NCBI GenBank assembly: GCA_002030045.1
Contig: LQBI01000013.1
Span: forward strand, 186,001 to 250,000
Source: Candidatus Aegiribacteria sp. MLS_C
GTDB taxonomy: Bacteria; Fermentibacterota; Fermentibacteria; Fermentibacterales; JCC-6
Reading direction: 5' to 3'
DNA length: 64,000 bases
Below, in pieces: positions 1 through 64,000 of this stretch. Below the pieces are notes generated by a model that worked only from the letters and a program-made list of their open reading frames with translations, did not search any database and had not been told where the DNA came from. The position numbers and the translations under genes were made by a program. Position 1 is the first letter of the stretch, and the number at the start of each line of letters is the position of its first letter.

Positions 1-250
1 CACTGGAGACATCCCCCGGACCGTAATCACCTTCGGCATCACGGTCCTCCTCTCCCTCGCCCCCGGAAGCGGGTTCGTCGGGATTGCGCTGCTCCAGGAG
101 CGGGTTCTCCTGCAGCTCCTCTCTGATCATGTTCTCCAGGTCCATGGAAGGCAGCTGGAGTATCTCCAGTGCCTGTTTGATCTTCTGTGTGAGGGCCAGC
201 TTCTGCGTCTGGGTAAGACGAAGGTTCTGGTCGAGCCTGAACTCCGGCAT
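1..250 (-). CDS. rpoN: RNA polymerase sigma-54 factor, N-terminal fragment
   Basis: Only the first 83 or so codons lie in the window; the gene continues past its left edge. The N-terminus (MPEFRLDQNLRLTQTQKLAL, then IKQALEILQLPSMDLE and ENPLLE) is the classic sigma-54 region I, which binds core polymerase and the AAA+ enhancer-binding activator. It is followed by an acidic, Glu/Asp/Gly-rich linker, as expected for region II. The ATG lies 2 bases after the lptB stop, so it is the last visible gene of the LPS operon; the order lptA-lptB-rpoN is also known from proteobacteria. Family assignment is firm from the N-terminal motif; the DNA-binding RpoN box cannot be seen. Confidence 0.9.
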   Translation of the reverse strand, partial: MPEFRLDQNLRLTQTQKLALTQKIKQALEILQLPSMDLENMIREELQENPLLEQRNPDEPASGGEGEEDRDAEGDYGPGDVSS

Positions 251-252
251 CT

Positions 253-1002
253 CTAGAGCCTGAACCTCTCTCCAAGATATATCTTGCGTGCTTCCGGGTC
301 CTCGGCCAGTTCCTGGGCCGACCCCGATATCAGTATCCTCCCGTCGTACATTATGTAGGCCCTGTCGGTGATCGCAAGTGTCTCCCGTACGTTGTGGTCG
401 GTTATGAGTATGCCGAGGCCCCTGGCCTTCAGGTCCCTGATTATTCCCTGAATGTCGTCGACGGCTATCGGATCGATGCCGGCGAAAGGTTCGTCAAGAA
501 GGAGGAACGCCGGGTCGGTGACCAGGGCACGGGCTATCTCCACCCTTCTCCTCTCTCCACCGGAGAGGGTGTAGGCCTTCTGGTCCGCAACCTTCTCTAT
601 GCCCAGGTCGGCCAGGAGCCTGGCCTGTCGCTTCTTCCTCTCCTTCCTCCGCAGTCCCGTGGTCTCGAGTATGCTCATGAGGTTGTCCGCCACGGTCATC
701 TTCCTGAAGACGCTGGATTCCTGGGGGAGGTAGCCTATGCCGAGCCTGCACCTCCTGTACATGGGCAGGTGGGTAAGCCTTACATCGTCCATGAAGACGT
801 CTCCGCCATCCGGGCGGATGAATCCCACTATCTGGTTGAAGGTCGTGGTCTTCCCTGCTCCGTTGGGTCCCAGAAGTCCAACGGTCTCGCCCCTCCTCAC
901 GGAAACCGAAACACCGTCCACCACCGCCCTCTTCCTGTACCTCTTGACCAGGTCCGCGGTCCTGAGCACTGAAGGTCCTTCGCTGCCTGTCCTCTGGCTC
1001 AA
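253..1002 (-). CDS. lptB: LPS export ABC transporter ATP-binding protein LptB
   Basis: Cytoplasmic ATPase of the LptB2FG complex that extracts LPS from the inner membrane. The 249-residue protein has Walker A GPNGAGKTTT (about residue 45), Q-loop YLPQESSVF, the signature LSGGERRRVEIAR and Walker B LLLDEPFAGIDP, followed by the H-loop ITDHNVRETL. FAGIDP and NVRETL are typical of LptB rather than of amino-acid transporters. A 15-residue extension precedes the usual start. It overlaps lptA by 4 bases (ATGA), so the two are translationally coupled; LptF/LptG are not in the window. Confidence 0.95.
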   Translation of the reverse strand: MSQRTGSEGPSVLRTADLVKRYRKRAVVDGVSVSVRRGETVGLLGPNGAGKTTTFNQIVGFIRPDGGDVFMDDVRLTHLPMYRRCRLGIGYLPQESSVFRKMTVADNLMSILETTGLRRKERKKRQARLLADLGIEKVADQKAYTLSGGERRRVEIARALVTDPAFLLLDEPFAGIDPIAVDDIQGIIRDLKARGLGILITDHNVRETLAITDRAYIMYDGRILISGSAQELAEDPEARKIYLGERFRL

Positions 1003-2054
1003 GGATTACCTCCAAGGTAGCTGTAGGTCCCTGTCACGCTTCCGGATACGGTAACCTCCACCACTTCTCCCTCACTTAAGGAGATGGTGAGCGTGTTGCC
1101 CCTGACGGTGTTAATCTCCTCCCTCTCGGCCGCCTCACCCCCGGACTGCATGCGCAGCAGAGCCGCCCCGCTCAGGTGGACCGAGTCGGGATCCCCTCCG
1201 CTGAAGGCAAAGTAGGCGCTCTCCGATGAAAACCAGGTCTCCGCCGGCGGGTCGACCCCGTCGTCCGTGAAATGACCCTCCGCATCACCCTCCACCTTCA
1301 CCTCCTCCGGGTCTCCCGAAGGATCCAGCAGGATCTCCATCCAGTCACCGGAGAGTTCGCCCTCCGGGGACTGAAGGACCGGCGAGCCGAAGAACTCGAA
1401 CCTGTCCTCGTCGCCGAAGTACCTCAGATACTCCGAGGTGGAGAAGAACTCCCTCGCAGGCATGCTAACCCTGGCGTCACCCTGTGCCTCCGCCGAGTTA
1501 TCCTCGGGAAAGAACTCCAGCCTGTCGGCGGTCACGGTTAGGCTGTCGCCGTCTACTACCCTTATCAGCAGCGGTTCCACCGTGATGAAGAGGCTTCCCC
1601 TCTCCCTGTCATAGAGAGCGTACTGCCCGCGCACGAACCCTATTCCGGGACCTGTCAGCTCCACGTCCTCCCTGGCCGTGGCCTTACCGGATTCCCTGAA
1701 GTAGACCACTTCCCCCGCGTTGAGCACGGTCTCGCCGTCGGTCAGCTCCACGTCGCCGATCATCGTGACCATGCCCGCCGCCCTTACGTACTCCAGGTAG
1801 CGGGAAGTCCCGGTGAGGGTGTCGGCGGTGACCGTCACGTCGCCGTAGAAGCAGGCATTCCCGGAGCCCTGCCATACGGTGCCGCTGTCCGAGGTAACCG
1901 TCACCTCTCCGTCGGTGACCGAAACGTTCCCGAAGAGATCGATAGCCATCTCGCCACCCTCCGCCTCCCTGCTGGAGGCCCTGTCCGCCACCGTGGTGAA
2001 CACACCCTGCGAAGAGGCAAGCAGGGCGATCAGGGCGACGGCCTGGCTACTCAA
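999..2054 (-). CDS. lptA: LptA/OstA-like periplasmic LPS transport protein
   Basis: A 351-residue secreted protein with a short hydrophobic N-terminus (SSQAVALIALLASSQG) consistent with a signal peptide. The rest is made of repeating beta-strand phrases such as DLFGNVSVTDGEVTVTSD and ARGDARV-like units, the pattern of OstA/LptA jelly-roll domains that bridge the periplasm for LPS. It is about twice the length of Escherichia coli LptA, so it probably contains two or more OstA modules. Its stop overlaps the lptB start and its start overlaps the lptC stop by 8 bases, which supports the assignment more than the weak primary sequence does. Confidence 0.8.
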   Translation of the reverse strand: MSSQAVALIALLASSQGVFTTVADRASSREAEGGEMAIDLFGNVSVTDGEVTVTSDSGTVWQGSGNACFYGDVTVTADTLTGTSRYLEYVRAAGMVTMIGDVELTDGETVLNAGEVVYFRESGKATAREDVELTGPGIGFVRGQYALYDRERGSLFITVEPLLIRVVDGDSLTVTADRLEFFPEDNSAEAQGDARVSMPAREFFSTSEYLRYFGDEDRFEFFGSPVLQSPEGELSGDWMEILLDPSGDPEEVKVEGDAEGHFTDDGVDPPAETWFSSESAYFAFSGGDPDSVHLSGAALLRMQSGGEAAEREEINTVRGNTLTISLSEGEVVEVTVSGSVTGTYSYLGGNP

Positions 2055-2628
2055 TCTCCAGCTCTCCGGAGTAGACCGCCGTGAAGTCTTCCTCTATGTC
2101 CACTCCCTCCACCGCCCCGAGGCCGGTGTCCAGGTCGACCCCCCTTCCGGACAGGGTCGTTATTCCCGAGGAATCTGGTATCGTCATCACTACCAGACAG
2201 TCGCTGTGAAAGATACCGAGGCTGTCGTCCCAGATTATCTCCTGTGTCTCCAGGTGTCTGCCGTCGTCGGTATCCGCCGCCACGTCGCCCCAGATCCTCA
2301 GGAGACCGCTACGAAGCTCGACCCTGCCGGAATCACCTTCGAGGATGGTTCCGGGGACGTCCTCCTCGAAGAAGGTCAGGTCCACGCCAGACAGCATGAG
2401 GATGCTGTCCCCCTCCGTATACACCGCCAGGTCGCTGACCAGCTTCCAGGACCTCCTGCCCTCGACTGACTGGACCAGCGTGAATTCCTCCACTGTCTGT
2501 ACGGGATCACGGTCTGCATCCAGTTCCACCGGTTCCTCGCCGCAGCAGCCCAGGCTACTCGAGACCAGGAGCCCCGCCAGGACGGCGCGCCCAGCGTTCA
2601 TGTATCCAGACCCACTGTTCCGGATCAT
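2047..2628 (-). CDS. lptC: LptC-like LPS export lipoprotein
   Basis: LptC family protein that hands LPS from LptBFG to LptA. The N-terminus carries a hydrophobic stretch ending in the lipobox-like SSLGC, so the product is probably a lipoprotein rather than a bitopic protein. Beta-rich phrases such as SWKLVSDLAVY and GDVAADTDDGRHLETQEIIWDD match the LptC pattern (W-x-L, then ...LxTxxLxWd). An internal ATG at 2601 gives a more usual lipoprotein signal and is an equally good start; neither start has a strong ribosome-binding site. The gene overlaps the 3' end of lpxL by 47 to 74 bases. Confidence 0.8.
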   Translation of the reverse strand: MIRNSGSGYMNAGRAVLAGLLVSSSLGCCGEEPVELDADRDPVQTVEEFTLVQSVEGRRSWKLVSDLAVYTEGDSILMLSGVDLTFFEEDVPGTILEGDSGRVELRSGLLRIWGDVAADTDDGRHLETQEIIWDDSLGIFHSDCLVVMTIPDSSGITTLSGRGVDLDTGLGAVEGVDIEEDFTAVYSGELEIE

Positions 2629-3466
2629 CGATGACCCACTCCCCTATCCTGTCCGTGAGGTCTGCAGTCAGCCTCAGGTGACCGTCCGCTGAACCGTAGT
2701 CCTCCGGGTCCAGAGGTTCGTCGATCTCCACCGTGTAACTCCCGTTCCTTCCCCTTGATATATGCAGGGTAAGGACGGGAACACCAAACCTCAGCGCGAT
2801 CCTGGCAGGACCTACGGGGGTCCTTGCTTCGAGCCCGAGGAACCGGACGAAGTCGCTGTCGACTCCCATGGTGTCCTGATCGATGAGTATCCCCACCGCC
2901 CTCCCGTCGCGAAGGGCCCTCATCAGCGCCGGGAACCCGCTCCCCCTGTCTATCGTGAGTATGCCGTGGCGGGACCTCAGGGAATCTATGTACTCGGCGG
3001 TTTTTCCGCGGCCCACCCTCCGGGTCACAACACCCACCCCGTGTCCCAGCAGGGACACCGCCCTGGGAATGAGTTCCCATGCGGAATAGTGTGCGGTGAT
3101 GGCGATCACCCCCCTGCCCTTGGAAAGGGCGTCCTCCATGTGCTCGGCCCCCCTCACTTCCACCTTCCCGAAGAACTTCCCGTCCGGGCAGAAACTGAGC
3201 CTGAGATAATCCAGCACTCCCGCCGCAAGGTTCCTGTATACCCGCCAGAGCCTCACCCTCAGACCCATGGGCACGGCGGCGTGTTTCACGTTTATGCGGA
3301 AGATCCTCCTGGACCTTCCGGGAAGGAGGGAAAGCGCGAGACCCAGGGCCGTGGCCGCAGGCCAGACCAGCCATCCGGGCATGCGCCGGCAGAGCTGCAC
3401 CAGGACGATTGCCAGGGGATACTGCAGCCCGCGCCGCATGCGTCTGAACGGTCCCGGGGAAGACAC
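2555..3466 (-). CDS. lpxL: Lipid A biosynthesis late acyltransferase (LpxL/HtrB family)
   Basis: Inner-membrane acyltransferase adding a secondary acyl chain to Kdo-lipid A. The 303-residue length is normal. An N-terminal hydrophobic anchor (GWLVWPAATALGLALSLLPG) is followed by the catalytic H(X4)D/E motif as HYSAWE, the IDQD segment, and the C-terminal signature WIHERWARRPG. Situated between kdsD and lptC, so Kdo synthesis, acylation and export are in one transcription unit. Whether it acts as LpxL or LpxM cannot be told from the sequence. Confidence 0.92.
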   Translation of the reverse strand: MSSPGPFRRMRRGLQYPLAIVLVQLCRRMPGWLVWPAATALGLALSLLPGRSRRIFRINVKHAAVPMGLRVRLWRVYRNLAAGVLDYLRLSFCPDGKFFGKVEVRGAEHMEDALSKGRGVIAITAHYSAWELIPRAVSLLGHGVGVVTRRVGRGKTAEYIDSLRSRHGILTIDRGSGFPALMRALRDGRAVGILIDQDTMGVDSDFVRFLGLEARTPVGPARIALRFGVPVLTLHISRGRNGSYTVEIDEPLDPEDYGSADGHLRLTADLTDRIGEWVIDDPEQWVWIHERWARRPGGAPGLE

Positions 3467-3472
3467 GGCCGG

Positions 3473-4432
3473 TTACTTCAGGCCGGCCTGCAGGCAGTCA
3501 TGCAGGTAGATTATCCCCAGCGGAACACCCTCCGGGTCGGTGACCACCAGGGAGGTTATTCCCCTCTCCTCCATCCTGGCCACCGCCACGGCCGCCAGGT
3601 CGTCGGGACGGCAGGTGACGGGGTCCCTTATGAGCACCTCACCCAGCTGCAGGTCGAGTACGTTGGTCCTGTTCCTCATGAGCCTGCCCAGGTCACCGTA
3701 GACGAAGATCCCGCTGAGCCTTCCTCCGGATCCGGTGGAGAGGCACACTCCCCTGTGGGCCGTCATGGCCTCTATGGCTTCCGGGAGAGGCGATGACTCT
3801 TCTATGACCGGGAGCGGTCCCCGGTCCATCAGGTCCGCGACCCTCGTCAGTAGCTTCCTTCCCAGGGTGCCTCCAGGGTGGTACCGGGCGAAGTCCTCGG
3901 CGGAGAAATCCCTCATTCTGAGAAGAGCAATGGCCAGGGCGTCGCCGAGAGCCATCATTGCAGTGGTGCTGGCGGTCGGTGCCAGATCGTGGGGACAGGC
4001 CTCCTTCATGTCGGGAAGCGGAAGCACCACGGCCGACGCCCTCGAGAGGAGCGAATCAACTCCTGACGTGATGGCTACCACGGGTATGGAGAGCCTCTCG
4101 AAGAAGGGAAGAAGATATGCTATCTCCTCGGTGCCCCCGCTCTTGGACAGCACCAGGGCGGAATCCCCCTTCTGAAGCAGGCCCAGGTCGCCGTGAAGTC
4201 CCTCGGAGGGGTGCAGGAAATACGCCGGGCTCCCCGTGCTGGTCATCGTGGCGGCTATCTTCCTGCCAACGTGCCCCGATTTCCCCATACCGCAGACCAC
4301 TATCTTGCCCGCTGTGGCGGCCAGCAGCCCGACCGCCGCCGGGAAGGTCTTCCGGGCCATCCGCCCTGTCTCCCTTATCCACTCGGCTTCGATCTTCAGG
4401 ACGTCCATGGCCTGACCGTAGAGGTCATCCAT
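3473..4432 (-). CDS. kdsD: Arabinose-5-phosphate isomerase KdsD
   Basis: Converts ribulose 5-phosphate to arabinose 5-phosphate, the first step to Kdo. The 319 residues show an SIS domain (VVCGMGKSGHVGRKIAATM, LHGDLGLL, SKSGGTEE) and two C-terminal CBS domains (from VADLMDRGPLP to the end), the standard KdsD architecture. It overlaps kdsC by 8 bases and lies 6 bases before lpxL. Confidence 0.95.
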   Translation of the reverse strand: MDDLYGQAMDVLKIEAEWIRETGRMARKTFPAAVGLLAATAGKIVVCGMGKSGHVGRKIAATMTSTGSPAYFLHPSEGLHGDLGLLQKGDSALVLSKSGGTEEIAYLLPFFERLSIPVVAITSGVDSLLSRASAVVLPLPDMKEACPHDLAPTASTTAMMALGDALAIALLRMRDFSAEDFARYHPGGTLGRKLLTRVADLMDRGPLPVIEESSPLPEAIEAMTAHRGVCLSTGSGGRLSGIFVYGDLGRLMRNRTNVLDLQLGEVLIRDPVTCRPDDLAAVAVARMEERGITSLVVTDPEGVPLGIIYLHDCLQAGLK

Positions 4433-4907
4433 CCTGGGTCCTCCCCAGTATCATGTCCGCAACCTCTCGGACCGCCCCTCTCCCTCCGGGCCTGCTGGTC
4501 ACGATGTCGCACACCGCCCTTACTTCGGGGTGGGCGTCGCAGGGACACGCTCCGATTCCCGCGGTCCTTATCGCAGGGAGGTCCATGAGACCGTCACCCA
4601 TGAAGAGCGCCTGACCGCAGCTGATGGATAGCAGTCCGCAGAGCTTCCTGAGAGCCGACTCCTTGTCGGCGCTTCCCAGGCAGAGCAGGTCGATTCCGAG
4701 ATCGGCGGCTCTCCTCCTGGCTGCCGGGAAGTCCCTGAAGGAGACGAGAGCCACGGAGTAATCCATTTCCCGGAGAGCCACGAGACCCGCGCCGTCCTCG
4801 GCCGAGAAACGCAGCACCACGCCATCCGGACCGTAGTAGAGACCTCCATCCGTGAGGACGCCGTCCACGTCCAGTGCCAGCAGCCTGGTCCCGCTCAGGT
4901 CGATCAT
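4425..4907 (-). CDS. kdsC: 3-deoxy-D-manno-octulosonate 8-phosphate phosphatase KdsC
   Basis: HAD-superfamily phosphatase of 160 residues, producing free Kdo from Kdo-8-phosphate. The nucleophile motif is LDVDGVLTDG near the N-terminus, the usual KdsC form; motif IV is MGDGLMDLP, where the more common GDDxxDL has Gly in place of the second Asp. It has no cap domain, as expected for this tetrameric family. Overlaps both neighbours (4 bases with kdsA, 8 with kdsD). Confidence 0.93.
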   Translation of the reverse strand: MIDLSGTRLLALDVDGVLTDGGLYYGPDGVVLRFSAEDGAGLVALREMDYSVALVSFRDFPAARRRAADLGIDLLCLGSADKESALRKLCGLLSISCGQALFMGDGLMDLPAIRTAGIGACPCDAHPEVRAVCDIVTSRPGGRGAVREVADMILGRTQDG

Positions 4908-5704
4908 GTTCCGGCCCAGTGGTCCAGTGATTCCCTGACCATCATCCCGAGGGTCGGCAGGTCCACCATCGTCGCCGCGTCGCTCAGGGCTTCCGAGGGG
5001 TTCGGATGGGCTTCTATGAAGAGTCCGTCGACTCCCCAGGCCGCTCCGGCCCTGGCCAGAGCCGGCGCCAGGCCGCTTCGGCCGCCGCTGCTTTCGCCGG
5101 CGGCCCCCGGGAGCTGAAGTGAATGGGTCACGTCAAGTATCACCCTGTCCGCCAGGTCCCTCATCACGGAGAGGGAACGGAGGTCCACCACCAGGTCGCC
5201 GTAACCGAAGAACGTACCCCTCTCGGTCAGCCACACCTCACGGCAGCCGGATGACCTCACCTTCTCCACGGAACCCTTCATGTTCCCCGGTGACATGAAC
5301 TGACCCTTCTTTATGTTCACGACGGTCCCAGATGCCCCTGCCGCCTCCAAAAGCGATGTCTGGCGGCAGAGGAAGGCCGGGACCTGAAGAACGTCCACCC
5401 TTCCGCCGGCCAGGCCCGCCTGCTCCGAGGAATGTATATCGGTGAGGGTCCTTGCTCCGAATGAATCGGAGACCTCCTCCAGCAGCCTCAGGCCGTCCTC
5501 CAGTCCCGGACCCCTGTAGCCGGCGGGACTGGTCCGGTTGTCCTTCAGAAAGGATCCCTTGAAGACCCATTCCGCGATGCCGTCGAGTCCGCCGAACAGC
5601 TCGGAGGCGAAACCCGCCACTTCCATGACGACTTCCCTCGATTCCAGGCTGCAGGGACCCACTATGAAAAGGGGGACTCTCTCCATGTCCGGGACAACTC
5701 TCAT
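4904..5704 (-). CDS. kdsA: 3-deoxy-8-phosphooctulonate synthase KdsA (metal-dependent class)
   Basis: Condenses arabinose 5-phosphate with phosphoenolpyruvate. Motifs: VGPCSLES, GSFLKDNRTS, DIHSSEQA, LQVPAFLCRQT, KKGQFMSPGNM and DVTHSLQLPG. Cys18 in GPCSLES marks the metal-dependent class; the metal-independent enzymes have Asn there (GMNVLES). The frame is open upstream, but the ATG at 5704 directly follows the kdsB stop, gives the usual N-terminus and leaves 266 residues, so the longer upstream reading is rejected. Confidence 0.95.
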   Translation of the reverse strand: MRVVPDMERVPLFIVGPCSLESREVVMEVAGFASELFGGLDGIAEWVFKGSFLKDNRTSPAGYRGPGLEDGLRLLEEVSDSFGARTLTDIHSSEQAGLAGGRVDVLQVPAFLCRQTSLLEAAGASGTVVNIKKGQFMSPGNMKGSVEKVRSSGCREVWLTERGTFFGYGDLVVDLRSLSVMRDLADRVILDVTHSLQLPGAAGESSGGRSGLAPALARAGAAWGVDGLFIEAHPNPSEALSDAATMVDLPTLGMMVRESLDHWAGT

Positions 5705-5706
5705 TC

Positions 5707-6495
5707 CTATCCGCCCGGGATTCCCTCCCGGCGGCTTCCGAAGACTTCTGCGACTCTCCGGAGGTCCTCCGGAGTATCCACGCCTATTCCGTGGAAATCG
5801 CCGGCCAGGACCGTTATTCGAACGCCGTACTCCATCCAGGCCAGCTGTTCCAGCCGCTCTGTCCTGGAGAGCTCCGTCTCGCCGCAGCGGGCACAGGCCT
5901 GGAGCGAACAAGGGGAGAAGGCGTAGATACCGATGTGCTCCAGGACCTCCCTCGACCCGTGGGGAACGGGAAAACGCGAGAAGTAGAGGGCTTCGCCCTT
6001 CCCGGTGACGGCGACCTTGACCGTATCGGCTCCCGAGGCTTCCCGGACCCTCACCCGCCTCGCAAGTGTCAGCACCCTGTCATCCGGTGGGACGGTCTCA
6101 AGAAGAGGGGCTGTCCAGCTTCCGCATACCAGCGGTTCGTCTCCCTGAACGTTCAGAATGACATCGCCGGGTCTGCCGAGCAGCTCCCAGGCCATGAACA
6201 CCCTGGCGGTCCCCGAGGAGGCCTCCCCGGTCATGACGGCTTCGAAACCGGCCCGTTCCACCGCATCGGCCACTCTTTTATCATCGGTGGCCGCCACGGC
6301 GCTGTCAACCGAACCCGCAAGACCTTCGAGGACCCTGACCACCATAGGTTTACCCGCGATGTCCGCCAGCGGCTTGCCGGGAAGCCTGGTGGATCCCATC
6401 CTGGCGGGGACGATGGCGATCGTACTGCAGGGTACGGATGATCCGGAGTATGGAATGCGGCTCTTCCCCGTCGAGGGTCCTACTGTCCCAGCCAT
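5707..6495 (-). CDS. kdsB: 3-deoxy-manno-octulosonate cytidylyltransferase KdsB
   Basis: Activates Kdo as CMP-Kdo in the cytoplasm. Motifs: IVPARMGSTRLPGKPLADIAGKPM, NVQGDEPLV, YFSRFPVP, HIGIYAFS, and the C-terminal GIGVDTPEDLRRV. Written here as short runs, these cover the whole CTP-transferase fold. The only ATG upstream of the conserved region gives about 20 extra residues and overlaps the preceding beta-barrel gene by 16 bases; no nearer ATG/GTG/TTG exists. Confidence 0.95.
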   Translation of the reverse strand: MAGTVGPSTGKSRIPYSGSSVPCSTIAIVPARMGSTRLPGKPLADIAGKPMVVRVLEGLAGSVDSAVAATDDKRVADAVERAGFEAVMTGEASSGTARVFMAWELLGRPGDVILNVQGDEPLVCGSWTAPLLETVPPDDRVLTLARRVRVREASGADTVKVAVTGKGEALYFSRFPVPHGSREVLEHIGIYAFSPCSLQACARCGETELSRTERLEQLAWMEYGVRITVLAGDFHGIGVDTPEDLRRVAEVFGSRREGIPGG

Positions 6496-7586
6496 CTCTC
6501 ACTGGCCCAGAGGGAGACGCTGAAGACTGTCTCGCTGAGTTCCCCATCGAGGGGATCGTCCCATCTGGTATGGGCCGCGGCCAGGTCCAGCCCCGCCGTG
6601 CGGTCGTCGAAGCTGTAACCCAGACCCGCCGTCATGGTCCGGGCCCCATCCATCCAGAGGCCGTCCATCCAGCTGTATCCGAGCCTGGGACGAAGACCGT
6701 CGCCGGTGCCGTACTCGGCGCCGACGGAGTAGACTGAACCCTCCTCGGTCCTGCTGCCCAGGATGCTCATGGTCTTCCTGGTGAAGAGATCGGCACCGAC
6801 CAGAAGCTCGGGAAGGGGCCGGAAGGACACCCCTGCCGAGATCTCCCCGGGGATCGTGTAGAAACTGGCGTCGAGCGTGTCAGCCTCGTCGCTGAAGCTG
6901 AAGTCCCTGTCCACCTCAAGCCTGCCCTTCCTGTCGGTGGATACGGAGAAACCCAGTCCGAACCTCCCGGTGTGCAGCAGCAGGCCCAGGGTAGCGCCCC
7001 AGGCCATTCTGAAATCCGCATCGTCCCGGTACACCGAGTTGACAGGTACCGGAGGGACCGAATCGTTCGACGTGAGTTCAACGTCGGACATTATGTTGCC
7101 GAAGGTACTGCGTCCCCCGAGGGAAACGGCGAGCCAGTCGCCGGTCCTGACGGAGGCTCCCAGGTAGGCTTCGACGAGACCTCCTGACCAGGTGTAGTCA
7201 CCGGTATAGCCGCCCGGCACGTCGATCCCCTCCAATGAGGTCTCTATGCGGCTCCTGCCCTCGAGGGCGCCGGTCACCACGATACCGTACGGAAGCGGAA
7301 GGAAGGCTGATATCATTGGGAAACCGAGTCGGTTGTCCCATGCGGGATCGTCGCTCTCGGTGTACCTGCCGGTGAATGCCACGCCTCCTTCCGTCGCCCA
7401 GGCGGAGGCTGCCGGGTTGAGCATCGTGAAATCGCTGGAGTTGGGAAGGCCCACGGAGATACCCCCCATGCCGAGGGACCTGGCGTTGATTGCGAGGACC
7501 TCGGATCCCACTCCTCCCGGAGGAGCAAGGTAGTCCGTCGAAAAGACCGAGGACAGCAAGACGAACAGCAAGGCTGGAATGGTCAT
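6480..7586 (-). CDS. Outer-membrane beta-barrel protein (PorV/FadL-like)
   Basis: A 368-residue protein with a signal peptide (MTIPALLFVLLSSVFS) and then amphipathic beta strands to the end. The N-terminal part, NARSLGMGGISVG followed by NPAA, is the hallmark of the PorV/PorQ/UPF0164 group of barrels; these contribute to the T9SS or to uptake, but no specific role can be read here. Ribosome-binding site GGGGGAG precedes the ATG. It is the first gene of the Kdo/Lpt operon, overlapping kdsB. An 8-bp inverted repeat (7599-7606 with 7618-7625) lies in its 5' leader. Confidence 0.75.
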   Translation of the reverse strand: MTIPALLFVLLSSVFSTDYLAPPGGVGSEVLAINARSLGMGGISVGLPNSSDFTMLNPAASAWATEGGVAFTGRYTESDDPAWDNRLGFPMISAFLPLPYGIVVTGALEGRSRIETSLEGIDVPGGYTGDYTWSGGLVEAYLGASVRTGDWLAVSLGGRSTFGNIMSDVELTSNDSVPPVPVNSVYRDDADFRMAWGATLGLLLHTGRFGLGFSVSTDRKGRLEVDRDFSFSDEADTLDASFYTIPGEISAGVSFRPLPELLVGADLFTRKTMSILGSRTEEGSVYSVGAEYGTGDGLRPRLGYSWMDGLWMDGARTMTAGLGYSFDDRTAGLDLAAAHTRWDDPLDGELSETVFSVSLWASERWLGQ

Positions 7587-7661
7587 ATTCTCCCCCGGCT
7601 GGAGTCATCGGGTACAGGACTCCAGATGTACCCCGAAGAACGGACCGGGGTTCCAGCGGGC

Positions 7662-9053
7662 TCAGATATCATGGGTATCTCCCATGGACGGAATGAAGGG
7701 CGCGATCCCGATGGACGACTCTATCCTGGATGCAAGTGCTCCGCTCTGGTCGGATTCCCCGTGTACCAGGAATATGCCCTCCGCCTCCCTGCCGGTGATC
7801 ATTGCGTACTGCAGCAGCGCGTCGGAGTCGGCGTGCGCCGAGAAGCCGTTGATCACCTCCACCGAGGCTTCGACCTCGTACTCCTCGCCGAATATCCTCA
7901 CCGTCTCCTCCCCCTCCAGCAGCCGTCTGCCCAGGGTGTGCTCGGCCATGAATCCCACTATCAGAACCGTGTTCCTGCTCTCCTGAACGTTGTTCTTCAG
8001 GTGGTGGAGAATTCTCCCGTTCTCGCACATTCCCGAGGCCGATATGATTATCATGGGTGTGTCGTCGTAGTTGAGGGATTTGGAATCTTCGACGCCCTGT
8101 GTGAAATGCAGACCCTCGAACTGGAAGGGGCTCATGCCGCTGTAGAGGTAATCGCGCATCCTGGCGTCGAAACACTCCTGGTGGATCTTGTAGACCTCCG
8201 TCGCATCGAAGGAGAGAGGAGAGTCCACGTATACCCTCATTGGGGGCATGCGGTCCTGCGCCACCAGCTCGTGGATGTAGTAGAGCACCTCCTGGGTGCG
8301 GCCCACGCTGAACGAGGGGATGATGAGCTTGCCGCCGGCATCGAAGGTACGGTGGATTATTCCCTCGAACCTGTTCAGGGATGCCTCCTGAGGTTCGTGG
8401 TTCCTTCCGCCGTAGGTGCTTTCCATGATGAGGACGTCCGCCCTGGCGCTCATGTCAGGGTCCCTGAGTATTGGTCTTCCCGGCCTGCCGAGATCACCGG
8501 AGAAGAGGATTACCCTGCTCTTTCCCTTCTCCCTGACAGTCAGCTCAACCTGGGCGGAACCCAGTATGTGTCCGGCTTCCAGGAATCTGACAGATACCCC
8601 GGGAAACAGCTGGAAGGGTCTTTCGTACGGTATGGACATGAAGTGTTTGAGGGTCTCGGTCACATCCTCGATATCGTAGAGGGGTTCCACCGGGGGCATG
8701 CCGGTGCCCTCCCTCCTGCTGTTGAGGTATTCGGCATCGTACTTCTGTATGTGCGCGCTGTCCGGCAGCATTATGGCGGCAAGGTCACGGGTGGCGAATG
8801 TGGATGTGATCATGCCCCTGAAACCGTCCTTCACCGCTGAGGGCAGACTTCCCGAATGATCGATGTGAGCGTGGGAGAGTATTATCGCATCCAGGCTTCC
8901 CGGTTCGAAGGGCATCTTTCTGTTCAGACGCTCGCTCTCCTGCCTGTGTCCCTGGTGCAGACCACAGTCGAGCAGGATCCTCCTGCCGCCAACCTCGAGA
9001 AGGTGCCTGGACCCTGTCACGGCCCGCGCCGCTCCGTGGAATGTTATTCTCAA
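7662..9053 (-). CDS. Metallo-beta-lactamase/beta-CASP ribonuclease
   Basis: A 463-residue RNA-processing exo/endonuclease of the YSH1/CPSF73-like bacterial group. Zinc motif HAHIDHSG at about residue 58, the GHILGSAQ and FSGDLGR motifs of the lactamase core, then beta-CASP motifs A-C (ESTYG, SFSVGRTQE, ISASGMCENGRI, GFSAHAD). The start is TTG with a strong GGAGGTGA five bases upstream. Cytoplasmic RNA turnover or maturation is the likely role; the exact substrate is unknown. Divergent from the metalloprotease genes. Confidence 0.93.
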   Translation of the reverse strand: MRITFHGAARAVTGSRHLLEVGGRRILLDCGLHQGHRQESERLNRKMPFEPGSLDAIILSHAHIDHSGSLPSAVKDGFRGMITSTFATRDLAAIMLPDSAHIQKYDAEYLNSRREGTGMPPVEPLYDIEDVTETLKHFMSIPYERPFQLFPGVSVRFLEAGHILGSAQVELTVREKGKSRVILFSGDLGRPGRPILRDPDMSARADVLIMESTYGGRNHEPQEASLNRFEGIIHRTFDAGGKLIIPSFSVGRTQEVLYYIHELVAQDRMPPMRVYVDSPLSFDATEVYKIHQECFDARMRDYLYSGMSPFQFEGLHFTQGVEDSKSLNYDDTPMIIISASGMCENGRILHHLKNNVQESRNTVLIVGFMAEHTLGRRLLEGEETVRIFGEEYEVEASVEVINGFSAHADSDALLQYAMITGREAEGIFLVHGESDQSGALASRIESSIGIAPFIPSMGDTHDI

Positions 9054-9133
9054 TTCTCACCTCCAAGGTCCGACTATGTTCACGGGGACCTCCCGGAGCA
9101 ACCTTCGAGCGAGTCTCCGGGAACCCCTCTTCC

Positions 9134-9166
9134 AGTATAGACATTACTTACACGGGCATGTATCTT
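9134..9166. promoter_or_regulatory. Divergent promoter region in the largest intergenic gap
   Basis: The 250-base gap 9054-9303 holds no gene. On the plus strand TAGACA (9138-9143) is separated by 17 bases from TATCTT (9161-9166), a plausible sigma-70 promoter for the metalloprotease genes with a leader of about 130 bases. On the minus strand TATACT (9139-9134) is a good -10 box for the beta-CASP gene but its -35 is poor. The two elements overlap, so divergent transcription may be mutually exclusive. The leader contains a perfect 6-bp hairpin, GCCGGG/CCCGGC at 9261-9277. Confidence 0.4.
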
Positions 9167-9303
9167 TGAAAGGAAAGCATGCGGTCCTTATCACCGGAAT
9201 CCCTGGGATGCCGTACAGTATCCTTATGGATAACTTAAAATTACATGCGATAACCTATGAGCCGGGTCACGCCCGGCAAAAACGTTCGAGAAGGGATGGA
9301 TCG

Positions 9304-11031
9304 ATGAAAAGCAACCTTGCTCTGATCGGTTCTCTTCTGCTCGTCCTTTCCGGGACCGTCCTCGGCGACACCCCTATGGAGAGGATACTCTCCGCGCTGG
9401 AGGCCGGAGAGATAAGCGAGGCGGAAGCGGCCGAACTGCTGTTGATGAGCGTCAACGACTTCGAAAACGTACCCTCCCGTTTCACGGAGGGCGCCGATTC
9501 CGAGATCTGCGGAACCCCCGCCATGATGGAGGCCCTTCGCCTGGTCGGCGATACGGATGTCCCCCTGGCCAACAGACCGGTGTTGAGCGGTCCCGAGTAC
9601 ACCTTGGACTCACCTTCGGGTCATTTCAAGATACACTGGACCGATTCCGGAGCTGATGCCACCAACTCCAGCTACGTTAACAGCATCGCCCTGGCAGCCG
9701 ATTCGGCATGGGCGGTGCAGTGCGACCAGATGGAGTTCTTCCAGCCGCCTCCGGACAACAATGTGGGAGGCGACAACAAGTACGACATCTACGTCAAGTA
9801 CCTCTCCGGGGCCACCCTGGGCTACACCACTTGTTCGGGCGAGTACCATCCCCCCGATTCAACGCACGACTGCTCCGCCAGCCACATAGTGATGAACAAC
9901 AACATCACGTCCATCGGCACGAGGGTCTGCACCGTGGCCCACGAGTTCCAGCACGCGATACAGATGTCCTACGACTACAACGAGCCCACCTGGTTCATGG
10001 AGAACTGCGCCGTCTGGATGGAGGAGATGACCTATCCCGACTACAACGACTACCTGCAGTACATAAGCTACGGCGAGAACGCACTCCGCTACCCGTGGCT
10101 GGACATCAGGACCGGCGCCATGTACTGGTACGGAGCCTTCACCTGGCCCTGGATGATGTGGGACAGGTGGGGATACGAATCGGTCCGCAGCGTCTGGGAG
10201 TACTGCGCCGAAACAAGCGGCAACAACATGCTGGCCGCACATGACGACATGTTCGCCGACCACGGCCTGACCTTCGAGCAGTTCTTCATGGACTACAGCG
10301 CCTGGAGATGGTTCACCGCCACCAACTGGTACTCCGGCTGCGGAATGTACAACCCCGAGGCCGCCCTCTGGCTTCCCGGACCAAGGGTCCTTCCCTACCA
10401 CGAGGCCAGCAGTCTTCCCTTCAGCGGCGACCAGACCACGAACTTCGAACCCGAACAGTGGGGCATCCACTGGATAAGGGTCACCCTTGACGACTACCAG
10501 GACGAATGGATCGAGTTCGACTTCGACGGCCGCGACGGCTTCGAATGGGACCTGGGCGTCATCATGCAGGACCTTGACGGCGACAGGCACTACTTCGAGT
10601 GGTACGACTGCGACCCGTCCTCCGGCGACCTTACGGTTACCGTGGGCGCTTCCGGCTGGGACTACGCCATATTCATCCCGGCCTTCATAAGCTCCTCGCC
10701 GCTTGACCACCTCTACACCTTCGACATCACCGCCATCGGGACCGGTCTCGAGGGCTCGCCGGACGTGACCGACCAGTTCGATCTCGACGTATCCTCGAAC
10801 CCCATGCCGGCGAACGGCTCCGTGAGCTTCAACATGCCACAGGCGGGCAGGGCCGAGATCCACGTGTACGACATGAGCGGCAGGGTGGCCGCAACCCTGC
10901 TCGACGGTGAAGTGCCGGCGGGCGTCAACACCGTGGAGTTCCAGGGAACGGACCTTTCCAGCGGCACGTACTTCATAATGCTCTTCGCCGACGGCCGAAT
11001 GGCATCCCAGAAGGTCGTGCTGGCCGAATAG
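9304..11031 (+). CDS. Secreted metalloprotease (MXAN_6640-like) with C-terminal sorting domain
   Basis: Predicted extracellular zinc protease, 575 residues. Order: signal peptide (NLALIGSLLLVLSGTVLG), a short helical propeptide-like segment (ERILSALEAGEISEAEAAEL), the catalytic region with HEFQH at His213, then WFMENCAVWMEE, which supplies the probable third ligand Glu, a beta domain, and a C-terminal module of about 75 residues (SSNPMPANGSVSFNMP, VYDMSGR, SGTYFIML) of the type A/Por T9SS-like sorting fold. The upstream-extended reading has no signal peptide and is rejected; ATG follows GAAGGGATGG. The similarity to the MXAN_6640 family is from memory of the HEFxHxxQ...W.EE pattern. Confidence 0.8.
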   Translation: MKSNLALIGSLLLVLSGTVLGDTPMERILSALEAGEISEAEAAELLLMSVNDFENVPSRFTEGADSEICGTPAMMEALRLVGDTDVPLANRPVLSGPEYTLDSPSGHFKIHWTDSGADATNSSYVNSIALAADSAWAVQCDQMEFFQPPPDNNVGGDNKYDIYVKYLSGATLGYTTCSGEYHPPDSTHDCSASHIVMNNNITSIGTRVCTVAHEFQHAIQMSYDYNEPTWFMENCAVWMEEMTYPDYNDYLQYISYGENALRYPWLDIRTGAMYWYGAFTWPWMMWDRWGYESVRSVWEYCAETSGNNMLAAHDDMFADHGLTFEQFFMDYSAWRWFTATNWYSGCGMYNPEAALWLPGPRVLPYHEASSLPFSGDQTTNFEPEQWGIHWIRVTLDDYQDEWIEFDFDGRDGFEWDLGVIMQDLDGDRHYFEWYDCDPSSGDLTVTVGASGWDYAIFIPAFISSSPLDHLYTFDITAIGTGLEGSPDVTDQFDLDVSSNPMPANGSVSFNMPQAGRAEIHVYDMSGRVAATLLDGEVPAGVNTVEFQGTDLSSGTYFIMLFADGRMASQKVVLAE

Positions 11032-11051
11032 CAGTCTTCTGACCGGAACGG

Positions 11052-11080
11052 AGGGGCCTCTTCACCGAGAGGCCCCTTTC
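11052..11080 (+). terminator. Rho-independent terminator after metalloprotease 1
   Basis: A perfect 10-bp stem (AGGGGCCTCT with AGAGGCCCCT) and a 6-base loop, followed by TTCAGTT. It separates the two tandem protease genes, so the second may need its own promoter or read-through. Confidence 0.75.
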
Positions 11081-11142
11081 AGTTATGTTGCCTTTGTGCT
11101 GCAGATGAATACGCAGCGTCGGACCATCGTACGGAGGTAACT

Positions 11143-12855
11143 ATGCATCCGAGACACGGAACGGCGGTTCTTACGTGTGTTCTCCTCCTGGCGGGGGATT
11201 CCCGCGGGGACACGGTACCGGAGAGGATAACCCGGGACCTTGAAAGCGGAGGAATAACCCGGCTTGAAGCCGCAGAGCTTCTGGAGGCCTGCGTCACGGA
11301 TCCCGGTGCCCTTCCCTCCCGGTACACGGAGGGGACGGAGGACCAGCCCTGCGGGACTCCCGCTCTCCTTGCCGCCCTCAGGCTTCGGGAGGAACCGCCC
11401 GGGGAGGCAAGCAGGCCCCTGCTCAGCGGCCCGGAGTACACCATCGACTCGCCCGCCGGCCATTTCAAGTTGCACTGGACCGACTCGGGAGCGGATTCTA
11501 CGAACTACGGATACGTCGTGGACCTTGCAGTGGCGGCGGACACATCCTGGCTGGTCCAGTGCGACCAGATGGGGTTCTTCCAGCCACCGCCGGACAACGG
11601 CGAGGGAGGGGACGACCTGTATGACATATACGTTGTAAACCTCTCCGGAGGCGTCCTCGGCTACTGCACCTGCTCCGGTGAGTACCAGCCTCCGGACTCC
11701 ACCCACGAATGCTCGGCCAGCCACATAGTCGTAGACAGCGGAATATCATCCAAAGACCTCAGGAAATGCGTGGTGGCCCACGAGTTCCATCATGCCGTTC
11801 AGGCTTCCTACGACTACGGCGAGGGAATAGGTTTCGTGGAGCAGTGCGCGGTCTGGATGGTTGAACTGGTCTACCCGGAGGTCGACGACTGGTACGGCAG
11901 CATCTCATCGGGTGAGAACTCGCTGAGGACTCCCTGGACAGGTGTCTTCCAGCTCACCTACGGAGGCTTCCCGTGGCCCTGGATGATGTGGGACAGATGG
12001 GGCTACGAATCGGTGCGCAGCGTCTGGGAGTACTGCGCCGCGGAACCCGGCAACAACACTCGTGAGGCGAACGGGTACATGATCGGGGACCATGGCATGA
12101 CGATGGAGCAGTTCTTCATGGACTACGGGCTCTGGAGGTGGTTCACCGCAGGCAACTGGTACAGCGGCTGCGGAATGTACAACCCCGACGCGGCCCTCTG
12201 GCTTCCGGGACCCAGGGTGCTGCCCCAGCACGAGGTCGCCAGCCTTCCCTTCTCAGGGGACCAGACCGAGTACTTCCCTCCCGACACCTACGGCATACAC
12301 TGGATAAGGGTCGACCTGTCCGACATGCAGGACCAATGGGTGAGAATGGAATTCGACGGCAGGGACGGCTTCAAGTGGGACCTTGGAGTGATAATGCAGG
12401 ACCTCTCAGGACGTTTCTGTTTCCAGTGGTACGAATGCGACGCGGCCACCGGGGAGGTCTCCGTCTCCGTGGGTGCGTCAGGGTGGGACTACGCCGTTTT
12501 CTTCCCGGCCTTCGTGGATGAGACTTCGCTGGACCACCTCTACCAGTTCCAGCTGTCCTCCTCCACCGGCATCGAAGGCGGGTACGGAGGGCCGGAGGGT
12601 TTCGGCCTGGCCCTCTCGTCGAACCCTCCGGGTCCGGGGGCCTTCGTCTCCTTCTCACTCCCTTCATCTGAAAGGGTCCTCCTCAGGGTGTACGACATGA
12701 GCGGAAGGGCGGCTGCCAGCATTATGGAAGGGATGGCCGGACCCGGGTCCCACGAGATCCCCCTGGACGGAATGGACCTGGCCCCTGGTACCTACTTCGT
12801 GGTCCTCCGTGCCGGGAATGCGGCTGAATGCCTCAGGGTGACGATGGTCGAGTAG
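11143..12855 (+). CDS. Secreted metalloprotease paralogue with degenerate C-terminal sorting domain
   Basis: A 570-residue tandem duplicate of the gene just upstream, colinear over its whole length: signal peptide, propeptide-like ERITRDLESGGITRLEAAEL, HEFHH at His213 (same residue number as in the first copy), FVEQCAVWMVE, then blocks such as WPWMMWDRWGYESVRSVWEY that are identical or nearly so between copies. The C-terminal module (FVSFSLPSSERVLLRVYDMSGR, APGTYFVVL) is preserved. In place of EE after W-M the copy has VE, so the metal-binding Glu should be checked. Start ATG follows ACGGAGGTAACT. Confidence 0.8.
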   Translation: MHPRHGTAVLTCVLLLAGDSRGDTVPERITRDLESGGITRLEAAELLEACVTDPGALPSRYTEGTEDQPCGTPALLAALRLREEPPGEASRPLLSGPEYTIDSPAGHFKLHWTDSGADSTNYGYVVDLAVAADTSWLVQCDQMGFFQPPPDNGEGGDDLYDIYVVNLSGGVLGYCTCSGEYQPPDSTHECSASHIVVDSGISSKDLRKCVVAHEFHHAVQASYDYGEGIGFVEQCAVWMVELVYPEVDDWYGSISSGENSLRTPWTGVFQLTYGGFPWPWMMWDRWGYESVRSVWEYCAAEPGNNTREANGYMIGDHGMTMEQFFMDYGLWRWFTAGNWYSGCGMYNPDAALWLPGPRVLPQHEVASLPFSGDQTEYFPPDTYGIHWIRVDLSDMQDQWVRMEFDGRDGFKWDLGVIMQDLSGRFCFQWYECDAATGEVSVSVGASGWDYAVFFPAFVDETSLDHLYQFQLSSSTGIEGGYGGPEGFGLALSSNPPGPGAFVSFSLPSSERVLLRVYDMSGRAAASIMEGMAGPGSHEIPLDGMDLAPGTYFVVLRAGNAAECLRVTMVE

Positions 12856-12928
12856 AGCCACCGCCGGCCGCGGCCTTTGCTTATATTCACGCCCGAATGG
12901 GACCGGTCCCGGTACTTCCGGAGGAAGA

Positions 12929-13714
12929 ATGCTCAGATATGTCCTTGCCTCGTTCAGATCTGTCGCTGTCTCAATGCTGCTGCTCTCTGGATGCGGCGGC
13001 GGAGGGAACGGCATGCAGGGGGAGAGGAGCCCGCAGGCCAGGATGCCCCTGGTGGCGGTCTCGTTCAGGGAGATGCCCTCATCCGCCGATGTTCCGTGGG
13101 CCCTCAGAAGAGGGAGGGGGGACCTCTCGGCGGCGGTCCTCGTGAATGGCGAGCAGGACCCCGGAGGATGGATGGATATCCTCATGGAGGCACGCTCGTC
13201 CGGTCTCCTGGTCGCCCTGTTCTCTGACAGGGTGCCAGGCATGGTGATGGGACCCGACGATATCCTGATCTGGACCGATTCGATGGACAGGGTGCATGCC
13301 GAGCCTCCGGAACTAGCCTCCCAGCTCCCTTCGACCATGGCCCTGGACAGCGCCAAGTACCACGGCCTGGTGCTAGAACTCTGTGAAATGTACAAACCGG
13401 ACATAGTGGTCATCGACATAGCCCCCGGGAACGAGGGACTCCTGCTGAGCATCGCCGCCCGGTGGACATCCCCCGAGGTCCTCTCCTCGTACAGGGTGGT
13501 GCTGTTCTCCGCCGCCGGAGGCTCCGGGCGGCGGGGATGGTGCGCCATGGCCGGAAGCGGCATCAACGGGAACGTACCGCCGGGTGTCACGGTGTCCGGC
13601 CTCTTCTCCACGGTACGGATACTGGCCGGTATGGACTGGGTTTCAAGGCTTCCGGGAAGCGTTCCCGCCCTGGCCGTCCTGGAGGACCCCTCTGCAATAT
13701 GGGATTCACGTTGA
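12929..13714 (+). CDS. Lipoprotein with alkaline-phosphatase-like C-terminal segment
   Basis: A 261-residue protein with a lipobox (MLLLSGC, then a Gly run) and a good ribosome-binding site (CCGGAGGAAG). The middle segment (YKPDIVVIDIAPGNEGLLLSI) and the C-terminal segment (MAGSGINGNVPPGVTVSGLF then LAGMDWVSRLPG) resemble the end of alkaline phosphatase/phosphodiesterase folds, where a GxGI strand precedes the D-x-xPTxL helix. The usual metal ligands (Asp/His) are not visible, so catalysis is doubtful; a binding or scaffolding role is possible. It overlaps the next gene by 16 bases. Assignment of the fold is tentative. Confidence 0.6.
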   Translation: MLRYVLASFRSVAVSMLLLSGCGGGGNGMQGERSPQARMPLVAVSFREMPSSADVPWALRRGRGDLSAAVLVNGEQDPGGWMDILMEARSSGLLVALFSDRVPGMVMGPDDILIWTDSMDRVHAEPPELASQLPSTMALDSAKYHGLVLELCEMYKPDIVVIDIAPGNEGLLLSIAARWTSPEVLSSYRVVLFSAAGGSGRRGWCAMAGSGINGNVPPGVTVSGLFSTVRILAGMDWVSRLPGSVPALAVLEDPSAIWDSR

Positions 13715-15903
13715 GGCTCCGGCCCCTCCGGAACACGGTGCTTTCCCTCGCGGAGCGGGTTGCCTCCATTCCAGCCACCCCGACCCAGCTGGCGGGTCTG
13801 TTCGCCGCGACGGTCATCGTGAGGAACCTGCTGGAATCCATGGCCGCGGGGAACCTGTTCCCCGTTCCGGCCTTCGTATTCCATTTCCCCATAGCGTACG
13901 TGTTCCCCATGGCGTTTCTCACCGTACTGCTCCACCTGCTCTCCGGCTACTCCCTCCGCAAGCTCCTGAAGCTCATGGTATTCGCCTGGACCCTGACACT
14001 TCTCCCCCCTTTTCTCGATTACCTTCTCGGAACCACCTCGGCCATAGGCTACTTCCCTCTGCAGAAGGGGAACGCCCTGCACTTCCTGCTCAACTTCTTC
14101 AATCCATCCGTGGAGCTTCAGGGAACCACCGCGGGAATAAGGATAGAGGCAGCCATAGGATGCCTGCTGGCAGGCGTCTTCGCATGGTCCGTAGCGCCTG
14201 ACAGACGTTTCCTCAGGGGTATCGGCACCAGTGTCATCTTCGCTCCGGTCTTTCTTTTCTTTTTCACACGGCACAGCCTGGTCCATCTGCTGACAGTTGA
14301 CATCTTCCCCTACGCCGAGACTCTTCAGGAATACTATCAGTGGCATGCCGCCACCGCCCCGCACTTCACCGGTTCGCTCCACTACACCGCCTTCATCGTG
14401 GACCTGGTTCCGGTCACCCTCATACTGGCATGGTTCTACAGGAGGCTGTACCCTGACAGTTTCTCCGCGGCGCTGCGCTCTCTCCGCTCAAGGGCGTGGG
14501 TCCTTGCCGTTCCTCCGGCAGGAACCCTGTGCTTCGCCGCGGCCTCCGGGGGCAGCATCACCTTCGCCGACGCGGTATCCGCAGCGGGAGCGTTCATGTC
14601 CTCGACGTTACTCGTCGCCTCGTCGGCGGCTGAGAACAGGGTCGCATGGACCATGAGAGCGATGGCGCTGGCGGCGGCGGCGGCCGTTGGGTGGCCCACA
14701 TCGGCCTTTCTTGTCCTAGGCGTCTCGATGGCGATGCTTCCCGGTCCCGCATGGGTGCCGGGTTCTCTCAGCGCAGCATCCGCATTCCTGGTGGCATGCA
14801 GCCCTGCCGGTCTATCGTGGGGCGCATGGTTCCCGGTGCCAGTTCTGCTCTGTGGACTGGCCGGAGCCGCCGGGAAGTGGCCCGTCGGAAGTGCCGCCGC
14901 AGCAGCGGCGGCGGTCGCTGTACTTCTTGCCGGTCCTTCGGGAACCACTTCCTACAGAGAGCATTTCACGGGGCTGTTCGACGCCGTAAGCAGGAACGGC
15001 AGGCTGGACATGTCCCTTCAGCTTGCCAGGGAGATGGCCGCATCCGGCGGGGACATCCTGAATCTCGGAAAGGCAGAGCTGGAGGCCGGGAACGAGGACC
15101 GGGCCCTGTGGTGCTACGGCATCGCCTCGAAAATGGACGGTACCTCGACCGACGCCTACCGGCTGGGACTCAACCTTGCTCTGGCACGGGAGGACGAAGA
15201 TGCCTTCGACCGGCTCATGGATGACGTGATGTCCGACGAGGAACTCCGCCGGGAGATGGATATAGGAAGCATCATGCTGGCCCGGGCATCCAGCCGGGGC
15301 GACACTCTCTTCATTCGAAGGGCGATCGAGATGGCCGGACCGTCACCCCAGCTGTTCCACGCCTTCTCCACGGCCTGCGCCGCCTCCGGGGATCCTGAGA
15401 GGGCATCGGCCTACGCCGCTGCAGCGCTGTCCCATCCCGACGCCAGGGCAGGTCAGTACGCGTGGGCCATCATCCTTACCGCATCCACCGGAGGGGACTT
15501 CGATTCCCTCTTTCGGGCCGGAATGGACAGGTTCCCCCGTTCAACGGCGATCATGCGGGCCCGCCTCATGGTGCCCCTGTCCCTGAGTGAACCGCCGGAC
15601 CGGGAGGACCTCCTGGACAGGGTACTGAAACTGCAACCAGCCTCGCCGGCTGTGCTGAGGACGGCCGCACTCTGGTCACTGGGCGCGGGCAGGTTCCGTG
15701 ACGCGACAGATTACTCAGTGAGGGCCATAGCGGCGACCGGAGAACCCGATGCCGCACTTCTACTGGCAGCCTGTACCGCGGCGGATGCCGCAGGGGACAG
15801 TACGGTGCTGGACGCAATGGCCAGCTACGCCCGTTCCATGTTCCCCGGGGATCCTGCCTTCCTCCGGTACCTGGAGGTCCCGGCGCCGGGAGACGGACCC
15901 TAG
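13699..15903 (+). CDS. Polytopic membrane protein with C-terminal TPR-like domain
   Basis: Not recognised as a named family. The first 415 residues form roughly 12 hydrophobic segments (for example FPIAYVFPMAFLTVLLHLLS and FAPVFLFFFTRHSLVHLL), and residues 415 to 734 are a soluble Ala/Leu-rich helical array with TPR-like spacing (ILNLGKAELEAGNEDRALWCY). The ATG at 13699 lies inside the end of the upstream gene; the longer open frame upstream is antisense-like noise. Membrane and repeat layout, and coupling to the neighbouring genes, suggest a complex; the soluble part would lie in the periplasm or cytoplasm depending on topology. Confidence 0.75.
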   Translation: MGFTLRLRPLRNTVLSLAERVASIPATPTQLAGLFAATVIVRNLLESMAAGNLFPVPAFVFHFPIAYVFPMAFLTVLLHLLSGYSLRKLLKLMVFAWTLTLLPPFLDYLLGTTSAIGYFPLQKGNALHFLLNFFNPSVELQGTTAGIRIEAAIGCLLAGVFAWSVAPDRRFLRGIGTSVIFAPVFLFFFTRHSLVHLLTVDIFPYAETLQEYYQWHAATAPHFTGSLHYTAFIVDLVPVTLILAWFYRRLYPDSFSAALRSLRSRAWVLAVPPAGTLCFAAASGGSITFADAVSAAGAFMSSTLLVASSAAENRVAWTMRAMALAAAAAVGWPTSAFLVLGVSMAMLPGPAWVPGSLSAASAFLVACSPAGLSWGAWFPVPVLLCGLAGAAGKWPVGSAAAAAAAVAVLLAGPSGTTSYREHFTGLFDAVSRNGRLDMSLQLAREMAASGGDILNLGKAELEAGNEDRALWCYGIASKMDGTSTDAYRLGLNLALAREDEDAFDRLMDDVMSDEELRREMDIGSIMLARASSRGDTLFIRRAIEMAGPSPQLFHAFSTACAASGDPERASAYAAAALSHPDARAGQYAWAIILTASTGGDFDSLFRAGMDRFPRSTAIMRARLMVPLSLSEPPDREDLLDRVLKLQPASPAVLRTAALWSLGAGRFRDATDYSVRAIAATGEPDAALLLAACTAADAAGDSTVLDAMASYARSMFPGDPAFLRYLEVPAPGDGP

Positions 15904-15904
15904 A

Positions 15905-17392
15905 GTGCCGGGCCGCACACCTGTCCTTCCCCTGCTAGGCCTGGTCCTGGCCGTAGGCGGGCTCGCTCTCTTCTCAGGCCCCCCCTCCTTCGATTACATC
16001 GACGGGACCGAGTTCGTCGTGGCAGGCAGGAACATGGACCTGCCCCATCCGCCCGGTTACCCTCTCTACATTTCCTTCCTCAGGCTGTTCTCGATCGCCG
16101 CTCCCTGCGGCACACCGGACTACTCCTGCTTCAGGCTCCTCTCCGCGATTGTGGCAGGTGCTCTTGCCGTATCCGCCTGGGCCGCGGCAAGGAGCCTGGG
16201 TGTCGGTGTCCGGCCTGCCCTGGCCGGAGCGGCCATGGTGGCGACTTCGGCACCCGTCATGGGACAGCTGAACCTCGTGGAGGTACATGGCGTCGCCATG
16301 ACACTGGTTCTGGCGGCCATAGCCCTGAGAAGGTCCCCCCTGGGGCCCTACTCTTTCTCGCTGGCCCTCTTCGGAGGACACCCCGTATCCCTGTGCCTCC
16401 TTCCGGCAGCGGCAACCAGGCGCTTCAGTGAGAGATGGGTGGTCCTGGCCGCGGTTCCGGCATCCCTCTGGCTGTTCATACCGCTGCGCTCCACCTTCCC
16501 GGGGCTCAGCCACTTCTCGCGTCCGGACTCCGCGATCCCGGTGTGGCGATACCTGAGCCTCTACGGCCAGAGGCTGGGAACGCCCTCACTTGATGGTCCC
16601 GAGGCACTTGCCGGCTCCATGGGCGTTCCCGCACTGATCTCGGTCCTGCTGCTGGTCCTTCTTTCCAGGAAATGGTCCTGGAGGCTTTTCACGAGTTCCG
16701 CCTGCGGTCTTCTCTTCATCTCCTGCTACTCGATACCCGACACGGGGAGCATAGCCTGGATAGCGGCGCTGCCGCTCCTTATCTGGGCCTCCCTTGGTCT
16801 CGACAGGCTTATGGGAGGCAGATTCCCGGATAGGTGCATCGCGCTCCTGCTGCTTGCGGTATCGGTGGCGGGCGGCACCCTGCATGCCTGGCGGGGAGGC
16901 GACCGGGCCGCGGAGACCATTGCGGGCGACTACCTCAGGGGAGCCCCTCCGGAAGCCGCGTTCGTCACTTCGGGCATGTCCACCTTTCACACCGCCTACA
17001 TGCTGGAAGTCCTCGACAGGAGACCCGACATCGTACCGATGGACGTTCACAGGTGCTTTTTCAGGATACCTCCACCCCGGGTCCTGCCCGACACCGTGGG
17101 AGGGAGGCCGCTGGTTGCGGTCAGGGCCTGGGAAAGCGATTGCCTGTACCTCCACGGTCTGCTCTTCAGCTCCGCTCACGGACCGGTGGACTGGTCTGCG
17201 TACGAGGTTTACTCCTACGAGGGACGCATCCATGACGGCTTCGCTTCCGACGAAATGGCGGAGATGTGGGCCAGGCGCGGTATTCAGGCCGGCTCCACCG
17301 ATGAGAGGGACCGATGCAGGGAGAGGGCGCTGGAGCTGGCGGTATCCGACATTACCAGAGAGAGGGTGAGGACCCTTTTTGAAGTCTACTGA
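15905..17392 (+). CDS. DUF2723-type polytopic membrane protein (GT-C-like)
   Basis: A 495-residue protein starting at a GTG one base after the previous stop. The first periplasmic loop reads DYIDGTEFVVAGRNMDLPHPPGYPLY, split here as an acidic D-x-x-E type site followed by HPPGYPLY, the hallmark of DUF2723, a family with a GT-C fold and predicted lipid-linked sugar donors. About ten membrane segments follow, then a soluble C-terminal tail of about 160 residues. The protein is far shorter than Bacteroidetes DUF2723 members of around 1000 residues. Sugar transfer to a surface protein or glycan is inference. Confidence 0.75.
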   Translation: MPGRTPVLPLLGLVLAVGGLALFSGPPSFDYIDGTEFVVAGRNMDLPHPPGYPLYISFLRLFSIAAPCGTPDYSCFRLLSAIVAGALAVSAWAAARSLGVGVRPALAGAAMVATSAPVMGQLNLVEVHGVAMTLVLAAIALRRSPLGPYSFSLALFGGHPVSLCLLPAAATRRFSERWVVLAAVPASLWLFIPLRSTFPGLSHFSRPDSAIPVWRYLSLYGQRLGTPSLDGPEALAGSMGVPALISVLLLVLLSRKWSWRLFTSSACGLLFISCYSIPDTGSIAWIAALPLLIWASLGLDRLMGGRFPDRCIALLLLAVSVAGGTLHAWRGGDRAAETIAGDYLRGAPPEAAFVTSGMSTFHTAYMLEVLDRRPDIVPMDVHRCFFRIPPPRVLPDTVGGRPLVAVRAWESDCLYLHGLLFSSAHGPVDWSAYEVYSYEGRIHDGFASDEMAEMWARRGIQAGSTDERDRCRERALELAVSDITRERVRTLFEVY

Positions 17393-17417
17393 TACGACGA
17401 CGGCGAGGGGAGCACTG

Positions 17418-19805
17418 ATGGCGTTTTTCGTGCTTGTCTGCGCCCTCTACGCCATGACACCGGTCCACAACGGCAATTTCTTCTGGCATCTGCGCAACGG
17501 CGAGGACATCCTTGACACCGGCGTCATAAGGACCGTCGATCCCTTCACCTGGACCCGGTGCGGAGAGACCTGGCTGCAGCAGGAATGGGGATCGGAAGTC
17601 CTGTTCGCAGTCTCCTGGCGCATCCTGGGGGAACCCGGACCCGTTCTCATGAAGATGGCGGTAGTGGCCGCCGCGGTCCTTCTGACCGCTCTGGCGGCAA
17701 GGAGGCGGGGGGCCTGTGCCTCCGCCGTGGTCCTTACGGGGCTGCTCTGGTTCGCGGTCAGCCACGGCAGGTGGATAGTAAGGCCCCACATCCTCTCCAT
17801 ACTGATGTTCGCGCTGTACCTCTATCTGCTGGAGAGGGGAACGGGTGGCATCCTGTCTTCCATGGCGGTTTTCGTCATCCTGCAGGTCGTATGGACCAAC
17901 CTGCACGCAGGATTCGTCATGGGCTGGTTCCTGCTCGGAGTCCCGGTACTGGAAGGGTTCCTGGCGGGAAGGGTGCGGGAGGCCCTCGGGAGGTCGGCGG
18001 TGCTGGGCGCGGCGGTTCTCAGCGCCGGGATACATCCCAACGGGTTCGGTTCCTTCACCTACATCACGGATTTCCTGTCGAGGCCGCTGTTCAGGGAGAC
18101 CATACGGGAATGGTGGAGCCCCTTCCATCCGATGTACCAGCCGGGACGGACCCTCTCCACCACGGCGGTGCTGCTGACGGTCCTGCTGGGACTAACCTGG
18201 CTCGTGATCGCCAGGAGGTGGAGGCGGATCGGCGCAGCCAGGATACTGGCACTGGGCGCCCTTTCGGCGGCCTCCCTCCTTTCCAGCAGGAACATCGATT
18301 TCCTGGCTCTTGCGGCGGCGGCCTGGGTGTCGCCGCTGCTCGGAAGGGTGAGGACCTCCCTGCCCGCCGCCCTTCTCTGCATTGCCGCCGCCGTACCGTT
18401 CACGGCGGGAGTGCCCAGGGAATTCGGGCCTCCCAGGCCGCCGGGACTGGGCATCGACTGGTCGATCTACCCCCGGGCGCTGGCCGGCTTCCTGCGTCGC
18501 AACCCTTCCCTCATGGAGGCCAGGGTGTACAACACGAACGAGATATCCGGATACCTCGAATACAGTCTGGGAGAGAACCTTCTCCTGTACATGGACGGAA
18601 GGTGTCACCTCTACCCGGAGAGGCTCTACGCCCGGTATCTCATTCTGGCCTACGCGACCCCGGATGACGCCGGAAGGGTCATGTCCATCATGGACGAGGA
18701 GGGGATCGAGCTGGCCCTCTACGACTGGCCCAGGCCCGGTGAATCATCGGCCTACGTCCTGTCCGCCAGTCCCCTGTGGCTTCCGGTCTACTGGGACAGC
18801 ATCACGGTGGTCTACGGCAGGAGGTCCTTCCTCGAGGAGCAGGTATACACCGACAGCAGTTTCTCCACTGTCGACCCACTCGCCCCGCAGGTCCTCATGC
18901 AGCTTCCCTACTATCTCATGCCGGCCTCCCTGGAGGACGAACTCGTCCGTGCGGCGTCGCCCCCCATGAGCTTCGGCCCGGCCATGGTCCCGGCAGCCGC
19001 GCTGCTGCTTTCCCGGGAGACCGTTCCGGACAGCCTTCCCTTCAGCTTCGAGAACGACAGCCTGGGGATCTCCCTCAGGGCGGCCTTTCTGGGAGATGAC
19101 CCTCTTCTCGAGGACCCGAGGCTCAGATTGGTCCAGTCCTGGGCGCTGGCGGCCAGGGGACGGCTGGAGGAAGCCTTCGAAGCGGCGGAAAGGTCCGAGG
19201 ACCCCGTTCTGTACAGCAGCTTCCATGTCCTCCTCGGCCGGACGCCGGACAGGTCCGGCCCGGCCGGCGCGGCGCCGCCGATGATGGTACCGGTCGGGGC
19301 CTGGAGCGACTATCTAGACGGGAAGGCTACGCCGGGGGATTCAGCGGTCATTCTGGCCGCCTCGGCCTTCACCGCCGGAATGAGGGGACCGTCCCTGGAC
19401 TCGGTCCGTGCGCTTCTCGAAAGCGGGATGGAACTCCATCCCTGGGGTTACTCCGTCTCGGGAGGGATCGCCTCCCTCTCGGGCCTGGACTCCATGGCGC
19501 TGGACCTGGGGAAGACGGCCGTATCCATGAACAGGAACCCCTACACCCTCCTGATCCTTGGAAGCATACAGGAGAGGTCCGGCTATCTCGAAGACGCTCT
19601 CGGGAGCTATTCCGACTGCCTGGAGATATCCGGCCTGTTCCTCGAGGCAAGGATGAGCAGGGCCGACCTCCTCTGGGAGACCGGACGCATCGACGAGGCT
19701 CTTGCGGACTACCGCTTGCTCGGCGAACTGGATTATCTTAGTCCTTCAGCCGAATTCCGCCTCTACTGGGGTGGACGCTTCTCACGCTCCGGGACGGCTG
19801 ACTGA
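17418..19805 (+). CDS. Polytopic membrane protein with GT-C-like loop and TPR-like tail
   Basis: About 795 residues. The first loop, HNGNFFWHLRNGEDILDTG then DPFTWTRCGETWLQQEWGSE, matches a widespread membrane family (typical pattern D-x-WWH-x-x-GE...DPFSYT...W...EW) that resembles GT-C glycosyltransferases. Some nine to ten hydrophobic segments follow, then a long soluble part whose last third has TPR-like helices (YTLLILGSIQERSGYLEDALGSY). ATG at 17418 has GAGGGGAG eight bases upstream; a TTG at 17379 is the longer alternative and would overlap the DUF2723 gene. No membership of a named family is claimed. Confidence 0.75.
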   Translation: MAFFVLVCALYAMTPVHNGNFFWHLRNGEDILDTGVIRTVDPFTWTRCGETWLQQEWGSEVLFAVSWRILGEPGPVLMKMAVVAAAVLLTALAARRRGACASAVVLTGLLWFAVSHGRWIVRPHILSILMFALYLYLLERGTGGILSSMAVFVILQVVWTNLHAGFVMGWFLLGVPVLEGFLAGRVREALGRSAVLGAAVLSAGIHPNGFGSFTYITDFLSRPLFRETIREWWSPFHPMYQPGRTLSTTAVLLTVLLGLTWLVIARRWRRIGAARILALGALSAASLLSSRNIDFLALAAAAWVSPLLGRVRTSLPAALLCIAAAVPFTAGVPREFGPPRPPGLGIDWSIYPRALAGFLRRNPSLMEARVYNTNEISGYLEYSLGENLLLYMDGRCHLYPERLYARYLILAYATPDDAGRVMSIMDEEGIELALYDWPRPGESSAYVLSASPLWLPVYWDSITVVYGRRSFLEEQVYTDSSFSTVDPLAPQVLMQLPYYLMPASLEDELVRAASPPMSFGPAMVPAAALLLSRETVPDSLPFSFENDSLGISLRAAFLGDDPLLEDPRLRLVQSWALAARGRLEEAFEAAERSEDPVLYSSFHVLLGRTPDRSGPAGAAPPMMVPVGAWSDYLDGKATPGDSAVILAASAFTAGMRGPSLDSVRALLESGMELHPWGYSVSGGIASLSGLDSMALDLGKTAVSMNRNPYTLLILGSIQERSGYLEDALGSYSDCLEISGLFLEARMSRADLLWETGRIDEALADYRLLGELDYLSPSAEFRLYWGGRFSRSGTAD

Positions 19806-19848
19806 TGGCGTCCTTTTGAAACAGCATGATTCCTGAGGGGAACCGATT

Positions 19849-21384
19849 ATGTCGATAATGAAGTCCGTCAACGATTTTCTCAGCCTCCTCGCCAGCAAGC
19901 TCAAGGGCGGCGATGAGAAGGCCATCGATCAGCAGAGGAAAAAGGGCAAGAACACCGCCAGGGAAAGGGTGGAGCTGCTGCTCCTCGATCCGGAGTCCTT
20001 CATTGAGATAGACCTCTTCGTGGAGCACTCGGTCAAGGATTTCGGAATGGAGAGGAAGGACCTTGCCGGGGACGGAGTCATCACCGGTTACGGGAAGGTG
20101 GAGAACAGGCCCGTGGCGGTCTTCGCCCAGGACTTCACCGTGGCGGGAGGCTCCCTGGGCAGGGCCCACTCAAAGAAGATAGTCAAGGTGATGGACGGTG
20201 CCGCAGAAGCCGGCATACCGTTGATAGGGATAAACGATTCGGGCGGCGCCAGGATACAGGAGGGGGTGGAGTCCCTCTGCGGTTACGGCGAGATATTCTA
20301 CCGCAACACGAAGCTCAGCGGGCGGGTTCCTCAGATCTCGGTGATACTCGGTCCCTGCGCCGGGGGAGCCGTCTATTCACCGGCCCTCACCGACTTCGTC
20401 TTCGTGGTGGACAGGATATCGAACATGTTCATAACCGGCCCGCAGGTCATCAAGACGGTCCTCGGGGAGGAGATCTCCCAGGAGGAACTGGGAGGGGCCA
20501 TGACGCAGGCCTCGATCACCGGGAACGCCCATTTCTATTCCAGGAGCGAACCCGAGGCCTTCGACACACTGAAGAGACTCCTTTCCTTCCTTCCTCCCAA
20601 CTCCGGGGAGCAACCACCAGAAAGGAAGGACGTGCTTCCCGAGAAGCAGCTGGGAGACGATGTCATACCTGACAACCGCAGGCGGGCGTACTGCGTCAAG
20701 GAGCTGATCAGGGGCATAGTAGACGGATCCGACTTCCTGGAGGTCCACGAGCACTACGCCAGGAACATAGTGGTCGGTTTCGCCAGGCTGTCGGGCAGGT
20801 CCATCGGCATCATAGCCAACCAGCCCCGGGTACTGGCGGGCGTCCTCGATGTCAACGCATCGGACAAGGCGGCCAGGTTCATCAGATTCTGCGACTCCTT
20901 CAACATCCCGCTTCTCACTATGGTGGACACACCCGGTTACCTTCCCGGCGTCGACCAGGAGCATGCCGGGGTCATCAGGCACGGGGCCAAGGTACTCTAC
21001 GCGTACAGCGAGGCAACCGTCCCCAAGATGACGCTGATAATGCGAAAGGCCTACGGAGGTGCCTACATCGCCATGTGCAGCCGTCATCTGGGCGCCGACT
21101 TCGTTGCTTCCTGGCCCAGCGGCGAGATCGCGGTAATGGGTCCGGAGGGGGCGGCCAACATCATATTCAGGAAGGAGATCGCCGAGGCCGACGACCCCGA
21201 CGCCTGCAGGCAGGAGAAGGTCAGGGAGTACGAGGAGAAGTTCGCCAATCCCTACGTGGCTGCAAAGAAGGGTTACATCGACACCATCATCAGGTCCAGC
21301 GAGACAAGGAACACCCTGATAAAGGCCCTCTCCATGCTCAAGCAGTCCAGGACGGGCGCCGCCCACGGCAACATCCCGCTGTAG
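19849..21384 (+). CDS. Acyl-CoA carboxylase carboxyltransferase subunit (MmdA/PccB-like)
   Basis: A 511-residue biotin-dependent carboxyltransferase of the propionyl-CoA carboxylase beta / methylmalonyl-CoA decarboxylase alpha family. Motifs: GGSLGRAHSKKI, GINDSGGARIQEGVESL, GPCAGGAVYSPA, DVNASDKAARFIRFCD, TPGYLPGVDQE, GGAYIAM and the C-terminal HGNIPL. It carries out transfer of CO2 between biotin and propionyl-CoA. The biotin carrier gene follows 9 bases later. No biotin carboxylase or membrane decarboxylase beta subunit is adjacent, so carboxylase and sodium-pump roles cannot be separated here. Confidence 0.9.
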   Translation: MSIMKSVNDFLSLLASKLKGGDEKAIDQQRKKGKNTARERVELLLLDPESFIEIDLFVEHSVKDFGMERKDLAGDGVITGYGKVENRPVAVFAQDFTVAGGSLGRAHSKKIVKVMDGAAEAGIPLIGINDSGGARIQEGVESLCGYGEIFYRNTKLSGRVPQISVILGPCAGGAVYSPALTDFVFVVDRISNMFITGPQVIKTVLGEEISQEELGGAMTQASITGNAHFYSRSEPEAFDTLKRLLSFLPPNSGEQPPERKDVLPEKQLGDDVIPDNRRRAYCVKELIRGIVDGSDFLEVHEHYARNIVVGFARLSGRSIGIIANQPRVLAGVLDVNASDKAARFIRFCDSFNIPLLTMVDTPGYLPGVDQEHAGVIRHGAKVLYAYSEATVPKMTLIMRKAYGGAYIAMCSRHLGADFVASWPSGEIAVMGPEGAANIIFRKEIAEADDPDACRQEKVREYEEKFANPYVAAKKGYIDTIIRSSETRNTLIKALSMLKQSRTGAAHGNIPL

Positions 21385-21393
21385 AGGGGGCTG

Positions 21394-21711
21394 ATGATGG
21401 ATAATGAATCCAGGAAGCTGGTCGTAGATGACACCGAGTACATGACGGAGGTGCCGGAGGAAAGCGTAAGGCCCTACAAAGGATTGCCGGACCCTTCGGA
21501 GGTCCGGGCCTTCATACCGGGAACCATCGTCGAGGTCAGGGTCGGCAGGGGCGACACGGTGGAGGAGGGCCAGGTCCTCCTGCTGCTGGACGCGATGAAG
21601 ATGTACAACGAGATATGTTCGAGGATAAGGGGAAGGGTCAGCGAGGTGATGGTGTCAGAGAACGATACGGTGGTCAAGGACCAGCTGCTCGTGACACTGA
21701 GGAAGGGATGA
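21394..21711 (+). CDS. Biotin carboxyl carrier subunit
   Basis: A 105-residue biotinyl domain protein. The biotin-accepting lysine lies in LLDAMKMYNEI, the standard AMKM motif, and the flanking beta-hammerhead is complete (FIPGTIVEVRVGRGDTVEEGQ). It lacks the Pro/Ala-rich linker and N-terminal domain of long carriers, as in the MmdC type. The start may be the second of two ATG codons (21394 or 21397), both preceded by GAGGGGG. Operonic partner of the carboxyltransferase. Confidence 0.92.
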   Translation: MMDNESRKLVVDDTEYMTEVPEESVRPYKGLPDPSEVRAFIPGTIVEVRVGRGDTVEEGQVLLLLDAMKMYNEICSRIRGRVSEVMVSENDTVVKDQLLVTLRKG

Positions 21712-21746
21712 ACCTGCAGCTCTTTTCAGTACTCGTCTGATGGAGC

Positions 21747-21780
21747 AACGGGGGAAGGCGAACTTCCCCCGTTACGTTTT
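21747..21780 (+). terminator. Rho-independent terminator after the biotin carrier gene
   Basis: An 11-bp perfect stem (AACGGGGGAAG with CTTCCCCCGTT) with a 5-base loop, then ACGTTTT. It ends the plus-strand operon where it converges with a minus-strand lipoprotein gene. Confidence 0.8.
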
Positions 21781-21797
21781 CCGTCAGTCCTTCGGCC

Positions 21798-23117
21798 CTA
21801 TTCGCCGGGTTCCAGCTCCTCGGCCCTCTCCATGGCCTCGATGGCTTCGTTCCTTCTTCCAAGCCTGCTGTAAGTGCTGGCCAGGTACCGCCAGTAGTCG
21901 GCATTGTCAGGATCGAACTGGAGCGCGGTCTCGAGGGACTCGGCCGCCTCCTCGTCCATCTCGAGCCTGTTGTAGCAGGCGTAGGTCGTGTAGTAGGTGT
22001 TGGCCAGCTCGTCGGGACCCAGTCCGTCTATCATGAGTACCGCCTCAAGGTCGGCCAGGGCTTCATGGTAGTTCTCCATGACAAAGTTCGCGTGGGCCAT
22101 GGACGCCAGCACGATGTAATCGTCGCCGATGATGCCCCTTGCCTGTTCCAGCACTGAGACTGCCTGCTGGTAATCCTCCATCTCGATAAGGGCATACCCC
22201 TTGGAGACCAGCATGTTGGCCCTTAACTGCTCTGCTCCCTCAGGCTGCAGCCATCCCTCGGATACTCCGAGGTCGATGTTGACCATGGCCTGATCGTAGA
22301 CCTCCAGGGCCGACTGGTAGTCCTCCTCGATGAGGTATGCGCCGGCCAGTGCATCGAGGACATCCACGTTGGTGGGATCCACCTCGAGGGCCTTCATGTA
22401 GGCTTCCTCTGCCTGAAGGGCGTACTGGGAGACCTGATCCCCCTCGGCTTCCATGGCCATCAATCTCAGTATGGTGCCGCTGTTGAACAGGGACTGTATC
22501 CAGATGCTCTCGGCCTGCTGCAGGTTCTGTGAATAGTAGTCCAGCTCGTAGGGATCGCTGGTCTCCTCCAGGATGGTCCTGATGTCGGCAACCAGTGTCC
22601 CGGCCTTCCCGGCGGCAGCCTGGAAGTTATCGAGAGCCGCCTGGAGGTCGTTGTTCATGTTCAGCTCCACATCTCCAAGCATGAGCTGGAAGTCCGGCCT
22701 GTGGGGGGCCAGCTGCATCCCTTTCTCCAGCAATTCAACGGCGGTGCCTACATCACCCTCGTTCATGGTGTTGGCCGCGCTGTTGAAGAAGACGAACCAG
22801 TACTCGTCTATGGCCATATCCTCCGGCGCGCCTATCTCGTGGGCCTTCCAGAAGGATTCCGCGGCATCCGACCACTGGCTCATCTCGGTAAGGGCGCTCC
22901 CCCTCCAGAACCAGACCTCGGGATCGAGGGAATCGCCCATGGCGATGACGCTGTCGGCCAGGAGAACCACGTCCTGGTACTCCTGGTTCTGCATGTGGAC
23001 CTTCATTCCTGTTACGGCCGGAGTGCTGCAGGCGCCAGCGAGGACGGCCGAGAGCAACGCCATCAGCAGCAGACTTCTCCTGATAGGGAAGGTAGACAAA
23101 TCGATCCTCCATTTCAT
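21798..23117 (-). CDS. TPR-repeat lipoprotein
   Basis: A 439-residue protein with a signal peptide ending in the lipobox LAGAC. The remainder is a continuous array of TPR helices, e.g. EVWFWRGSALTEMSQWSDA, DVLDALAGAYLIEEDYQSAL and DYWRYLASTYSRLGRRNEA, of about ten units. It probably sits in the periplasm anchored to a membrane and makes protein contacts; no partner is visible. The minus-strand leader has TATACT as a possible -10 but no clear -35. Confidence 0.85.
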   Translation of the reverse strand: MKWRIDLSTFPIRRSLLLMALLSAVLAGACSTPAVTGMKVHMQNQEYQDVVLLADSVIAMGDSLDPEVWFWRGSALTEMSQWSDAAESFWKAHEIGAPEDMAIDEYWFVFFNSAANTMNEGDVGTAVELLEKGMQLAPHRPDFQLMLGDVELNMNNDLQAALDNFQAAAGKAGTLVADIRTILEETSDPYELDYYSQNLQQAESIWIQSLFNSGTILRLMAMEAEGDQVSQYALQAEEAYMKALEVDPTNVDVLDALAGAYLIEEDYQSALEVYDQAMVNIDLGVSEGWLQPEGAEQLRANMLVSKGYALIEMEDYQQAVSVLEQARGIIGDDYIVLASMAHANFVMENYHEALADLEAVLMIDGLGPDELANTYYTTYACYNRLEMDEEAAESLETALQFDPDNADYWRYLASTYSRLGRRNEAIEAMERAEELEPGE

Positions 23118-23214
23118 CTTTGGTATTCAGAGAAATCATGGGACAGTATATGGAATCTGACCCCTGTATCCTTTGAAGTCAATAAGGCTCCCGTGCCGCG
23201 GAACGCTCCCAGTA

Positions 23215-23243
23215 TTGACAAAGACACTGACACCTATCAGTTT
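23215..23243 (+). promoter_or_regulatory. Candidate promoter for the L,D-transpeptidase
   Basis: A perfect TTGACA at 23215-23220, with CAGTTT 17 bases later or TTTAGG 20 bases later as a poor -10. Only the -35 box is convincing. Confidence 0.3.
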
Positions 23244-23270
23244 AGGTTCCCACTTGGGAGGTGGTCTTCG

Positions 23271-23756
23271 ATGATGGGAATCGCCGAGCTGTTCCGTATC
23301 TTCAGCGGTATCCTCGCCGTTTCCGTAAGCGCCTCCCTGCCTGCGGAAACTCCGGATCCCGTTCTTTTGCAGCGGGAGGCCGTAGTGCTGATAGACCTGC
23401 AGACCATCGTCTTCCTGGAGAATGGCAGGGAAGCCAACCTGGCCCTGGTCTCCACGGGCAGGGCGGGGTACGGCACGCCGGTGGGGGAATTCTCGGTGCT
23501 CTACCGCAGGAGGGCTCCGGTGTCCAGCACGTACAACGTAAGGATGCCCTACTGGCTCTGCATTGATCCCTCCGGACAGATAGGCATGCACCAGACATTC
23601 CTCTCCGGTATTAACCTCCTGGGGACCAGGCGCTCCCATGGCTGCATCAGGATGGGAGAGAACACGGCCAGGTGGAGCTACTACTGGCTGAGTGTGGGTT
23701 CGAAGGTAACCGTCAGGGAATTGAGCCCGGGATCGGAAGCCTTCTCCTCTCCCTAG
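23271..23756 (+). CDS. Secreted L,D-transpeptidase (YkuD domain)
   Basis: A 161-residue protein with a hydrophobic N-terminus (LFRIFSGILAVSVSASLP) and one YkuD domain. The active site is MHQTF with SHGCIRM, giving the catalytic Cys125, and the upstream TGRAGYGTPVGEFSV strand is typical. It would form 3-3 crosslinks or attach proteins to peptidoglycan in the periplasm. The open frame extends 190 codons upstream, antisense to the lipoprotein, but the ATG at 23271 has GGGAGG and gives the signal peptide. Its stop codon shares a CTAG with the convergent response-regulator stop. Confidence 0.9.
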   Translation: MMGIAELFRIFSGILAVSVSASLPAETPDPVLLQREAVVLIDLQTIVFLENGREANLALVSTGRAGYGTPVGEFSVLYRRRAPVSSTYNVRMPYWLCIDPSGQIGMHQTFLSGINLLGTRRSHGCIRMGENTARWSYYWLSVGSKVTVRELSPGSEAFSSP

Positions 23757-24346
23757 ACCTCCCTTTTCCTGCATTCTGAACAGAGGCAGGCTTCCCTCTC
23801 GGCCGAATTCAGTTCATCGAAAAGGGCGCTGAGCCTTCCGTCGTAATCCCCGCCGGTCCTGCTCCCCCCGCATGAGGGACAGACGGGAAGCAGGGACGCG
23901 ATCCTGACCGCCCTCCTTTTCGCATCCTCCAGCTCGAGCGCAAGCTGACGGATACGCATCATGTCCCCGAACCTTTCCACCGCCGTCTCTATGGCCCACG
24001 AAAGCTCATCGGGCTTGGGTGGCTTGATCACGTAGGCCCCGACGCCGGCGCGGTCCGCCTCCTCCCGAAGCTCCTCCGTGTCGTAGGCGGTCAGCACCAC
24101 CACCGGAGTGGGGAAGTGCTTCTGAATGAGTATGGCGGCCTGAATGCCTGACATCCTGGGCATCTTCAGGTCCATGATGACCGCATCGGGCCTGAGTTCC
24201 CTCACCTTCTCAAGGGCTTCGTGCCCGTCCTCGGCTTCCCCCGCAACCCGGTATTCCAGTTCCTCCAGCATTCCCCTCACCATCTCTGTGACCAGGTGGT
24301 CGTCCTCCACCACCAGTACGGAGAGTTCCCTATTCCTCCTCATCAA
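23753..24346 (-). CDS. Response regulator with C-terminal cysteine motif
   Basis: A receiver domain (residues 8 to 125; acidic pair DD at 15-16, phospho-acceptor Asp59 in IMDLKMP, Lys in VIKPPKP) is followed by a helix (ALELEDAKRRA) and a cysteine motif: LPVCPSCGGSR, then CLCSECRK. The latter resembles the LPICxxCKKIR ... CxxC tail that is common in sensor proteins of unknown role, so it may bind zinc. There is no DNA-binding output domain. It overlaps the kinase gene by 17 bases. Confidence 0.9.
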   Translation of the reverse strand: MMRRNRELSVLVVEDDHLVTEMVRGMLEELEYRVAGEAEDGHEALEKVRELRPDAVIMDLKMPRMSGIQAAILIQKHFPTPVVVLTAYDTEELREEADRAGVGAYVIKPPKPDELSWAIETAVERFGDMMRIRQLALELEDAKRRAVRIASLLPVCPSCGGSRTGGDYDGRLSALFDELNSAEREACLCSECRKREV

Positions 24347-26303
24347 TCGTCTCCTCCTCCGGCGGACGGATGCTGAACACGATTCGGGCCGCGGCGCCTC
24401 CGTCGTTGAGCAGGGTCAGATCGCCCTGCAGGTTCTTGGTTACAAGGTTGCGTATCAGGTCGAGTCCGAGGTTGCCCCGTTCCGTGCTGACCACCTGCTC
24501 CGGGTATCCCGGTCCGTCGTCGCTGTACGTCAGCGTCACCCTTCCGTTCCGGTCCTTGCGCATTCGCACCTTTATGAGCAGTCGGTCGATGTGCCGGAGG
24601 GCATGCTTCATGGAGTTCCTCACAAGCTCGTTAAGTATCAGGGCAAGGGCATGGGCCCGGTTTGGATCCACGGTTACCGAGCTGCTGGATACGGAGGTCC
24701 TGAGTTCCTTGCCCTCCGGAGCGTTCCCTATGGCTCCGCCTACGATCCCCCTGGCGAGCCTGGTCAGTTCGAGGGGTTTCCAGCCTGTCCTGGAGAGCAT
24801 GTCGTGCACTGTAGCCAGACCCCGGATCCTCCCCGTGAGATTGGTTATGAAATCGCTGTAATCACCGTTCGAGAATCGTCTCTGTGCGTAGAGGAGACCG
24901 ATTATCTCGGAGAGGTTGTTCTTCACCCTGTGGTTGACCTCCCGAAGAAGTACGGCATTGATCTGGGCCTCCTTCTCGGCCTTCCTGTACATCCGCAACA
25001 TCTCCTTCTCCATGCGGTTGCGCTGGAGGGCGTTGCCCATGGCATCGCCGACCATGCGCAGGAGGTCGATGACCTCGTCGCTCCAGGCGGTCTCTCTGTT
25101 GACGTATTCGAAACCCAGGAAACCGATCAGGTCCCTGCCGTGGACTATGGGTACCGCGACTATCGACTGGACGTCCTTCCCCTCGAGCAGTTCCCTCTCG
25201 GCCTCCGCCCATTCGGGCATGTCCGACAGCCTGGGTACCAGTATGGTCTCCCTCATAGCCAGCCTGTTCATCCACCAGGGGTAACGGGAGGTCCTGAGTC
25301 CCTGCAGCCTGTCCATATAAGGCTGTATGTTGCTTGCGCACCACTCGTGGGTATTGCTCATATCCTCCAGGTCGCTGCTGAAAGTGAAGAGGAAGGCCCT
25401 GTCCGCCTCGATGGCCACTCCGATGTTCAGGAGGGCATCGTTGATCCCGAGGTTGAGCGCCGAGCCCTGCATCTCGATGAAATCAGTGGCGATGCTTATC
25501 AGCAGTCCCTCCAGCTTCTCCCTGAAACCGAGCCTCCTCCCCGCATCCTCCTCGGCGGTGACGTCCCGCAGTACAACGGTGAGAATTCCCGGACCCGGGT
25601 GCACCGCTGTGCTGAAGGTACTTTCCCCAAAGGTTACGGCGTCGCTCGCCGGTTCTCCCGATACCAGGACCCTTTCCAGGATTTCCTTCAGGAGACCGTG
25701 GAGTTCCCTTCCCGCAGCCTCCCTGAAGGGTATCGGATCCTTCTCCGATCCATCGAAACCCGTCAGCTCCCTGAAGGCGCGGTTGCAGTGGAGAATCCTG
25801 AACCCGCCGTCCAGAAGTGCCGCAGGATCGAGAATCCGGTCCAGCAGCAGGTCCCTCCCTTCCAGGGCCCTGCCGAGGGCACTGGACCCTTCAAGTCGCA
25901 GGAGGTGAGCCCCTGCCGCCAGGGCCAGCCATTCCAGGTGAGCGGCAACGGTCCCGAAGAGCCTTGCCTGACGGGACGAAGCGGTGAACATGAAGGGACC
26001 GTCATCAGTTCCGGCAAAGAGCGGAAAGGTGCCGCTGGCATGCACCGGCGGGTCCCCATTCAGGACCGGGACCTCCGCCACGCCTTCGCGGATCGTGCGC
26101 GCAGCGGAGGTGAACCAGCCGGGAAGACCGCACCATGCGGACAGGACCAGTTCTCCGGCCTCGGTTCCCCCGGCGTAGACTCCGGCGTATTCCACCCGGC
26201 TCATTCTGCATGCCGCCATCGCCGCAGCATTCAGCAGTTCGTGCTCGTTCTCAACGGAGGCCATCTTCCTAAAAGCTTCCTTGAGTGCGGACGACGCCTT
26301 CAT
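24330..26303 (-). CDS. GAF/PAS sensor histidine kinase (HisKA_2 type)
   Basis: A 657-residue soluble kinase. An N-terminal GAF-like region (about residues 1-150), a PAS domain (DPAALLDGGFRILHCNRAF), a second GAF domain (about 290-430), then HisKA_2 with the phosphorylated His near residue 456 in NHRVKNNL, and HATPase motifs (NELVRNSMKHALR, YSDDGPGYPE, NLGLDLIRNLV). No transmembrane segment is visible, so it is a cytoplasmic sensor. It is encoded directly before the response regulator and is its probable partner. The intergenic region upstream holds the palindrome CTTGACCGTCAAG (26326-26338). Confidence 0.93.
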   Translation of the reverse strand: MKASSALKEAFRKMASVENEHELLNAAAMAACRMSRVEYAGVYAGGTEAGELVLSAWCGLPGWFTSAARTIREGVAEVPVLNGDPPVHASGTFPLFAGTDDGPFMFTASSRQARLFGTVAAHLEWLALAAGAHLLRLEGSSALGRALEGRDLLLDRILDPAALLDGGFRILHCNRAFRELTGFDGSEKDPIPFREAAGRELHGLLKEILERVLVSGEPASDAVTFGESTFSTAVHPGPGILTVVLRDVTAEEDAGRRLGFREKLEGLLISIATDFIEMQGSALNLGINDALLNIGVAIEADRAFLFTFSSDLEDMSNTHEWCASNIQPYMDRLQGLRTSRYPWWMNRLAMRETILVPRLSDMPEWAEAERELLEGKDVQSIVAVPIVHGRDLIGFLGFEYVNRETAWSDEVIDLLRMVGDAMGNALQRNRMEKEMLRMYRKAEKEAQINAVLLREVNHRVKNNLSEIIGLLYAQRRFSNGDYSDFITNLTGRIRGLATVHDMLSRTGWKPLELTRLARGIVGGAIGNAPEGKELRTSVSSSSVTVDPNRAHALALILNELVRNSMKHALRHIDRLLIKVRMRKDRNGRVTLTYSDDGPGYPEQVVSTERGNLGLDLIRNLVTKNLQGDLTLLNDGGAAARIVFSIRPPEEETIDEEE

Positions 26304-26424
26304 AAGTACCTTCCATAGGTTCGGCCTTGACCGTCAAGTCCGAATATGGGTCATGCGCTCCTCACGGAAAAGGAGCTGGGCGGAAGAGCACGGTCCCGTC
26401 CCCTGCCTGCAGATGCGGCTGTAT

Positions 26425-26454
26425 CTGACAGATCGAGGGCCCATCCCTTATAGA
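26425..26454 (+). promoter_or_regulatory. Promoter of the secreted beta-rich protein gene
   Basis: CTGACA (26425-26430), 17 bases, TTATAG (26448-26453), or TATAGA at 18 bases: a good sigma-70 promoter. Start is expected near 26460, giving a leader of about 30 bases that ends in the ribosome-binding site GGAGG. Confidence 0.5.
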
Positions 26455-26490
26455 TTAGGTGTATGAGAACGTACTGAAACGGAGGAAACA

Positions 26491-27321
26491 ATGAAGTACG
26501 CTATCCTTGCGATGATGATGGTTACGCTGGCCCTGACGGCATCCGACAGGACCGCCGGCATGAACGTGGGCAACGATTTCGGCGGAGCCAACGGTACATA
26601 TACCATAGTGTCGCAGATCGCAGGCGGTCTCACAACGTCCTACGGGCTGGCCATAAAGGACAACGTGACCAACAGCATCTGGATACTCAACTGGAGCGAC
26701 ATGGTGAACTACGAGTTCGAGAAGGACACAGGCGATCCCACCGGCAACAGCTGGGCTATAACCGGCGGAGTGGATCCCGACGACCAGGCCTACGAACTCT
26801 ACGGCGGGAACGGCCAGTGGGTCATGACCGATTACGGTTCGAGTTTCTTCTCGGTCTTCGACGAGGACGGCACCTTCAACAGGAACATCGACGGTCCGGC
26901 CGGCTATACCAACCTCTTCGGCATCGGCGCCGGCTACGGTCACATGTACGTCGGCAGCCCCAACGAATCCAAGCTGGCATGGGGCGCCTACACCGGGTCC
27001 GAGACCACCATCACCTGGTCCGAGATGGACTACGAGTCCGTCTACGGCCTTGCAGTGTGGGGCAACTACCTCTTCGTCGCCATGGGTCTCGAATCAACGG
27101 TCAACATCGCCATACACGAACTGGCCTCGGACGGTACTCCCGGCGCCACACCGGTATGGTCCACCATATTCTTCGAGGCTCCGGTCAACGGCGGCATCGA
27201 CTACGATGGCGAGTATCTCTACATCTACCCCCAGAACGACTACATCTACGTGCTTGACATAGACTTCACACCCGGTGCCCTCGAGCAGAGCACCTGGGGA
27301 AGCATCAAGGCCGGCATCTAG
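26491..27321 (+). CDS. Secreted protein, beta-propeller-like, unknown function
   Basis: A 276-residue protein with a signal peptide (YAILAMMMVTLALTAS) and an aromatic- and Gly-rich beta pattern in repeats such as YGLAIKDNVTNSIWILNW, FFSVFDEDGTF and YGLAVWGNYLFV, which read as propeller blades. It has no C-terminal sorting domain and no catalytic motif I can name. GGAGG precedes the ATG and a terminator follows, so it is monocistronic. Acidic composition suggests secretion to the outside. Confidence 0.75.
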   Translation: MKYAILAMMMVTLALTASDRTAGMNVGNDFGGANGTYTIVSQIAGGLTTSYGLAIKDNVTNSIWILNWSDMVNYEFEKDTGDPTGNSWAITGGVDPDDQAYELYGGNGQWVMTDYGSSFFSVFDEDGTFNRNIDGPAGYTNLFGIGAGYGHMYVGSPNESKLAWGAYTGSETTITWSEMDYESVYGLAVWGNYLFVAMGLESTVNIAIHELASDGTPGATPVWSTIFFEAPVNGGIDYDGEYLYIYPQNDYIYVLDIDFTPGALEQSTWGSIKAGI

Positions 27322-27344
27322 GCTTTCGACCGGCTTACGTGAAG

Positions 27345-27380
27345 GGGCGGGGTGAAGCATGTCCACCCCGCCCTTCCTTT
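27345..27380 (+). terminator. Rho-independent terminator
   Basis: A 10-bp stem (GGGCGGGGTG with CACCCCGCCC), a 9-base loop, then TTCCTTTT. It lies between converging genes; the minus-strand T-tract is weak, so it mainly serves the plus strand. Confidence 0.75.
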
Positions 27381-27395
27381 TACCGCCGCCGGCTC

Positions 27396-28424
27396 TCAGG
27401 TCAGCTCCGGGTGCTCCTTCTCCATTCTCGCGACCACTTCCCTGAGTTCCTGCGCATGGTCGTCGCTCATCACCAGGGTCACTCCGCCGGACTGCACGAC
27501 TGAGATGTTACTGACTCCCAGTAGAACCGTCAGCCGCCCATCGTTCCATACGGTGCATTCTCCGCTGTCGAAGCACATCACTTCGCCTTTCCCGACACCG
27601 CACATCCTTGCGGAGGGCCAGTCGCCTATGTCGTTCCAGCCGAACAGGGCCGGTACCGCAGATACATCCCCGGCCTTCTCCATGACACCGTAGTCGATAG
27701 ATACCGCCTCGAGTGAAGCGTATTCGTCCATCTCCGGGGGGTTGCCGCTGCCCATGGCCGACAGACCGGCGGCAAGTCCGGGAAGATGGCGGGAGATGGC
27801 GTCTAGGATAACGTCCGCCTTCCAGATGAACATGCCGGCGTTCCACAGGTACTCCCCGCTGGCGATGTACTCCGATGCGGTCTCCAGGTCGGGTTTCTCC
27901 CTGAAGGCCAGCACGCTGCAGACCTTTCCCGGGCTGCAATCCCCGGTATGCAGGTAACCGTATCCTGTGGCCGGCCTGTCCGGCGGAATGCCTATGGTCA
28001 CCAGGCTTCCCCGCTCAGCCGGCCCCTCTGCTATGCGAAGCGTCTCCCTGAATCCTTCCGGACTGTCGATTACATGGTCCGAGGGAACGACGGCCATCAA
28101 TGACGACCCGAAACCCCTTTTCCTCAGAACACTTGCGGCCCATCCGATGCAGGGCGCCGTGTTCCTTCCCGCCGGTTCCAGCAGGAGGTTCTCCTCCTCG
28201 ATCCAGGGAAGCTGGCGCAGCACGGTATCCCGGTGCCCCAGGCCCGTGACCACCATCACCCTGTCCCTGCCGCACAGGCCCGTGAACCTGTCCGCCGTCT
28301 CCTGGAGCATGGTACGCTGACCGGTCAGCCTCAGGAACTGCTTCGGCATTTCTTCAGTGGACGCGGGCCAGAACCTGGTCCCCCGTCCTCCGGCCATGAT
28401 TACTGCGAACAGGTCCGATCCCAT
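27396..28424 (-). CDS. manC: Mannose-1-phosphate guanylyltransferase
   Basis: Makes GDP-mannose from mannose 1-phosphate and GTP. Motifs: VIMAGGRGTRFWPAS, EEMPKQFL, EPAGRNTAPCI, VPSDHVI, and FGWNDIGDW. At 342 residues it has the nucleotidyltransferase part only, without the fused isomerase domain of long ManC proteins; isomerase activity comes from the adjacent manA. RBS GAAGGGAAG is present. Last gene of the 19-gene run. Confidence 0.92.
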   Translation of the reverse strand: MGSDLFAVIMAGGRGTRFWPASTEEMPKQFLRLTGQRTMLQETADRFTGLCGRDRVMVVTGLGHRDTVLRQLPWIEEENLLLEPAGRNTAPCIGWAASVLRKRGFGSSLMAVVPSDHVIDSPEGFRETLRIAEGPAERGSLVTIGIPPDRPATGYGYLHTGDCSPGKVCSVLAFREKPDLETASEYIASGEYLWNAGMFIWKADVILDAISRHLPGLAAGLSAMGSGNPPEMDEYASLEAVSIDYGVMEKAGDVSAVPALFGWNDIGDWPSARMCGVGKGEVMCFDSGECTVWNDGRLTVLLGVSNISVVQSGGVTLVMSDDHAQELREVVARMEKEHPELT

Positions 28425-28435
28425 TTCACTTCCCT

Positions 28436-29287
28436 TCAGGGTTCGATGAGGTATCCCCGTCCATGTATCCGCAGCTCACCGCCCCCGGAATCGGCCATGA
28501 CGCACGCCGGAGCTTCCATTGCCTCCCCCAGGATCAGCCCGCCCTCCGCCATGAACAGTATGCCGCCTCCGGTCAGCAGCACCGAGGCATTCCCCTCAAC
28601 AGGGACTATCGAGTAGGAGGCATCCAGCAGACCGCCGTCAAGCTGACGGTCCCTGCCGAGCCTCACCGGGAGGACCGGTCTCGACCAGTCTACGGAATCG
28701 GCGGCTTCCTCCAGATGCAGTTCCCTGGGACCGCCGGATACGTCGGTCCTTCCCCAGTCGTATAGCCTGTAGGTCACGTCGCAGTTGCTCTGTACCTCCA
28801 GCACCGTGAGTCCCGGGCCCAGCGCATGCACGGTCCCGGGAGGGATGTGCCATGCATCCCCGGTCCTCAGTTCCTCGATCCTCATCAGGGCCTCCGCCCT
28901 GCCTTCCTCGACGGCGGCAAGGAAGACCTCCCTCTCCACCGGAAGAATACCGCCCATCATCCAGGCGCCCTCCTCAGCAGCCAGCACAATCCAGGTCTCT
29001 TCCTTGAAGAGATGACCGCCGACACCCCCCGGATGGACCTGGACCGACAGCCTGTCGGCGGTGTGAAGGGTCTTCAGAAGTACAGGGTACTCGGGCGAAC
29101 CGGGCAGAACGCCCCTCTCCACCAGTTCCGCCACAGTAGTCGATCCACCGTCCGCGGAGAGCAGTTCCGTTGACCCCTCTCTGTCGTGGAAGACCCACCA
29201 GATCTCTCCCACCGGTCCGGGAAACCCGGCAGGATGGAGGGATCCCCATATCCTCGGCTTCATAACGGGTCGAATGCCGTAGAGCAC
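28436..29287 (-). CDS. manA: Mannose-6-phosphate isomerase, class I
   Basis: Interconverts fructose and mannose 6-phosphates. The 283-residue cupin has VQVHPG (zinc ligands), IPPGTVHALGPGLTVLEVQ and CDVTYRLYDWGR, all standard for the YvyI/ManA type. The start is GTG one base after the amidotransferase stop. With manC it supplies GDP-mannose for surface glycans. Confidence 0.92.
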   Translation of the reverse strand: MLYGIRPVMKPRIWGSLHPAGFPGPVGEIWWVFHDREGSTELLSADGGSTTVAELVERGVLPGSPEYPVLLKTLHTADRLSVQVHPGGVGGHLFKEETWIVLAAEEGAWMMGGILPVEREVFLAAVEEGRAEALMRIEELRTGDAWHIPPGTVHALGPGLTVLEVQSNCDVTYRLYDWGRTDVSGGPRELHLEEAADSVDWSRPVLPVRLGRDRQLDGGLLDASYSIVPVEGNASVLLTGGGILFMAEGGLILGEAMEAPACVMADSGGGELRIHGRGYLIEP

Positions 29288-29288
29288 T

Positions 29289-29996
29289 TCAGTCCCTCTC
29301 CCTTACCAGCTCCACCATCCTTCTGAGCATGACGGGACCGGTTGAGTCCCTCTCGGGATGCCACTGGACCGCGATGACCCTTCTATCGAGGGATTCCATC
29401 CCCTCTATGACCCCGTCGCCGGCGAATGCCGCCGGCCTGAAGCCGTCCGGAACACAGCAGATGGCCTGGTGGTGAAAACTGGACACCTCGACCGAATCGC
29501 CGAGGATCGAGTGCAGGAGAGTGCCCTCCACCAGAGAGACCGGATGGCCGGCAGGTTCATCGGGTGTACCGTGATGGTGAAGGGGCTCGGTCACCTGAGT
29601 GGATATGTCCTGTATGAGCTGGACACCCTCCGCCATGCCTATCAGCTGGATCCCGAGACAGATACCGAGTATCGGCAGGTCCATCTCCCTGGCGGTCCTG
29701 TAGAGGCCCATCTCCCAGAGGGGGCGTTCCCTGGTGGAGTTTATGGAACCTTTGTCGCTCTGGCCGTAGAGTGCCGGGTCCGGGTCGCCTCCGCCGGTCA
29801 TTATGAGGATATCGACCGACTCGAGGATACGCCGGAAATCCTCGGAGAAGGGTATTATGCCGAGGGGGAGCAGGTCAGCCCTCCCCAGGAGCCGGGCATA
29901 GCTCTGGTTGACCCCGAACAGCCACCTGCCGCAGGAGCCGGTCCTGCTCTCCTCGTTACGGTACCAGTTAAGGGTCACGCCCGCCACCGGTACCAC
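29289..29996 (-). CDS. Class I glutamine amidotransferase-like peptidase C26
   Basis: A 235-residue gamma-glutamyl hydrolase/GATase-like protein. Conserved: TGGGDPDPALYGQ, nucleophile in LGICLGIQLI, HHHG, and AVQWHPERD with the catalytic His-Glu. This set resembles PuuD-type gamma-glutamyl-GABA hydrolases, but the substrate cannot be read. The GTG start overlaps the nadA stop by one base (TAGTG); GGAG is upstream. The longer open frame beyond is read-through of another phase. Confidence 0.85.
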   Translation of the reverse strand: MVPVAGVTLNWYRNEESRTGSCGRWLFGVNQSYARLLGRADLLPLGIIPFSEDFRRILESVDILIMTGGGDPDPALYGQSDKGSINSTRERPLWEMGLYRTAREMDLPILGICLGIQLIGMAEGVQLIQDISTQVTEPLHHHGTPDEPAGHPVSLVEGTLLHSILGDSVEVSSFHHQAICCVPDGFRPAAFAGDGVIEGMESLDRRVIAVQWHPERDSTGPVMLRRMVELVRERD

Positions 29997-30901
29997 TATG
30001 ACATCTCCGTCATCCTTGCCACTGCCCGGAAGGCCCTCTCGCGTATTCCCGGCGGCACTTCCACCCTGGGTTGCAGTGTCTGCAGGGAACGGAGCACTTT
30101 CGCGGGGGTTATCCTCTTCATGTCCTCGCAGTGTATGAGACCTGCGGCCATGAACTCCCTGTCCGGATAGAGGGTCTTCAGCCTGTATACCATACCCTCC
30201 TCCGTTCCTATGAGGAACCTGCCGGCCCCGGATTCTTCCACGTGCCTTATCATTCCCCCAGTGCCCAGGACGGCGTCGGCCATCTCCCATGCCTCTGGAG
30301 GGGTCTCGGGGTGGACCAGGAGTTCGGCGTCCGGCCACTGCTCCTTCCGGTAACGCATCTCTTCCAGGTCGGCGGCGGCATGACACCTGCAGGCGCCGTT
30401 CCAGATTATGATCTGTTTGTCGGTCCGGCGGCTCACGAAGGTCCCCAGGTTCCTGTCAGGGGCGAATATCACCTGCTCCGAGGGAACTGATTCCACTACC
30501 CTGAGCGCGTTGGCGGAGGTGCAGCAGGCGTAGCACTCGGCCTTGACCTCAGCCGGCGAGTTGACGTAGAGCACGGTAAGGGCATCCGGGTACATCTCCT
30601 GCATTCTTCGAAGCGCCGGAGCCTCGATACAGTCCGCCAGGGGGCATCCTGCATCGGGGTCGGGAAGCAGCACCGTCCTGTCGGGGGCGAGGATGCCGGC
30701 GGTCTCCGCCATGAATCTCACTCCGCAGAAGACTATCACCGATGACGAGGTAGCGGCGGCCTTCCTGCTCAGTTCGAGGGAATCCCCGACATGATCCGCC
30801 AGGTCCTGTATCTCGGGAGGCTGGTAGCTGTGGGCCAGTATGACGGCGTCCCTCTCCTCCCTGAGCCTTTCTATTCCTGCCGCGGCAGTCTCATCGATCA
30901 T
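29996..30901 (-). CDS. nadA: Quinolinate synthase NadA
   Basis: Iron-sulfur enzyme condensing iminoaspartate with dihydroxyacetone phosphate in NAD synthesis. Conserved: LAHSYQPPEIQDLADHVGDSL, CGVRFMAETA (first cluster Cys), YVNSPAEVKAE, NGACRCH (second) and LIHCEDMK (third). The 301-residue length is normal. ATG at 30901 has AAGGAGTG upstream; the 186-codon upstream extension in the frame is rejected. nadB and nadC are not nearby. Confidence 0.95.
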   Translation of the reverse strand: MIDETAAAGIERLREERDAVILAHSYQPPEIQDLADHVGDSLELSRKAAATSSSVIVFCGVRFMAETAGILAPDRTVLLPDPDAGCPLADCIEAPALRRMQEMYPDALTVLYVNSPAEVKAECYACCTSANALRVVESVPSEQVIFAPDRNLGTFVSRRTDKQIIIWNGACRCHAAADLEEMRYRKEQWPDAELLVHPETPPEAWEMADAVLGTGGMIRHVEESGAGRFLIGTEEGMVYRLKTLYPDREFMAAGLIHCEDMKRITPAKVLRSLQTLQPRVEVPPGIRERAFRAVARMTEMS

Positions 30902-30906
30902 GGGGA

Positions 30907-31923
30907 TCACTCCTTCCGGGTGGAGACGATGGTTCCGCCTCCTATGACCCTTGAAGCCAGATATAAGGCGCATACCTGCCCCGGGGCAACCGCCTCCTCG
31001 CCACCGCGGAACTCGATCGTCAGCATTCCTCCGTCCCCCGCACCGAACGTCTCGACGACCGCCGGAACGGGTCTTCTCCTGTACCTGGTCTGGGCCAGTA
31101 CACTGAAGCTGCCGGAGAAGGGGCCTTCCAGCCAGTTCATCAACTCCAGGGTGCAGCCGCGGACCATGAGGTCTTCCCTTCCGCCAACGGTGACGGTCCT
31201 CCTCACCGGGTCCAGGGCCACTACATACATCCGCCTGCCAAGTGCTCCCAGACCCTTCCTCTGGCCGATGGTGAATCTCTCCACACCGGAGTGGGTCCCG
31301 AGACGGTTGCCCCGGAGGTCCACCACGTCGCCGGGAGCGCCCTTCGCTGCGGTCTGGAAGCAGAGGTCCATGCTCTCCATCCTTCTGAAGGGGAGACCTA
31401 GTTTCTCCGCCCTTCGCCTTACCTCGGTCTTGGACATGCCTCCCAGGGGGAATACGCACCTGTCCAGCACCTGTCTCCGCACCATGGAGAGGAAGTAGCT
31501 CTGGTCCTTCTCTCCGTCGACGCCCCTGTGCAGCCCATCATTCCCCATCCTGGCGTAATGCCCCGTCAGGAGGTCCTCCCTGTCGTCCAGCATCCCGAAG
31601 GGCCCCGGCATCTTCACAAGGGCGTTGCACCTGGCGCAGGGGTTCGGGGTCAGGCCCCGGGAGAGCATCTCCCCCGACCATGCCACTACCTGCCTTTCAA
31701 AGTCCCGGGACGAGTCCAGGACCTCCAGCGGTACACCCAGGTGCCCTGTCACGGCGCGGACTTCCGGGGGGACGTTAGCGGTGGTGGTCCTCACCCATAC
31801 GGCCCTGACCCTGTCGTAGGAGCGGCAGGCCAGGTGAAGGGCCATGGCGGAATCCAGCCCTCCGGATACCGCCACCAGGGCGTGCCTGCGGGATCCGGGA
31901 ACCGGAGTGCCGGGACCGGTCAA
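30907..31923 (-). CDS. mnmA: tRNA-specific 2-thiouridylase MnmA
   Basis: Thiolates U34 of some tRNAs. PP-loop SGGLDSAMA, catalytic Cys in TPNPCARC, the second Cys in SMDLCFQT, GEKDQSYFL, and TIGQRKGLG are all present. The region between the PP-loop and the Cys motif is shorter than in most MnmA. I place the start at TTG 31923, immediately after the apgM stop; a GTG 14 codons later is an alternative. No good ribosome-binding site distinguishes them. Confidence 0.9.
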   Translation of the reverse strand: MTGPGTPVPGSRRHALVAVSGGLDSAMALHLACRSYDRVRAVWVRTTTANVPPEVRAVTGHLGVPLEVLDSSRDFERQVVAWSGEMLSRGLTPNPCARCNALVKMPGPFGMLDDREDLLTGHYARMGNDGLHRGVDGEKDQSYFLSMVRRQVLDRCVFPLGGMSKTEVRRRAEKLGLPFRRMESMDLCFQTAAKGAPGDVVDLRGNRLGTHSGVERFTIGQRKGLGALGRRMYVVALDPVRRTVTVGGREDLMVRGCTLELMNWLEGPFSGSFSVLAQTRYRRRPVPAVVETFGAGDGGMLTIEFRGGEEAVAPGQVCALYLASRVIGGGTIVSTRKE

Positions 31924-31924
31924 A

Positions 31925-33127
31925 TCATGCGCCGAACTTGGACAGCTTGCCTGCCGATGCCAGGAGCAGTGGAAGCAGGTCCGTGGACCTGAAGGTGCCC
32001 AGGGAACCGTCAAGTGCCTGCCTCTCCGAGAATGCCGAGCTGTAGCCTGTCCTCTGCGGCCCGCCGTTTATGAGTACCGGCACTGGATGCCAGCTGTGGA
32101 GCTTCATGGGACAGGGGGTGCTGTGGTCTCCAGTTACGGCTATCACCTGGAAACCTAGTTCCAGCAGACCGGGAAGGGCCCTGTCGAAGGACTCTATTGC
32201 GGAGATCTTGGCAACCGGATCGCCGTCCTCCCCGGAACTGTCCGCCGGCTTGTGATGAAGGAAAACGAAGTCGCGCCCTTCGCCGACGGCCCTGGATACG
32301 GCGGCTGTCTGACCCTGGAGCGTTTCAGGGTCGCATTCCATCACTTCCATCCCCGCGAGCCGGGCGACTCCCCTGTACATGGGATAGAGCGCCACGGCCG
32401 CCGGCTTCAGATGGAACCTCTCTCCCATGTCGGGGAACCTGCTGTACAGAGCGAAACCCCTCAGGAGAATGCAATTGGCCGGATGCCTGCCACGGAGGAT
32501 CTCCGACGCCCGGGACAGGAACTCCCTCACCAGGTCCTGAGTACGGCCCTGTCCCCTCACCTGCACCGGCCTTTGCCCGACAAGCCCCGGATCGGTATCG
32601 TTGACATCACCGCTTAGTTCTCCGCCGCGGAAGACAACGCATGCACGGTGTTCCTTGACCGGCATCAGATGCACCTCGACGTCGTCCATCGATATCCCGC
32701 CGCTGAGAAGGGACACCAGCTCCCTGCACTTCTCGGTGGGGATCCTCCCGGCCCGTCTGTCCCGCACCACTCCGTCATCGTCCAGGGTACAGAAGTTTAT
32801 TCGCGCGGCCAGGTCGCCGTGCTGCAGGGGGAAACCCACTCCCAGAGCGGACAGGACTCCTCTTCCCACCTCGTACTCGACGGGATCGTAACCGAACAGG
32901 CCCAGGTGTGCCGGTCCACTTCCCGGTGTCACACCGTGGGCGATGGGAATGTGCATTCCCAGTGCACCTCCGGCGGCCAGCCCGTCCAGGTTGGGGGTCT
33001 CCGCCGCCTCGAGAGGGGTCCTTCCTCCGAGTTCCGGAATGGAAATGTCGCCCAGGCCGTCCACTACTGCCAGCAGTATCCTGGAATCGTTCTCGACGGC
33101 CAGTCTTTCTATCAGCCCGCTGTACAT
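31925..33127 (-). CDS. apgM: 2,3-bisphosphoglycerate-independent phosphoglycerate mutase, archaeal type
   Basis: A 400-residue alkaline-phosphatase-superfamily mutase of the ApgM type, interconverting 3- and 2-phosphoglycerate. Motifs: VVDGLGD, TPNLDGLAAGGALGMH, GVTPGSGPAHLGLFGYDP, and GDHSTPC. The start is the ATG at 33127 with GAGGTG upstream; the TTG four codons earlier lacks it. Unusual for bacteria outside some anaerobes and candidate phyla, so a taxonomic hint. Confidence 0.93.
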   Translation of the reverse strand: MYSGLIERLAVENDSRILLAVVDGLGDISIPELGGRTPLEAAETPNLDGLAAGGALGMHIPIAHGVTPGSGPAHLGLFGYDPVEYEVGRGVLSALGVGFPLQHGDLAARINFCTLDDDGVVRDRRAGRIPTEKCRELVSLLSGGISMDDVEVHLMPVKEHRACVVFRGGELSGDVNDTDPGLVGQRPVQVRGQGRTQDLVREFLSRASEILRGRHPANCILLRGFALYSRFPDMGERFHLKPAAVALYPMYRGVARLAGMEVMECDPETLQGQTAAVSRAVGEGRDFVFLHHKPADSSGEDGDPVAKISAIESFDRALPGLLELGFQVIAVTGDHSTPCPMKLHSWHPVPVLINGGPQRTGYSSAFSERQALDGSLGTFRSTDLLPLLLASAGKLSKFGA

Positions 33128-33145
33128 GTCACACCTCAATCATCA

Positions 33146-34171
33146 TTAGTTCTCGAACCTGATACCTCCGCCTGCGGTTATTACGCCGGCGTGAAACCCT
33201 CCCGATCCTCCAAGGAGGTCCATTGCCCTGTCGGTATCGCCGGCGGCCACGACCACAATCATTCCCAGACCCATGTTGAAGGCCCTTCTCATCTCTTCAG
33301 GGTCTATGGAACCGAGTTCCCCTATCATCCTGAAGATGCCGGGCACAGGCCATTCTGGCCGCACGACCGCACCGCAGCCCTTCGGCAGTATCCTCGAGAG
33401 GTTCCCGGGAATGCCTCCCCCTGTTATGTGGGCGAGTCCCTTGACAATGCCGTTCTCCAGAACCGGCTGAAGGTCCTCGAGGTAGCTCCTGTGGACCCTG
33501 AGCAGGGTCTCTCCGACGGAGGCTCCATTCAGGAGAGGATGGGAGTCGTCGGGCCCCATTCCGGCCTCCTGGAATATCACCCTCCTGGCCAGGGAATACC
33601 CGTTGGTGTGAAGTCCGCTGGAGGGCAGACCGACCAGCCTGTCACCGGGGACTATTCCCGAACCGTCCACTATCCTGCTCCGTTCCACAACTCCCACTAT
33701 TGTGCCGGCAACGTCGTAGTCTCCGGGTTCATAGAAACCGGGCATCTCCGCAGTCTCCCCGCCGAGGAGGGCACACCCGTTCTCCCTGCAGGCGGCTGAA
33801 AGGCCACTCACTATCTCGGCCACGGTCAGGGCGGAGAGGGTGCCGCAGGCTATGTAATCCATGAAGAAGAGCGGTCTCGCGCCCTGGACGAGTATGTCGT
33901 TGACACAGTGGTTCACCAGGTCCATGCCCACGGTGCCGTACCTGCCCGTCATCGAAGCCACCTTCAGCTTGGTGCCGACCCCGTCCGTGCTGGCCACCAG
34001 GACCGGCCTGTCCATTTCGGGGAATCCGGCGTCGAAGAGACCGCCGAACTGCCCGAGGTCGGAGAGCACCCCGGGAGTGAAGGTCCGCCTTACCGACTCC
34101 TTCATGAGTTCCACGGCCCTCTCGCCCTCGTCGATATCCACGCCGCTGCTTCGGTAGTCCATGCCGCTCAC
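33146..34171 (-). CDS. purM: Phosphoribosylformylglycinamidine cyclo-ligase PurM
   Basis: AIR synthetase of purine synthesis, 341 residues. Conserved: STDGVGTKLKVA, GMDLVNHCVNDILVQGA, GGETAEMPGFY and GLHTNGYSLAR. Start is GTG sharing GTGA with the pfkB stop; an ATG three codons later is possible. Other pur genes are absent from the window. Confidence 0.95.
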   Translation of the reverse strand: MSGMDYRSSGVDIDEGERAVELMKESVRRTFTPGVLSDLGQFGGLFDAGFPEMDRPVLVASTDGVGTKLKVASMTGRYGTVGMDLVNHCVNDILVQGARPLFFMDYIACGTLSALTVAEIVSGLSAACRENGCALLGGETAEMPGFYEPGDYDVAGTIVGVVERSRIVDGSGIVPGDRLVGLPSSGLHTNGYSLARRVIFQEAGMGPDDSHPLLNGASVGETLLRVHRSYLEDLQPVLENGIVKGLAHITGGGIPGNLSRILPKGCGAVVRPEWPVPGIFRMIGELGSIDPEEMRRAFNMGLGMIVVVAAGDTDRAMDLLGGSGGFHAGVITAGGGIRFEN

Positions 34172-35091
34172 AGCCTGGACTCCCTGAGCTGGTTCGTGGA
34201 GAGGTAATGGACCATGCGACGGTCTATCTCGTCCCTGGTGAGTTCCCTCAGCTTCTCCACTCCGAAGCCGCTGCAGGCAAAGCTGGCATTGACCGAGCCG
34301 TAGGCCAGCCCTCGCTTCATGCTCTCGAAGTCCAGTTCGCTGTCACTGCCCGCAAGGAAGCCAAGCAGGCCGGAGGCGAAGGTATCGCCCGCGCCTGTGG
34401 GGTCAACCACCCTTTCCAGGGGGTATGCCGGAAGAATGAAGGGCACGGGACCTCCGAAGACCATGGCGCCGGCAGGGCCCAGTTTTATCACCGCGTACCT
34501 GGGACCCGTACCCAGTATGAAGGATGCTGAATCGAACAGGTTCTGACCGCCGGAGAGCATTGCGGCCTCGGAGGCGTTCACTATCACTATGTCGGCCCTT
34601 CCGAAGACATCCAGGACCTTCTCCCTCTGGGTCTCTATCCAGAGTCTCATCGTGTCCACCGCAACCCACCTGGGGTTATGGACCTGGTCGAGAACCTCCA
34701 GCTGCAGTACCGGATCTATGTTGGCCAGGAAGATACAGGGAGTTCCGACGTAATCTTCCGGAAGCCTGGGGCGGAAGCTGGCGAACACTCCCAGCTCGGT
34801 CCTCACGGTGCGCACATCTCCGAAATCGGGACCGTACACCCCTTCCCACCTGAAGGTGGGACCCTGGCCTGTGGTCAGGCCGCGGACGTCTATTCGCCTC
34901 TCGGCCAGGAACCTCTTCTCCGACACCGGAAAATCCGGACCCACAACGCCAACGGCCTTCACTACGTCGTAGCACCCGGCTCCGAGGGAGAAGTAGATGG
35001 CAGAACCGCCGAGTGTCTCCTCCACCCTCCCCGCCGGGGTTGTTATCGTATCAAGTGCAACCGATCCAACAACCAGTAACGCCATCTTCAC
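34168..35091 (-). CDS. PfkB-family sugar kinase
   Basis: Ribokinase-like kinase of 307 residues: VVGSVALD near the N-terminus, GGSAIYFSLGA, and the anion-hole motif DPTGAGDTFASG. The substrate is not evident; ribokinase, adenosine kinase and other small-molecule kinases share these motifs. It overlaps purM by 4 bases. Confidence 0.88.
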   Translation of the reverse strand: MKMALLVVGSVALDTITTPAGRVEETLGGSAIYFSLGAGCYDVVKAVGVVGPDFPVSEKRFLAERRIDVRGLTTGQGPTFRWEGVYGPDFGDVRTVRTELGVFASFRPRLPEDYVGTPCIFLANIDPVLQLEVLDQVHNPRWVAVDTMRLWIETQREKVLDVFGRADIVIVNASEAAMLSGGQNLFDSASFILGTGPRYAVIKLGPAGAMVFGGPVPFILPAYPLERVVDPTGAGDTFASGLLGFLAGSDSELDFESMKRGLAYGSVNASFACSGFGVEKLRELTRDEIDRRMVHYLSTNQLRESRL

Positions 35092-35122
35092 ACCAATCCA
35101 GGTTCGGTTTGAGTTCGGTCTC

Positions 35123-36823
35123 TCACATCCTTCGAGGAGCGTTCACGCCCAGAATTCCCAGGAGGTCGGCGATGCATCTCATGCAGGCCCTGCACAGCAT
35201 CAGCCTGGAAGAGGATTCAAAGGGACGGTCTCCGTCCACGACCCTGACGTGCTGGTAGAACCTGTGGAAACCCGTGGCCAGGGAAGCCAGGATCTCGGTG
35301 AGCCTGTGGGGTTCCAGAGACTCCGCCGCCGCGGCAGTCTCCACAGGTATCGATTCCAGTAGACGCATCAGCTCCCTCTCGTGTACACCGGACAGGATAT
35401 CCTCCATTCGGGGGTCGTACTCTTCGGGAACGTTCACGCCGGCGTCCTCCGCAGTCCGAAGTATCCCCGATATCCTGGCATGGGCGTACTGGACGTAGTA
35501 GACGGGATTCTCGCTGGATTCCCGTCTGGCCAGGTCCAGGTCGAAGTCCATGTGGGCCTCCGCCCTCCTGGTGAGGAAGAGATACCTGGTCACGTCGGCG
35601 GAACCCACGTCCTCGACCAGTCTGGAAAGGGTGACATACTCCCCTGACCTTGTGGACATCTTTATCCTTTCGCCTCCACATAGGAGGGTCACGAACTGGT
35701 GTATGACCACCCTGAGCCTGCGCCTGACCTCATCCGCACCGAATATGGCCTCGAGGGCAGCGACGACGTCCCTGCTCGTATCCAGGTGATCGGATCCGAA
35801 GACGTCTACCAGGAGGTCGTACCCTCGACGGAACTTGTCCACATGGTAGGCGATGTCCGGCATCCTGTATGTGTAGCTCCCGTCCTCCCTGCGGATGACC
35901 CTGTCCTGTGGCCTTCCGAGTTCCGTGAACCTCAGCCAGAGCTTGTTCGAGGATCCCGGGTCGGAATAGACGAGGGACTCCCCGAAGGTACCGGTCCGCT
36001 TCAGCATGTGGATGGTCCTGTCCACGGCTTCCGGTATCAGCTCGCTCTCCGTGAAGAACCTGTCGTACCCTATGCCGAGCAGCTCCAGGTCGCTCCGGAT
36101 CATGTCCATCGCCCTCTTCTCGGCATAAGAGACGAACGTATCCCTGTCGGACTCCCATTCCAGTCCGTCACCGTACTCCGACCTGAGGTCCTCCGCCCAT
36201 CCGGAAAGGTAGTTCCCCCGGTAACCGCCCTCCGGTATGTCGCTCTCTTCCCCTCCACGGTACCTGACCTCGAGGGAACGCCCGAGGAGTTCCATCTGCC
36301 TTCCGCCGTCGTTGTAGTAGTACTCCCTGCTCACCTTCCAGCCCATGGCCCCCAGCAGCCTGGAGATAGCGTCACCAAGGACCGCCTGCCGGCAGTGCCC
36401 CACTGTCAGAGGTCCAGTGGGATTCGAACTCACGAACTCCACAAGAGCGGTCCTGCCCGCACCGAGGTCGGGGAGGTGGGGTCCCAGCCCCGAGACAGCC
36501 AGGCTGTGACAGTAGGACGCCAGGAAGGAGCCGGAAAGCGTTATGTTTATGAAACCGGGACCGTCCACCGTGAACGAGGAGACGCCCGGGACGGGACCCA
36601 GTTCCTCGACGATCCTTCGGGCCACCTCCACGGGACCGGTCCGGACCTTCCTCGCCAGCTGCATTGCAACCTGGCAGGATAGGTCCCCGAATTCCGGATT
36701 GCTCGAGCTCGCCACCTCCGCCTGCTGATCGTCCTCAAGGACCTCCGGGCCCCAGATACGGTCGACCGCTTCGGCTATCATCCGGGCCAGACCGTCCCTC
36801 ATCCGTGACGGGTCAGGGATCAT
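35123..36823 (-). CDS. argS: Arginyl-tRNA synthetase
   Basis: Class I synthetase. SNPTGPLTVGHCRQAVLGD carries the HIGH-type motif (TVGH), and KMSTRSGEY replaces KMSKS as usual in ArgRS; the N-terminal domain binds the D-loop and the C-terminal anticodon-binding domain (DALR) is present. At 566 residues it is full length. Start set at ATG 36823, preceded by GAGGACGG; the ATG at 36844 lacks it. It overlaps rsfS. Confidence 0.95.
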   Translation of the reverse strand: MIPDPSRMRDGLARMIAEAVDRIWGPEVLEDDQQAEVASSSNPEFGDLSCQVAMQLARKVRTGPVEVARRIVEELGPVPGVSSFTVDGPGFINITLSGSFLASYCHSLAVSGLGPHLPDLGAGRTALVEFVSSNPTGPLTVGHCRQAVLGDAISRLLGAMGWKVSREYYYNDGGRQMELLGRSLEVRYRGGEESDIPEGGYRGNYLSGWAEDLRSEYGDGLEWESDRDTFVSYAEKRAMDMIRSDLELLGIGYDRFFTESELIPEAVDRTIHMLKRTGTFGESLVYSDPGSSNKLWLRFTELGRPQDRVIRREDGSYTYRMPDIAYHVDKFRRGYDLLVDVFGSDHLDTSRDVVAALEAIFGADEVRRRLRVVIHQFVTLLCGGERIKMSTRSGEYVTLSRLVEDVGSADVTRYLFLTRRAEAHMDFDLDLARRESSENPVYYVQYAHARISGILRTAEDAGVNVPEEYDPRMEDILSGVHERELMRLLESIPVETAAAAESLEPHRLTEILASLATGFHRFYQHVRVVDGDRPFESSSRLMLCRACMRCIADLLGILGVNAPRRM

Positions 36824-37199
36824 TCCCGTCCTCTTCATCTTCATCGCGCACGGTTTCCCCGTCGTCGTATTCTATCCTGGGAACGTCGCTCCAGAGCATC
36901 TCGAGGTTGTAGTACTCCCTCCTGTCCGGAAGGAATATGTGCACCACCAGGTCCAGGAAGTCCAGCAGTATCCAGCTCCCCTCATCGTAACCCTCCGAAT
37001 GGTGCCTCACGAAACCCAGTCCCCTCGCGGTCTCCTCCACGTGGTCCGCTATGGCCCTGGCCTGAATGCGGTTCTCGGCGGTCACGATGAGGAACGCTTC
37101 CATCGTGAGAGGCACCTGGCTCATGTCCAGGGCCACCACGCGGGTCCCGTGCCTCTGGAAAACTGCTTCCACCAGGGAATCAAGGACGTCAGTCGACAA
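36813..37199 (-). CDS. rsfS: Ribosomal silencing factor RsfS
   Basis: A 128-residue Iojap/RsfS protein that blocks subunit joining in starvation. Conserved: W-x-LLDFLDLVVHIF then YYNLEMLW. Start is likely the TTG at 37199, six bases after GGAGG; the TTG at 37205 directly abuts that box. An acidic C-terminal tail (DEDEEDG) overlaps argS. Confidence 0.93.
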   Translation of the reverse strand: MSTDVLDSLVEAVFQRHGTRVVALDMSQVPLTMEAFLIVTAENRIQARAIADHVEETARGLGFVRHHSEGYDEGSWILLDFLDLVVHIFLPDRREYYNLEMLWSDVPRIEYDDGETVRDEDEEDGNDP

Positions 37200-37228
37200 G
37201 TTCAACCTCCAAGCTCTGTATCGGGTAT

Positions 37229-37738
37229 CTAGTCAGCGAATCGCGGGTCTTCCCCAAGGTCACTCCCCAGGCAGACCGTCACGTCCACGGCGGGGGCCTG
37301 TCCCCCCCCGGGGACCTCCCATACTATGCGGTCTTCAGGCAGCCCCAGTATCCCCGCCACCGCCGCGGCAGAGGACAGGTCCTCCAGATGGGAGACGATG
37401 ATGGTCTCCGAAAAGGGTTTGCCTTCAGCGTCCAAAGGATCGAAGGGGGCCATTATGACTGTGGAATCGGAGGAGGAGCGCAGCAGCTTCATCTGCGTCC
37501 TCCCTGCAAGACCGTCGACGAAGGTCCCGTTCAGCACGAGAACCCTTATGGTGTCCGGTACCGTAAGAGCAACGGGCTCGGGCTGGGGTCCTGGAACGGG
37601 GTCCGTTGCCTCGGGGACCGGATCCGGCGTACCGTCTTCCCGGGTGCCGGGAGGGGGTACCAGAATTGTCACCGCCACAACGGAGGCGGCGAGGGAGGCT
37701 ATTATCCATCTCCAGGGGAAACCGCCGGCTGCCGTCAT
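37229..37738 (-). CDS. LytR C-terminal-domain protein
   Basis: A 169-residue protein: N-terminal transmembrane anchor (WIIASLAASVVAVTILVP), a Pro-rich linker, and a LytR_C domain (IRVLVLNGTFVDGLAGRTQ). In Actinobacteria this domain is attached to wall-polymer ligases; here it stands alone, as is usual in Gram-negatives next to rsfS. Role unknown, perhaps envelope related. Start ATGA overlaps the HIT stop. Confidence 0.85.
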   Translation of the reverse strand: MTAAGGFPWRWIIASLAASVVAVTILVPPPGTREDGTPDPVPEATDPVPGPQPEPVALTVPDTIRVLVLNGTFVDGLAGRTQMKLLRSSSDSTVIMAPFDPLDAEGKPFSETIIVSHLEDLSSAAAVAGILGLPEDRIVWEVPGGGQAPAVDVTVCLGSDLGEDPRFAD

Positions 37739-38232
37739 TCCTCCTTCCCCCCGTTGAAGAAGGGAACCAGTCTCGAATAGCTGTCATCGAGGGAGGCTGA
37801 CAGTACCCGGGTCGATCCTACCGTGCTCATGAAGTTGGTGTCGCCGGACCATCTGGGAAGCATGTGGACATGAATGTGACCCTCGATCCCGGCACCGGCG
37901 CAGCTCCCAAGGTTCCAGCCGCCGTTCATCCCCATGCATCCCATGCCCTTTGCCAGTGCCCCCTCGCACCTTGCCATGAGGCTCATCATCGTCTCGCTCT
38001 CCTCGCTGCTGAGTCCCGAGAGGTCCGGCACATGCCTCAGGGGGACTATCATGAGGTGGCCGTTTATGTAGGGATACCTGTTGAGGACCACGAAGACCGG
38101 GCCTTCCCTGTGGAGCACGTAGTTCTCACGGTCACTGCCGGCCTCGGAACCGATGAGGCAGAGGACGCATTCGGCGCCTGCGCCGCCTCCGGTTACGTAT
38201 TCCCTCCTCCATGGAGCATAAAGCCGTTTCAT
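37735..38232 (-). CDS. HIT-family nucleotide hydrolase/transferase
   Basis: A 165-residue histidine-triad protein: CVLC near the N-terminus, YPYINGHLMIVPLRHVPDL, GHIHVHMLPRW with the catalytic triad. The extended N-terminal zinc-type CxxC and length resemble AP4A phosphorylase-like HIT proteins of bacteria. Start at 38232 uses the ATGA overlap with the glmU-like gene and GGGAAGG upstream. Confidence 0.92.
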   Translation of the reverse strand: MKRLYAPWRREYVTGGGAGAECVLCLIGSEAGSDRENYVLHREGPVFVVLNRYPYINGHLMIVPLRHVPDLSGLSSEESETMMSLMARCEGALAKGMGCMGMNGGWNLGSCAGAGIEGHIHVHMLPRWSGDTNFMSTVGSTRVLSASLDDSYSRLVPFFNGGKEE

Positions 38233-39185
38233 GCCGGGCCTTCCCATCCCATTACCGTGTAGGGTTCGATGACACTGCCGGCCTCCACGGTACGGTCTTC
38301 TATCACGCAGCCGTCACCGATCCTGCAGCCGTCTCCGATCACTGTACCGCCCGAGAGCCTGACGGACCTGCCTATGAAGACTCCCGTGCCTATTCCCACG
38401 GATTCCTCGATCCAGACCGATCCGGGATCGGGGATGTCCACCCCCTCGAGGAGATGCCGTGTGACGACCTTCTCCCTGAGGTGGTCCGTGGCCCTGGAAA
38501 GCTGCACCCTGTCGTTGATCCCGGAAACCTCCATGTAGTCTGCGGCCTTCACCGCGATGCATTCCAGTCCCATGGCTGCCGCCGCTGACACGGTATCGGT
38601 GAGGTAGAACTCACCCTGGTCGTTGTCCCTGTCAACCCGTTGCAGCAATTCGGGCAGAAGGCCTCCGTCGAAGGACATGAGCCCGGTGTTGATCTCGCCG
38701 ATACCGAGCTGTTCGGGACTGCAGTCCCTGTCCTCCACGATGCCTCTCAGCGCGGTGCCTTCACGGAGAACCCTTCCGTACCCGGCAGTCTCAGGCGGCT
38801 CCGCCGTCAGGATTGCCACCGCGGCTCCCGTTTCCCGGCGCCTTTCCTCGAGCATGCAGATGGTGGAACTCTCGAGCAGCGGCACGTCGCCGAGAAGAAT
38901 CGTGAAGCTGTCAGCTGCTGCGCCTTCGATGCCGCACGACACGGCGTGAGCCGTTCCCAGCTGTTCCTCCTGCACCGCCCACCTTATTCCGTGTCGCCTG
39001 AGGATCGGGATCACCAGATCCCTGCCGTGACCAACTACCACGACGGGATCTTCAAGCCCGGCCGCCAGCGCCTGCCTTACTACCCTGAGCACCATCGGTT
39101 CGCCCAGGACCGGGTGTACCACCTTCGGCAGTTCCGATCTCATCCTCTTCCCCTGTCCGGCGGCGAGGATGACGCAGGCGGTCAT
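38229..39185 (-). CDS. glmU: GlmU-like nucleotidyltransferase with truncated beta-helix
   Basis: A 318-residue GlcNAc-1-phosphate uridylyltransferase-like enzyme: LAAGQGKRMRSELPKVVHPV, EEQLGTAHAV, LLGDVPLL, GEFYLTD and VSGINDR. The C-terminus has only four to five hexapeptide coils (VGIGTGVFIG through IGDGCRIGDGCVIEDRT), whereas GlmU is about 450 residues with a long acetyltransferase helix. The acetyltransferase active site is therefore missing, and the name covers uridylyltransfer only. Confidence 0.85.
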   Translation of the reverse strand: MTACVILAAGQGKRMRSELPKVVHPVLGEPMVLRVVRQALAAGLEDPVVVVGHGRDLVIPILRRHGIRWAVQEEQLGTAHAVSCGIEGAAADSFTILLGDVPLLESSTICMLEERRRETGAAVAILTAEPPETAGYGRVLREGTALRGIVEDRDCSPEQLGIGEINTGLMSFDGGLLPELLQRVDRDNDQGEFYLTDTVSAAAAMGLECIAVKAADYMEVSGINDRVQLSRATDHLREKVVTRHLLEGVDIPDPGSVWIEESVGIGTGVFIGRSVRLSGGTVIGDGCRIGDGCVIEDRTVEAGSVIEPYTVMGWEGPA

Positions 39186-39565
39186 GTATCCAGCAGACTC
39201 GGGTTCAGATTGCGGTCGTCTGCGACTATCACCCTGGGACGGGGAGGGGTCTCGTCCCCTGCCACCCAGACGAACTGGAGCACTATGGCCCTGTCCCCGA
39301 TATGCACCAGTCTGGCCGCGGCTCCGTTGATACAGACCGTGCCGCTTCCCCTCGCGCCTTCCAGTACGTAGGTCTCGAATCGCTTGCCACTGTCAAGATC
39401 GGCAACCAGCACCCGCTCTCCCGGCATTATGCCGGACATGTCCAGAAGGTCGACATCCAGGGTTATGGACCCGACGTAGTCGAGATCGGCTTCGGTTATC
39501 ACCACTCTGTGGAGCTTTGCTCCAAGGAAGCACCTGTACAAATGAGACTCCTTCCTCAGGATCAC
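39182..39565 (-). CDS. panD: Aspartate 1-decarboxylase PanD
   Basis: Pyruvoyl enzyme making beta-alanine. The self-cleavage site is Gly32-Ser33 in YVGSITLD, preceded by AKLHRVVITEADLD. The 127-residue length is normal but the conserved start is about 8 residues further in than usual. Start GTG shares GTGA with the panC stop. Confidence 0.95.
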   Translation of the reverse strand: MILRKESHLYRCFLGAKLHRVVITEADLDYVGSITLDVDLLDMSGIMPGERVLVADLDSGKRFETYVLEGARGSGTVCINGAAARLVHIGDRAIVLQFVWVAGDETPPRPRVIVADDRNLNPSLLDT

Positions 39566-40437
39566 TGCCCCCTGGGGGGCACCGGGGCTTCAAGTTCCAT
39601 GTTGTCGATCAGCCTCGTCCTTCCGAAATATACAGCAACGGCAAGCAGACCGTTTGGGCTGATCCTTCCGACGGGCTTCAGGCTCAGAGGATCCACCAGC
39701 TCCAGATACTGGATCCTTGCCAGAGGGGCTTCCTCAATGGTCTGCCTGGCCGCCTCCAGTATCCTGCCCGCGTCGGTCTCGCCCCGGGCTGCCATTCCTG
39801 CTGCCTCGACAAGTGCACGATGGATCGCCGTCGCCTGTGCCCTCTCTTCCTCCTTCAAGTACCGGTTCCTTGAACTCATGGCAAGACCGTCGGGTTCCCT
39901 GACCGTCTCCGATCCCTCTATTCTGACACCGAGCCTCAGGTCCCCGGTCATCCTCCTGATGACCGCCAGCTGCTGCGCGTCCTTTCTTCCGAAGACCGCA
40001 AAATGCGGGGTCACCATTCCGAAGAGTATCGCAACAACGGTGGACACCCCGTCGAAGTGTCCCGGGCGGTACCTCCCGCAGAGGCCCTCGGTCAGGCCCG
40101 AGACATGTACGGTAGTGGCGTGGCCTTCAGGATACACGTCATCCTCCGACGGCGTGAAGACGCAGTGGGCGCCGGCCTTCCCCAGCAGTCGAAGGTCCTC
40201 CTCCAGGGTCCTGGGGTACCTGTCCAGGTCCTCTCCCGGTCCGAACTGTTTGGGGTTTACGAATATGGAGACCACTACCCTGTCCCCGAGCATGATAGCC
40301 CTTTTCACCAGGCTGAGATGCCCTTCATGGAGAGCCCCCATTGTGGGGACGAATCCGACCTCCAGCCCTTCGTCCCGCCACCGGGCTGAGAGCATCCGCA
40401 TCTCGTCGGGATCAGATATCCTGACGACGGAGTTCAC
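39562..40437 (-). CDS. panC: Pantothenate synthetase PanC
   Basis: Joins pantoate with beta-alanine. Conserved: GFVPTMGALHEGHLSLV, SIFVNPKQFGPGED, RPGHFDGVSTVV, FGRKDAQQLA and SSRNRYL. At 291 residues it is full length. panC and panD are adjacent, panB is absent. GTG start overlaps the dNK stop by 4. Confidence 0.95.
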   Translation of the reverse strand: MNSVVRISDPDEMRMLSARWRDEGLEVGFVPTMGALHEGHLSLVKRAIMLGDRVVVSIFVNPKQFGPGEDLDRYPRTLEEDLRLLGKAGAHCVFTPSEDDVYPEGHATTVHVSGLTEGLCGRYRPGHFDGVSTVVAILFGMVTPHFAVFGRKDAQQLAVIRRMTGDLRLGVRIEGSETVREPDGLAMSSRNRYLKEEERAQATAIHRALVEAAGMAARGETDAGRILEAARQTIEEAPLARIQYLELVDPLSLKPVGRISPNGLLAVAVYFGRTRLIDNMELEAPVPPRGQ

Positions 40438-41084
40438 CTCCTGCCGCCCAGTCTGGGCACGAAACTCTCCACTCCTCCCGAATGGCCCGCTATCGCCTCG
40501 AGGAGACGGCTGAAGTCCTCCCCGTGGCGCCTGAAGTCGGCATGGTCTGTATTGACCACCAGGGTGGGGTGCTTCCTGGCCCTGAAGAAGTAGTCGTTGT
40601 AGGCATCGGTAAGCTGCTGCAGGTACGATCTGCCTATGTCCGTCTCGAAGGGTCTGCCCCTGCTTGATATCCTTCTCAGGAGGGAATCGCAGGAGGCCTG
40701 CAGGTAGATGACAAGGTCAGGCTGCGGAACGTCATGGTCCAGTACCGAACAGAGCTTCTCGTAAAGGGCGAATTCGTCGTCCTGCAGGTTGATGGATGCG
40801 AATATCCTGTCCTTGGCGAACATATAGTCGGCCACCAGCCTGCGGCTGAAGAGGTCCAGCTGCGCCAGCTTCCTCTGCTGCCTGTACCTGCTGAGCATGA
40901 AGAAGAGCTGCGTCTGGAAGGCCCAGGCCCTCCTGTTACGGTAGAACCTCTCCAGGAACGGGTTCTCCTCCACCTCCTCCAGGACGGTCTCAGCCTTCCA
41001 GCTGGCGGCGAGGAGGTTGCACACCGTGGTCTTCCCCACTCCTATGGGGCCTTCCACCACAACATACCTGAGAGGGGGTGTCAG
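40434..41084 (-). CDS. Deoxynucleoside kinase
   Basis: dNK/dGK-family kinase: VVVEGPIGVGKTT P-loop, RRLVADYMFAKD, RGRPFE and a Lid region. In most relatives the sequence before the P-loop is RY(I/V)VVEGP; here RYVVVEGP is encoded, but only upstream of the GTG at 41060. A CTG at 41084 sits 7 bases after GGAGG and shares CTGA with the folK stop, matching the neighbours' 4-base overlaps, so I place the start there (216 residues). Confidence 0.85.
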   Translation of the reverse strand: MTPPLRYVVVEGPIGVGKTTVCNLLAASWKAETVLEEVEENPFLERFYRNRRAWAFQTQLFFMLSRYRQQRKLAQLDLFSRRLVADYMFAKDRIFASINLQDDEFALYEKLCSVLDHDVPQPDLVIYLQASCDSLLRRISSRGRPFETDIGRSYLQQLTDAYNDYFFRARKHPTLVVNTDHADFRRHGEDFSRLLEAIAGHSGGVESFVPRLGGRR

Positions 41085-41602
41085 TTCCGCACCTCCCAGA
41101 AGCAGCCGCTGTCAGGCTTCTCCAGCACCAGTTCCGCACCGCCCCCTTCCCCGCATTCATTCAGCAGTTCTTCGGCCGTAGCCCCCAGCCCCGGCACCTT
41201 TTCCACCCATACCTCGGCCAGGGGCTCGAGGACGAACCTGCGCCTTCCGATCCCGGGATGGGGCAGGATGAGCTTCGGACCGGACCTGGTCTCATCGCCG
41301 AAGAAGAGAAGGTCGATATCTATGGTCCTCGAGGAGTTGTTCTTTTCTATTCTGGACCCCAGGAGTATCTCCGCCTCCCGGCAGCTGCACTGCAGTTCCT
41401 CCGAGGAACCGTAGAAATTACCGACCATGACGCAGTTGTAGAAGTTATCTCCCCCGACGCCCTCCCCTGGTTCGGTCTCGTAGATACCGGAGAGCCTGAA
41501 GCGGCCCATCCCGGGACGTGTAAGGATGTACCTCACCGCTTCGGTCAGATTCTCCAGTCGGTCTCCCAGGTTGCTGCCCATTCCCAGGGCGAATTCAGCC
41601 AT
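41081..41602 (-). CDS. folK: Dihydropteridine pyrophosphokinase FolK
   Basis: Transfers pyrophosphate to 6-hydroxymethyl-7,8-dihydropterin. Conserved: GMGSNLGDR, ETEPG, FYNCVMVG, SRTIDIDLLFFGD, LPHPGIGRRRFVLEPLAEV. Start ATG 41602 has GGAGG six bases upstream; the in-frame ATG at 41623 does not. Overlaps folB by 8 bases. Confidence 0.95.
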   Translation of the reverse strand: MAEFALGMGSNLGDRLENLTEAVRYILTRPGMGRFRLSGIYETEPGEGVGGDNFYNCVMVGNFYGSSEELQCSCREAEILLGSRIEKNNSSRTIDIDLLFFGDETRSGPKLILPHPGIGRRRFVLEPLAEVWVEKVPGLGATAEELLNECGEGGGAELVLEKPDSGCFWEVRN

Positions 41603-41957
41603 CTTCGCCTCCGGTTCCTTCATCCGACCCGCCCTGGACGGTTACGGCCGCGCTCCGGAGCCTCAGACCGGCGGGAGGGAAGGGCTTGCTGACCCTCACG
41701 GACCATACGCCGCCTTTGAATTCCCCTGTGAGTAGACGAAGAACGTCCGCGGCAAGGTCCTCTATGTAATCGTAGTCGGATCCCTGCAGCCCGGCCAGCC
41801 TGTGGCAGACATCCCCGTAGTCAATTGCGGGAGGGCTGCCGAGTTCCCCTGTCCAGGATATGTCCAGGGGCACGTCCCTTTCAGAGAGCTTCTCTTCGGG
41901 GAGCACCCCCAGTCTCAGACGCAGCACAAGGCCCTGCAGGTCCAGCCTTCCCCTCAC
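41595..41957 (-). CDS. folB: Dihydroneopterin aldolase FolB
   Basis: A 120-residue aldolase-like protein: LRLGVLPEEKL, IDYGDVCHRL, YIEDLAADVL and VSKPFPPAG are the FolB pattern (LGVxxxERxxxQ, Y-x-x-V, ...TVE-x-LA, V-x-KPxAP). It is the smallest reading; the longer frame includes an unrelated upstream part. GTG 41957 shares GTGA with the aminotransferase stop and has AAGAAGGG. Confidence 0.88.
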   Translation of the reverse strand: MRGRLDLQGLVLRLRLGVLPEEKLSERDVPLDISWTGELGSPPAIDYGDVCHRLAGLQGSDYDYIEDLAADVLRLLTGEFKGGVWSVRVSKPFPPAGLRLRSAAVTVQGGSDEGTGGEDG

Positions 41958-43180
41958 TTCATACCCTTCTTCAGCCATGCCTTTATCCTGTGGCTGTAGA
42001 GTTCCTTCTGCTCGAGCCTGCCCACGGCCTGGTGAATGGAATCCTCCGGTATCGTGAGCGCGAAGCGGACGTAGCCTTCTCCGAACGTTCCGAAACCGCT
42101 TCCCGGCGTCACAATGATACCGGTATGGGATATAAGCTTCCTCGCGAAGGTCATCGATTCCGTCCCTCTGGGAAGCCTTACCCATACATAGAAGGTCCCC
42201 GGCGAGTCGCAGACGTCCCAGTCAAGTTTCTTGAGTCCGGCGACAAGGACTTCCCTGCGTCTGGCGTATATGTCGAAATAGCCGGCTATGTTCGACCTGA
42301 GGGCAGCCTCACCCGCCTTCTGGATGGCGGTGAAGACTCCGGAGTCGATGTTCTCCTTGGCCCCCATGAACGCTCTAACCAGGTTCGTGCCTCCCACCAC
42401 GAATCCTATGCGCCAGCCGGTCATGTTGAATGTCTTGGACAGGCTGTGGAACTCCAGGCATACGTCGCCCGCCCCGGGTATCTGAAGGAAGGAGGCCGGA
42501 GGTCTTCCGTCAAAACGGATATGGCTGTAGGAGTTGTCACTGATGATGAGGACGTCCTCGCGGCGTGCCCATTCCACTATCCTCTGAATCTGGTCAAGGG
42601 TGATGACCGCACCGGTGGGATTGTTGGGATAGTTCAGGAAGACCAGCCTCGTCCCCGCGACCACTTCCCTTGCCATGGCGCCGAAATCTGGCAGGAACCC
42701 GTTCTCCCTCTGAAGCGGGAGGTCTACCGGTACGGCGTCCGCCAGGATTGCGGATGCCCTGTAGACCGGATAACCCGGATTGGGGACCAGGACTATGTCC
42801 CCGGGGTTGCAGAAGAAGATGGGAACATGGGCGAGGCCCTCCTTCGTGCCTATCACGGCGCCGACATCCAGACCGTCCTCCACCGCCACTCCGAACTGCT
42901 CCCTCATCCAGTTCCTTGCGGCCTCCCTGAAGAATTCGCTGCCCGTCCCCTTCGGGTATCTGTGGTATGCAGGCACTTCAACCGCATCCCTGGCAGCCCT
43001 GAGTATGTGTTCCGGTGTGGGCATGTCAGGGTCGCCTATTCCGAAATCGATCAGCTCCATACCCTTCTTCAGGGCAGCCTCCTTCTGCCTGTCGATCTCG
43101 GCGAACAGGTACGGAGGGAGCATGCTCACCCTCTCGGAAGCCGTGACTACCACCCTCCTGCCCTTCCTATTGTCTTTCAA
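41954..43180 (-). CDS. dapL: LL-diaminopimelate aminotransferase-like (DapL type)
   Basis: Fold-type I PLP enzyme of 408 residues. LIDFGIGDPDMPTP, then PGYPVY, NYPNNPTGA, SDNSYSHIRFDG, and the PLP lysine in SLSKTFNMTGWRIGF. The GIGDPDxPTP and SKTFNMTGWRIGF signatures fit LL-DAP aminotransferases, which shortcut lysine synthesis. TTG start with GAAGAGG upstream. First gene of the 19-gene run. Confidence 0.88.
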   Translation of the reverse strand: MKDNRKGRRVVVTASERVSMLPPYLFAEIDRQKEAALKKGMELIDFGIGDPDMPTPEHILRAARDAVEVPAYHRYPKGTGSEFFREAARNWMREQFGVAVEDGLDVGAVIGTKEGLAHVPIFFCNPGDIVLVPNPGYPVYRASAILADAVPVDLPLQRENGFLPDFGAMAREVVAGTRLVFLNYPNNPTGAVITLDQIQRIVEWARREDVLIISDNSYSHIRFDGRPPASFLQIPGAGDVCLEFHSLSKTFNMTGWRIGFVVGGTNLVRAFMGAKENIDSGVFTAIQKAGEAALRSNIAGYFDIYARRREVLVAGLKKLDWDVCDSPGTFYVWVRLPRGTESMTFARKLISHTGIIVTPGSGFGTFGEGYVRFALTIPEDSIHQAVGRLEQKELYSHRIKAWLKKGMK

Positions 43181-43235
43181 ATCGACCTCTTCCGTGGAAA
43201 TCCGCGGGATGGGACCGCACTTCTCTTCGGTGGCT

Positions 43236-43264
43236 AATATACCAACCGAGGGCCATCACCGTAA
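43236..43264 (-). promoter_or_regulatory. Candidate promoter of the 19-gene minus-strand run
   Basis: TATATT (43241-43236, minus) lies 17 bases from TTACGG (43264-43259). The -10 is good, the -35 weak. Start is expected near 43229, about 50 bases before the dapL TTG. On the plus strand TATATT at 43321-43326 may serve the divergent peptidase gene, but lacks a -35. Confidence 0.4.
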
Positions 43265-43364
43265 GAGCATGATCGACCGACCCTTGTGACCAGCTGCTGC
43301 ATTCCCGTCACCGGGGCGGTTATATTCCCCCGTTCCCTTCAACCAGTACCCGGACGGAGGTAGT

Positions 43365-45428
43365 ATGACTTCTGCGTGCATGCTGACCCTTGCTGCTCTG
43401 GCCCTCCAGGCGCCGGAGGCTTCCAGGATCCCCTTTGAAATCTCGGCGCATGGGCATACCAGGATCGACCATTACTTCTGGCTCCGCGACCTGGACGACC
43501 CGGCGGTGACGGAGTACCTGGATGCCGAGAACCGGTGGACCGACTCGGTCACAGGCGCCTGGGCCCCGCTGGTGGATACACTGGTGACGGAGATGAGGGC
43601 CAGGATCCCCGACCTCGATTCCTCAGTGCCCTACTACAGGAACGGCTACTGGTACTGGCACGAGTACAGGGAAGGCGAGGACTACGCCGTCAACATGCGC
43701 AGGTCCCACCCGGACGGGGCCCCGGAGGTCCTGCTGGACGAGAACCCCCTGGCCTCCTGCCATGACTACTTCATGATAGAAGCCATGAGCGTCAGCCCCG
43801 ACAACAGGACCCTCGCCTGGGCCTACGATACCACCGGCGGACACTGGAACACCCTGGTGTTCCAGGACATCCGCACCGGAGGGATACTGGACGAGATACA
43901 CGACACTTCCTCCGACTTAGCATGGGGAGCCGATTCCAGGACGGTGTTCTACGGGCTCAACGACGACACCGGCCGCACCGAGAGGATAATGCGGAGGACC
44001 GTAGGATGCGACGACGAGGTATGCGTCCACTACGAGGGGGACCCGACTTTCTGGCCATGGGTCTGGAACTCGGTGGACATGGAATGGGTGGTGATATCCT
44101 CTTCCAGCACGCTGGAATCGGAGAACATGGTGATCCCCGCCAGGTCACCCCGGGAGGACCCCCGCCTGATCCATCCAAGGACGGAGGGCCTCGAGTACTA
44201 CATGGAGCCCGTCGGTGACACCTTCTACATCTGGACCAACCTGCAGGGCGAAAACTACTCAGTCATGGAGGCTCCGGCGGAGGACCCCTCCGTCGAGAAC
44301 TGGAGTACCGTGCTGCCCGCTTCCGACAGCGTGCTGATCACCGGCTTGCACGTCCTTGACGACATCCTGGCGGTATCCGTAAGGTCAGGCGGCCTCAGGA
44401 GGCTCCTGCTGGTGGACAGGGTCGGCGGCGGGACACGTTACGCCGACCTCGGCCGGGAGGCTGCCACCATCTACACCACCTCCAACTACGACGTCTCCGC
44501 GGACTCCATCAACCTCTGGTACTCCTCGCTGACCACGCCCTGGTCCACGGTGGCCTACTACATCGAGGCCGATTCCATGCGGGTTCTCAAGATGGAATAC
44601 GCCGGAGAGGATTTCGACAGGGACCTGTATACCACGGAGAGGCTCATGGTCCCGTCCAGGGACGGTGTACCGGTACCGGTCAGTCTCGTTTACAGGAACG
44701 ACCTCTTCTCCCCCGGAGAGAACCCGCTGCTGCTATACGGGTACGGTGCCTACGGCGCCAGCATGGACCCCTCCTTCAGCTCCAACAGGCTCTCGCTGCT
44801 GAACAGGGGGTTCGTCTATGCCATAGCCCATGTCAGGGGCGGCAGCGAGATGGGCAGATGGTGGTACGACCAGGGAAGGGTGCTGAACAAGATGAACACC
44901 TTCAACGACTTCATCGACTGCGCCGAGTACCTCGTCAGCAGCGGATACTGCGATCCGGGGAACGTATTCGCAATGGGCGAGAGCGCCGGGGGGCTCCTCA
45001 TGGGTGCGGTGATGAACATGAGACCCGACCTGTGGAGGGGCATCGTGGCAGGCGTACCCTTCGTCGACGCGCTCACAACGATGCTGGACCCCACCATTCC
45101 GCTGACCACCAACGAGTACGACGAGTGGGGGAACCCCGGTGCCAGCGAGGAGGAATACTACTACATCCTGTCCTACTCGCCGGTGGACAACGTCCGGGCC
45201 GTGGACCATCCGGCACTGTACGTGTACACAGGGCTGAACGACACCCAGGTGGGATACTGGGAACCCGCCAAGTGGGTGGCGAAGATCCGTTACATGAACA
45301 CGGGGACCGACCCGGTGCTCCTGCGGGTGAGCGGTACCGGCCACGGCGGCGCTTCCGGCAGGTTCGGCTGGCTGGAGGACATCGCCGTTGAGTACGCCTT
45401 CCTGCTGAAAATGTCGGAAGCGGAGTAA
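43365..45428 (+). CDS. Oligopeptidase B-like prolyl oligopeptidase, secreted
   Basis: S9A serine peptidase of 687 residues with a possible short signal peptide (ACMLTLAALALQAPEAS). Beta-propeller (residues about 40-400), then the hydrolase domain: ARGGSEMGRWWYDQGR-type loop, NTFNDFIDCAEYL, nucleophile Ser540 in GESAGG, Asp in GLNDTQVGYWEPAKW, and His in GTGHGG. The best match is oligopeptidase B, which cleaves after Arg/Lys. RBS CGGAGGTAG precedes ATG. Confidence 0.92.
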   Translation: MTSACMLTLAALALQAPEASRIPFEISAHGHTRIDHYFWLRDLDDPAVTEYLDAENRWTDSVTGAWAPLVDTLVTEMRARIPDLDSSVPYYRNGYWYWHEYREGEDYAVNMRRSHPDGAPEVLLDENPLASCHDYFMIEAMSVSPDNRTLAWAYDTTGGHWNTLVFQDIRTGGILDEIHDTSSDLAWGADSRTVFYGLNDDTGRTERIMRRTVGCDDEVCVHYEGDPTFWPWVWNSVDMEWVVISSSSTLESENMVIPARSPREDPRLIHPRTEGLEYYMEPVGDTFYIWTNLQGENYSVMEAPAEDPSVENWSTVLPASDSVLITGLHVLDDILAVSVRSGGLRRLLLVDRVGGGTRYADLGREAATIYTTSNYDVSADSINLWYSSLTTPWSTVAYYIEADSMRVLKMEYAGEDFDRDLYTTERLMVPSRDGVPVPVSLVYRNDLFSPGENPLLLYGYGAYGASMDPSFSSNRLSLLNRGFVYAIAHVRGGSEMGRWWYDQGRVLNKMNTFNDFIDCAEYLVSSGYCDPGNVFAMGESAGGLLMGAVMNMRPDLWRGIVAGVPFVDALTTMLDPTIPLTTNEYDEWGNPGASEEEYYYILSYSPVDNVRAVDHPALYVYTGLNDTQVGYWEPAKWVAKIRYMNTGTDPVLLRVSGTGHGGASGRFGWLEDIAVEYAFLLKMSEAE

Positions 45429-45466
45429 GCATTCTGCCCGGGCTGCGCCTACCTCTGGCTGCCCTT

Positions 45467-46834
45467 TCAGATGTACTCGTACGCTCCCATGTCGTACCCG
45501 GCTCCCTGTGGCCTGGCGTTGCCCTCGAAATCAACAGGCGGAGCACCGTCAGGGGATCCTGTGTCGATGGCGGGGGATGCGGGCTGAAGGTGCATGTCCC
45601 CGCTGGCGGGATCGACAAGCCCCGGGTCCTCGGTGAGGTACGCGGACCCGTAGGGGTCCCCGGTACCGAAGAAGAGGTTGTGGTCCACCACGAGTCCCGT
45701 GCCCGACTCCTCCACCAGTATCTGCGCGTAGAGGTTTCCGCTCAGGATGTTGTTCCTGACCGTTACATCGTCCGCATCGGGGTTCTCGATGCTTATTCCC
45801 ACTCCCCAGCCCTGGGACCCGTTCCCGAAGAACGTGTTGTTGATTATGACGAGATCGGATATCGGATGGCTTGATACAGGCTCTCCCCAGGACGCCACCG
45901 TTATTCCGGAGTTGGCGTTCCCGTAGGCGATGTTGTTGCAGACTAGGACATCCGTGAGGAGCCCGCCGGCCTCGGACGCCACAGCGAACCCGTCATCCGC
46001 GGTATTGTGGACAAGGTTACCGCATACGGTTATCAGTTCGGTCCTCTTGTCCCATGCGTCCACGTAGATACCGATCCTGTTTATGTCATGAACGGTGTTG
46101 CCGCTGACGGTGCCGGAGCTGCTCCCGTCCTTTATGTCGATGCCCTCGCCGCCGATGGAGCCCGGGCCGGAATCATGGACGTGGTTGTTGCTCACGGTGA
46201 ACACGTCCGTGCCGGCCACAGTTATGCACTCCTGCTCACCGTCGTTGCAGGCCAGCTCGACCTCGTTCCCTTCGATGACGACGGAACTGCAGTCCCAGAC
46301 CCCTATCCCGGAGGAGACGGTATTGTACGTGCGGCAGTTCCTGACGGTCAGGGAACTGCTGCCGTCCAGGAGGATGCCGCAGTGATTGTCCTCTATCCCG
46401 GCATTCCTCACCGTGAAACCTTCGAAGACTATGTGAGAGACTCCGGACAGCTCCACGAGACCTCCCATGTCCCCTGGAATGTCCACCCCGGTACCGTCGA
46501 TGACAGGTTCCTCCCCGGAATATGCCGAGTAGACGATGCTCAGGGAGGACGAGGTGCCGGAGTTCGCAGGCACCACCCTCTCGGAGTAGGTTCCCGCCCG
46601 CACGAACACGGTATCACCGGCCTCGATGGTCGCTGCGGCCATTCCTATGGTCCTCCAGGGGGAGTCGAGTGTGCCCGGATCGTCGTCGTCACCGTACGGA
46701 GCCACGTAATAAGCGTTCCCCGGTCCCTGCTCGGGACCGGTGGCGTCCGAATCCCCGCAGCCGGCAGCCACGGAGAGTAATGAAAGGACCAGGACCTCCA
46801 GGACGAGACCGGCAGCAGACGCTCTTCTGTGCAT
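45467..46834 (-). CDS. Right-handed beta-helix lipoprotein
   Basis: A 455-residue protein with lipobox SVAAGC. A DUF1565-like start (YYVAPYGDDDDPGTLDSPWRTIGMA, in two runs) leads into parallel beta-helix rungs (NCGILLDGSSSLTVRNC, SGTVSGNTVHDINRIGIYV, NNIAYGNANSGI). The C-terminus, DPASGDMHLQPASPAIDTGS then GYDMGAYEY, is the choice-of-anchor Q module. Likely a surface carbohydrate-binding or cleaving protein. Convergent with the peptidase gene. Confidence 0.9.
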   Translation of the reverse strand: MHRRASAAGLVLEVLVLSLLSVAAGCGDSDATGPEQGPGNAYYVAPYGDDDDPGTLDSPWRTIGMAAATIEAGDTVFVRAGTYSERVVPANSGTSSSLSIVYSAYSGEEPVIDGTGVDIPGDMGGLVELSGVSHIVFEGFTVRNAGIEDNHCGILLDGSSSLTVRNCRTYNTVSSGIGVWDCSSVVIEGNEVELACNDGEQECITVAGTDVFTVSNNHVHDSGPGSIGGEGIDIKDGSSSGTVSGNTVHDINRIGIYVDAWDKRTELITVCGNLVHNTADDGFAVASEAGGLLTDVLVCNNIAYGNANSGITVASWGEPVSSHPISDLVIINNTFFGNGSQGWGVGISIENPDADDVTVRNNILSGNLYAQILVEESGTGLVVDHNLFFGTGDPYGSAYLTEDPGLVDPASGDMHLQPASPAIDTGSPDGAPPVDFEGNARPQGAGYDMGAYEYI

Positions 46835-46887
46835 AGTATCCCTCCTTGATCAACCTTAATCCATAAATGACCACTATCCCGCCACGG

Positions 46888-47349
46888 CTAGAAATCCCCT
46901 TCCCCCGACCTCCTCACCCCTGTGGCCAGCGAGCTGACGTTGAAGAGCTTCCAGTAACCATCTTCGTTCCTTCTGAGGTGCACCGGTGAGGGAAGGTCCT
47001 TGCCTCCGCTCTGTACGAAGACCTTGGATTCGGTCTCGCCCCTGTCCGACTGTGGCAGGATGACCAGGGGACTGCCGTAGTCGTACCGGTATCCGTTCTC
47101 GGGAGTGCCTCCCAGGTAGGACTTCGCGGCGTTCCCGCCGTCATTCGAGAAGTACTCCAGGAAGGCGTCCCTTCCGGGAGTGCCGTCCTTCCGGAGGTAA
47201 TCGTCCGGAAGGGTGAGGGCCACCATCCTCCCGCCCGCATCCGGGTCCTCCAGGTATTCGATGACTCCTATCAGGAAAGCCCTGACGGCCCCCTCCTCGG
47301 TAAGCCCCCACTCCTCTTCCCACCTTCTCCTGAACTCCTCCAGCTCCAT
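46888..47349 (-). CDS. Small conserved protein, DUF6935-like
   Basis: A 153-residue cytoplasmic protein with no signal peptide. KSYLGGTPENGYRYDYGSP is close to a motif I recall from DUF6935 (SYFxGATPENxY). Low-complexity acidic start (MELEEFRRRWEEE). No catalytic residue is apparent and the function is unknown. Confidence 0.7.
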   Translation of the reverse strand: MELEEFRRRWEEEWGLTEEGAVRAFLIGVIEYLEDPDAGGRMVALTLPDDYLRKDGTPGRDAFLEYFSNDGGNAAKSYLGGTPENGYRYDYGSPLVILPQSDRGETESKVFVQSGGKDLPSPVHLRRNEDGYWKLFNVSSLATGVRRSGEGDF

Positions 47350-47370
47350 TCCTGCTCCTTCCTCCGGCGT

Positions 47371-48475
<1,105 letters not shown>

Positions 48476-49763
48476 ATGTCATGACCGGAGTTCCGGGATC
48501 GCCGTACCTGTCCTCCAAGCTTCGGTCGAAAAGGAGCACGGGTTCCGAACCCGCTTCCCCGGGCCTTATCCACCAGGACCTCCAGTTCCTGGTGGGCCAC
48601 CACCATTCGCTGACCATGGCCAGGGTGTCGCTCCCCCACTGGATCCCGCTGAACCTGCTCTCCAGCTCCATGAGTACCACGGGCTCTCCGGTGAAGGGGG
48701 CCTCCAGCATGAGGACCCTGTCCCTCGGGCTCGCCTCCATGCCGGCATTACCTCCATCGAGAGCCTCCACCCAGACGAGGTCGGCATCGGAATCGCTCCT
48801 CCATTCGATGCTCCGGGGTCCTTCGAAAGTGCTTCCGGTGGCCAGGGGTATGCGATCCCTCACCGGGAGTTCCGCAACGCCGTGCAGGACGTTGCCTTCG
48901 GTGTCCCACACTTCCACGGTCTCGGGAAAGCGCCCGGCCGTGACAGAGTAGGAGAAGGGCCTGTGAAGCCTGGAGACCAGTATGCAGCTTCCGTCCGGAG
49001 AAACCGAGAAATACCAGATAATACCGGGTTTCCCCACGCTCCTGATGGAACCGTCCAGCCCCACCACCGACAGCTGTGCGGTGAGGTAGTGCTCGAACAG
49101 GTCCTCCTGGTAGGGGTTCTCCAGCAGGTCCTGGTAGGTCCTGGTTGGAGCCTCCTCTCCGGCCGTCTCCTGGATCACGGGACCATGCGGAACCGGGTCC
49201 TCCGCCGGTGGTTCTCCCATGTCTTCGGGCGCCATGCAGCACAGGAGGCCCGACCCGTCCGGCAGCCATTCGGGGAATTCGTTGGCGGTGAGGCTGACCC
49301 GGGGTCCGGTCAGGGGTCTCGCTTCCGCCAGGGCCGCGTCCACCACCCAGAGTTCGACGCCTTCGGCGGTCTCCCTGGTGAAAGCCGCCATGGAGCCGTC
49401 CGGGGACCAGCTCACTCTCAGCATGAGAAGGTCCTCAGGCAGACCGGAGACATCCAGGTTCTCCAGCCCCGGGTATCTCATCAGCGAAAGACCCGTGTAG
49501 CGGGAGGTCCTGGTGGGCGCCAGCGTTTCCGGGCTGAAACGCATGCCGGCCAGTCTCAGCTCGTCCCTTGCAAGTTCCTCGATGGAGGGATTCCGCCTGG
49601 ATGAGACCATCAGCCAGTTGCTGCGGTCCGGGGAAATGCTCGCCCATGGCGCCCAATCCACATCAACGATATCCACCAGCACCTGTTCGGGTTCCATGTA
49701 GACCGTTGAGGCGGTTCCCTGCAGGACCATCGACAGGGCAGCAATCAGCAGAAGCATCGGCAC
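48476..49763 (-). CDS. S9 prolyl oligopeptidase family, N-terminal propeller half (frameshifted)
   Basis: Signal peptide (MPMLLLIAALSMVLQGTAS), then propeller-type repeats (RVSWSPDGSMAAFTRE, WLPDGSGLLCCM, FSVSPDGSCILV) up to TPVMTWNER. Beyond that its own frame turns into an Arg/Pro-rich tail ending at 48240. The reading continues correctly in the next frame as VVSPDGS. In the DNA, AGG GTG is expected where only AGGTG is present, i.e. a G missing in a short G-run near 48475. This is either an assembly or sequencing error, or a real inactivation. Confidence 0.8.
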
Positions 49764-49844
49764 CTCCCTGTTCCTCTGATCCTCTGTCTTCCCTTATCCC
49801 CGGGGTGAATATAGAGCTTGAAGGAACCATCTGCACCGTCTGTC

Positions 49845-49873
49845 GTGACACCGCAGGGCGGCGGGAGTATACT
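49845..49873 (+). promoter_or_regulatory. Promoter giving a probable leaderless mRNA
   Basis: GTGACA (49845-49850), 17 bases, TATACT (49868-49873). Six bases later comes the A of ATG at 49880, so the transcript would begin at or next to its start codon. The only purine-rich element, GGGAG, lies inside the promoter spacer. Confidence 0.55.
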
Positions 49874-49879
49874 AAACGC

Positions 49880-52225
49880 ATGATTACCGGATACGATCCC
49901 GACAAGAAGCTCCTCACCACCGGCATAGGCGACCTGATCGAACTGGGCAGGCTGCCGGACAGCCTGGTGCCCTCGGAGAACGCTGTCAGCCTGCAGGAGA
50001 GGCAGAGGATACACGGTGCCTACCAGAGGAGAATGGAGAAGGAGGGCTGGGAAAGGGAGGTACAGGTGGAACTCGGCCTCGAGAGGCAGGGGATGCGCTT
50101 CCTGATCAGAGGCAGGATAGATCTCCTCAGGCGCACCGGCGAGCCCGATGAGATCATCGAGGTAAAGACCGCCGCCGGCGGTCCGGGACCGCTGGACCCC
50201 GTCCTCTCCCGCAGCAGGGACGTACTGCAGCTCTACTTCTACGCAATGGCCCTGGCCGGCGGTGACAAGGACGGGCTGGAGAGGCTCAGAGCGAGCCTCG
50301 TCTACCTCGACCCCAGGACCCGCCGCGGAAGCGTGAGTGAAACGGTCATCAGCCTGGACCTGGCTGACCGGAGGCTTCGGACCATCTGGAACGGGATGCT
50401 GGACGACACCGCCCGCATGCTGGCACTGGAGGACGAAAGGAAGGAAGTGCAGGTCCATGCACTCGAGTCCTTCGTTTTCCCGTACCCGGTGATGAGACCC
50501 GGCCAGCAGCTCATGGTGGACCACGTCGAGAAATGCGTCCATCAGGGCGGCCGTCTCCTTATGCAGGCACCCACCGGCACCGGCAAGACGGCGGCGATCC
50601 TCACCGGGGCCCTGAGACGGGCACTGCCCGGAAGGCTTGCTGTCTTTTTCCTGACGGCGAAGAACACCCACAAGGCGATAGTCTCCGAGACCCTCCGGCT
50701 CATCATGGAAGGGGGCGTCCCCCTGAGGGCGATCTCCATCGCCTCCAGGTCCTCGGTGTGCCACATGGGGAGGGAGCGGTGCCTTCCCCACGACTGCCCC
50801 TACGCCATCGATTTCGGAGGAAGGGTAAGGGGATCGGGGGTAATGGAGCGTCTCCTGGACGGCGGGATCATCAGTACCGCTTCCCTGGTGGAAGCATCGG
50901 CGGAGGCCGGAGTATGCGCCTTCGAACTCGGTCTCTGTCTATCCACCCGTTGCGACCTGGTCATCTGCGACTACAACTATGCGTTCGATCCCCATGTGTT
51001 CCTGAGAAGGTTCTTCCTCGAGAGGACCACGGCCTCCAGGTGCTTGCTGCTCATAGATGAAGCGGCCAACCTGCCGGCAAGGGCCCGTGACTTCCATTCG
51101 CCGGAGGTAAGGCTCAGCTGGGTGGAGGGAATGCTGGAAGACCCTGACCGCAGAGCTGCATGGCGAAGGCTCCTGTCCCCCTGGACCGCCTGCTTCCGTG
51201 AATGGTCCTCCCTTCTGGATTCTGCCGGGGAACCCGAGACGGAACTGCCCCACGGGACGGAGGTCCCCTCGGACACTGACCGCTGGCTGGACATCATCGG
51301 AGGCCTGCCCGAGCCCACCGAGCATATGATCAACCTTGTGAGGTCCCTGGTGGATTTCTCCCGGATCGACCCCGATGACCGCAGGTACCACCTTCTCATC
51401 AGGAGGGAGCAGGAGGACACGGTCCTCCAGTGGTTCTGCGCCGATCCTTCAGCGATGCTGGGGGAGAGGATCGCCGCCTGCAGCAGCACAGTGGCGTTCT
51501 CCGCGACCATGTCTCCCCTGGAACATTTCGGCGGAATGCTCGGTTTCCCCGAGGATGCGGATACCGTGGACGTTCCCTACCCGTTCCCCCCGGAGAACCT
51601 CGGGGTGTGGATATGCCCGGGGATGGATACCAGGTACAGGAATCGCGACCGGTACGCTCCTGCACTGTCGAGGATGATCGCCGGCCTGAGGGATTCGGTT
51701 CCCGGCTCGTGGCTTGTCTTCTTTCCTTCCTATGGATATTCGGAAAGGATCGCCGGTCTCCTCTCCTCCCGAGGTGTTCCGTTCCTGGTCCAGGAGCCCG
51801 GAATGAAGGAGGCGGAGAGAGTGGAGTTCATCTCCAGGCTGGAGGATGAGGACGTCCTGGCCCTAATGGTGTCGGGCGGCATCTTCTCCGAGGGAGTGGA
51901 CATCAGGTCCGACAGGCTCAGGGGAGCCGTGGTCGTCGGACCTTCGCTGCCGGGAGTCGACCTCAGGTCGAGGCTGCTGAGTGAAGACTTCGAGAGAAGG
52001 GGCATGGACGGTTTCCTTCACACATGGGCGATACCGGGAATGGTGAGGGTCGTACAGGCGGCTGGAAGACTGGTAAGGAACAGCGCCCAGAGGCGGGTGC
52101 TGGTGCTGGTGGGCAGGAGGTTCACCATTCAGCCCTATCTCGGGCTCCTGCCGAAGTACTGGTTCAGCTCCGGAGCCATCCGTCTCCTGAAGGAGGACAT
52201 GTCCGACATTGCAGGGTTCTTCTGA
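49880..52225 (+). CDS. PD-(D/E)XK nuclease-helicase fusion (DinG/XPD family)
   Basis: A 781-residue protein. The N-terminal 180 residues have a RecB/Cas4-like nuclease core (RGRIDLL, then EIIEVKTA: Asp and Glu-x-Lys). The helicase follows: Walker A MQAPTGTGKTA, cysteines for a 4Fe-4S cluster (SSVCHMGRERCLPHDCPYA plus Cys in GVCAFELGL), CDYNYAFDP, LLIDEAAN (DEAH-like), and motifs V-VI (EGVDIRSDRL, QAAGRLVRN). Predicted 5'-3' DNA helicase with nuclease, for repair or replication restart. The start at 49880 is preceded by a promoter rather than a ribosome-binding site. Confidence 0.88.
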   Translation: MITGYDPDKKLLTTGIGDLIELGRLPDSLVPSENAVSLQERQRIHGAYQRRMEKEGWEREVQVELGLERQGMRFLIRGRIDLLRRTGEPDEIIEVKTAAGGPGPLDPVLSRSRDVLQLYFYAMALAGGDKDGLERLRASLVYLDPRTRRGSVSETVISLDLADRRLRTIWNGMLDDTARMLALEDERKEVQVHALESFVFPYPVMRPGQQLMVDHVEKCVHQGGRLLMQAPTGTGKTAAILTGALRRALPGRLAVFFLTAKNTHKAIVSETLRLIMEGGVPLRAISIASRSSVCHMGRERCLPHDCPYAIDFGGRVRGSGVMERLLDGGIISTASLVEASAEAGVCAFELGLCLSTRCDLVICDYNYAFDPHVFLRRFFLERTTASRCLLLIDEAANLPARARDFHSPEVRLSWVEGMLEDPDRRAAWRRLLSPWTACFREWSSLLDSAGEPETELPHGTEVPSDTDRWLDIIGGLPEPTEHMINLVRSLVDFSRIDPDDRRYHLLIRREQEDTVLQWFCADPSAMLGERIAACSSTVAFSATMSPLEHFGGMLGFPEDADTVDVPYPFPPENLGVWICPGMDTRYRNRDRYAPALSRMIAGLRDSVPGSWLVFFPSYGYSERIAGLLSSRGVPFLVQEPGMKEAERVEFISRLEDEDVLALMVSGGIFSEGVDIRSDRLRGAVVVGPSLPGVDLRSRLLSEDFERRGMDGFLHTWAIPGMVRVVQAAGRLVRNSAQRRVLVLVGRRFTIQPYLGLLPKYWFSSGAIRLLKEDMSDIAGFF

Positions 52226-52230
52226 CGGAT

Positions 52231-52261
52231 AAAAAAAGGGACGGCACGAGGGTGCCGTCCC
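52231..52261 (-). terminator. Rho-independent terminator for the Glu/Ala-repeat lipoprotein
   Basis: On the minus strand, a perfect 10-bp stem (GGGACGGCAC with GTGCCGTCCC), a 4-base loop and TTTTTTT. One of the clearest terminators in the window; the plus-strand helicase gene ends just before it. Confidence 0.9.
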
Positions 52262-52278
52262 CTGCAGTCTCAGCCAGG

Positions 52279-52641
52279 CTACTGAGTGATCTCCTCGATT
52301 GTTTCCTCAGATGCTTCCTCGACGGCTTCCTGAGTCTCCTCGATTGTCTCCTCAGCTGCTTCCTCGACGGCTTCCTGAGTCTCCTCGATTGTCTCCTCAG
52401 CTGCTTCCTCGACGGCCTCTACGGCCTCCTCGGCCTGCTCCATGGCTTCCTCGGCATCCTCCTCGGCGGCCTCTACGGCCTCCTCGGCCTGCTCCATGGC
52501 TTCCTCGGCAGCCTCCTCGGCGGCCTCTACGGCCTCCTCGGCGGTCTCGGGGACCTCGGTAGTCTCCTCGGCCTGCTCACCGCATCCGGCGGCGAGAACA
52601 AGCAGGAAAGCGGTCATGATCCCAGTTACAAGATACTTCAC
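52279..52641 (-). CDS. Small Glu/Ala-rich repeat lipoprotein
   Basis: A 120-residue lipoprotein: signal YLVTGIMTAFLLVLAAGC (acylated Cys20), then almost only Glu and Ala. The array is three 18-residue units (AEEAVEAAEEAAEEAMEQ type, residues 34-87) and two 15-residue units (TQEAVEEAAEETIEE type, 88-117), so a long helix or coiled coil. The frame is closed correctly and the GTG start has AAAGGAGT; the longer open frame upstream lacks this. It could be a periplasmic spacer. A TATACT lies upstream at 52677-52672. Confidence 0.85.
   Translation of the reverse strand: MKYLVTGIMTAFLLVLAAGCGEQAEETTEVPETAEEAVEAAEEAAEEAMEQAEEAVEAAEEDAEEAMEQAEEAVEAVEEAAEETIEETQEAVEEAAEETIEETQEAVEEASEETIEEITQ
52291..52542. 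repeat. Tandem coding repeats of 54 and 45 bp
   Basis: Three copies of a 54-bp unit followed by two copies of a 45-bp unit, all in frame in the lipoprotein gene. The adjacent copies are nearly identical in DNA, implying recent duplication by slippage. Confidence 0.8.
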
Positions 52642-52794
52642 GGTAACTCCTTTCGGGATTTCCATTCTGCAAGTATACGAAACGGAAATGAAGAGTTCTC
52701 TCTGTCCGTACACAAGCGTGATTAATATATCAAAGCGGAACTGCCGTCAAGTTCTCGGTGACCCTTCGGGAACACCTGAATGGAGTGATGCGGA

Positions 52795-53859
52795 TCAGTC
52801 CAGACGCAGTCTTGAGATCCTGCCGGTGTTGCTGAAATGGAGTTTTGCGACCCTTCCTAGGACTTCGGGCCCGTACTCCTCCACGAACCTCCTGGCAACG
52901 GCGTCGGTCGAGCTTCCCGAACCCGGCACGGCTTTTATCCCGTACTCCCTGGAAATACGGACCAGGCCGTCCATGTATGCGTCCCGCGCCAGTATGGATG
53001 CCGCCGCAACCGCCGGGTCGGACTCCGCCCTCTCCCTGATCTCCAGAGCGTATTCTCCCGGGGGAAGCAGGCCGGCTATCCTCTTGTCGGGACAGAAGCG
53101 GTCTATCACGACCCTGTCCGGCGGGGGACCCGACTCGAACAACCGGCCTATCGCCCGGGCATGGCAGATCGCGAGCAGATCGAGGCTGTTCCTGCCCTCC
53201 ATCAGGAGATCATTCAGCCGGGAATTGTATTCCTCGGGCATCAGGACAACGGTGGAGATCCCGTCAGGTAACATCCCGCGGATCGCGGAGGCGAGCCTTT
53301 CCAGGGATGCAGCACCGATGAGCTTTGAATCCCGCACGCCGATCCGTCTGAACTCCCGGGTCGAATACCGGTCCACCCTGACCGCCGCCACCACCAGCGG
53401 TCCCATGTAATCGCCCTTCCCTGCCTCATCCGAACCAATCCAGTTTCCTGGCGAGGATGAGACCTCATTCGATCCTATCCTCATATCATGAACGGATGAG
53501 GCGTCATCCGTACTATGCTGTTCTCCGCGCCCGGATGAGGCGTCATCCGTACCAATCCAGATGACGGGCGAAATCCCCGACGGTGCACCGGGGTCATCCG
53601 GATCGGTAGGGAAGAGGGATGGCACTCCCTTCAGAAGCATCCTGATCCTCTCCGCCAGATGCCGGTCCCCTCCGGATGGTACTACGGAGAAGCCCTTCCT
53701 GTCCGAGTAGTAGAAGTTGATACCGCACGCGGCTTCACCGGACCGGAACCGGCAGCGCACCCCGTTTGCGAGGTCCCGCCTGGAGACGGTCCCTATCCCC
53801 TCGCGTTCCAGCTCCTCCTGCGCATGGCGGACCAGCAGGTCCAGGTTCCGGGAGATCAC
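52795..53859 (-). CDS. rnhC: Ribonuclease HIII with internal tandem repeat
   Basis: Cleaves RNA in RNA-DNA hybrids. N-terminal TBP-like substrate-binding domain (RNLDLLVRHAQEELEREGIG, in two parts; FYYSDRKGFSVVPSGG), then the RNase H core: WIGSDEAGKGD (Asp144, Glu145), RDSKLIG, DPAVAAASILARDAY and HFSNTGRI. A 39-residue insertion of three degenerate copies of the active-site segment precedes it. GTG start shares GTGA with the DUF3108 stop. 354 residues against about 310 in usual RnhC. Confidence 0.92.
   Translation of the reverse strand: MISRNLDLLVRHAQEELEREGIGTVSRRDLANGVRCRFRSGEAACGINFYYSDRKGFSVVPSGGDRHLAERIRMLLKGVPSLFPTDPDDPGAPSGISPVIWIGTDDASSGRGEQHSTDDASSVHDMRIGSNEVSSSPGNWIGSDEAGKGDYMGPLVVAAVRVDRYSTREFRRIGVRDSKLIGAASLERLASAIRGMLPDGISTVVLMPEEYNSRLNDLLMEGRNSLDLLAICHARAIGRLFESGPPPDRVVIDRFCPDKRIAGLLPPGEYALEIRERAESDPAVAAASILARDAYMDGLVRISREYGIKAVPGSGSSTDAVARRFVEEYGPEVLGRVAKLHFSNTGRISRLRLD
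53404..53559. repeat. Four 39-bp tandem units around the RNase HIII active site
   Basis: On the coding strand the units are WIGTDDASSGRGE, QHSTDDASSVHDM, RIGSNEVSSSPGN and WIGSDEAGKGDYM, each 13 residues. CGGATGAGGCGTCATCCGTAC recurs exactly with a period of 39 at 53493 and 53532, and is itself a 7-bp hairpin with a GGCG loop. Only the last unit has the full catalytic motif. Confidence 0.85.
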
Positions 53860-54674
53860 CGGCCGTCCAGCGGGTAGACCTCGAACCCCGGGTTCTCGAC
53901 TTCTATCGGAGGCCCTTCGGTGTAGTCCTTCAGGACGCAGACTATCTCGCCTATGACTATGGCGCTGCGCATCAGGACCGGCATGTGACGCTGGTCGTCG
54001 GTGAGCCATATCCAGATCTCACCCTGCTGGTCGAAGAGCCCCTGCGACCGGAGGCCGGGCTGCACCATCACGCAGTCGAACTCCCCGGCGGGTACCCTGA
54101 TACGGTCCCTCTCCACGACGGTTACCTCCAGCGGGTAGTTCTCGTTGTCGATATGGCAGTCGATGAAGTAGGTCTCACCGACCTCCAGGGGAAGCGTACG
54201 GGCGAAGTAGAAGGCGCTGAGAACGTCCAGGGCGTGGGGCGGTATCTCCATTTCCCTGAGCGTGGTGTCCCGCTCCTGGGGATAATGGACCAGACCGGCG
54301 TCCTGGTCGTAGATAACCTCCTCGCTGTAGTGGAAATCACCTTCGTTCAGGTCCTTGAAGAATCTTAGAGTGTGGAACTGGACCATGTCCAGCAGAGCCT
54401 CGTTGATGTCGTTCACCTCGAAGAAGGAACCGAATGCGGGATTCGACCTGGCTGTGGCGGTTATCCTGTAGGCCATGAGACCCTGGTACTGTTCGGGACC
54501 CGTGACAGAGAGTACCGCCGTGCCGGCCTTGATTATTCCGTACTCGACGCTGAACTCCAGTCTCTCCCCCGGGCCGAAGGCACAGTTCTCGACGAACCGA
54601 GGCGAGTAGTCCTCTCCGCCGGTCTCCAGGGAATCGGCCATGAACACGCCCAGTGCGATGAGAAGATGGATCAT
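53856..54674 (-). CDS. DUF3108 domain protein, secreted
   Basis: A 272-residue protein with a short hydrophobic N-terminus (IHLLIALGVFMADS). The FGPGERLEFSVEYGIIKAGTA, split as short runs, and PAGEFDCVMVQP segments match DUF3108, a beta-sheet protein of unknown function common in Gram-negative genomes. It overlaps rnhC by 4 bases. No function can be assigned. Confidence 0.85.
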   Translation of the reverse strand: MIHLLIALGVFMADSLETGGEDYSPRFVENCAFGPGERLEFSVEYGIIKAGTAVLSVTGPEQYQGLMAYRITATARSNPAFGSFFEVNDINEALLDMVQFHTLRFFKDLNEGDFHYSEEVIYDQDAGLVHYPQERDTTLREMEIPPHALDVLSAFYFARTLPLEVGETYFIDCHIDNENYPLEVTVVERDRIRVPAGEFDCVMVQPGLRSQGLFDQQGEIWIWLTDDQRHMPVLMRSAIVIGEIVCVLKDYTEGPPIEVENPGFEVYPLDGR

Positions 54675-54712
54675 TGGCTACCTGCCTTCCTCATTTACTG
54701 TATGATACCCGG

Positions 54713-55777
54713 TCAACGCGGGAACTGTTCCCTGCCGGCGATCCTCGAGAGGACCGATTCCCATTCCCCGGCTACGGCCCCGAAGCTGTACCTCTCGACA
54801 CAGAGTCTCCTTGCTTTCCTTCCCATGCTTTCGGCAAGGGAGGGATTGTTCAGGAGGAATTCGGCCTGTGCGGCCAGCTGGCGGTGGTTCCCCGGTGAAT
54901 GCAGCATCCCCGTGACGCCGTCGCCGACCAGGTCGGTCAGACCGTTGGTGGCGGCCGCCAGGAGGGGCAGACCGCAGCTCATCATCTCCATGCCCGACCT
55001 GGATACCACCTCGCTGCCGAGGCTTGTAACAACACCCGCCCGTGCTGTGGATATGAGATCCGCGGGGTCGTCCACGTTTCCCGGAAGGTCCAGCCGGTGT
55101 TCGACACCCAGTTCGAATGCCAGATCGAGAAGATCCCTCCTCGACTGCTGGCTGGGTGGCCCGGCTATGACGGCACGGACGTCTTCCGGAAGGAGAGAAA
55201 GGGCGCGGATCAGTGTCCTGTGCCCCTTCATGGGGCTCAATCTTCCGATGCTCACCAGAAGTGACCCGCTGACCGCTACCTCACCCGGTCCCCGGAAGCG
55301 GTCGGTGTCCACCGGATGGGGTATCACCGCCACCGGTCCGGACCGCTCACCCTCGTAGCCCCTTTCCAGCATGAAAGGCGAGGGGAATACCACCAGGTCC
55401 GTCCTGCGGTCAACGTAACGCCAGAGCCGGCCGGAGGAGGGTTTCCTTATGTCGCACCGGACCCTGACCAGGGGTACCCCCGGTGCCGCGATGACGGCGG
55501 CTGTCTGACCCTCTGCCCTGGTGGAGCATATCACATCGGGAGAGAACCTGCGCAGGAGCTTGGCGAATGGGGGAAGTCCCGTGAGGATGGCGGCCTTCCT
55601 GAGGAAGGGACCGGATGTCTCCAGACCCCATTCAAGAGCCTTCCCGGCCACGGGACCGCCCGGCCTTGTCTGGACGAGTACAGTGTGTCCGCCCCTGTCC
55701 AGCATCCTGGCCAGCGCCAGCCCCCCCTCTGCGGAAGCATCGACTCCGTGGCAGTTGATGGTGACCAGTACTCTCAT
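54713..55777 (-). CDS. Glycosyltransferase family 4
   Basis: A 354-residue GT-B glycosyltransferase: N-terminal Rossmann part, IPHPVDTDRFRG, LLVSIGRLSPMKGHRTLIRAL, and the donor-binding SRSGMEMMSCGLPLLAAATNG (E-x7-E type). It probably acts at the cytoplasmic face on lipid-linked sugars. Acceptor and sugar are unknown. No LPS core transferase genes are alongside. Confidence 0.9.
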   Translation of the reverse strand: MRVLVTINCHGVDASAEGGLALARMLDRGGHTVLVQTRPGGPVAGKALEWGLETSGPFLRKAAILTGLPPFAKLLRRFSPDVICSTRAEGQTAAVIAAPGVPLVRVRCDIRKPSSGRLWRYVDRRTDLVVFPSPFMLERGYEGERSGPVAVIPHPVDTDRFRGPGEVAVSGSLLVSIGRLSPMKGHRTLIRALSLLPEDVRAVIAGPPSQQSRRDLLDLAFELGVEHRLDLPGNVDDPADLISTARAGVVTSLGSEVVSRSGMEMMSCGLPLLAAATNGLTDLVGDGVTGMLHSPGNHRQLAAQAEFLLNNPSLAESMGRKARRLCVERYSFGAVAGEWESVLSRIAGREQFPR

Positions 55778-55859
55778 TCGTCTCCAGAGGTTTCGATGAC
55801 CGCCGGCCTGTTATATGTTCCGGCTGCAATGATGCAATATACCAACGAAAGGGTCGCCC

Positions 55860-57032
55860 ATGAACCGTTTTCCCCCCTCCGCCAGGATGGCCTCGGTGGT
55901 GATGCCGCCCATCTCCGGCATCATGGGCAGGATATTCGACCTCCGCGGCCGGGGCAGGACCGTGTACAGCATGGCCCAGGCCGTTCCCTGGTACTCACCC
56001 CCCGACCGTGTGCTGCAGAGGTTCAGGAAAAGGCTCGAGGATCCGGGAATGCACAGCTACAGTCCCGATCCCGGCTTCCTCAGCACCAGGGAGGCCGTAG
56101 CATCGGATCTCGCTGCCAGAAGAGGGATAGGGCTGGACCCGGAAAGGGAGGTCCAGCTGACCTGCGGTGCCAGCCAGGCGTTCCTGAACGCCCTCCTTTC
56201 GGTCACATCCGCAGGGGATACCGTGTGTCTCATAGAGCCATACTACTTCGACCACCTGTTCGCCGTCCAGTTCAGCGACCTCAGGCATCTGTCCATACCG
56301 ATGGAGGAGTACGGCGGGACCTGGGGTTTCCCCTGGGACGGACTCAGGGAAAAGATCGACTCTATCGATGTCCTGGTACTGGTCAATCCCGGCAACCCCA
56401 CCGGGGCGGTGCTCACCGACCGGGAGATGGAGGAGCTGGTGTCCCTGACCGGCGATTCAGAAACCTTCCTGCTGATAGACGAGACCTACGAGAGGTTCGT
56501 ATTTACCGGGCACAAATGGCATCCCTGGATGGACGGCGGACCGGAACACGTGCTGACCTTCGGCAGCTTTTCCAAGAGCCTGGGTATCCCCGGCTGGAGG
56601 CTGGGCTACCTTTTCGGGTCGGGAAGGTTCCTGGAACAGGCCATTAAGGTTCAGGACTCGGTGGTAATCTGCCCCCCCTCCCCGGCACAGTTCCTGCTGG
56701 AGGAGGCCATTTCGGAGAAGGAATGGATAAGTGAGATGTCCGCCGGCGTTCTGTACCGTCTGAACGAATGCAGGAAGGCACTGGAGGCCAATCCGGGATT
56801 CCACTGGAGGGATGCGGGGGGTGCATTCTTCACTCTTGCGGCCTACGAAGGGGAAATGTCCTCTCAGGACGCGGCCATTCATCTCCTTGAGGAATACGGG
56901 ATCGGGACCATACCCGGTTCGGTCTTCGGACCCGCCGGCGAGGGTCACCTGAGGATAAGCTTCGGATGCCTGGCCCCCGGGGAGATCGGGCCTGCCATGG
57001 AGCTTCTGTCAGAGGTCTCCGTCCCCGGCTGA
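55860..57032 (+). CDS. Aspartate aminotransferase-family PLP enzyme
   Basis: A 390-residue fold-type I aminotransferase: PDPGFLSTREAVASD, TCGASQAFL, VNPGNPTGAV, DETYERF, and PLP lysine in SFSKSLGIPGWRLGYL. The amino-acid specificity is not evident. RBS CGAAAGGG. It converges with the DUF4416 gene with a 24-base overlap. Confidence 0.9.
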   Translation: MNRFPPSARMASVVMPPISGIMGRIFDLRGRGRTVYSMAQAVPWYSPPDRVLQRFRKRLEDPGMHSYSPDPGFLSTREAVASDLAARRGIGLDPEREVQLTCGASQAFLNALLSVTSAGDTVCLIEPYYFDHLFAVQFSDLRHLSIPMEEYGGTWGFPWDGLREKIDSIDVLVLVNPGNPTGAVLTDREMEELVSLTGDSETFLLIDETYERFVFTGHKWHPWMDGGPEHVLTFGSFSKSLGIPGWRLGYLFGSGRFLEQAIKVQDSVVICPPSPAQFLLEEAISEKEWISEMSAGVLYRLNECRKALEANPGFHWRDAGGAFFTLAAYEGEMSSQDAAIHLLEEYGIGTIPGSVFGPAGEGHLRISFGCLAPGEIGPAMELLSEVSVPG

Positions 57033-57554
57033 CCTTAGGATCCGTCTGAATGCCCTCCTCGCCTCCAGCATGAAACCGTCGAACCTCCCGTCCCTGAAAT
57101 CGGGGAAACTGTGGTCGGGGGCGCTGAAACCCCCGTGGCCGTACCTAAGGCAAGTGTGGGCCCATACCCCGTCTCCCATGTAGACCTTGTCCGGAGCCTC
57201 CTTGAAGGAAGCCAGCACCAGCTTCCCGAAATCCAGGTACCCGGGGTCGATGTTCACCAGCCGCGAACCGTCCTCCCTCGAGAGACGGATCTCGATGGCA
57301 TGGCATTCGTGCTTCCATGCCGGCAGGCGGGACGGGTCCACGAGACGTTCGAATGCAAGCCAGTTCCTTCTCAGTCCGGGTCCCATCTCCTCCGCGTAGT
57401 AGTCCGAGAGTTCGAAGGGGTACTCACCGCTGACCATTGCCACCCTCCCGAACAGCTTCACCAGCGCTTCAACCGCTGCCTCCAGGCACCCGCCGGAGGA
57501 ATGCATCACGCTGGCGATGAACATGACGGACGGAGCACTCAGCGGTTCAGACAT
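57009..57554 (-). CDS. DUF4416 protein
   Basis: A 181-residue protein with the DUF4416 pattern: GYPFELSDYYAEEMGPGL-like YYxxEMG, AIEIRLSREDGSRLVNIDPGYLDFGKLVLAS, and PDFRD near the end. Function unknown. ATG 57554 has GGAG eight bases upstream; an ATG four codons earlier (57566) is the alternative. Confidence 0.88.
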   Translation of the reverse strand: MSEPLSAPSVMFIASVMHSSGGCLEAAVEALVKLFGRVAMVSGEYPFELSDYYAEEMGPGLRRNWLAFERLVDPSRLPAWKHECHAIEIRLSREDGSRLVNIDPGYLDFGKLVLASFKEAPDKVYMGDGVWAHTCLRYGHGGFSAPDHSFPDFRDGRFDGFMLEARRAFRRILRSAGDGDL

Positions 57555-58354
57555 GACCGTCTCCATTCCTCCTGGGCGGCCTTAGCGATACGGGAGCTGA
57601 TGCCGAAGAAGGTCTCCATACGCGCCGCATAGTCCTCCCGCAGCTTCTCGTTGAATTTACCGCCCCCCTCCGTCCTCCGGAGGTTCATATTGTGGGCGTA
57701 GATCCTGCCGCTGTCGACCCTGAGGTTGGCGTGCAGGCTGTTCATGCCGGTGGCATCGAAGGATTCCTGCCAGTGACCCAGGAACTCCGACCTGCCCACC
57801 GGCCCGGTCCTCAGACGGTACCTCCAGATGCTCCTCCCCTCCTCAGCGGTGTAGAGGTCGAAGACCCCCTCCCCGCAGGGTCTCCATTCCAGCTCCTGTC
57901 CGGGAAGGCTCAGCCTGGCTCCGACACCGCTCCGCAGAGGTACCGGGAATGGGACAAGGTAGCCCGGATCCGCAAGGAAGGTCCCTGTGTCGGGAACCGC
58001 TACGATCAGCCCGCAGTGGATGTTCTTCCCGTGGCTCATGTCGGCCATCACCGGTCCGCACCTGTAGCCGGCCCTGCGGAGCACCGCGGCCAGCGCCTCG
58101 GTGAGGGAGAAGCATGTACCCCCGGTGCCATCCTCTATATGCTTCCTGATGACGGTCTCCGGCGACCTGAGCCTGGACTGCCCCCGCAGGCCCTCCGCCT
58201 TCACCAGGAATTTCGTGAGGTTCTCCCAGGGTATGCGGGAGAACTCGGCCAGGATGCTCTCCAGGCCTTCCAGGTCGGGAGCGGCCCGGGGCGACACGCC
58301 GAAATGGTCGAGGAACATCTCGGCGGCCATGCTGTCCGAAGGAACTCGCTGCAC
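57539..58354 (-). CDS. Arylamine N-acetyltransferase-like protein
   Basis: Cys-His-Asp transferase fold: GTGGTCFSL (Cys), NIHCGLIVAV (His) and FLADPGYLVP (Asp). Similar to NAT enzymes, which acetylate arylamines or other acceptors; the identity of the acceptor is unknown. GTG 58354 is placed by AAAGGGGAG eight bases upstream and by the promoter (TTGGAG, 17 bases, GATACA) on this strand. The longer frame to 58405 starts at a TTG inside the promoter. Confidence 0.8.
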   Translation of the reverse strand: MQRVPSDSMAAEMFLDHFGVSPRAAPDLEGLESILAEFSRIPWENLTKFLVKAEGLRGQSRLRSPETVIRKHIEDGTGGTCFSLTEALAAVLRRAGYRCGPVMADMSHGKNIHCGLIVAVPDTGTFLADPGYLVPFPVPLRSGVGARLSLPGQELEWRPCGEGVFDLYTAEEGRSIWRYRLRTGPVGRSEFLGHWQESFDATGMNSLHANLRVDSGRIYAHNMNLRRTEGGGKFNEKLREDYAARMETFFGISSRIAKAAQEEWRRSCLNR

Positions 58355-58423
58355 TCGGCGGCTCCCCTTTCCATTTTGTATCTTTCGCTGACGGAACCGC
58401 TCCAAGGGAGGTACGAGAGTTTA

Positions 58424-59443
58424 ATGCAGACGGAAGGTTCGCGCAAGCTCGCAAGGTTCCGGAGGCTGAGCAGGTTCATGAGGGAAACCTTCGGCGGCCG
58501 CGTTCACAAGGTGGGTCTGTGGGGAGGGTTCGGCTGCCCCAACAGGGACGGGACCCTCAGCTCGAAGGGATGCAGCTTCTGCAATCCCTTGGCATCCAGA
58601 CCGATCAGCATTCGGCCTGGAATGACCGTGAATGAACAGCTCAGGGATGGATGCGCACATGTGGCCTCCAGGTTCGGAGCCTCGCTGTTCCTGCCCTATT
58701 TCCAGGACTACACCACCACATACGCGGGACCTGATGAGCTGGAAGCGATGTTCTCGGGCGTCCTCGAGGCACCGGGAGTGGTGGGTCTCTCCCTGTGCAC
58801 CAGGCCCGACTGCCTGGACGAAGACATCCTTGATGTGCTGGAGGGACTTGCCGCGAGGACCTTCCTCTGGGTGGAGATCGGTGTGCAGACCTTCGACGAA
58901 GGGCTTCTGAGGGACATGAACAGGTGCCATACCGCGGCTGACACCCTTGAAGCCTTCCGGAAGCTTCACGGTAGAGGCATCACCACCGCCGCACACATGA
59001 TCCTGGGTTACCCCGGATACACGGCGGGAACAGCGGTGGAGGATGCCGGGATGCTGCTGAGCACAGGCACCGCCGGGGTCAAGCTGCAGAACTTCCACGT
59101 TGTGGCGGGCACCGGAATGGAGAGAAGGTTCCGTGAAGGTCGCTTCCCTCCGCTGGAAATGGACTCCTATGTTGAGATGGCGGTGGCCTTCCTGGAGCAC
59201 ACCCATCCGATGGTCACGGTGCTCAGGACCAGCGCGCAGGCCCCGGCGGCACTCACGGTGTCACCCCCCTGGTCCCTGGACAAGGGTATGGTCCTCAGGA
59301 AGATCGAATCGGTCCTGGAACAGGCTGATACCTGGCAGGGAAGGGCCCTTGGCTCGGCCAGGTCCGAACTGGAGCTGCCTGTGCCGTTTCGGGGGTCCCC
59401 CGGAGGCCGGGTGGCTATTGCAGCGGACATCGGGCCTGAATAG
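58424..59443 (+). CDS. TIGR01212-type radical SAM protein (YhcC family)
   Basis: A 339-residue protein: RVHKVGLWGGFGCPNRDGTLSSKGCSFCN, written in short runs, carries the radical SAM cysteines (GCPNRDG... GCSFC). LFLPYFQDYTTTYAG, GLSLCTRPDCLDEDIL, EIGVQTF and the GTGMERRFREG stretch are usual in this family. Reaction unknown in most bacteria. Start ATG 58424 with GGGAGG about 12 bases before. Confidence 0.9.
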   Translation: MQTEGSRKLARFRRLSRFMRETFGGRVHKVGLWGGFGCPNRDGTLSSKGCSFCNPLASRPISIRPGMTVNEQLRDGCAHVASRFGASLFLPYFQDYTTTYAGPDELEAMFSGVLEAPGVVGLSLCTRPDCLDEDILDVLEGLAARTFLWVEIGVQTFDEGLLRDMNRCHTAADTLEAFRKLHGRGITTAAHMILGYPGYTAGTAVEDAGMLLSTGTAGVKLQNFHVVAGTGMERRFREGRFPPLEMDSYVEMAVAFLEHTHPMVTVLRTSAQAPAALTVSPPWSLDKGMVLRKIESVLEQADTWQGRALGSARSELELPVPFRGSPGGRVAIAADIGPE

Positions 59444-59446
59444 ATT
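59418..59446 (+). promoter_or_regulatory. Candidate promoter for asnS
   Basis: TTGCAG (59418-59423), 17 bases, TAGATT (59441-59446), which overlaps the stop of the radical SAM gene. The leader (about 65 bases) contains the hairpin CCCGAG/CTCGGG, with no U-tract. Confidence 0.45.
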
Positions 59447-59517
59447 TAAGACTCCGAGTAGTAGACATCAACCGGTCCCGAGCCATTCTCGGGAATACCC
59501 CAGGACCTGGAGTCGCG

Positions 59518-60894
59518 ATGATTGACCGCACGCCCCTGGTGTCAGTGCTTGACGGCAGCGCCGCTGACGGCGAGATAACCGTGTACGGCTGGGTGAGGAC
59601 CGCCAGGTCGGGAAAGAGCGTAACCTTCGCCGAGATAACCGACGGTTCCACATCCTCATCGCTCCAGGTCGTCTTCCACAGGGACCGTTTCGGTGACCTG
59701 TCGGAACTGACCACCGGAGCATGCGTGAGAATAACCGGCAGACTGGTCGAGTCCCCGGGACAGGAGCAGTCGAGGGAGCTTGAGGCCACCGGGCTCCAGG
59801 TGATAGGACCCTCGGGCGACGACTACCCGCTCCAGAAGAAGAAGCATTCCCTTGAGTTCCTCAGGTCCATCCCCCATCTCAGGGTCAGGACCAACACCTT
59901 CGGGGCTGTGTTCCGAATGAGCCACCACCTCAGCCTTGCAATTCACAGGTTCTTTGACGAGAACGGTTTCTATTTCATCCACGCGCCCATAATCACCACC
60001 AGCGACGCCGAGGGCGCCGGGGAATCCTTCCAGGTCACCAGCATGCCCCTTGACAGCGTCAGCCTGGTGGACGGCCGGGTGGACTACACCTCCGATTACT
60101 TCAGGCGGAAGGCCTTCCTCACCGTCAGCGCCCAGCTGGAGGCCGAACCCATGGCGCTTGCCATGGGGAAGGTGTACACATTCGGACCGATCTTCCGTGC
60201 CGACCCCTCCGATACCAGGTTCCACACGGCCGAATTCTGGATGATAGAACCCGAGATGGCCTTCTTCGACCTGGACGACGACATCCGGCTCATACAGGAG
60301 TTCGTCAGGTACACGGCCCGCTACCTCCACGAACGCTGCGGCGAGGAAATAGCCTTCTTCGGCAGGTTCTACGAGAGGGAGCTGGAGGAACGTTACAGGA
60401 TGCTCACCGCGAGCGACTTCGCGAGAATAACTTATACCGACGCCATCGACCTGATCAGGAGGAGCGGCCGCCACTTCGAGGTGGCACCCGAGTGGGGATG
60501 CGAGATCTCGACGGAATACGAGAGGTTCCTCACCGACGAGCACTTCGGTTCCCCCGTCTTCGTGACCGACTACCCCGCCGCTATCAAGCCTTTCTACATG
60601 AGGCTCAACGATGACGGAAGAACGGTTGCCTGCACCGATCTCCTCTTCCCGAAGGTCGGGGAGATCGTGGGCGGCAGTCAGAGGGAGGAGAGGCTGGAGA
60701 TCCTCGGGAAGCGGGCCGAAGAATGCGGTATTGACATCGGCGACTACTCATGGTACTTCGATCTGAGAAGATGGGGTTCCGCTCCCCATTCCGGATTCGG
60801 CCTTGGTTTCGAGAGGCTGCTCATGTACTTCACCGGAATGGAGAACATCAGGGACGTGATACCCTTCCCGAGGTCCAGGGGAAGGATGCTCTAA
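59518..60894 (+). CDS. asnS: Asparaginyl-tRNA synthetase
   Basis: Class IIb synthetase, 458 residues. OB-fold anticodon domain (VYGWVRTARSGKSVTFAEI), motif 2 region with FRADPSDTRFHTAEFWMIEPE, and motif 3 GFGLGFERLLMYFTGM. The HTAEFWMIEPE form and length of about 460 fit AsnRS rather than AspRS. Its presence supports direct charging of tRNA-Asn, but does not exclude a GatCAB route. Confidence 0.95.
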   Translation: MIDRTPLVSVLDGSAADGEITVYGWVRTARSGKSVTFAEITDGSTSSSLQVVFHRDRFGDLSELTTGACVRITGRLVESPGQEQSRELEATGLQVIGPSGDDYPLQKKKHSLEFLRSIPHLRVRTNTFGAVFRMSHHLSLAIHRFFDENGFYFIHAPIITTSDAEGAGESFQVTSMPLDSVSLVDGRVDYTSDYFRRKAFLTVSAQLEAEPMALAMGKVYTFGPIFRADPSDTRFHTAEFWMIEPEMAFFDLDDDIRLIQEFVRYTARYLHERCGEEIAFFGRFYERELEERYRMLTASDFARITYTDAIDLIRRSGRHFEVAPEWGCEISTEYERFLTDEHFGSPVFVTDYPAAIKPFYMRLNDDGRTVACTDLLFPKVGEIVGGSQREERLEILGKRAEECGIDIGDYSWYFDLRRWGSAPHSGFGLGFERLLMYFTGMENIRDVIPFPRSRGRML

Positions 60895-60940
60895 CGATCA
60901 GGGTCTTTTCTCGACGCGGACAGGAACAGGACGGAGAAAC

Positions 60941-63900
60941 ATGGACAAGCGAATGATAACCATCGACGGCAACGAGGCCGCGGCATGGATAGGCCACAAG
61001 CTCAGCGAGGTGGTGGCCATCTACCCCATCACTCCATCCAGCTCCATGGGCGAACATGCAGACGCATGGTCCGCCCAGGGCAGGACCAACATCTGGGGCA
61101 CCGTTCCCCTTGTCCAGGAGATGCAGAGCGAGGGCGGCGCCTCGGCGGCAGTGCACGGAGCGTTGCAGACCGGAGCGCTTACCACCACTTTCACGGCCTC
61201 CCAGGGTCTTATGCTCATGATCCCCTCCATGTACAAGATCGCGGCTGAGCTTACCCCCGCGGTATTCCACGTTTCCGCCAGGAGCCTGGCCTGCCAGGCG
61301 CTTTCCATCTTCGGGGACCACAGCGACACTATGGGCGTCAGGCAGACCGGCTTCGCACTCCTGGCCAGCGCATCTGTCCAGGAGGCCATGGACCTGGCGG
61401 TGATCGCCCACGCCTCCACACTGAAGGCGAGGGTTCCCTTCGTGCACTTCTTCGACGGTTTCCGCACCAGCCACGAGATACAGAAGATAGAGCTGGTGCC
61501 CGACGAGGTAATGAAGAGCATGATGGACGACGAACTGGTCATAGCCGCCAGGAACCGGGGAATGAACCCCAACCACCCGGTTATAAGGGGCACCAGCCAG
61601 AACCCGGACGTTTATTTCCAGGGCAGGGAAACGGTGAACCCCTACTACCTGGCTACCCCGGGCATAGTTCAGGATTACATGGACAGGTTCGCCGAACTCA
61701 CCGGCCGAAGCTACCATCTCTTTGACTACGTCGGCCACCCGGAGGCCGAGACCGTCATCATCCAGATGGCTTCGGGATGCGAGACGGCTCATGCCACCGT
61801 GGAACACCTGGTAGCCGGCGGAGAGAAGGTCGGCCTTATCAAGGTGAGACTGTACAGACCATTCCACATTGAATCCCTGCTCTCGTCCATACCGGACACG
61901 GTCAGGAACATCGCGGTCCTCGACAGGACCAAGGAGCCGGGAGCCCCTGGCGAACCCCTCTACCTTGACGTTGTGACCGCTCTTGTCGAAAGCGGAAGGA
62001 ACGACATCAGGGTCGTAGGAGGCAGGTACGGGCTTTCCAGCAAGGAGTACTGCCCCGCCATGGTTAACGCCGTCATGAAGGAAGCCTCGAAGGACAGGCC
62101 GAAGAACCACTTCACGGTGGGCATAACCGACGACGTGACCAATACCTCCATCGATGTCGACTACGACTTCGAGCTCAAGTTCCCGGACACCATACAGGCC
62201 GTGTTCATAGGCCTCGGTTCCGACGGAACGGTAGGCGCCAACAAGAACAGCATCAAGATCATCGGTGAGGAGACGGACAACTACGCTCAGGGCTACTTCG
62301 TCTACGACTCCAAGAAGGCCGGCGCCAGGACCGTGAGCCATCTCAGGTTCGGTCCGGATCCGATCAAGCAGACCTGCCTGATAAGCAGGGCGGATTTCGT
62401 GGGATGCCACCAGTTCATCTTCCTGGAGAAGTACGATGTCCTGGGTTACGCCGCCAGGGGAGCGACCTTCCTTCTCAACTCGCCCTACGGGAAGGACCAG
62501 GTCTGGGACATGCTCCCGAGAAAGGTCCAGGAGGCCATAATAAGCAAACAGGTCAAGTTCTACGTGATCGACGCCTACGAGGTGGCCCGCGAGACCGGCA
62601 TGGGCGTACGTATAAACACGATCATGCAGACCTGCTTCTTCGCCATCTCCGGAGTGCTGCCCCGGGACGAGGCCATAGCCAAGATCAAAGAGGCAATAGA
62701 GAAGACCTACGGCAGGAAGGGCGAGGAGATCGTACGGAAGAACTTCGAGGCGGTGGACCATACCCTGGCCAACCTCCATCGGGTTGAATTCCCCGCCGAA
62801 GCCGCCGGCGACATTCCCATGCCGCCCACAGTGCCCGAGGAGGCTCCGGAGTTCGTGAAGAGGGTCACTGCCAGGATAATAGCCATGGAGGGGGACAGCG
62901 TGCCCGTTTCCGACATGCCAGCAGACGGCAGCTGGCCGCTGGGGACCACCCGGTGGGAGAAGAGGAACGTGGCCCTGGAGATCCCCGTATGGGATCCCGA
63001 TACCTGCATCCAGTGCGGTTTCTGCAGTCTGGTATGCCCACACGCAGCCATACGCATGAAGGTCTACGAGGAGAAGCACCTGAAGGGCGCTCCAGGCACC
63101 TTCAAGCACACGGATGCAAAGGGCGGCAAGTTCAAGGACCTCAGGTTCACCGTCCAGGTGGCTCCGGAGGACTGCACGGGCTGCGGCACCTGCGTCCATG
63201 TCTGTCCAGCCAAGAACAGGCAGGATCCTGACAGGAAGGCCATCAATCTCGAGAACCAGATGCCTCTGAGGGAGCCGGAGAGGGAGAACTACGCCTTCTT
63301 CCTGGACATACCCGAGTACGACAGGTGCGAGGTGAACACCAGCAGTCCAAAGGAGACTCAGCTCCTCAGGCCCCTCTTCGAGTACTCCGGCGCCTGCGCC
63401 GGCTGCGGTGAGACAGGCTACGTGAAGCTCCTCACCCAGCTCTACGGTGACAGGGCCGTCATCGCCAACGCCACCGGCTGCAGCTCCATCTACGGAGGCA
63501 ACCTGCCCACGACCCCCTACACCACTGACGAGAACGGACGGGGTCCGGCCTGGAACAACAGCCTTTTCGAGGATGCGGCGGAGTTCGGCTTCGGTTTCCG
63601 GCTGACAGCCGACAAGCACACGCAGATAGCCCGGGAACTGCTTGAGAAGCTCTCGGGGAAGATCGGTGACATCCTGGTCGGGGAACTCCTCGAAGCCGGG
63701 CAGGGAACCGAACGCGACATCGCGCGTCAGCGTGAGCGTGTGTCCGAGCTGCGGAAGAAGCTTGCGGAGATCGATTCCATGGATGCCCGTATGCTGGAGA
63801 GCGTCGCAGACTACCTGGTCCACAGGAGCGTTTGGGTCATCGGAGGCGACGGATGGGCCTACGACATAGGTTACGGCGGACTGGACCATGTCCTTGCCCA

Positions 63901-64000
63901 GGGAAGGGATGTGAACCTTCTGGTACTGGACACGGGAGTGTATTCCAACACTGGCGGTCAGTGCTCCAAGGCGACCCCCCTGGCGGCGGTGGCCAAGTTC
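60941..64000 (+). CDS. nifJ: Pyruvate:ferredoxin (flavodoxin) oxidoreductase, partial
   Basis: The ATG follows GGACGGAGAAAC and 1020 codons are visible; the gene runs off the right edge of the window. PITPSSSMGEH (domain I), TASQGLMLMIPSMYKIA, EEAPEFVKRV, then two 4Fe-4S sites (CIQCGFCSLVCPHAAI, CTGCGTCVHVCPA), and GACAGCGETGYVKLL with NATGCSSIYGGN, GDGWAYDIGYGGLDH from the TPP domain. It is a fused single-chain PFOR oxidising pyruvate to acetyl-CoA with CO2 and reduced ferredoxin. The last ~150 residues with the end of the TPP domain are missing. Confidence 0.97.
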   Translation, partial: MDKRMITIDGNEAAAWIGHKLSEVVAIYPITPSSSMGEHADAWSAQGRTNIWGTVPLVQEMQSEGGASAAVHGALQTGALTTTFTASQGLMLMIPSMYKIAAELTPAVFHVSARSLACQALSIFGDHSDTMGVRQTGFALLASASVQEAMDLAVIAHASTLKARVPFVHFFDGFRTSHEIQKIELVPDEVMKSMMDDELVIAARNRGMNPNHPVIRGTSQNPDVYFQGRETVNPYYLATPGIVQDYMDRFAELTGRSYHLFDYVGHPEAETVIIQMASGCETAHATVEHLVAGGEKVGLIKVRLYRPFHIESLLSSIPDTVRNIAVLDRTKEPGAPGEPLYLDVVTALVESGRNDIRVVGGRYGLSSKEYCPAMVNAVMKEASKDRPKNHFTVGITDDVTNTSIDVDYDFELKFPDTIQAVFIGLGSDGTVGANKNSIKIIGEETDNYAQGYFVYDSKKAGARTVSHLRFGPDPIKQTCLISRADFVGCHQFIFLEKYDVLGYAARGATFLLNSPYGKDQVWDMLPRKVQEAIISKQVKFYVIDAYEVARETGMGVRINTIMQTCFFAISGVLPRDEAIAKIKEAIEKTYGRKGEEIVRKNFEAVDHTLANLHRVEFPAEAAGDIPMPPTVPEEAPEFVKRVTARIIAMEGDSVPVSDMPADGSWPLGTTRWEKRNVALEIPVWDPDTCIQCGFCSLVCPHAAIRMKVYEEKHLKGAPGTFKHTDAKGGKFKDLRFTVQVAPEDCTGCGTCVHVCPAKNRQDPDRKAINLENQMPLREPERENYAFFLDIPEYDRCEVNTSSPKETQLLRPLFEYSGACAGCGETGYVKLLTQLYGDRAVIANATGCSSIYGGNLPTTPYTTDENGRGPAWNNSLFEDAAEFGFGFRLTADKHTQIARELLEKLSGKIGDILVGELLEAGQGTERDIARQRERVSELRKKLAEIDSMDARMLESVADYLVHRSVWVIGGDGWAYDIGYGGLDHVLAQGRDVNLLVLDTGVYSNTGGQCSKATPLAAVAKF

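Follow-up and report, generated by a model that had tools for sequence, protein, structure and literature searches.

Intragenic tandem repeats that arise by slippage grow in frame by multiples of three nucleotides, consist of diverged units and encode a disordered product. The same features are found in rnhC of a Candidatus Aegiribacteria genome, the difference being that the rnhC array extends over the margin of an active-site segment. Among characterized enzymes, Bst-RNase HIII (2d0a) and Ta-RNase H3 (4py5) share with the rnhC product a two-domain layout, a catalytic tetrad and a GKG motif, but here the linker carries 39 extra repeat-derived residues, whereas that of Ta-RNase H3 is 3 residues long, and Bst- and Aae-RNase H3 need domain rearrangement for their domains to bind together (PMC4132731). 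Rickettsia palindromic elements (PMC10969869) are likewise palindromic, in frame in a housekeeping gene and tolerated by the protein; the present case differs in being a single locus, without dispersed copies, and in having 39-bp tandem units that are like the host gene. PARCELs (PMC2996958) are also tandem coding repeats with dyad symmetry, but their units are 25-residue and amphipathic, occur in many ORFs and have no assigned function, whereas the unit found here has 13 residues, is hydrophilic and lies in one enzyme, in an insert rich in Ser, Gly and Asp. Finally, template switching between inverted repeats is known to homogenise their arms, coding genes included, as described for quasipalindrome mutations (PMC8604942, PMC8794818). 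Perfected inverted-repeat arms in coding DNA are common to those mutations and to rnhC, which differs in its additional 39-bp tandem expansion and in that its history is deduced from a single sequence rather than by tree reconstruction.

The rnhC product is a predicted RNase HIII

The window, meaning the whole stretch of 64,000 nucleotides that was analyzed, lies on contig C13 of a MAG assigned to Candidatus Aegiribacteria in the Fermentibacterota (2.98 Mb in 35 contigs, 97.65% complete), and its relatives are Candidatus Aegiribacteria and other Fermentibacterota MAGs. The GTG at 53859 is most likely the true start of rnhC (Table 1). An upstream start at 54009, given in the ORF list, was rejected, as the first 50 residues of that frame are the end of the DUF3108 gene in another frame; relatives aligned over these residues have several stops.

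Table 1 Positions of rnhC, its repeat units and associated palindromic or inverted sequences in the window.
Feature	Position	Strand	Basis or remark
rnhC (RNase HIII), 354 aa	52795..53859	minus	GTG start; overlaps the stop of the upstream DUF3108 gene; same VI... start in most congeners
Codons of residues 84-136, predicted disordered	53452..53610	minus	AlphaFold2, pLDDT <50
Further inverted linker copy, ACCGATCCGGATGAC	53593..53607	minus	near reverse complement of GTCATCTGGATTGGT at 53565-53551
Unit U1, WIGTDDASSGRGE, residues 101-113	53559-53521	minus	sequence comparison
Unit U2, QHSTDDASSVHDM, residues 114-126	53520-53482	minus	sequence comparison
Unit U3, RIGSNEVSSSPGN, residues 127-139, further diverged	53481-53443	minus	sequence comparison
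Unit U4, catalytic segment WIGSDEAGKGDYM, residues 140-152 (D144, E145, GKG)	53442-53404	minus	alignment; tetrad in PMC4132731
Exact 21-mer GTACGGATGACGCCTCATCCG, copy 1	53532..53552	minus	7-bp palindrome CGGATGA-CGCC-TCATCCG
Exact 21-mer GTACGGATGACGCCTCATCCG, copy 2	53493..53513	minus	identical palindrome
Third 21-mer copy, 71% identical	53454..53474	minus	imperfect palindrome

The product matched PF01351 with 92 bits (cut-off 25.8). Its match to TIGR00716 reached 127.7 bits, which is below the curated cut-off of 161.2, the threshold at which the database assigns the name, but was still the top score among RNase H models. We read this shortfall as divergence of the phylum, because the fold, the catalytic tetrad and the N-terminal domain are all present. 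Matches in the PDB were RNase HIII structures, both by sequence (catalytic domain) and by fold, those from Foldseek were RNase HIII and HII, and the predicted model aligned over its full length with 2d0a and 3asm (352 columns). D144, E145, D253 and E279 are invariant across an alignment of the gene with 26 relatives and pair by spacing and motif with D78, E79, D180 and E206 of Ta-RNase H3 (PMC4132731), and the GxG motif is found in U4 as G147-K148-G149, beside the D-E pair. An N-terminal TBP-related substrate-binding domain of a helix, four strands and a helix was predicted by AlphaFold2, in a model whose inter-domain orientation is not meaningful. The two profile matches, the PDB matches by sequence and fold and the tetrad bear out the RnhC membership proposed in the sequence-only reading, with which RNase H activity on RNA/DNA hybrids would be expected.

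One RNase HII was found in the genome, and RNase HI was looked for there without a match. RnhC may serve as the chief RNase HI-like enzyme of the genome. The RNase H complement suggests that the product is probably needed, which speaks against a decaying gene, and the intact tetrad concurs.

Tandem 39-bp units adjoin the catalytic segment

Three units, U1 to U3 (53559-53443), lie immediately upstream of the catalytic segment U4, and the proposal of four 13-residue, 39-bp units at 53559-53404 was borne out. The proposed 7-bp hairpin in the 21-mer is real in both exact copies. That the exact 21-mer recurs at a spacing of precisely 39 bp holds for U1 and U2 only, and not for the third copy; by a rough estimate, fewer than 1e-5 recurrences of a 21-mer with copies within 100 bp would be expected in 64 kb. 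A 10-mer, CTGGATTGGT, recurs at exactly 117 bp, or 3 x 39. Identity of the array at lag 39 (64/117) is the maximum for the whole window (mean 33.7, sd 5.6). Lag 39 ranks second among all periods from 18 to 90 tested on the array, however, and TRF at a score of 30 did not list it, for which reasons we regard only the homology of U1 and U2 as certain, and the copy relationship of U3 and of U4 to the array as probable.

Pairwise comparison gave identities of 26/39 nt for U1 and U3 and 20/39 nt for U1 and U4, with 18/20 in the first 20 nt. U2 and U4 (20/39 nt) and U3 and U4 (16/39 nt) are each weak on their own. U1 and U2 differ at 14 positions, none of them within the 21-nt palindromic core (P ~2e-7 under an even spread), as local homogenisation would give. 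With the peptides given and codons chosen independently, the DNA match has P=0.08 for U1/U4 and P=0.004 for U1/U2. Over the first 20 nt, the top match of each unit among 92 catalytic segments was the U4 of its own gene, only one base ahead of the next, in keeping with an origin that is local and lineage-specific. Descent of U1-U3 from U4 is probable rather than proven, and rests mainly on U1 and the 117-bp match. As an intragenic tandem repeat, with units head-to-tail and in frame, the array is clear for U1-U2, probable for U1-U3 and probable for U4.

The sequence-only reading described the active-site segment itself as present in four units. U4 may be such a site, but U1-U3 keep 3-6 of its 13 residues and lack the D-E and GxG motifs. 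They retain D-D or N-E and are very unlikely active sites, because no GxG stands beside the acidic pair; extra active sites in U1-U3 were rejected on the missing D-E plus GxG signature. A CRISPR-like array, in which palindromic 21-mers would alternate with 18-nt spacers, was also rejected, as the repeat is in frame, has two exact copies only and lies inside an enzyme.

The insert is restricted to one gene and predicted to be disordered

The insert adds 39 residues in frame, and stops interrupt both of the other sense frames. Its GC3 is 0.51, against 0.76-0.79 for the remainder of the gene; the low GC3 and the open frame are fitting for recent or little-constrained coding sequence. In the AlphaFold2 model, which is limited by a small alignment (27 rows), two high-confidence domains are joined by disordered residues 84-136 (pLDDT <50), whereas the disordered segment of a congener (L005) spans only residues 81-92. 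Alignment and model agree with the earlier placement of the insert between the substrate-binding and catalytic domains, and also with the proposed lengthening of the linker, as a matter of structure.

The insert was absent from RnhC of all congeners, members of the rest of the phylum and more distant relatives examined, and aligning RnhC of related genomes for 39-bp units, the check that had been suggested, found none that carry it. Against the 26 relatives it forms a single continuous gap, from the short linker of the congeners to the catalytic strand. When the insert and catalytic segment were used as a query on 42 genomes of the phylum, the matches in relatives began no earlier than the end of the insert and extended over the catalytic segment. 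Across 72 distinct catalytic contexts, from loci retrieved from Fermentibacterota and many other phyla, this gene alone has an upstream 13-mer that agrees with its own catalytic segment at 6/13 residues, the others reaching 4 or fewer. A conserved family trait was rejected, since all relatives examined lack the insert. Such an RNase HIII insert was not found described in the open-access literature, within which the claim of no described case holds.

Occurrence in one strain and one MAG of 35 contigs is what an assembly or sequencing artefact would also give. No two of the three units are identical, however, and together they run in frame over 117 bp without a stop, an outcome hardly expected of a collapsed or misjoined repeat. 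Ordinary assemblers, moreover, can cope with a repeat as short as the 21-mer, and an artefact seems highly improbable.

Alternatively, a longer tether may have been fixed by selection, with more binding arrangements on the hybrid and greater reach or processivity, and with a repeat number adjustable by slippage. The solved RNase H3 linkers, and the domains that must rearrange around the linker in Bst- and Aae-RNase H3 (PMC4132731), make a longer tether plausible as a modifier, while selection on it is putative. Linker length in RNase H3 varies within the phylum, as the alignment indicates, and the possible standing of RnhC as the main RNase HI-like enzyme, next to RNase HII and with RNase HI undetected, would be in line with a selected linker. 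Units that have decayed to 3-6/13 residues and yet stay open in frame could reflect selection too. The insert is found in one species only, however, and drift would account equally well for its unusual GC3 and strongly decayed repeats; we therefore consider a selected linker unlikely.

Inverted copies point to a proposed origin by template switching

U1 and U2 both contain GCCTCATCCG, and its exact reverse complement, CGGATGAGGC, lies in U4. With the inverted copies further upstream (Table 1), one word is present in both orientations several times in the region. The hairpin and the inverted copies, upstream and in U4, point to a mutational origin by template switching, which the earlier reading did not include.

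Folding of a 168-nt stretch gave z-scores of -6.25 (RNA) and -3.73 (DNA), the most extreme among 168-nt windows over 3.8 kb. This strong fold is not evidence for RNA function, because palindromic repeats must fold so; the z-score is accounted for by the repeats alone, and a functional RNA fold is unsupported. An insert that acts as nucleic acid, whether as regulatory hairpins, by letting ribosomes skip from one flank to the other (TGGATTGGT..GGATGA) or by reversible deletion through recombination between these flanks, would agree with these scores and with matching flanks exactly 117 nt apart. We nevertheless hold it to be very unlikely, as any palindromic tandem repeat folds strongly and the insert is not conserved in relatives; ribosome bypass, moreover, is unneeded, because the insert is open in frame. 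It is likewise very unlikely that the 117-nt repeat is a length-variable or skippable cassette between the matching flanks, from which deletion of DNA or bypass by ribosomes would yield RNase HIII forms of differing linker length, so as to adjust the way the enzyme spans RNA/DNA hybrids.

The palindromes, the reading frame and the fold of the 168-nt stretch would also suit a mobile element of the Rickettsia palindromic element kind, which inserts in frame in genes (PMC10969869). A second copy was not found in the genome, in which the exact palindrome occurs only here and the next-best match is a chance-like 19 bp. The 21-mer was absent from the viral contigs searched, phage matches being short and chance-like, and the units resemble the host gene itself. 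A mobile palindromic element is accordingly strongly disfavored, and was rejected for lack of dispersed copies in the genome or viral contigs.

Other tandem arrays are present in the genome

In 464 kb of the genome sampled, other tandem arrays are present, several with hairpins and some without a clear gene. These 464 kb, where coding context was judged by open frames only, yielded no second in-frame array that runs into the edge of a conserved enzyme motif. Adjoining rnhC, a small lipoprotein-like ORF of Glu/Ala repeats (52279-52713, minus strand) contains near-perfect 45-bp and 54-bp tandem arrays (97% and 93% matches), which lie within 1 kb of the rnhC array and look much younger. Elsewhere in the window, at 1645-1990, there is a strong 87-bp periodicity in a 364-codon ORF (minus strand), whose protein repeats give the impression, and only that, of an OstA/LptA-like beta pattern.

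Hairpins in repeat arrays occur several times in the genome. On the same contig, C13, a 72-bp tandem repeat with the hairpin TGGAGTTTGCTCCGCAAACTCCA (L157:11257-11505) has no single long gene across it. Another possible in-frame palindromic repeat is a 15-bp tandem repeat, TCCGGCCGGATGAAT (L169:19054-19138, contig C34), which encodes SGRN repeats in a 299-codon open frame. An array at a contig end (L171:1-1156, contig C5), with the repeat GGCTCCCCCGCGCAGGCGGGGATGGACC, resembles a type I-E-like CRISPR array, and contig C7 opens with about 59 consecutive G and then about 17 C (L170:1-80), probably a sequencing or assembly artefact at the contig end.

Proposed origin and meaning of the insert

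Overall, the insert is likely a lineage-specific, near-neutral in-frame expansion by slippage and template switching that gives a longer flexible linker. As read from this one sequence, replication slippage would have duplicated, in 39-bp steps, a segment that extends into the beginning of the catalytic domain, and template switching between nearby inverted GGATGA/TCATCC copies would have created or homogenised the palindromic cores. Frame, both folds and the intact catalytic copy were kept, as sequence and prediction show, since 39 bp amounts to 13 codons and the inter-domain linker is tolerant. The degenerate units are predicted to serve only as ~39 extra disordered residues, so that a longer flexible linker would connect the substrate-binding N-terminal domain with the catalytic domain. 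Against this expansion by slippage and template switching stands the weak copy relationship of U2 and U3 to U4. The insert is most likely near-neutral, and any effect would be on reach or spacing between the domains on the RNA/DNA hybrid.

The insert is real, lineage-specific and of modest interest. If neutral, it would be only a well-preserved case of insertion tolerance in protein linkers. Lengthening of an inter-domain linker with sequence copied from the margin of an enzyme's own active-site segment is apparently undescribed, and would offer a natural test both of how strongly RNase HIII relies on the spacing of its binding and cutting domains and of slippage with template switching within a housekeeping gene.
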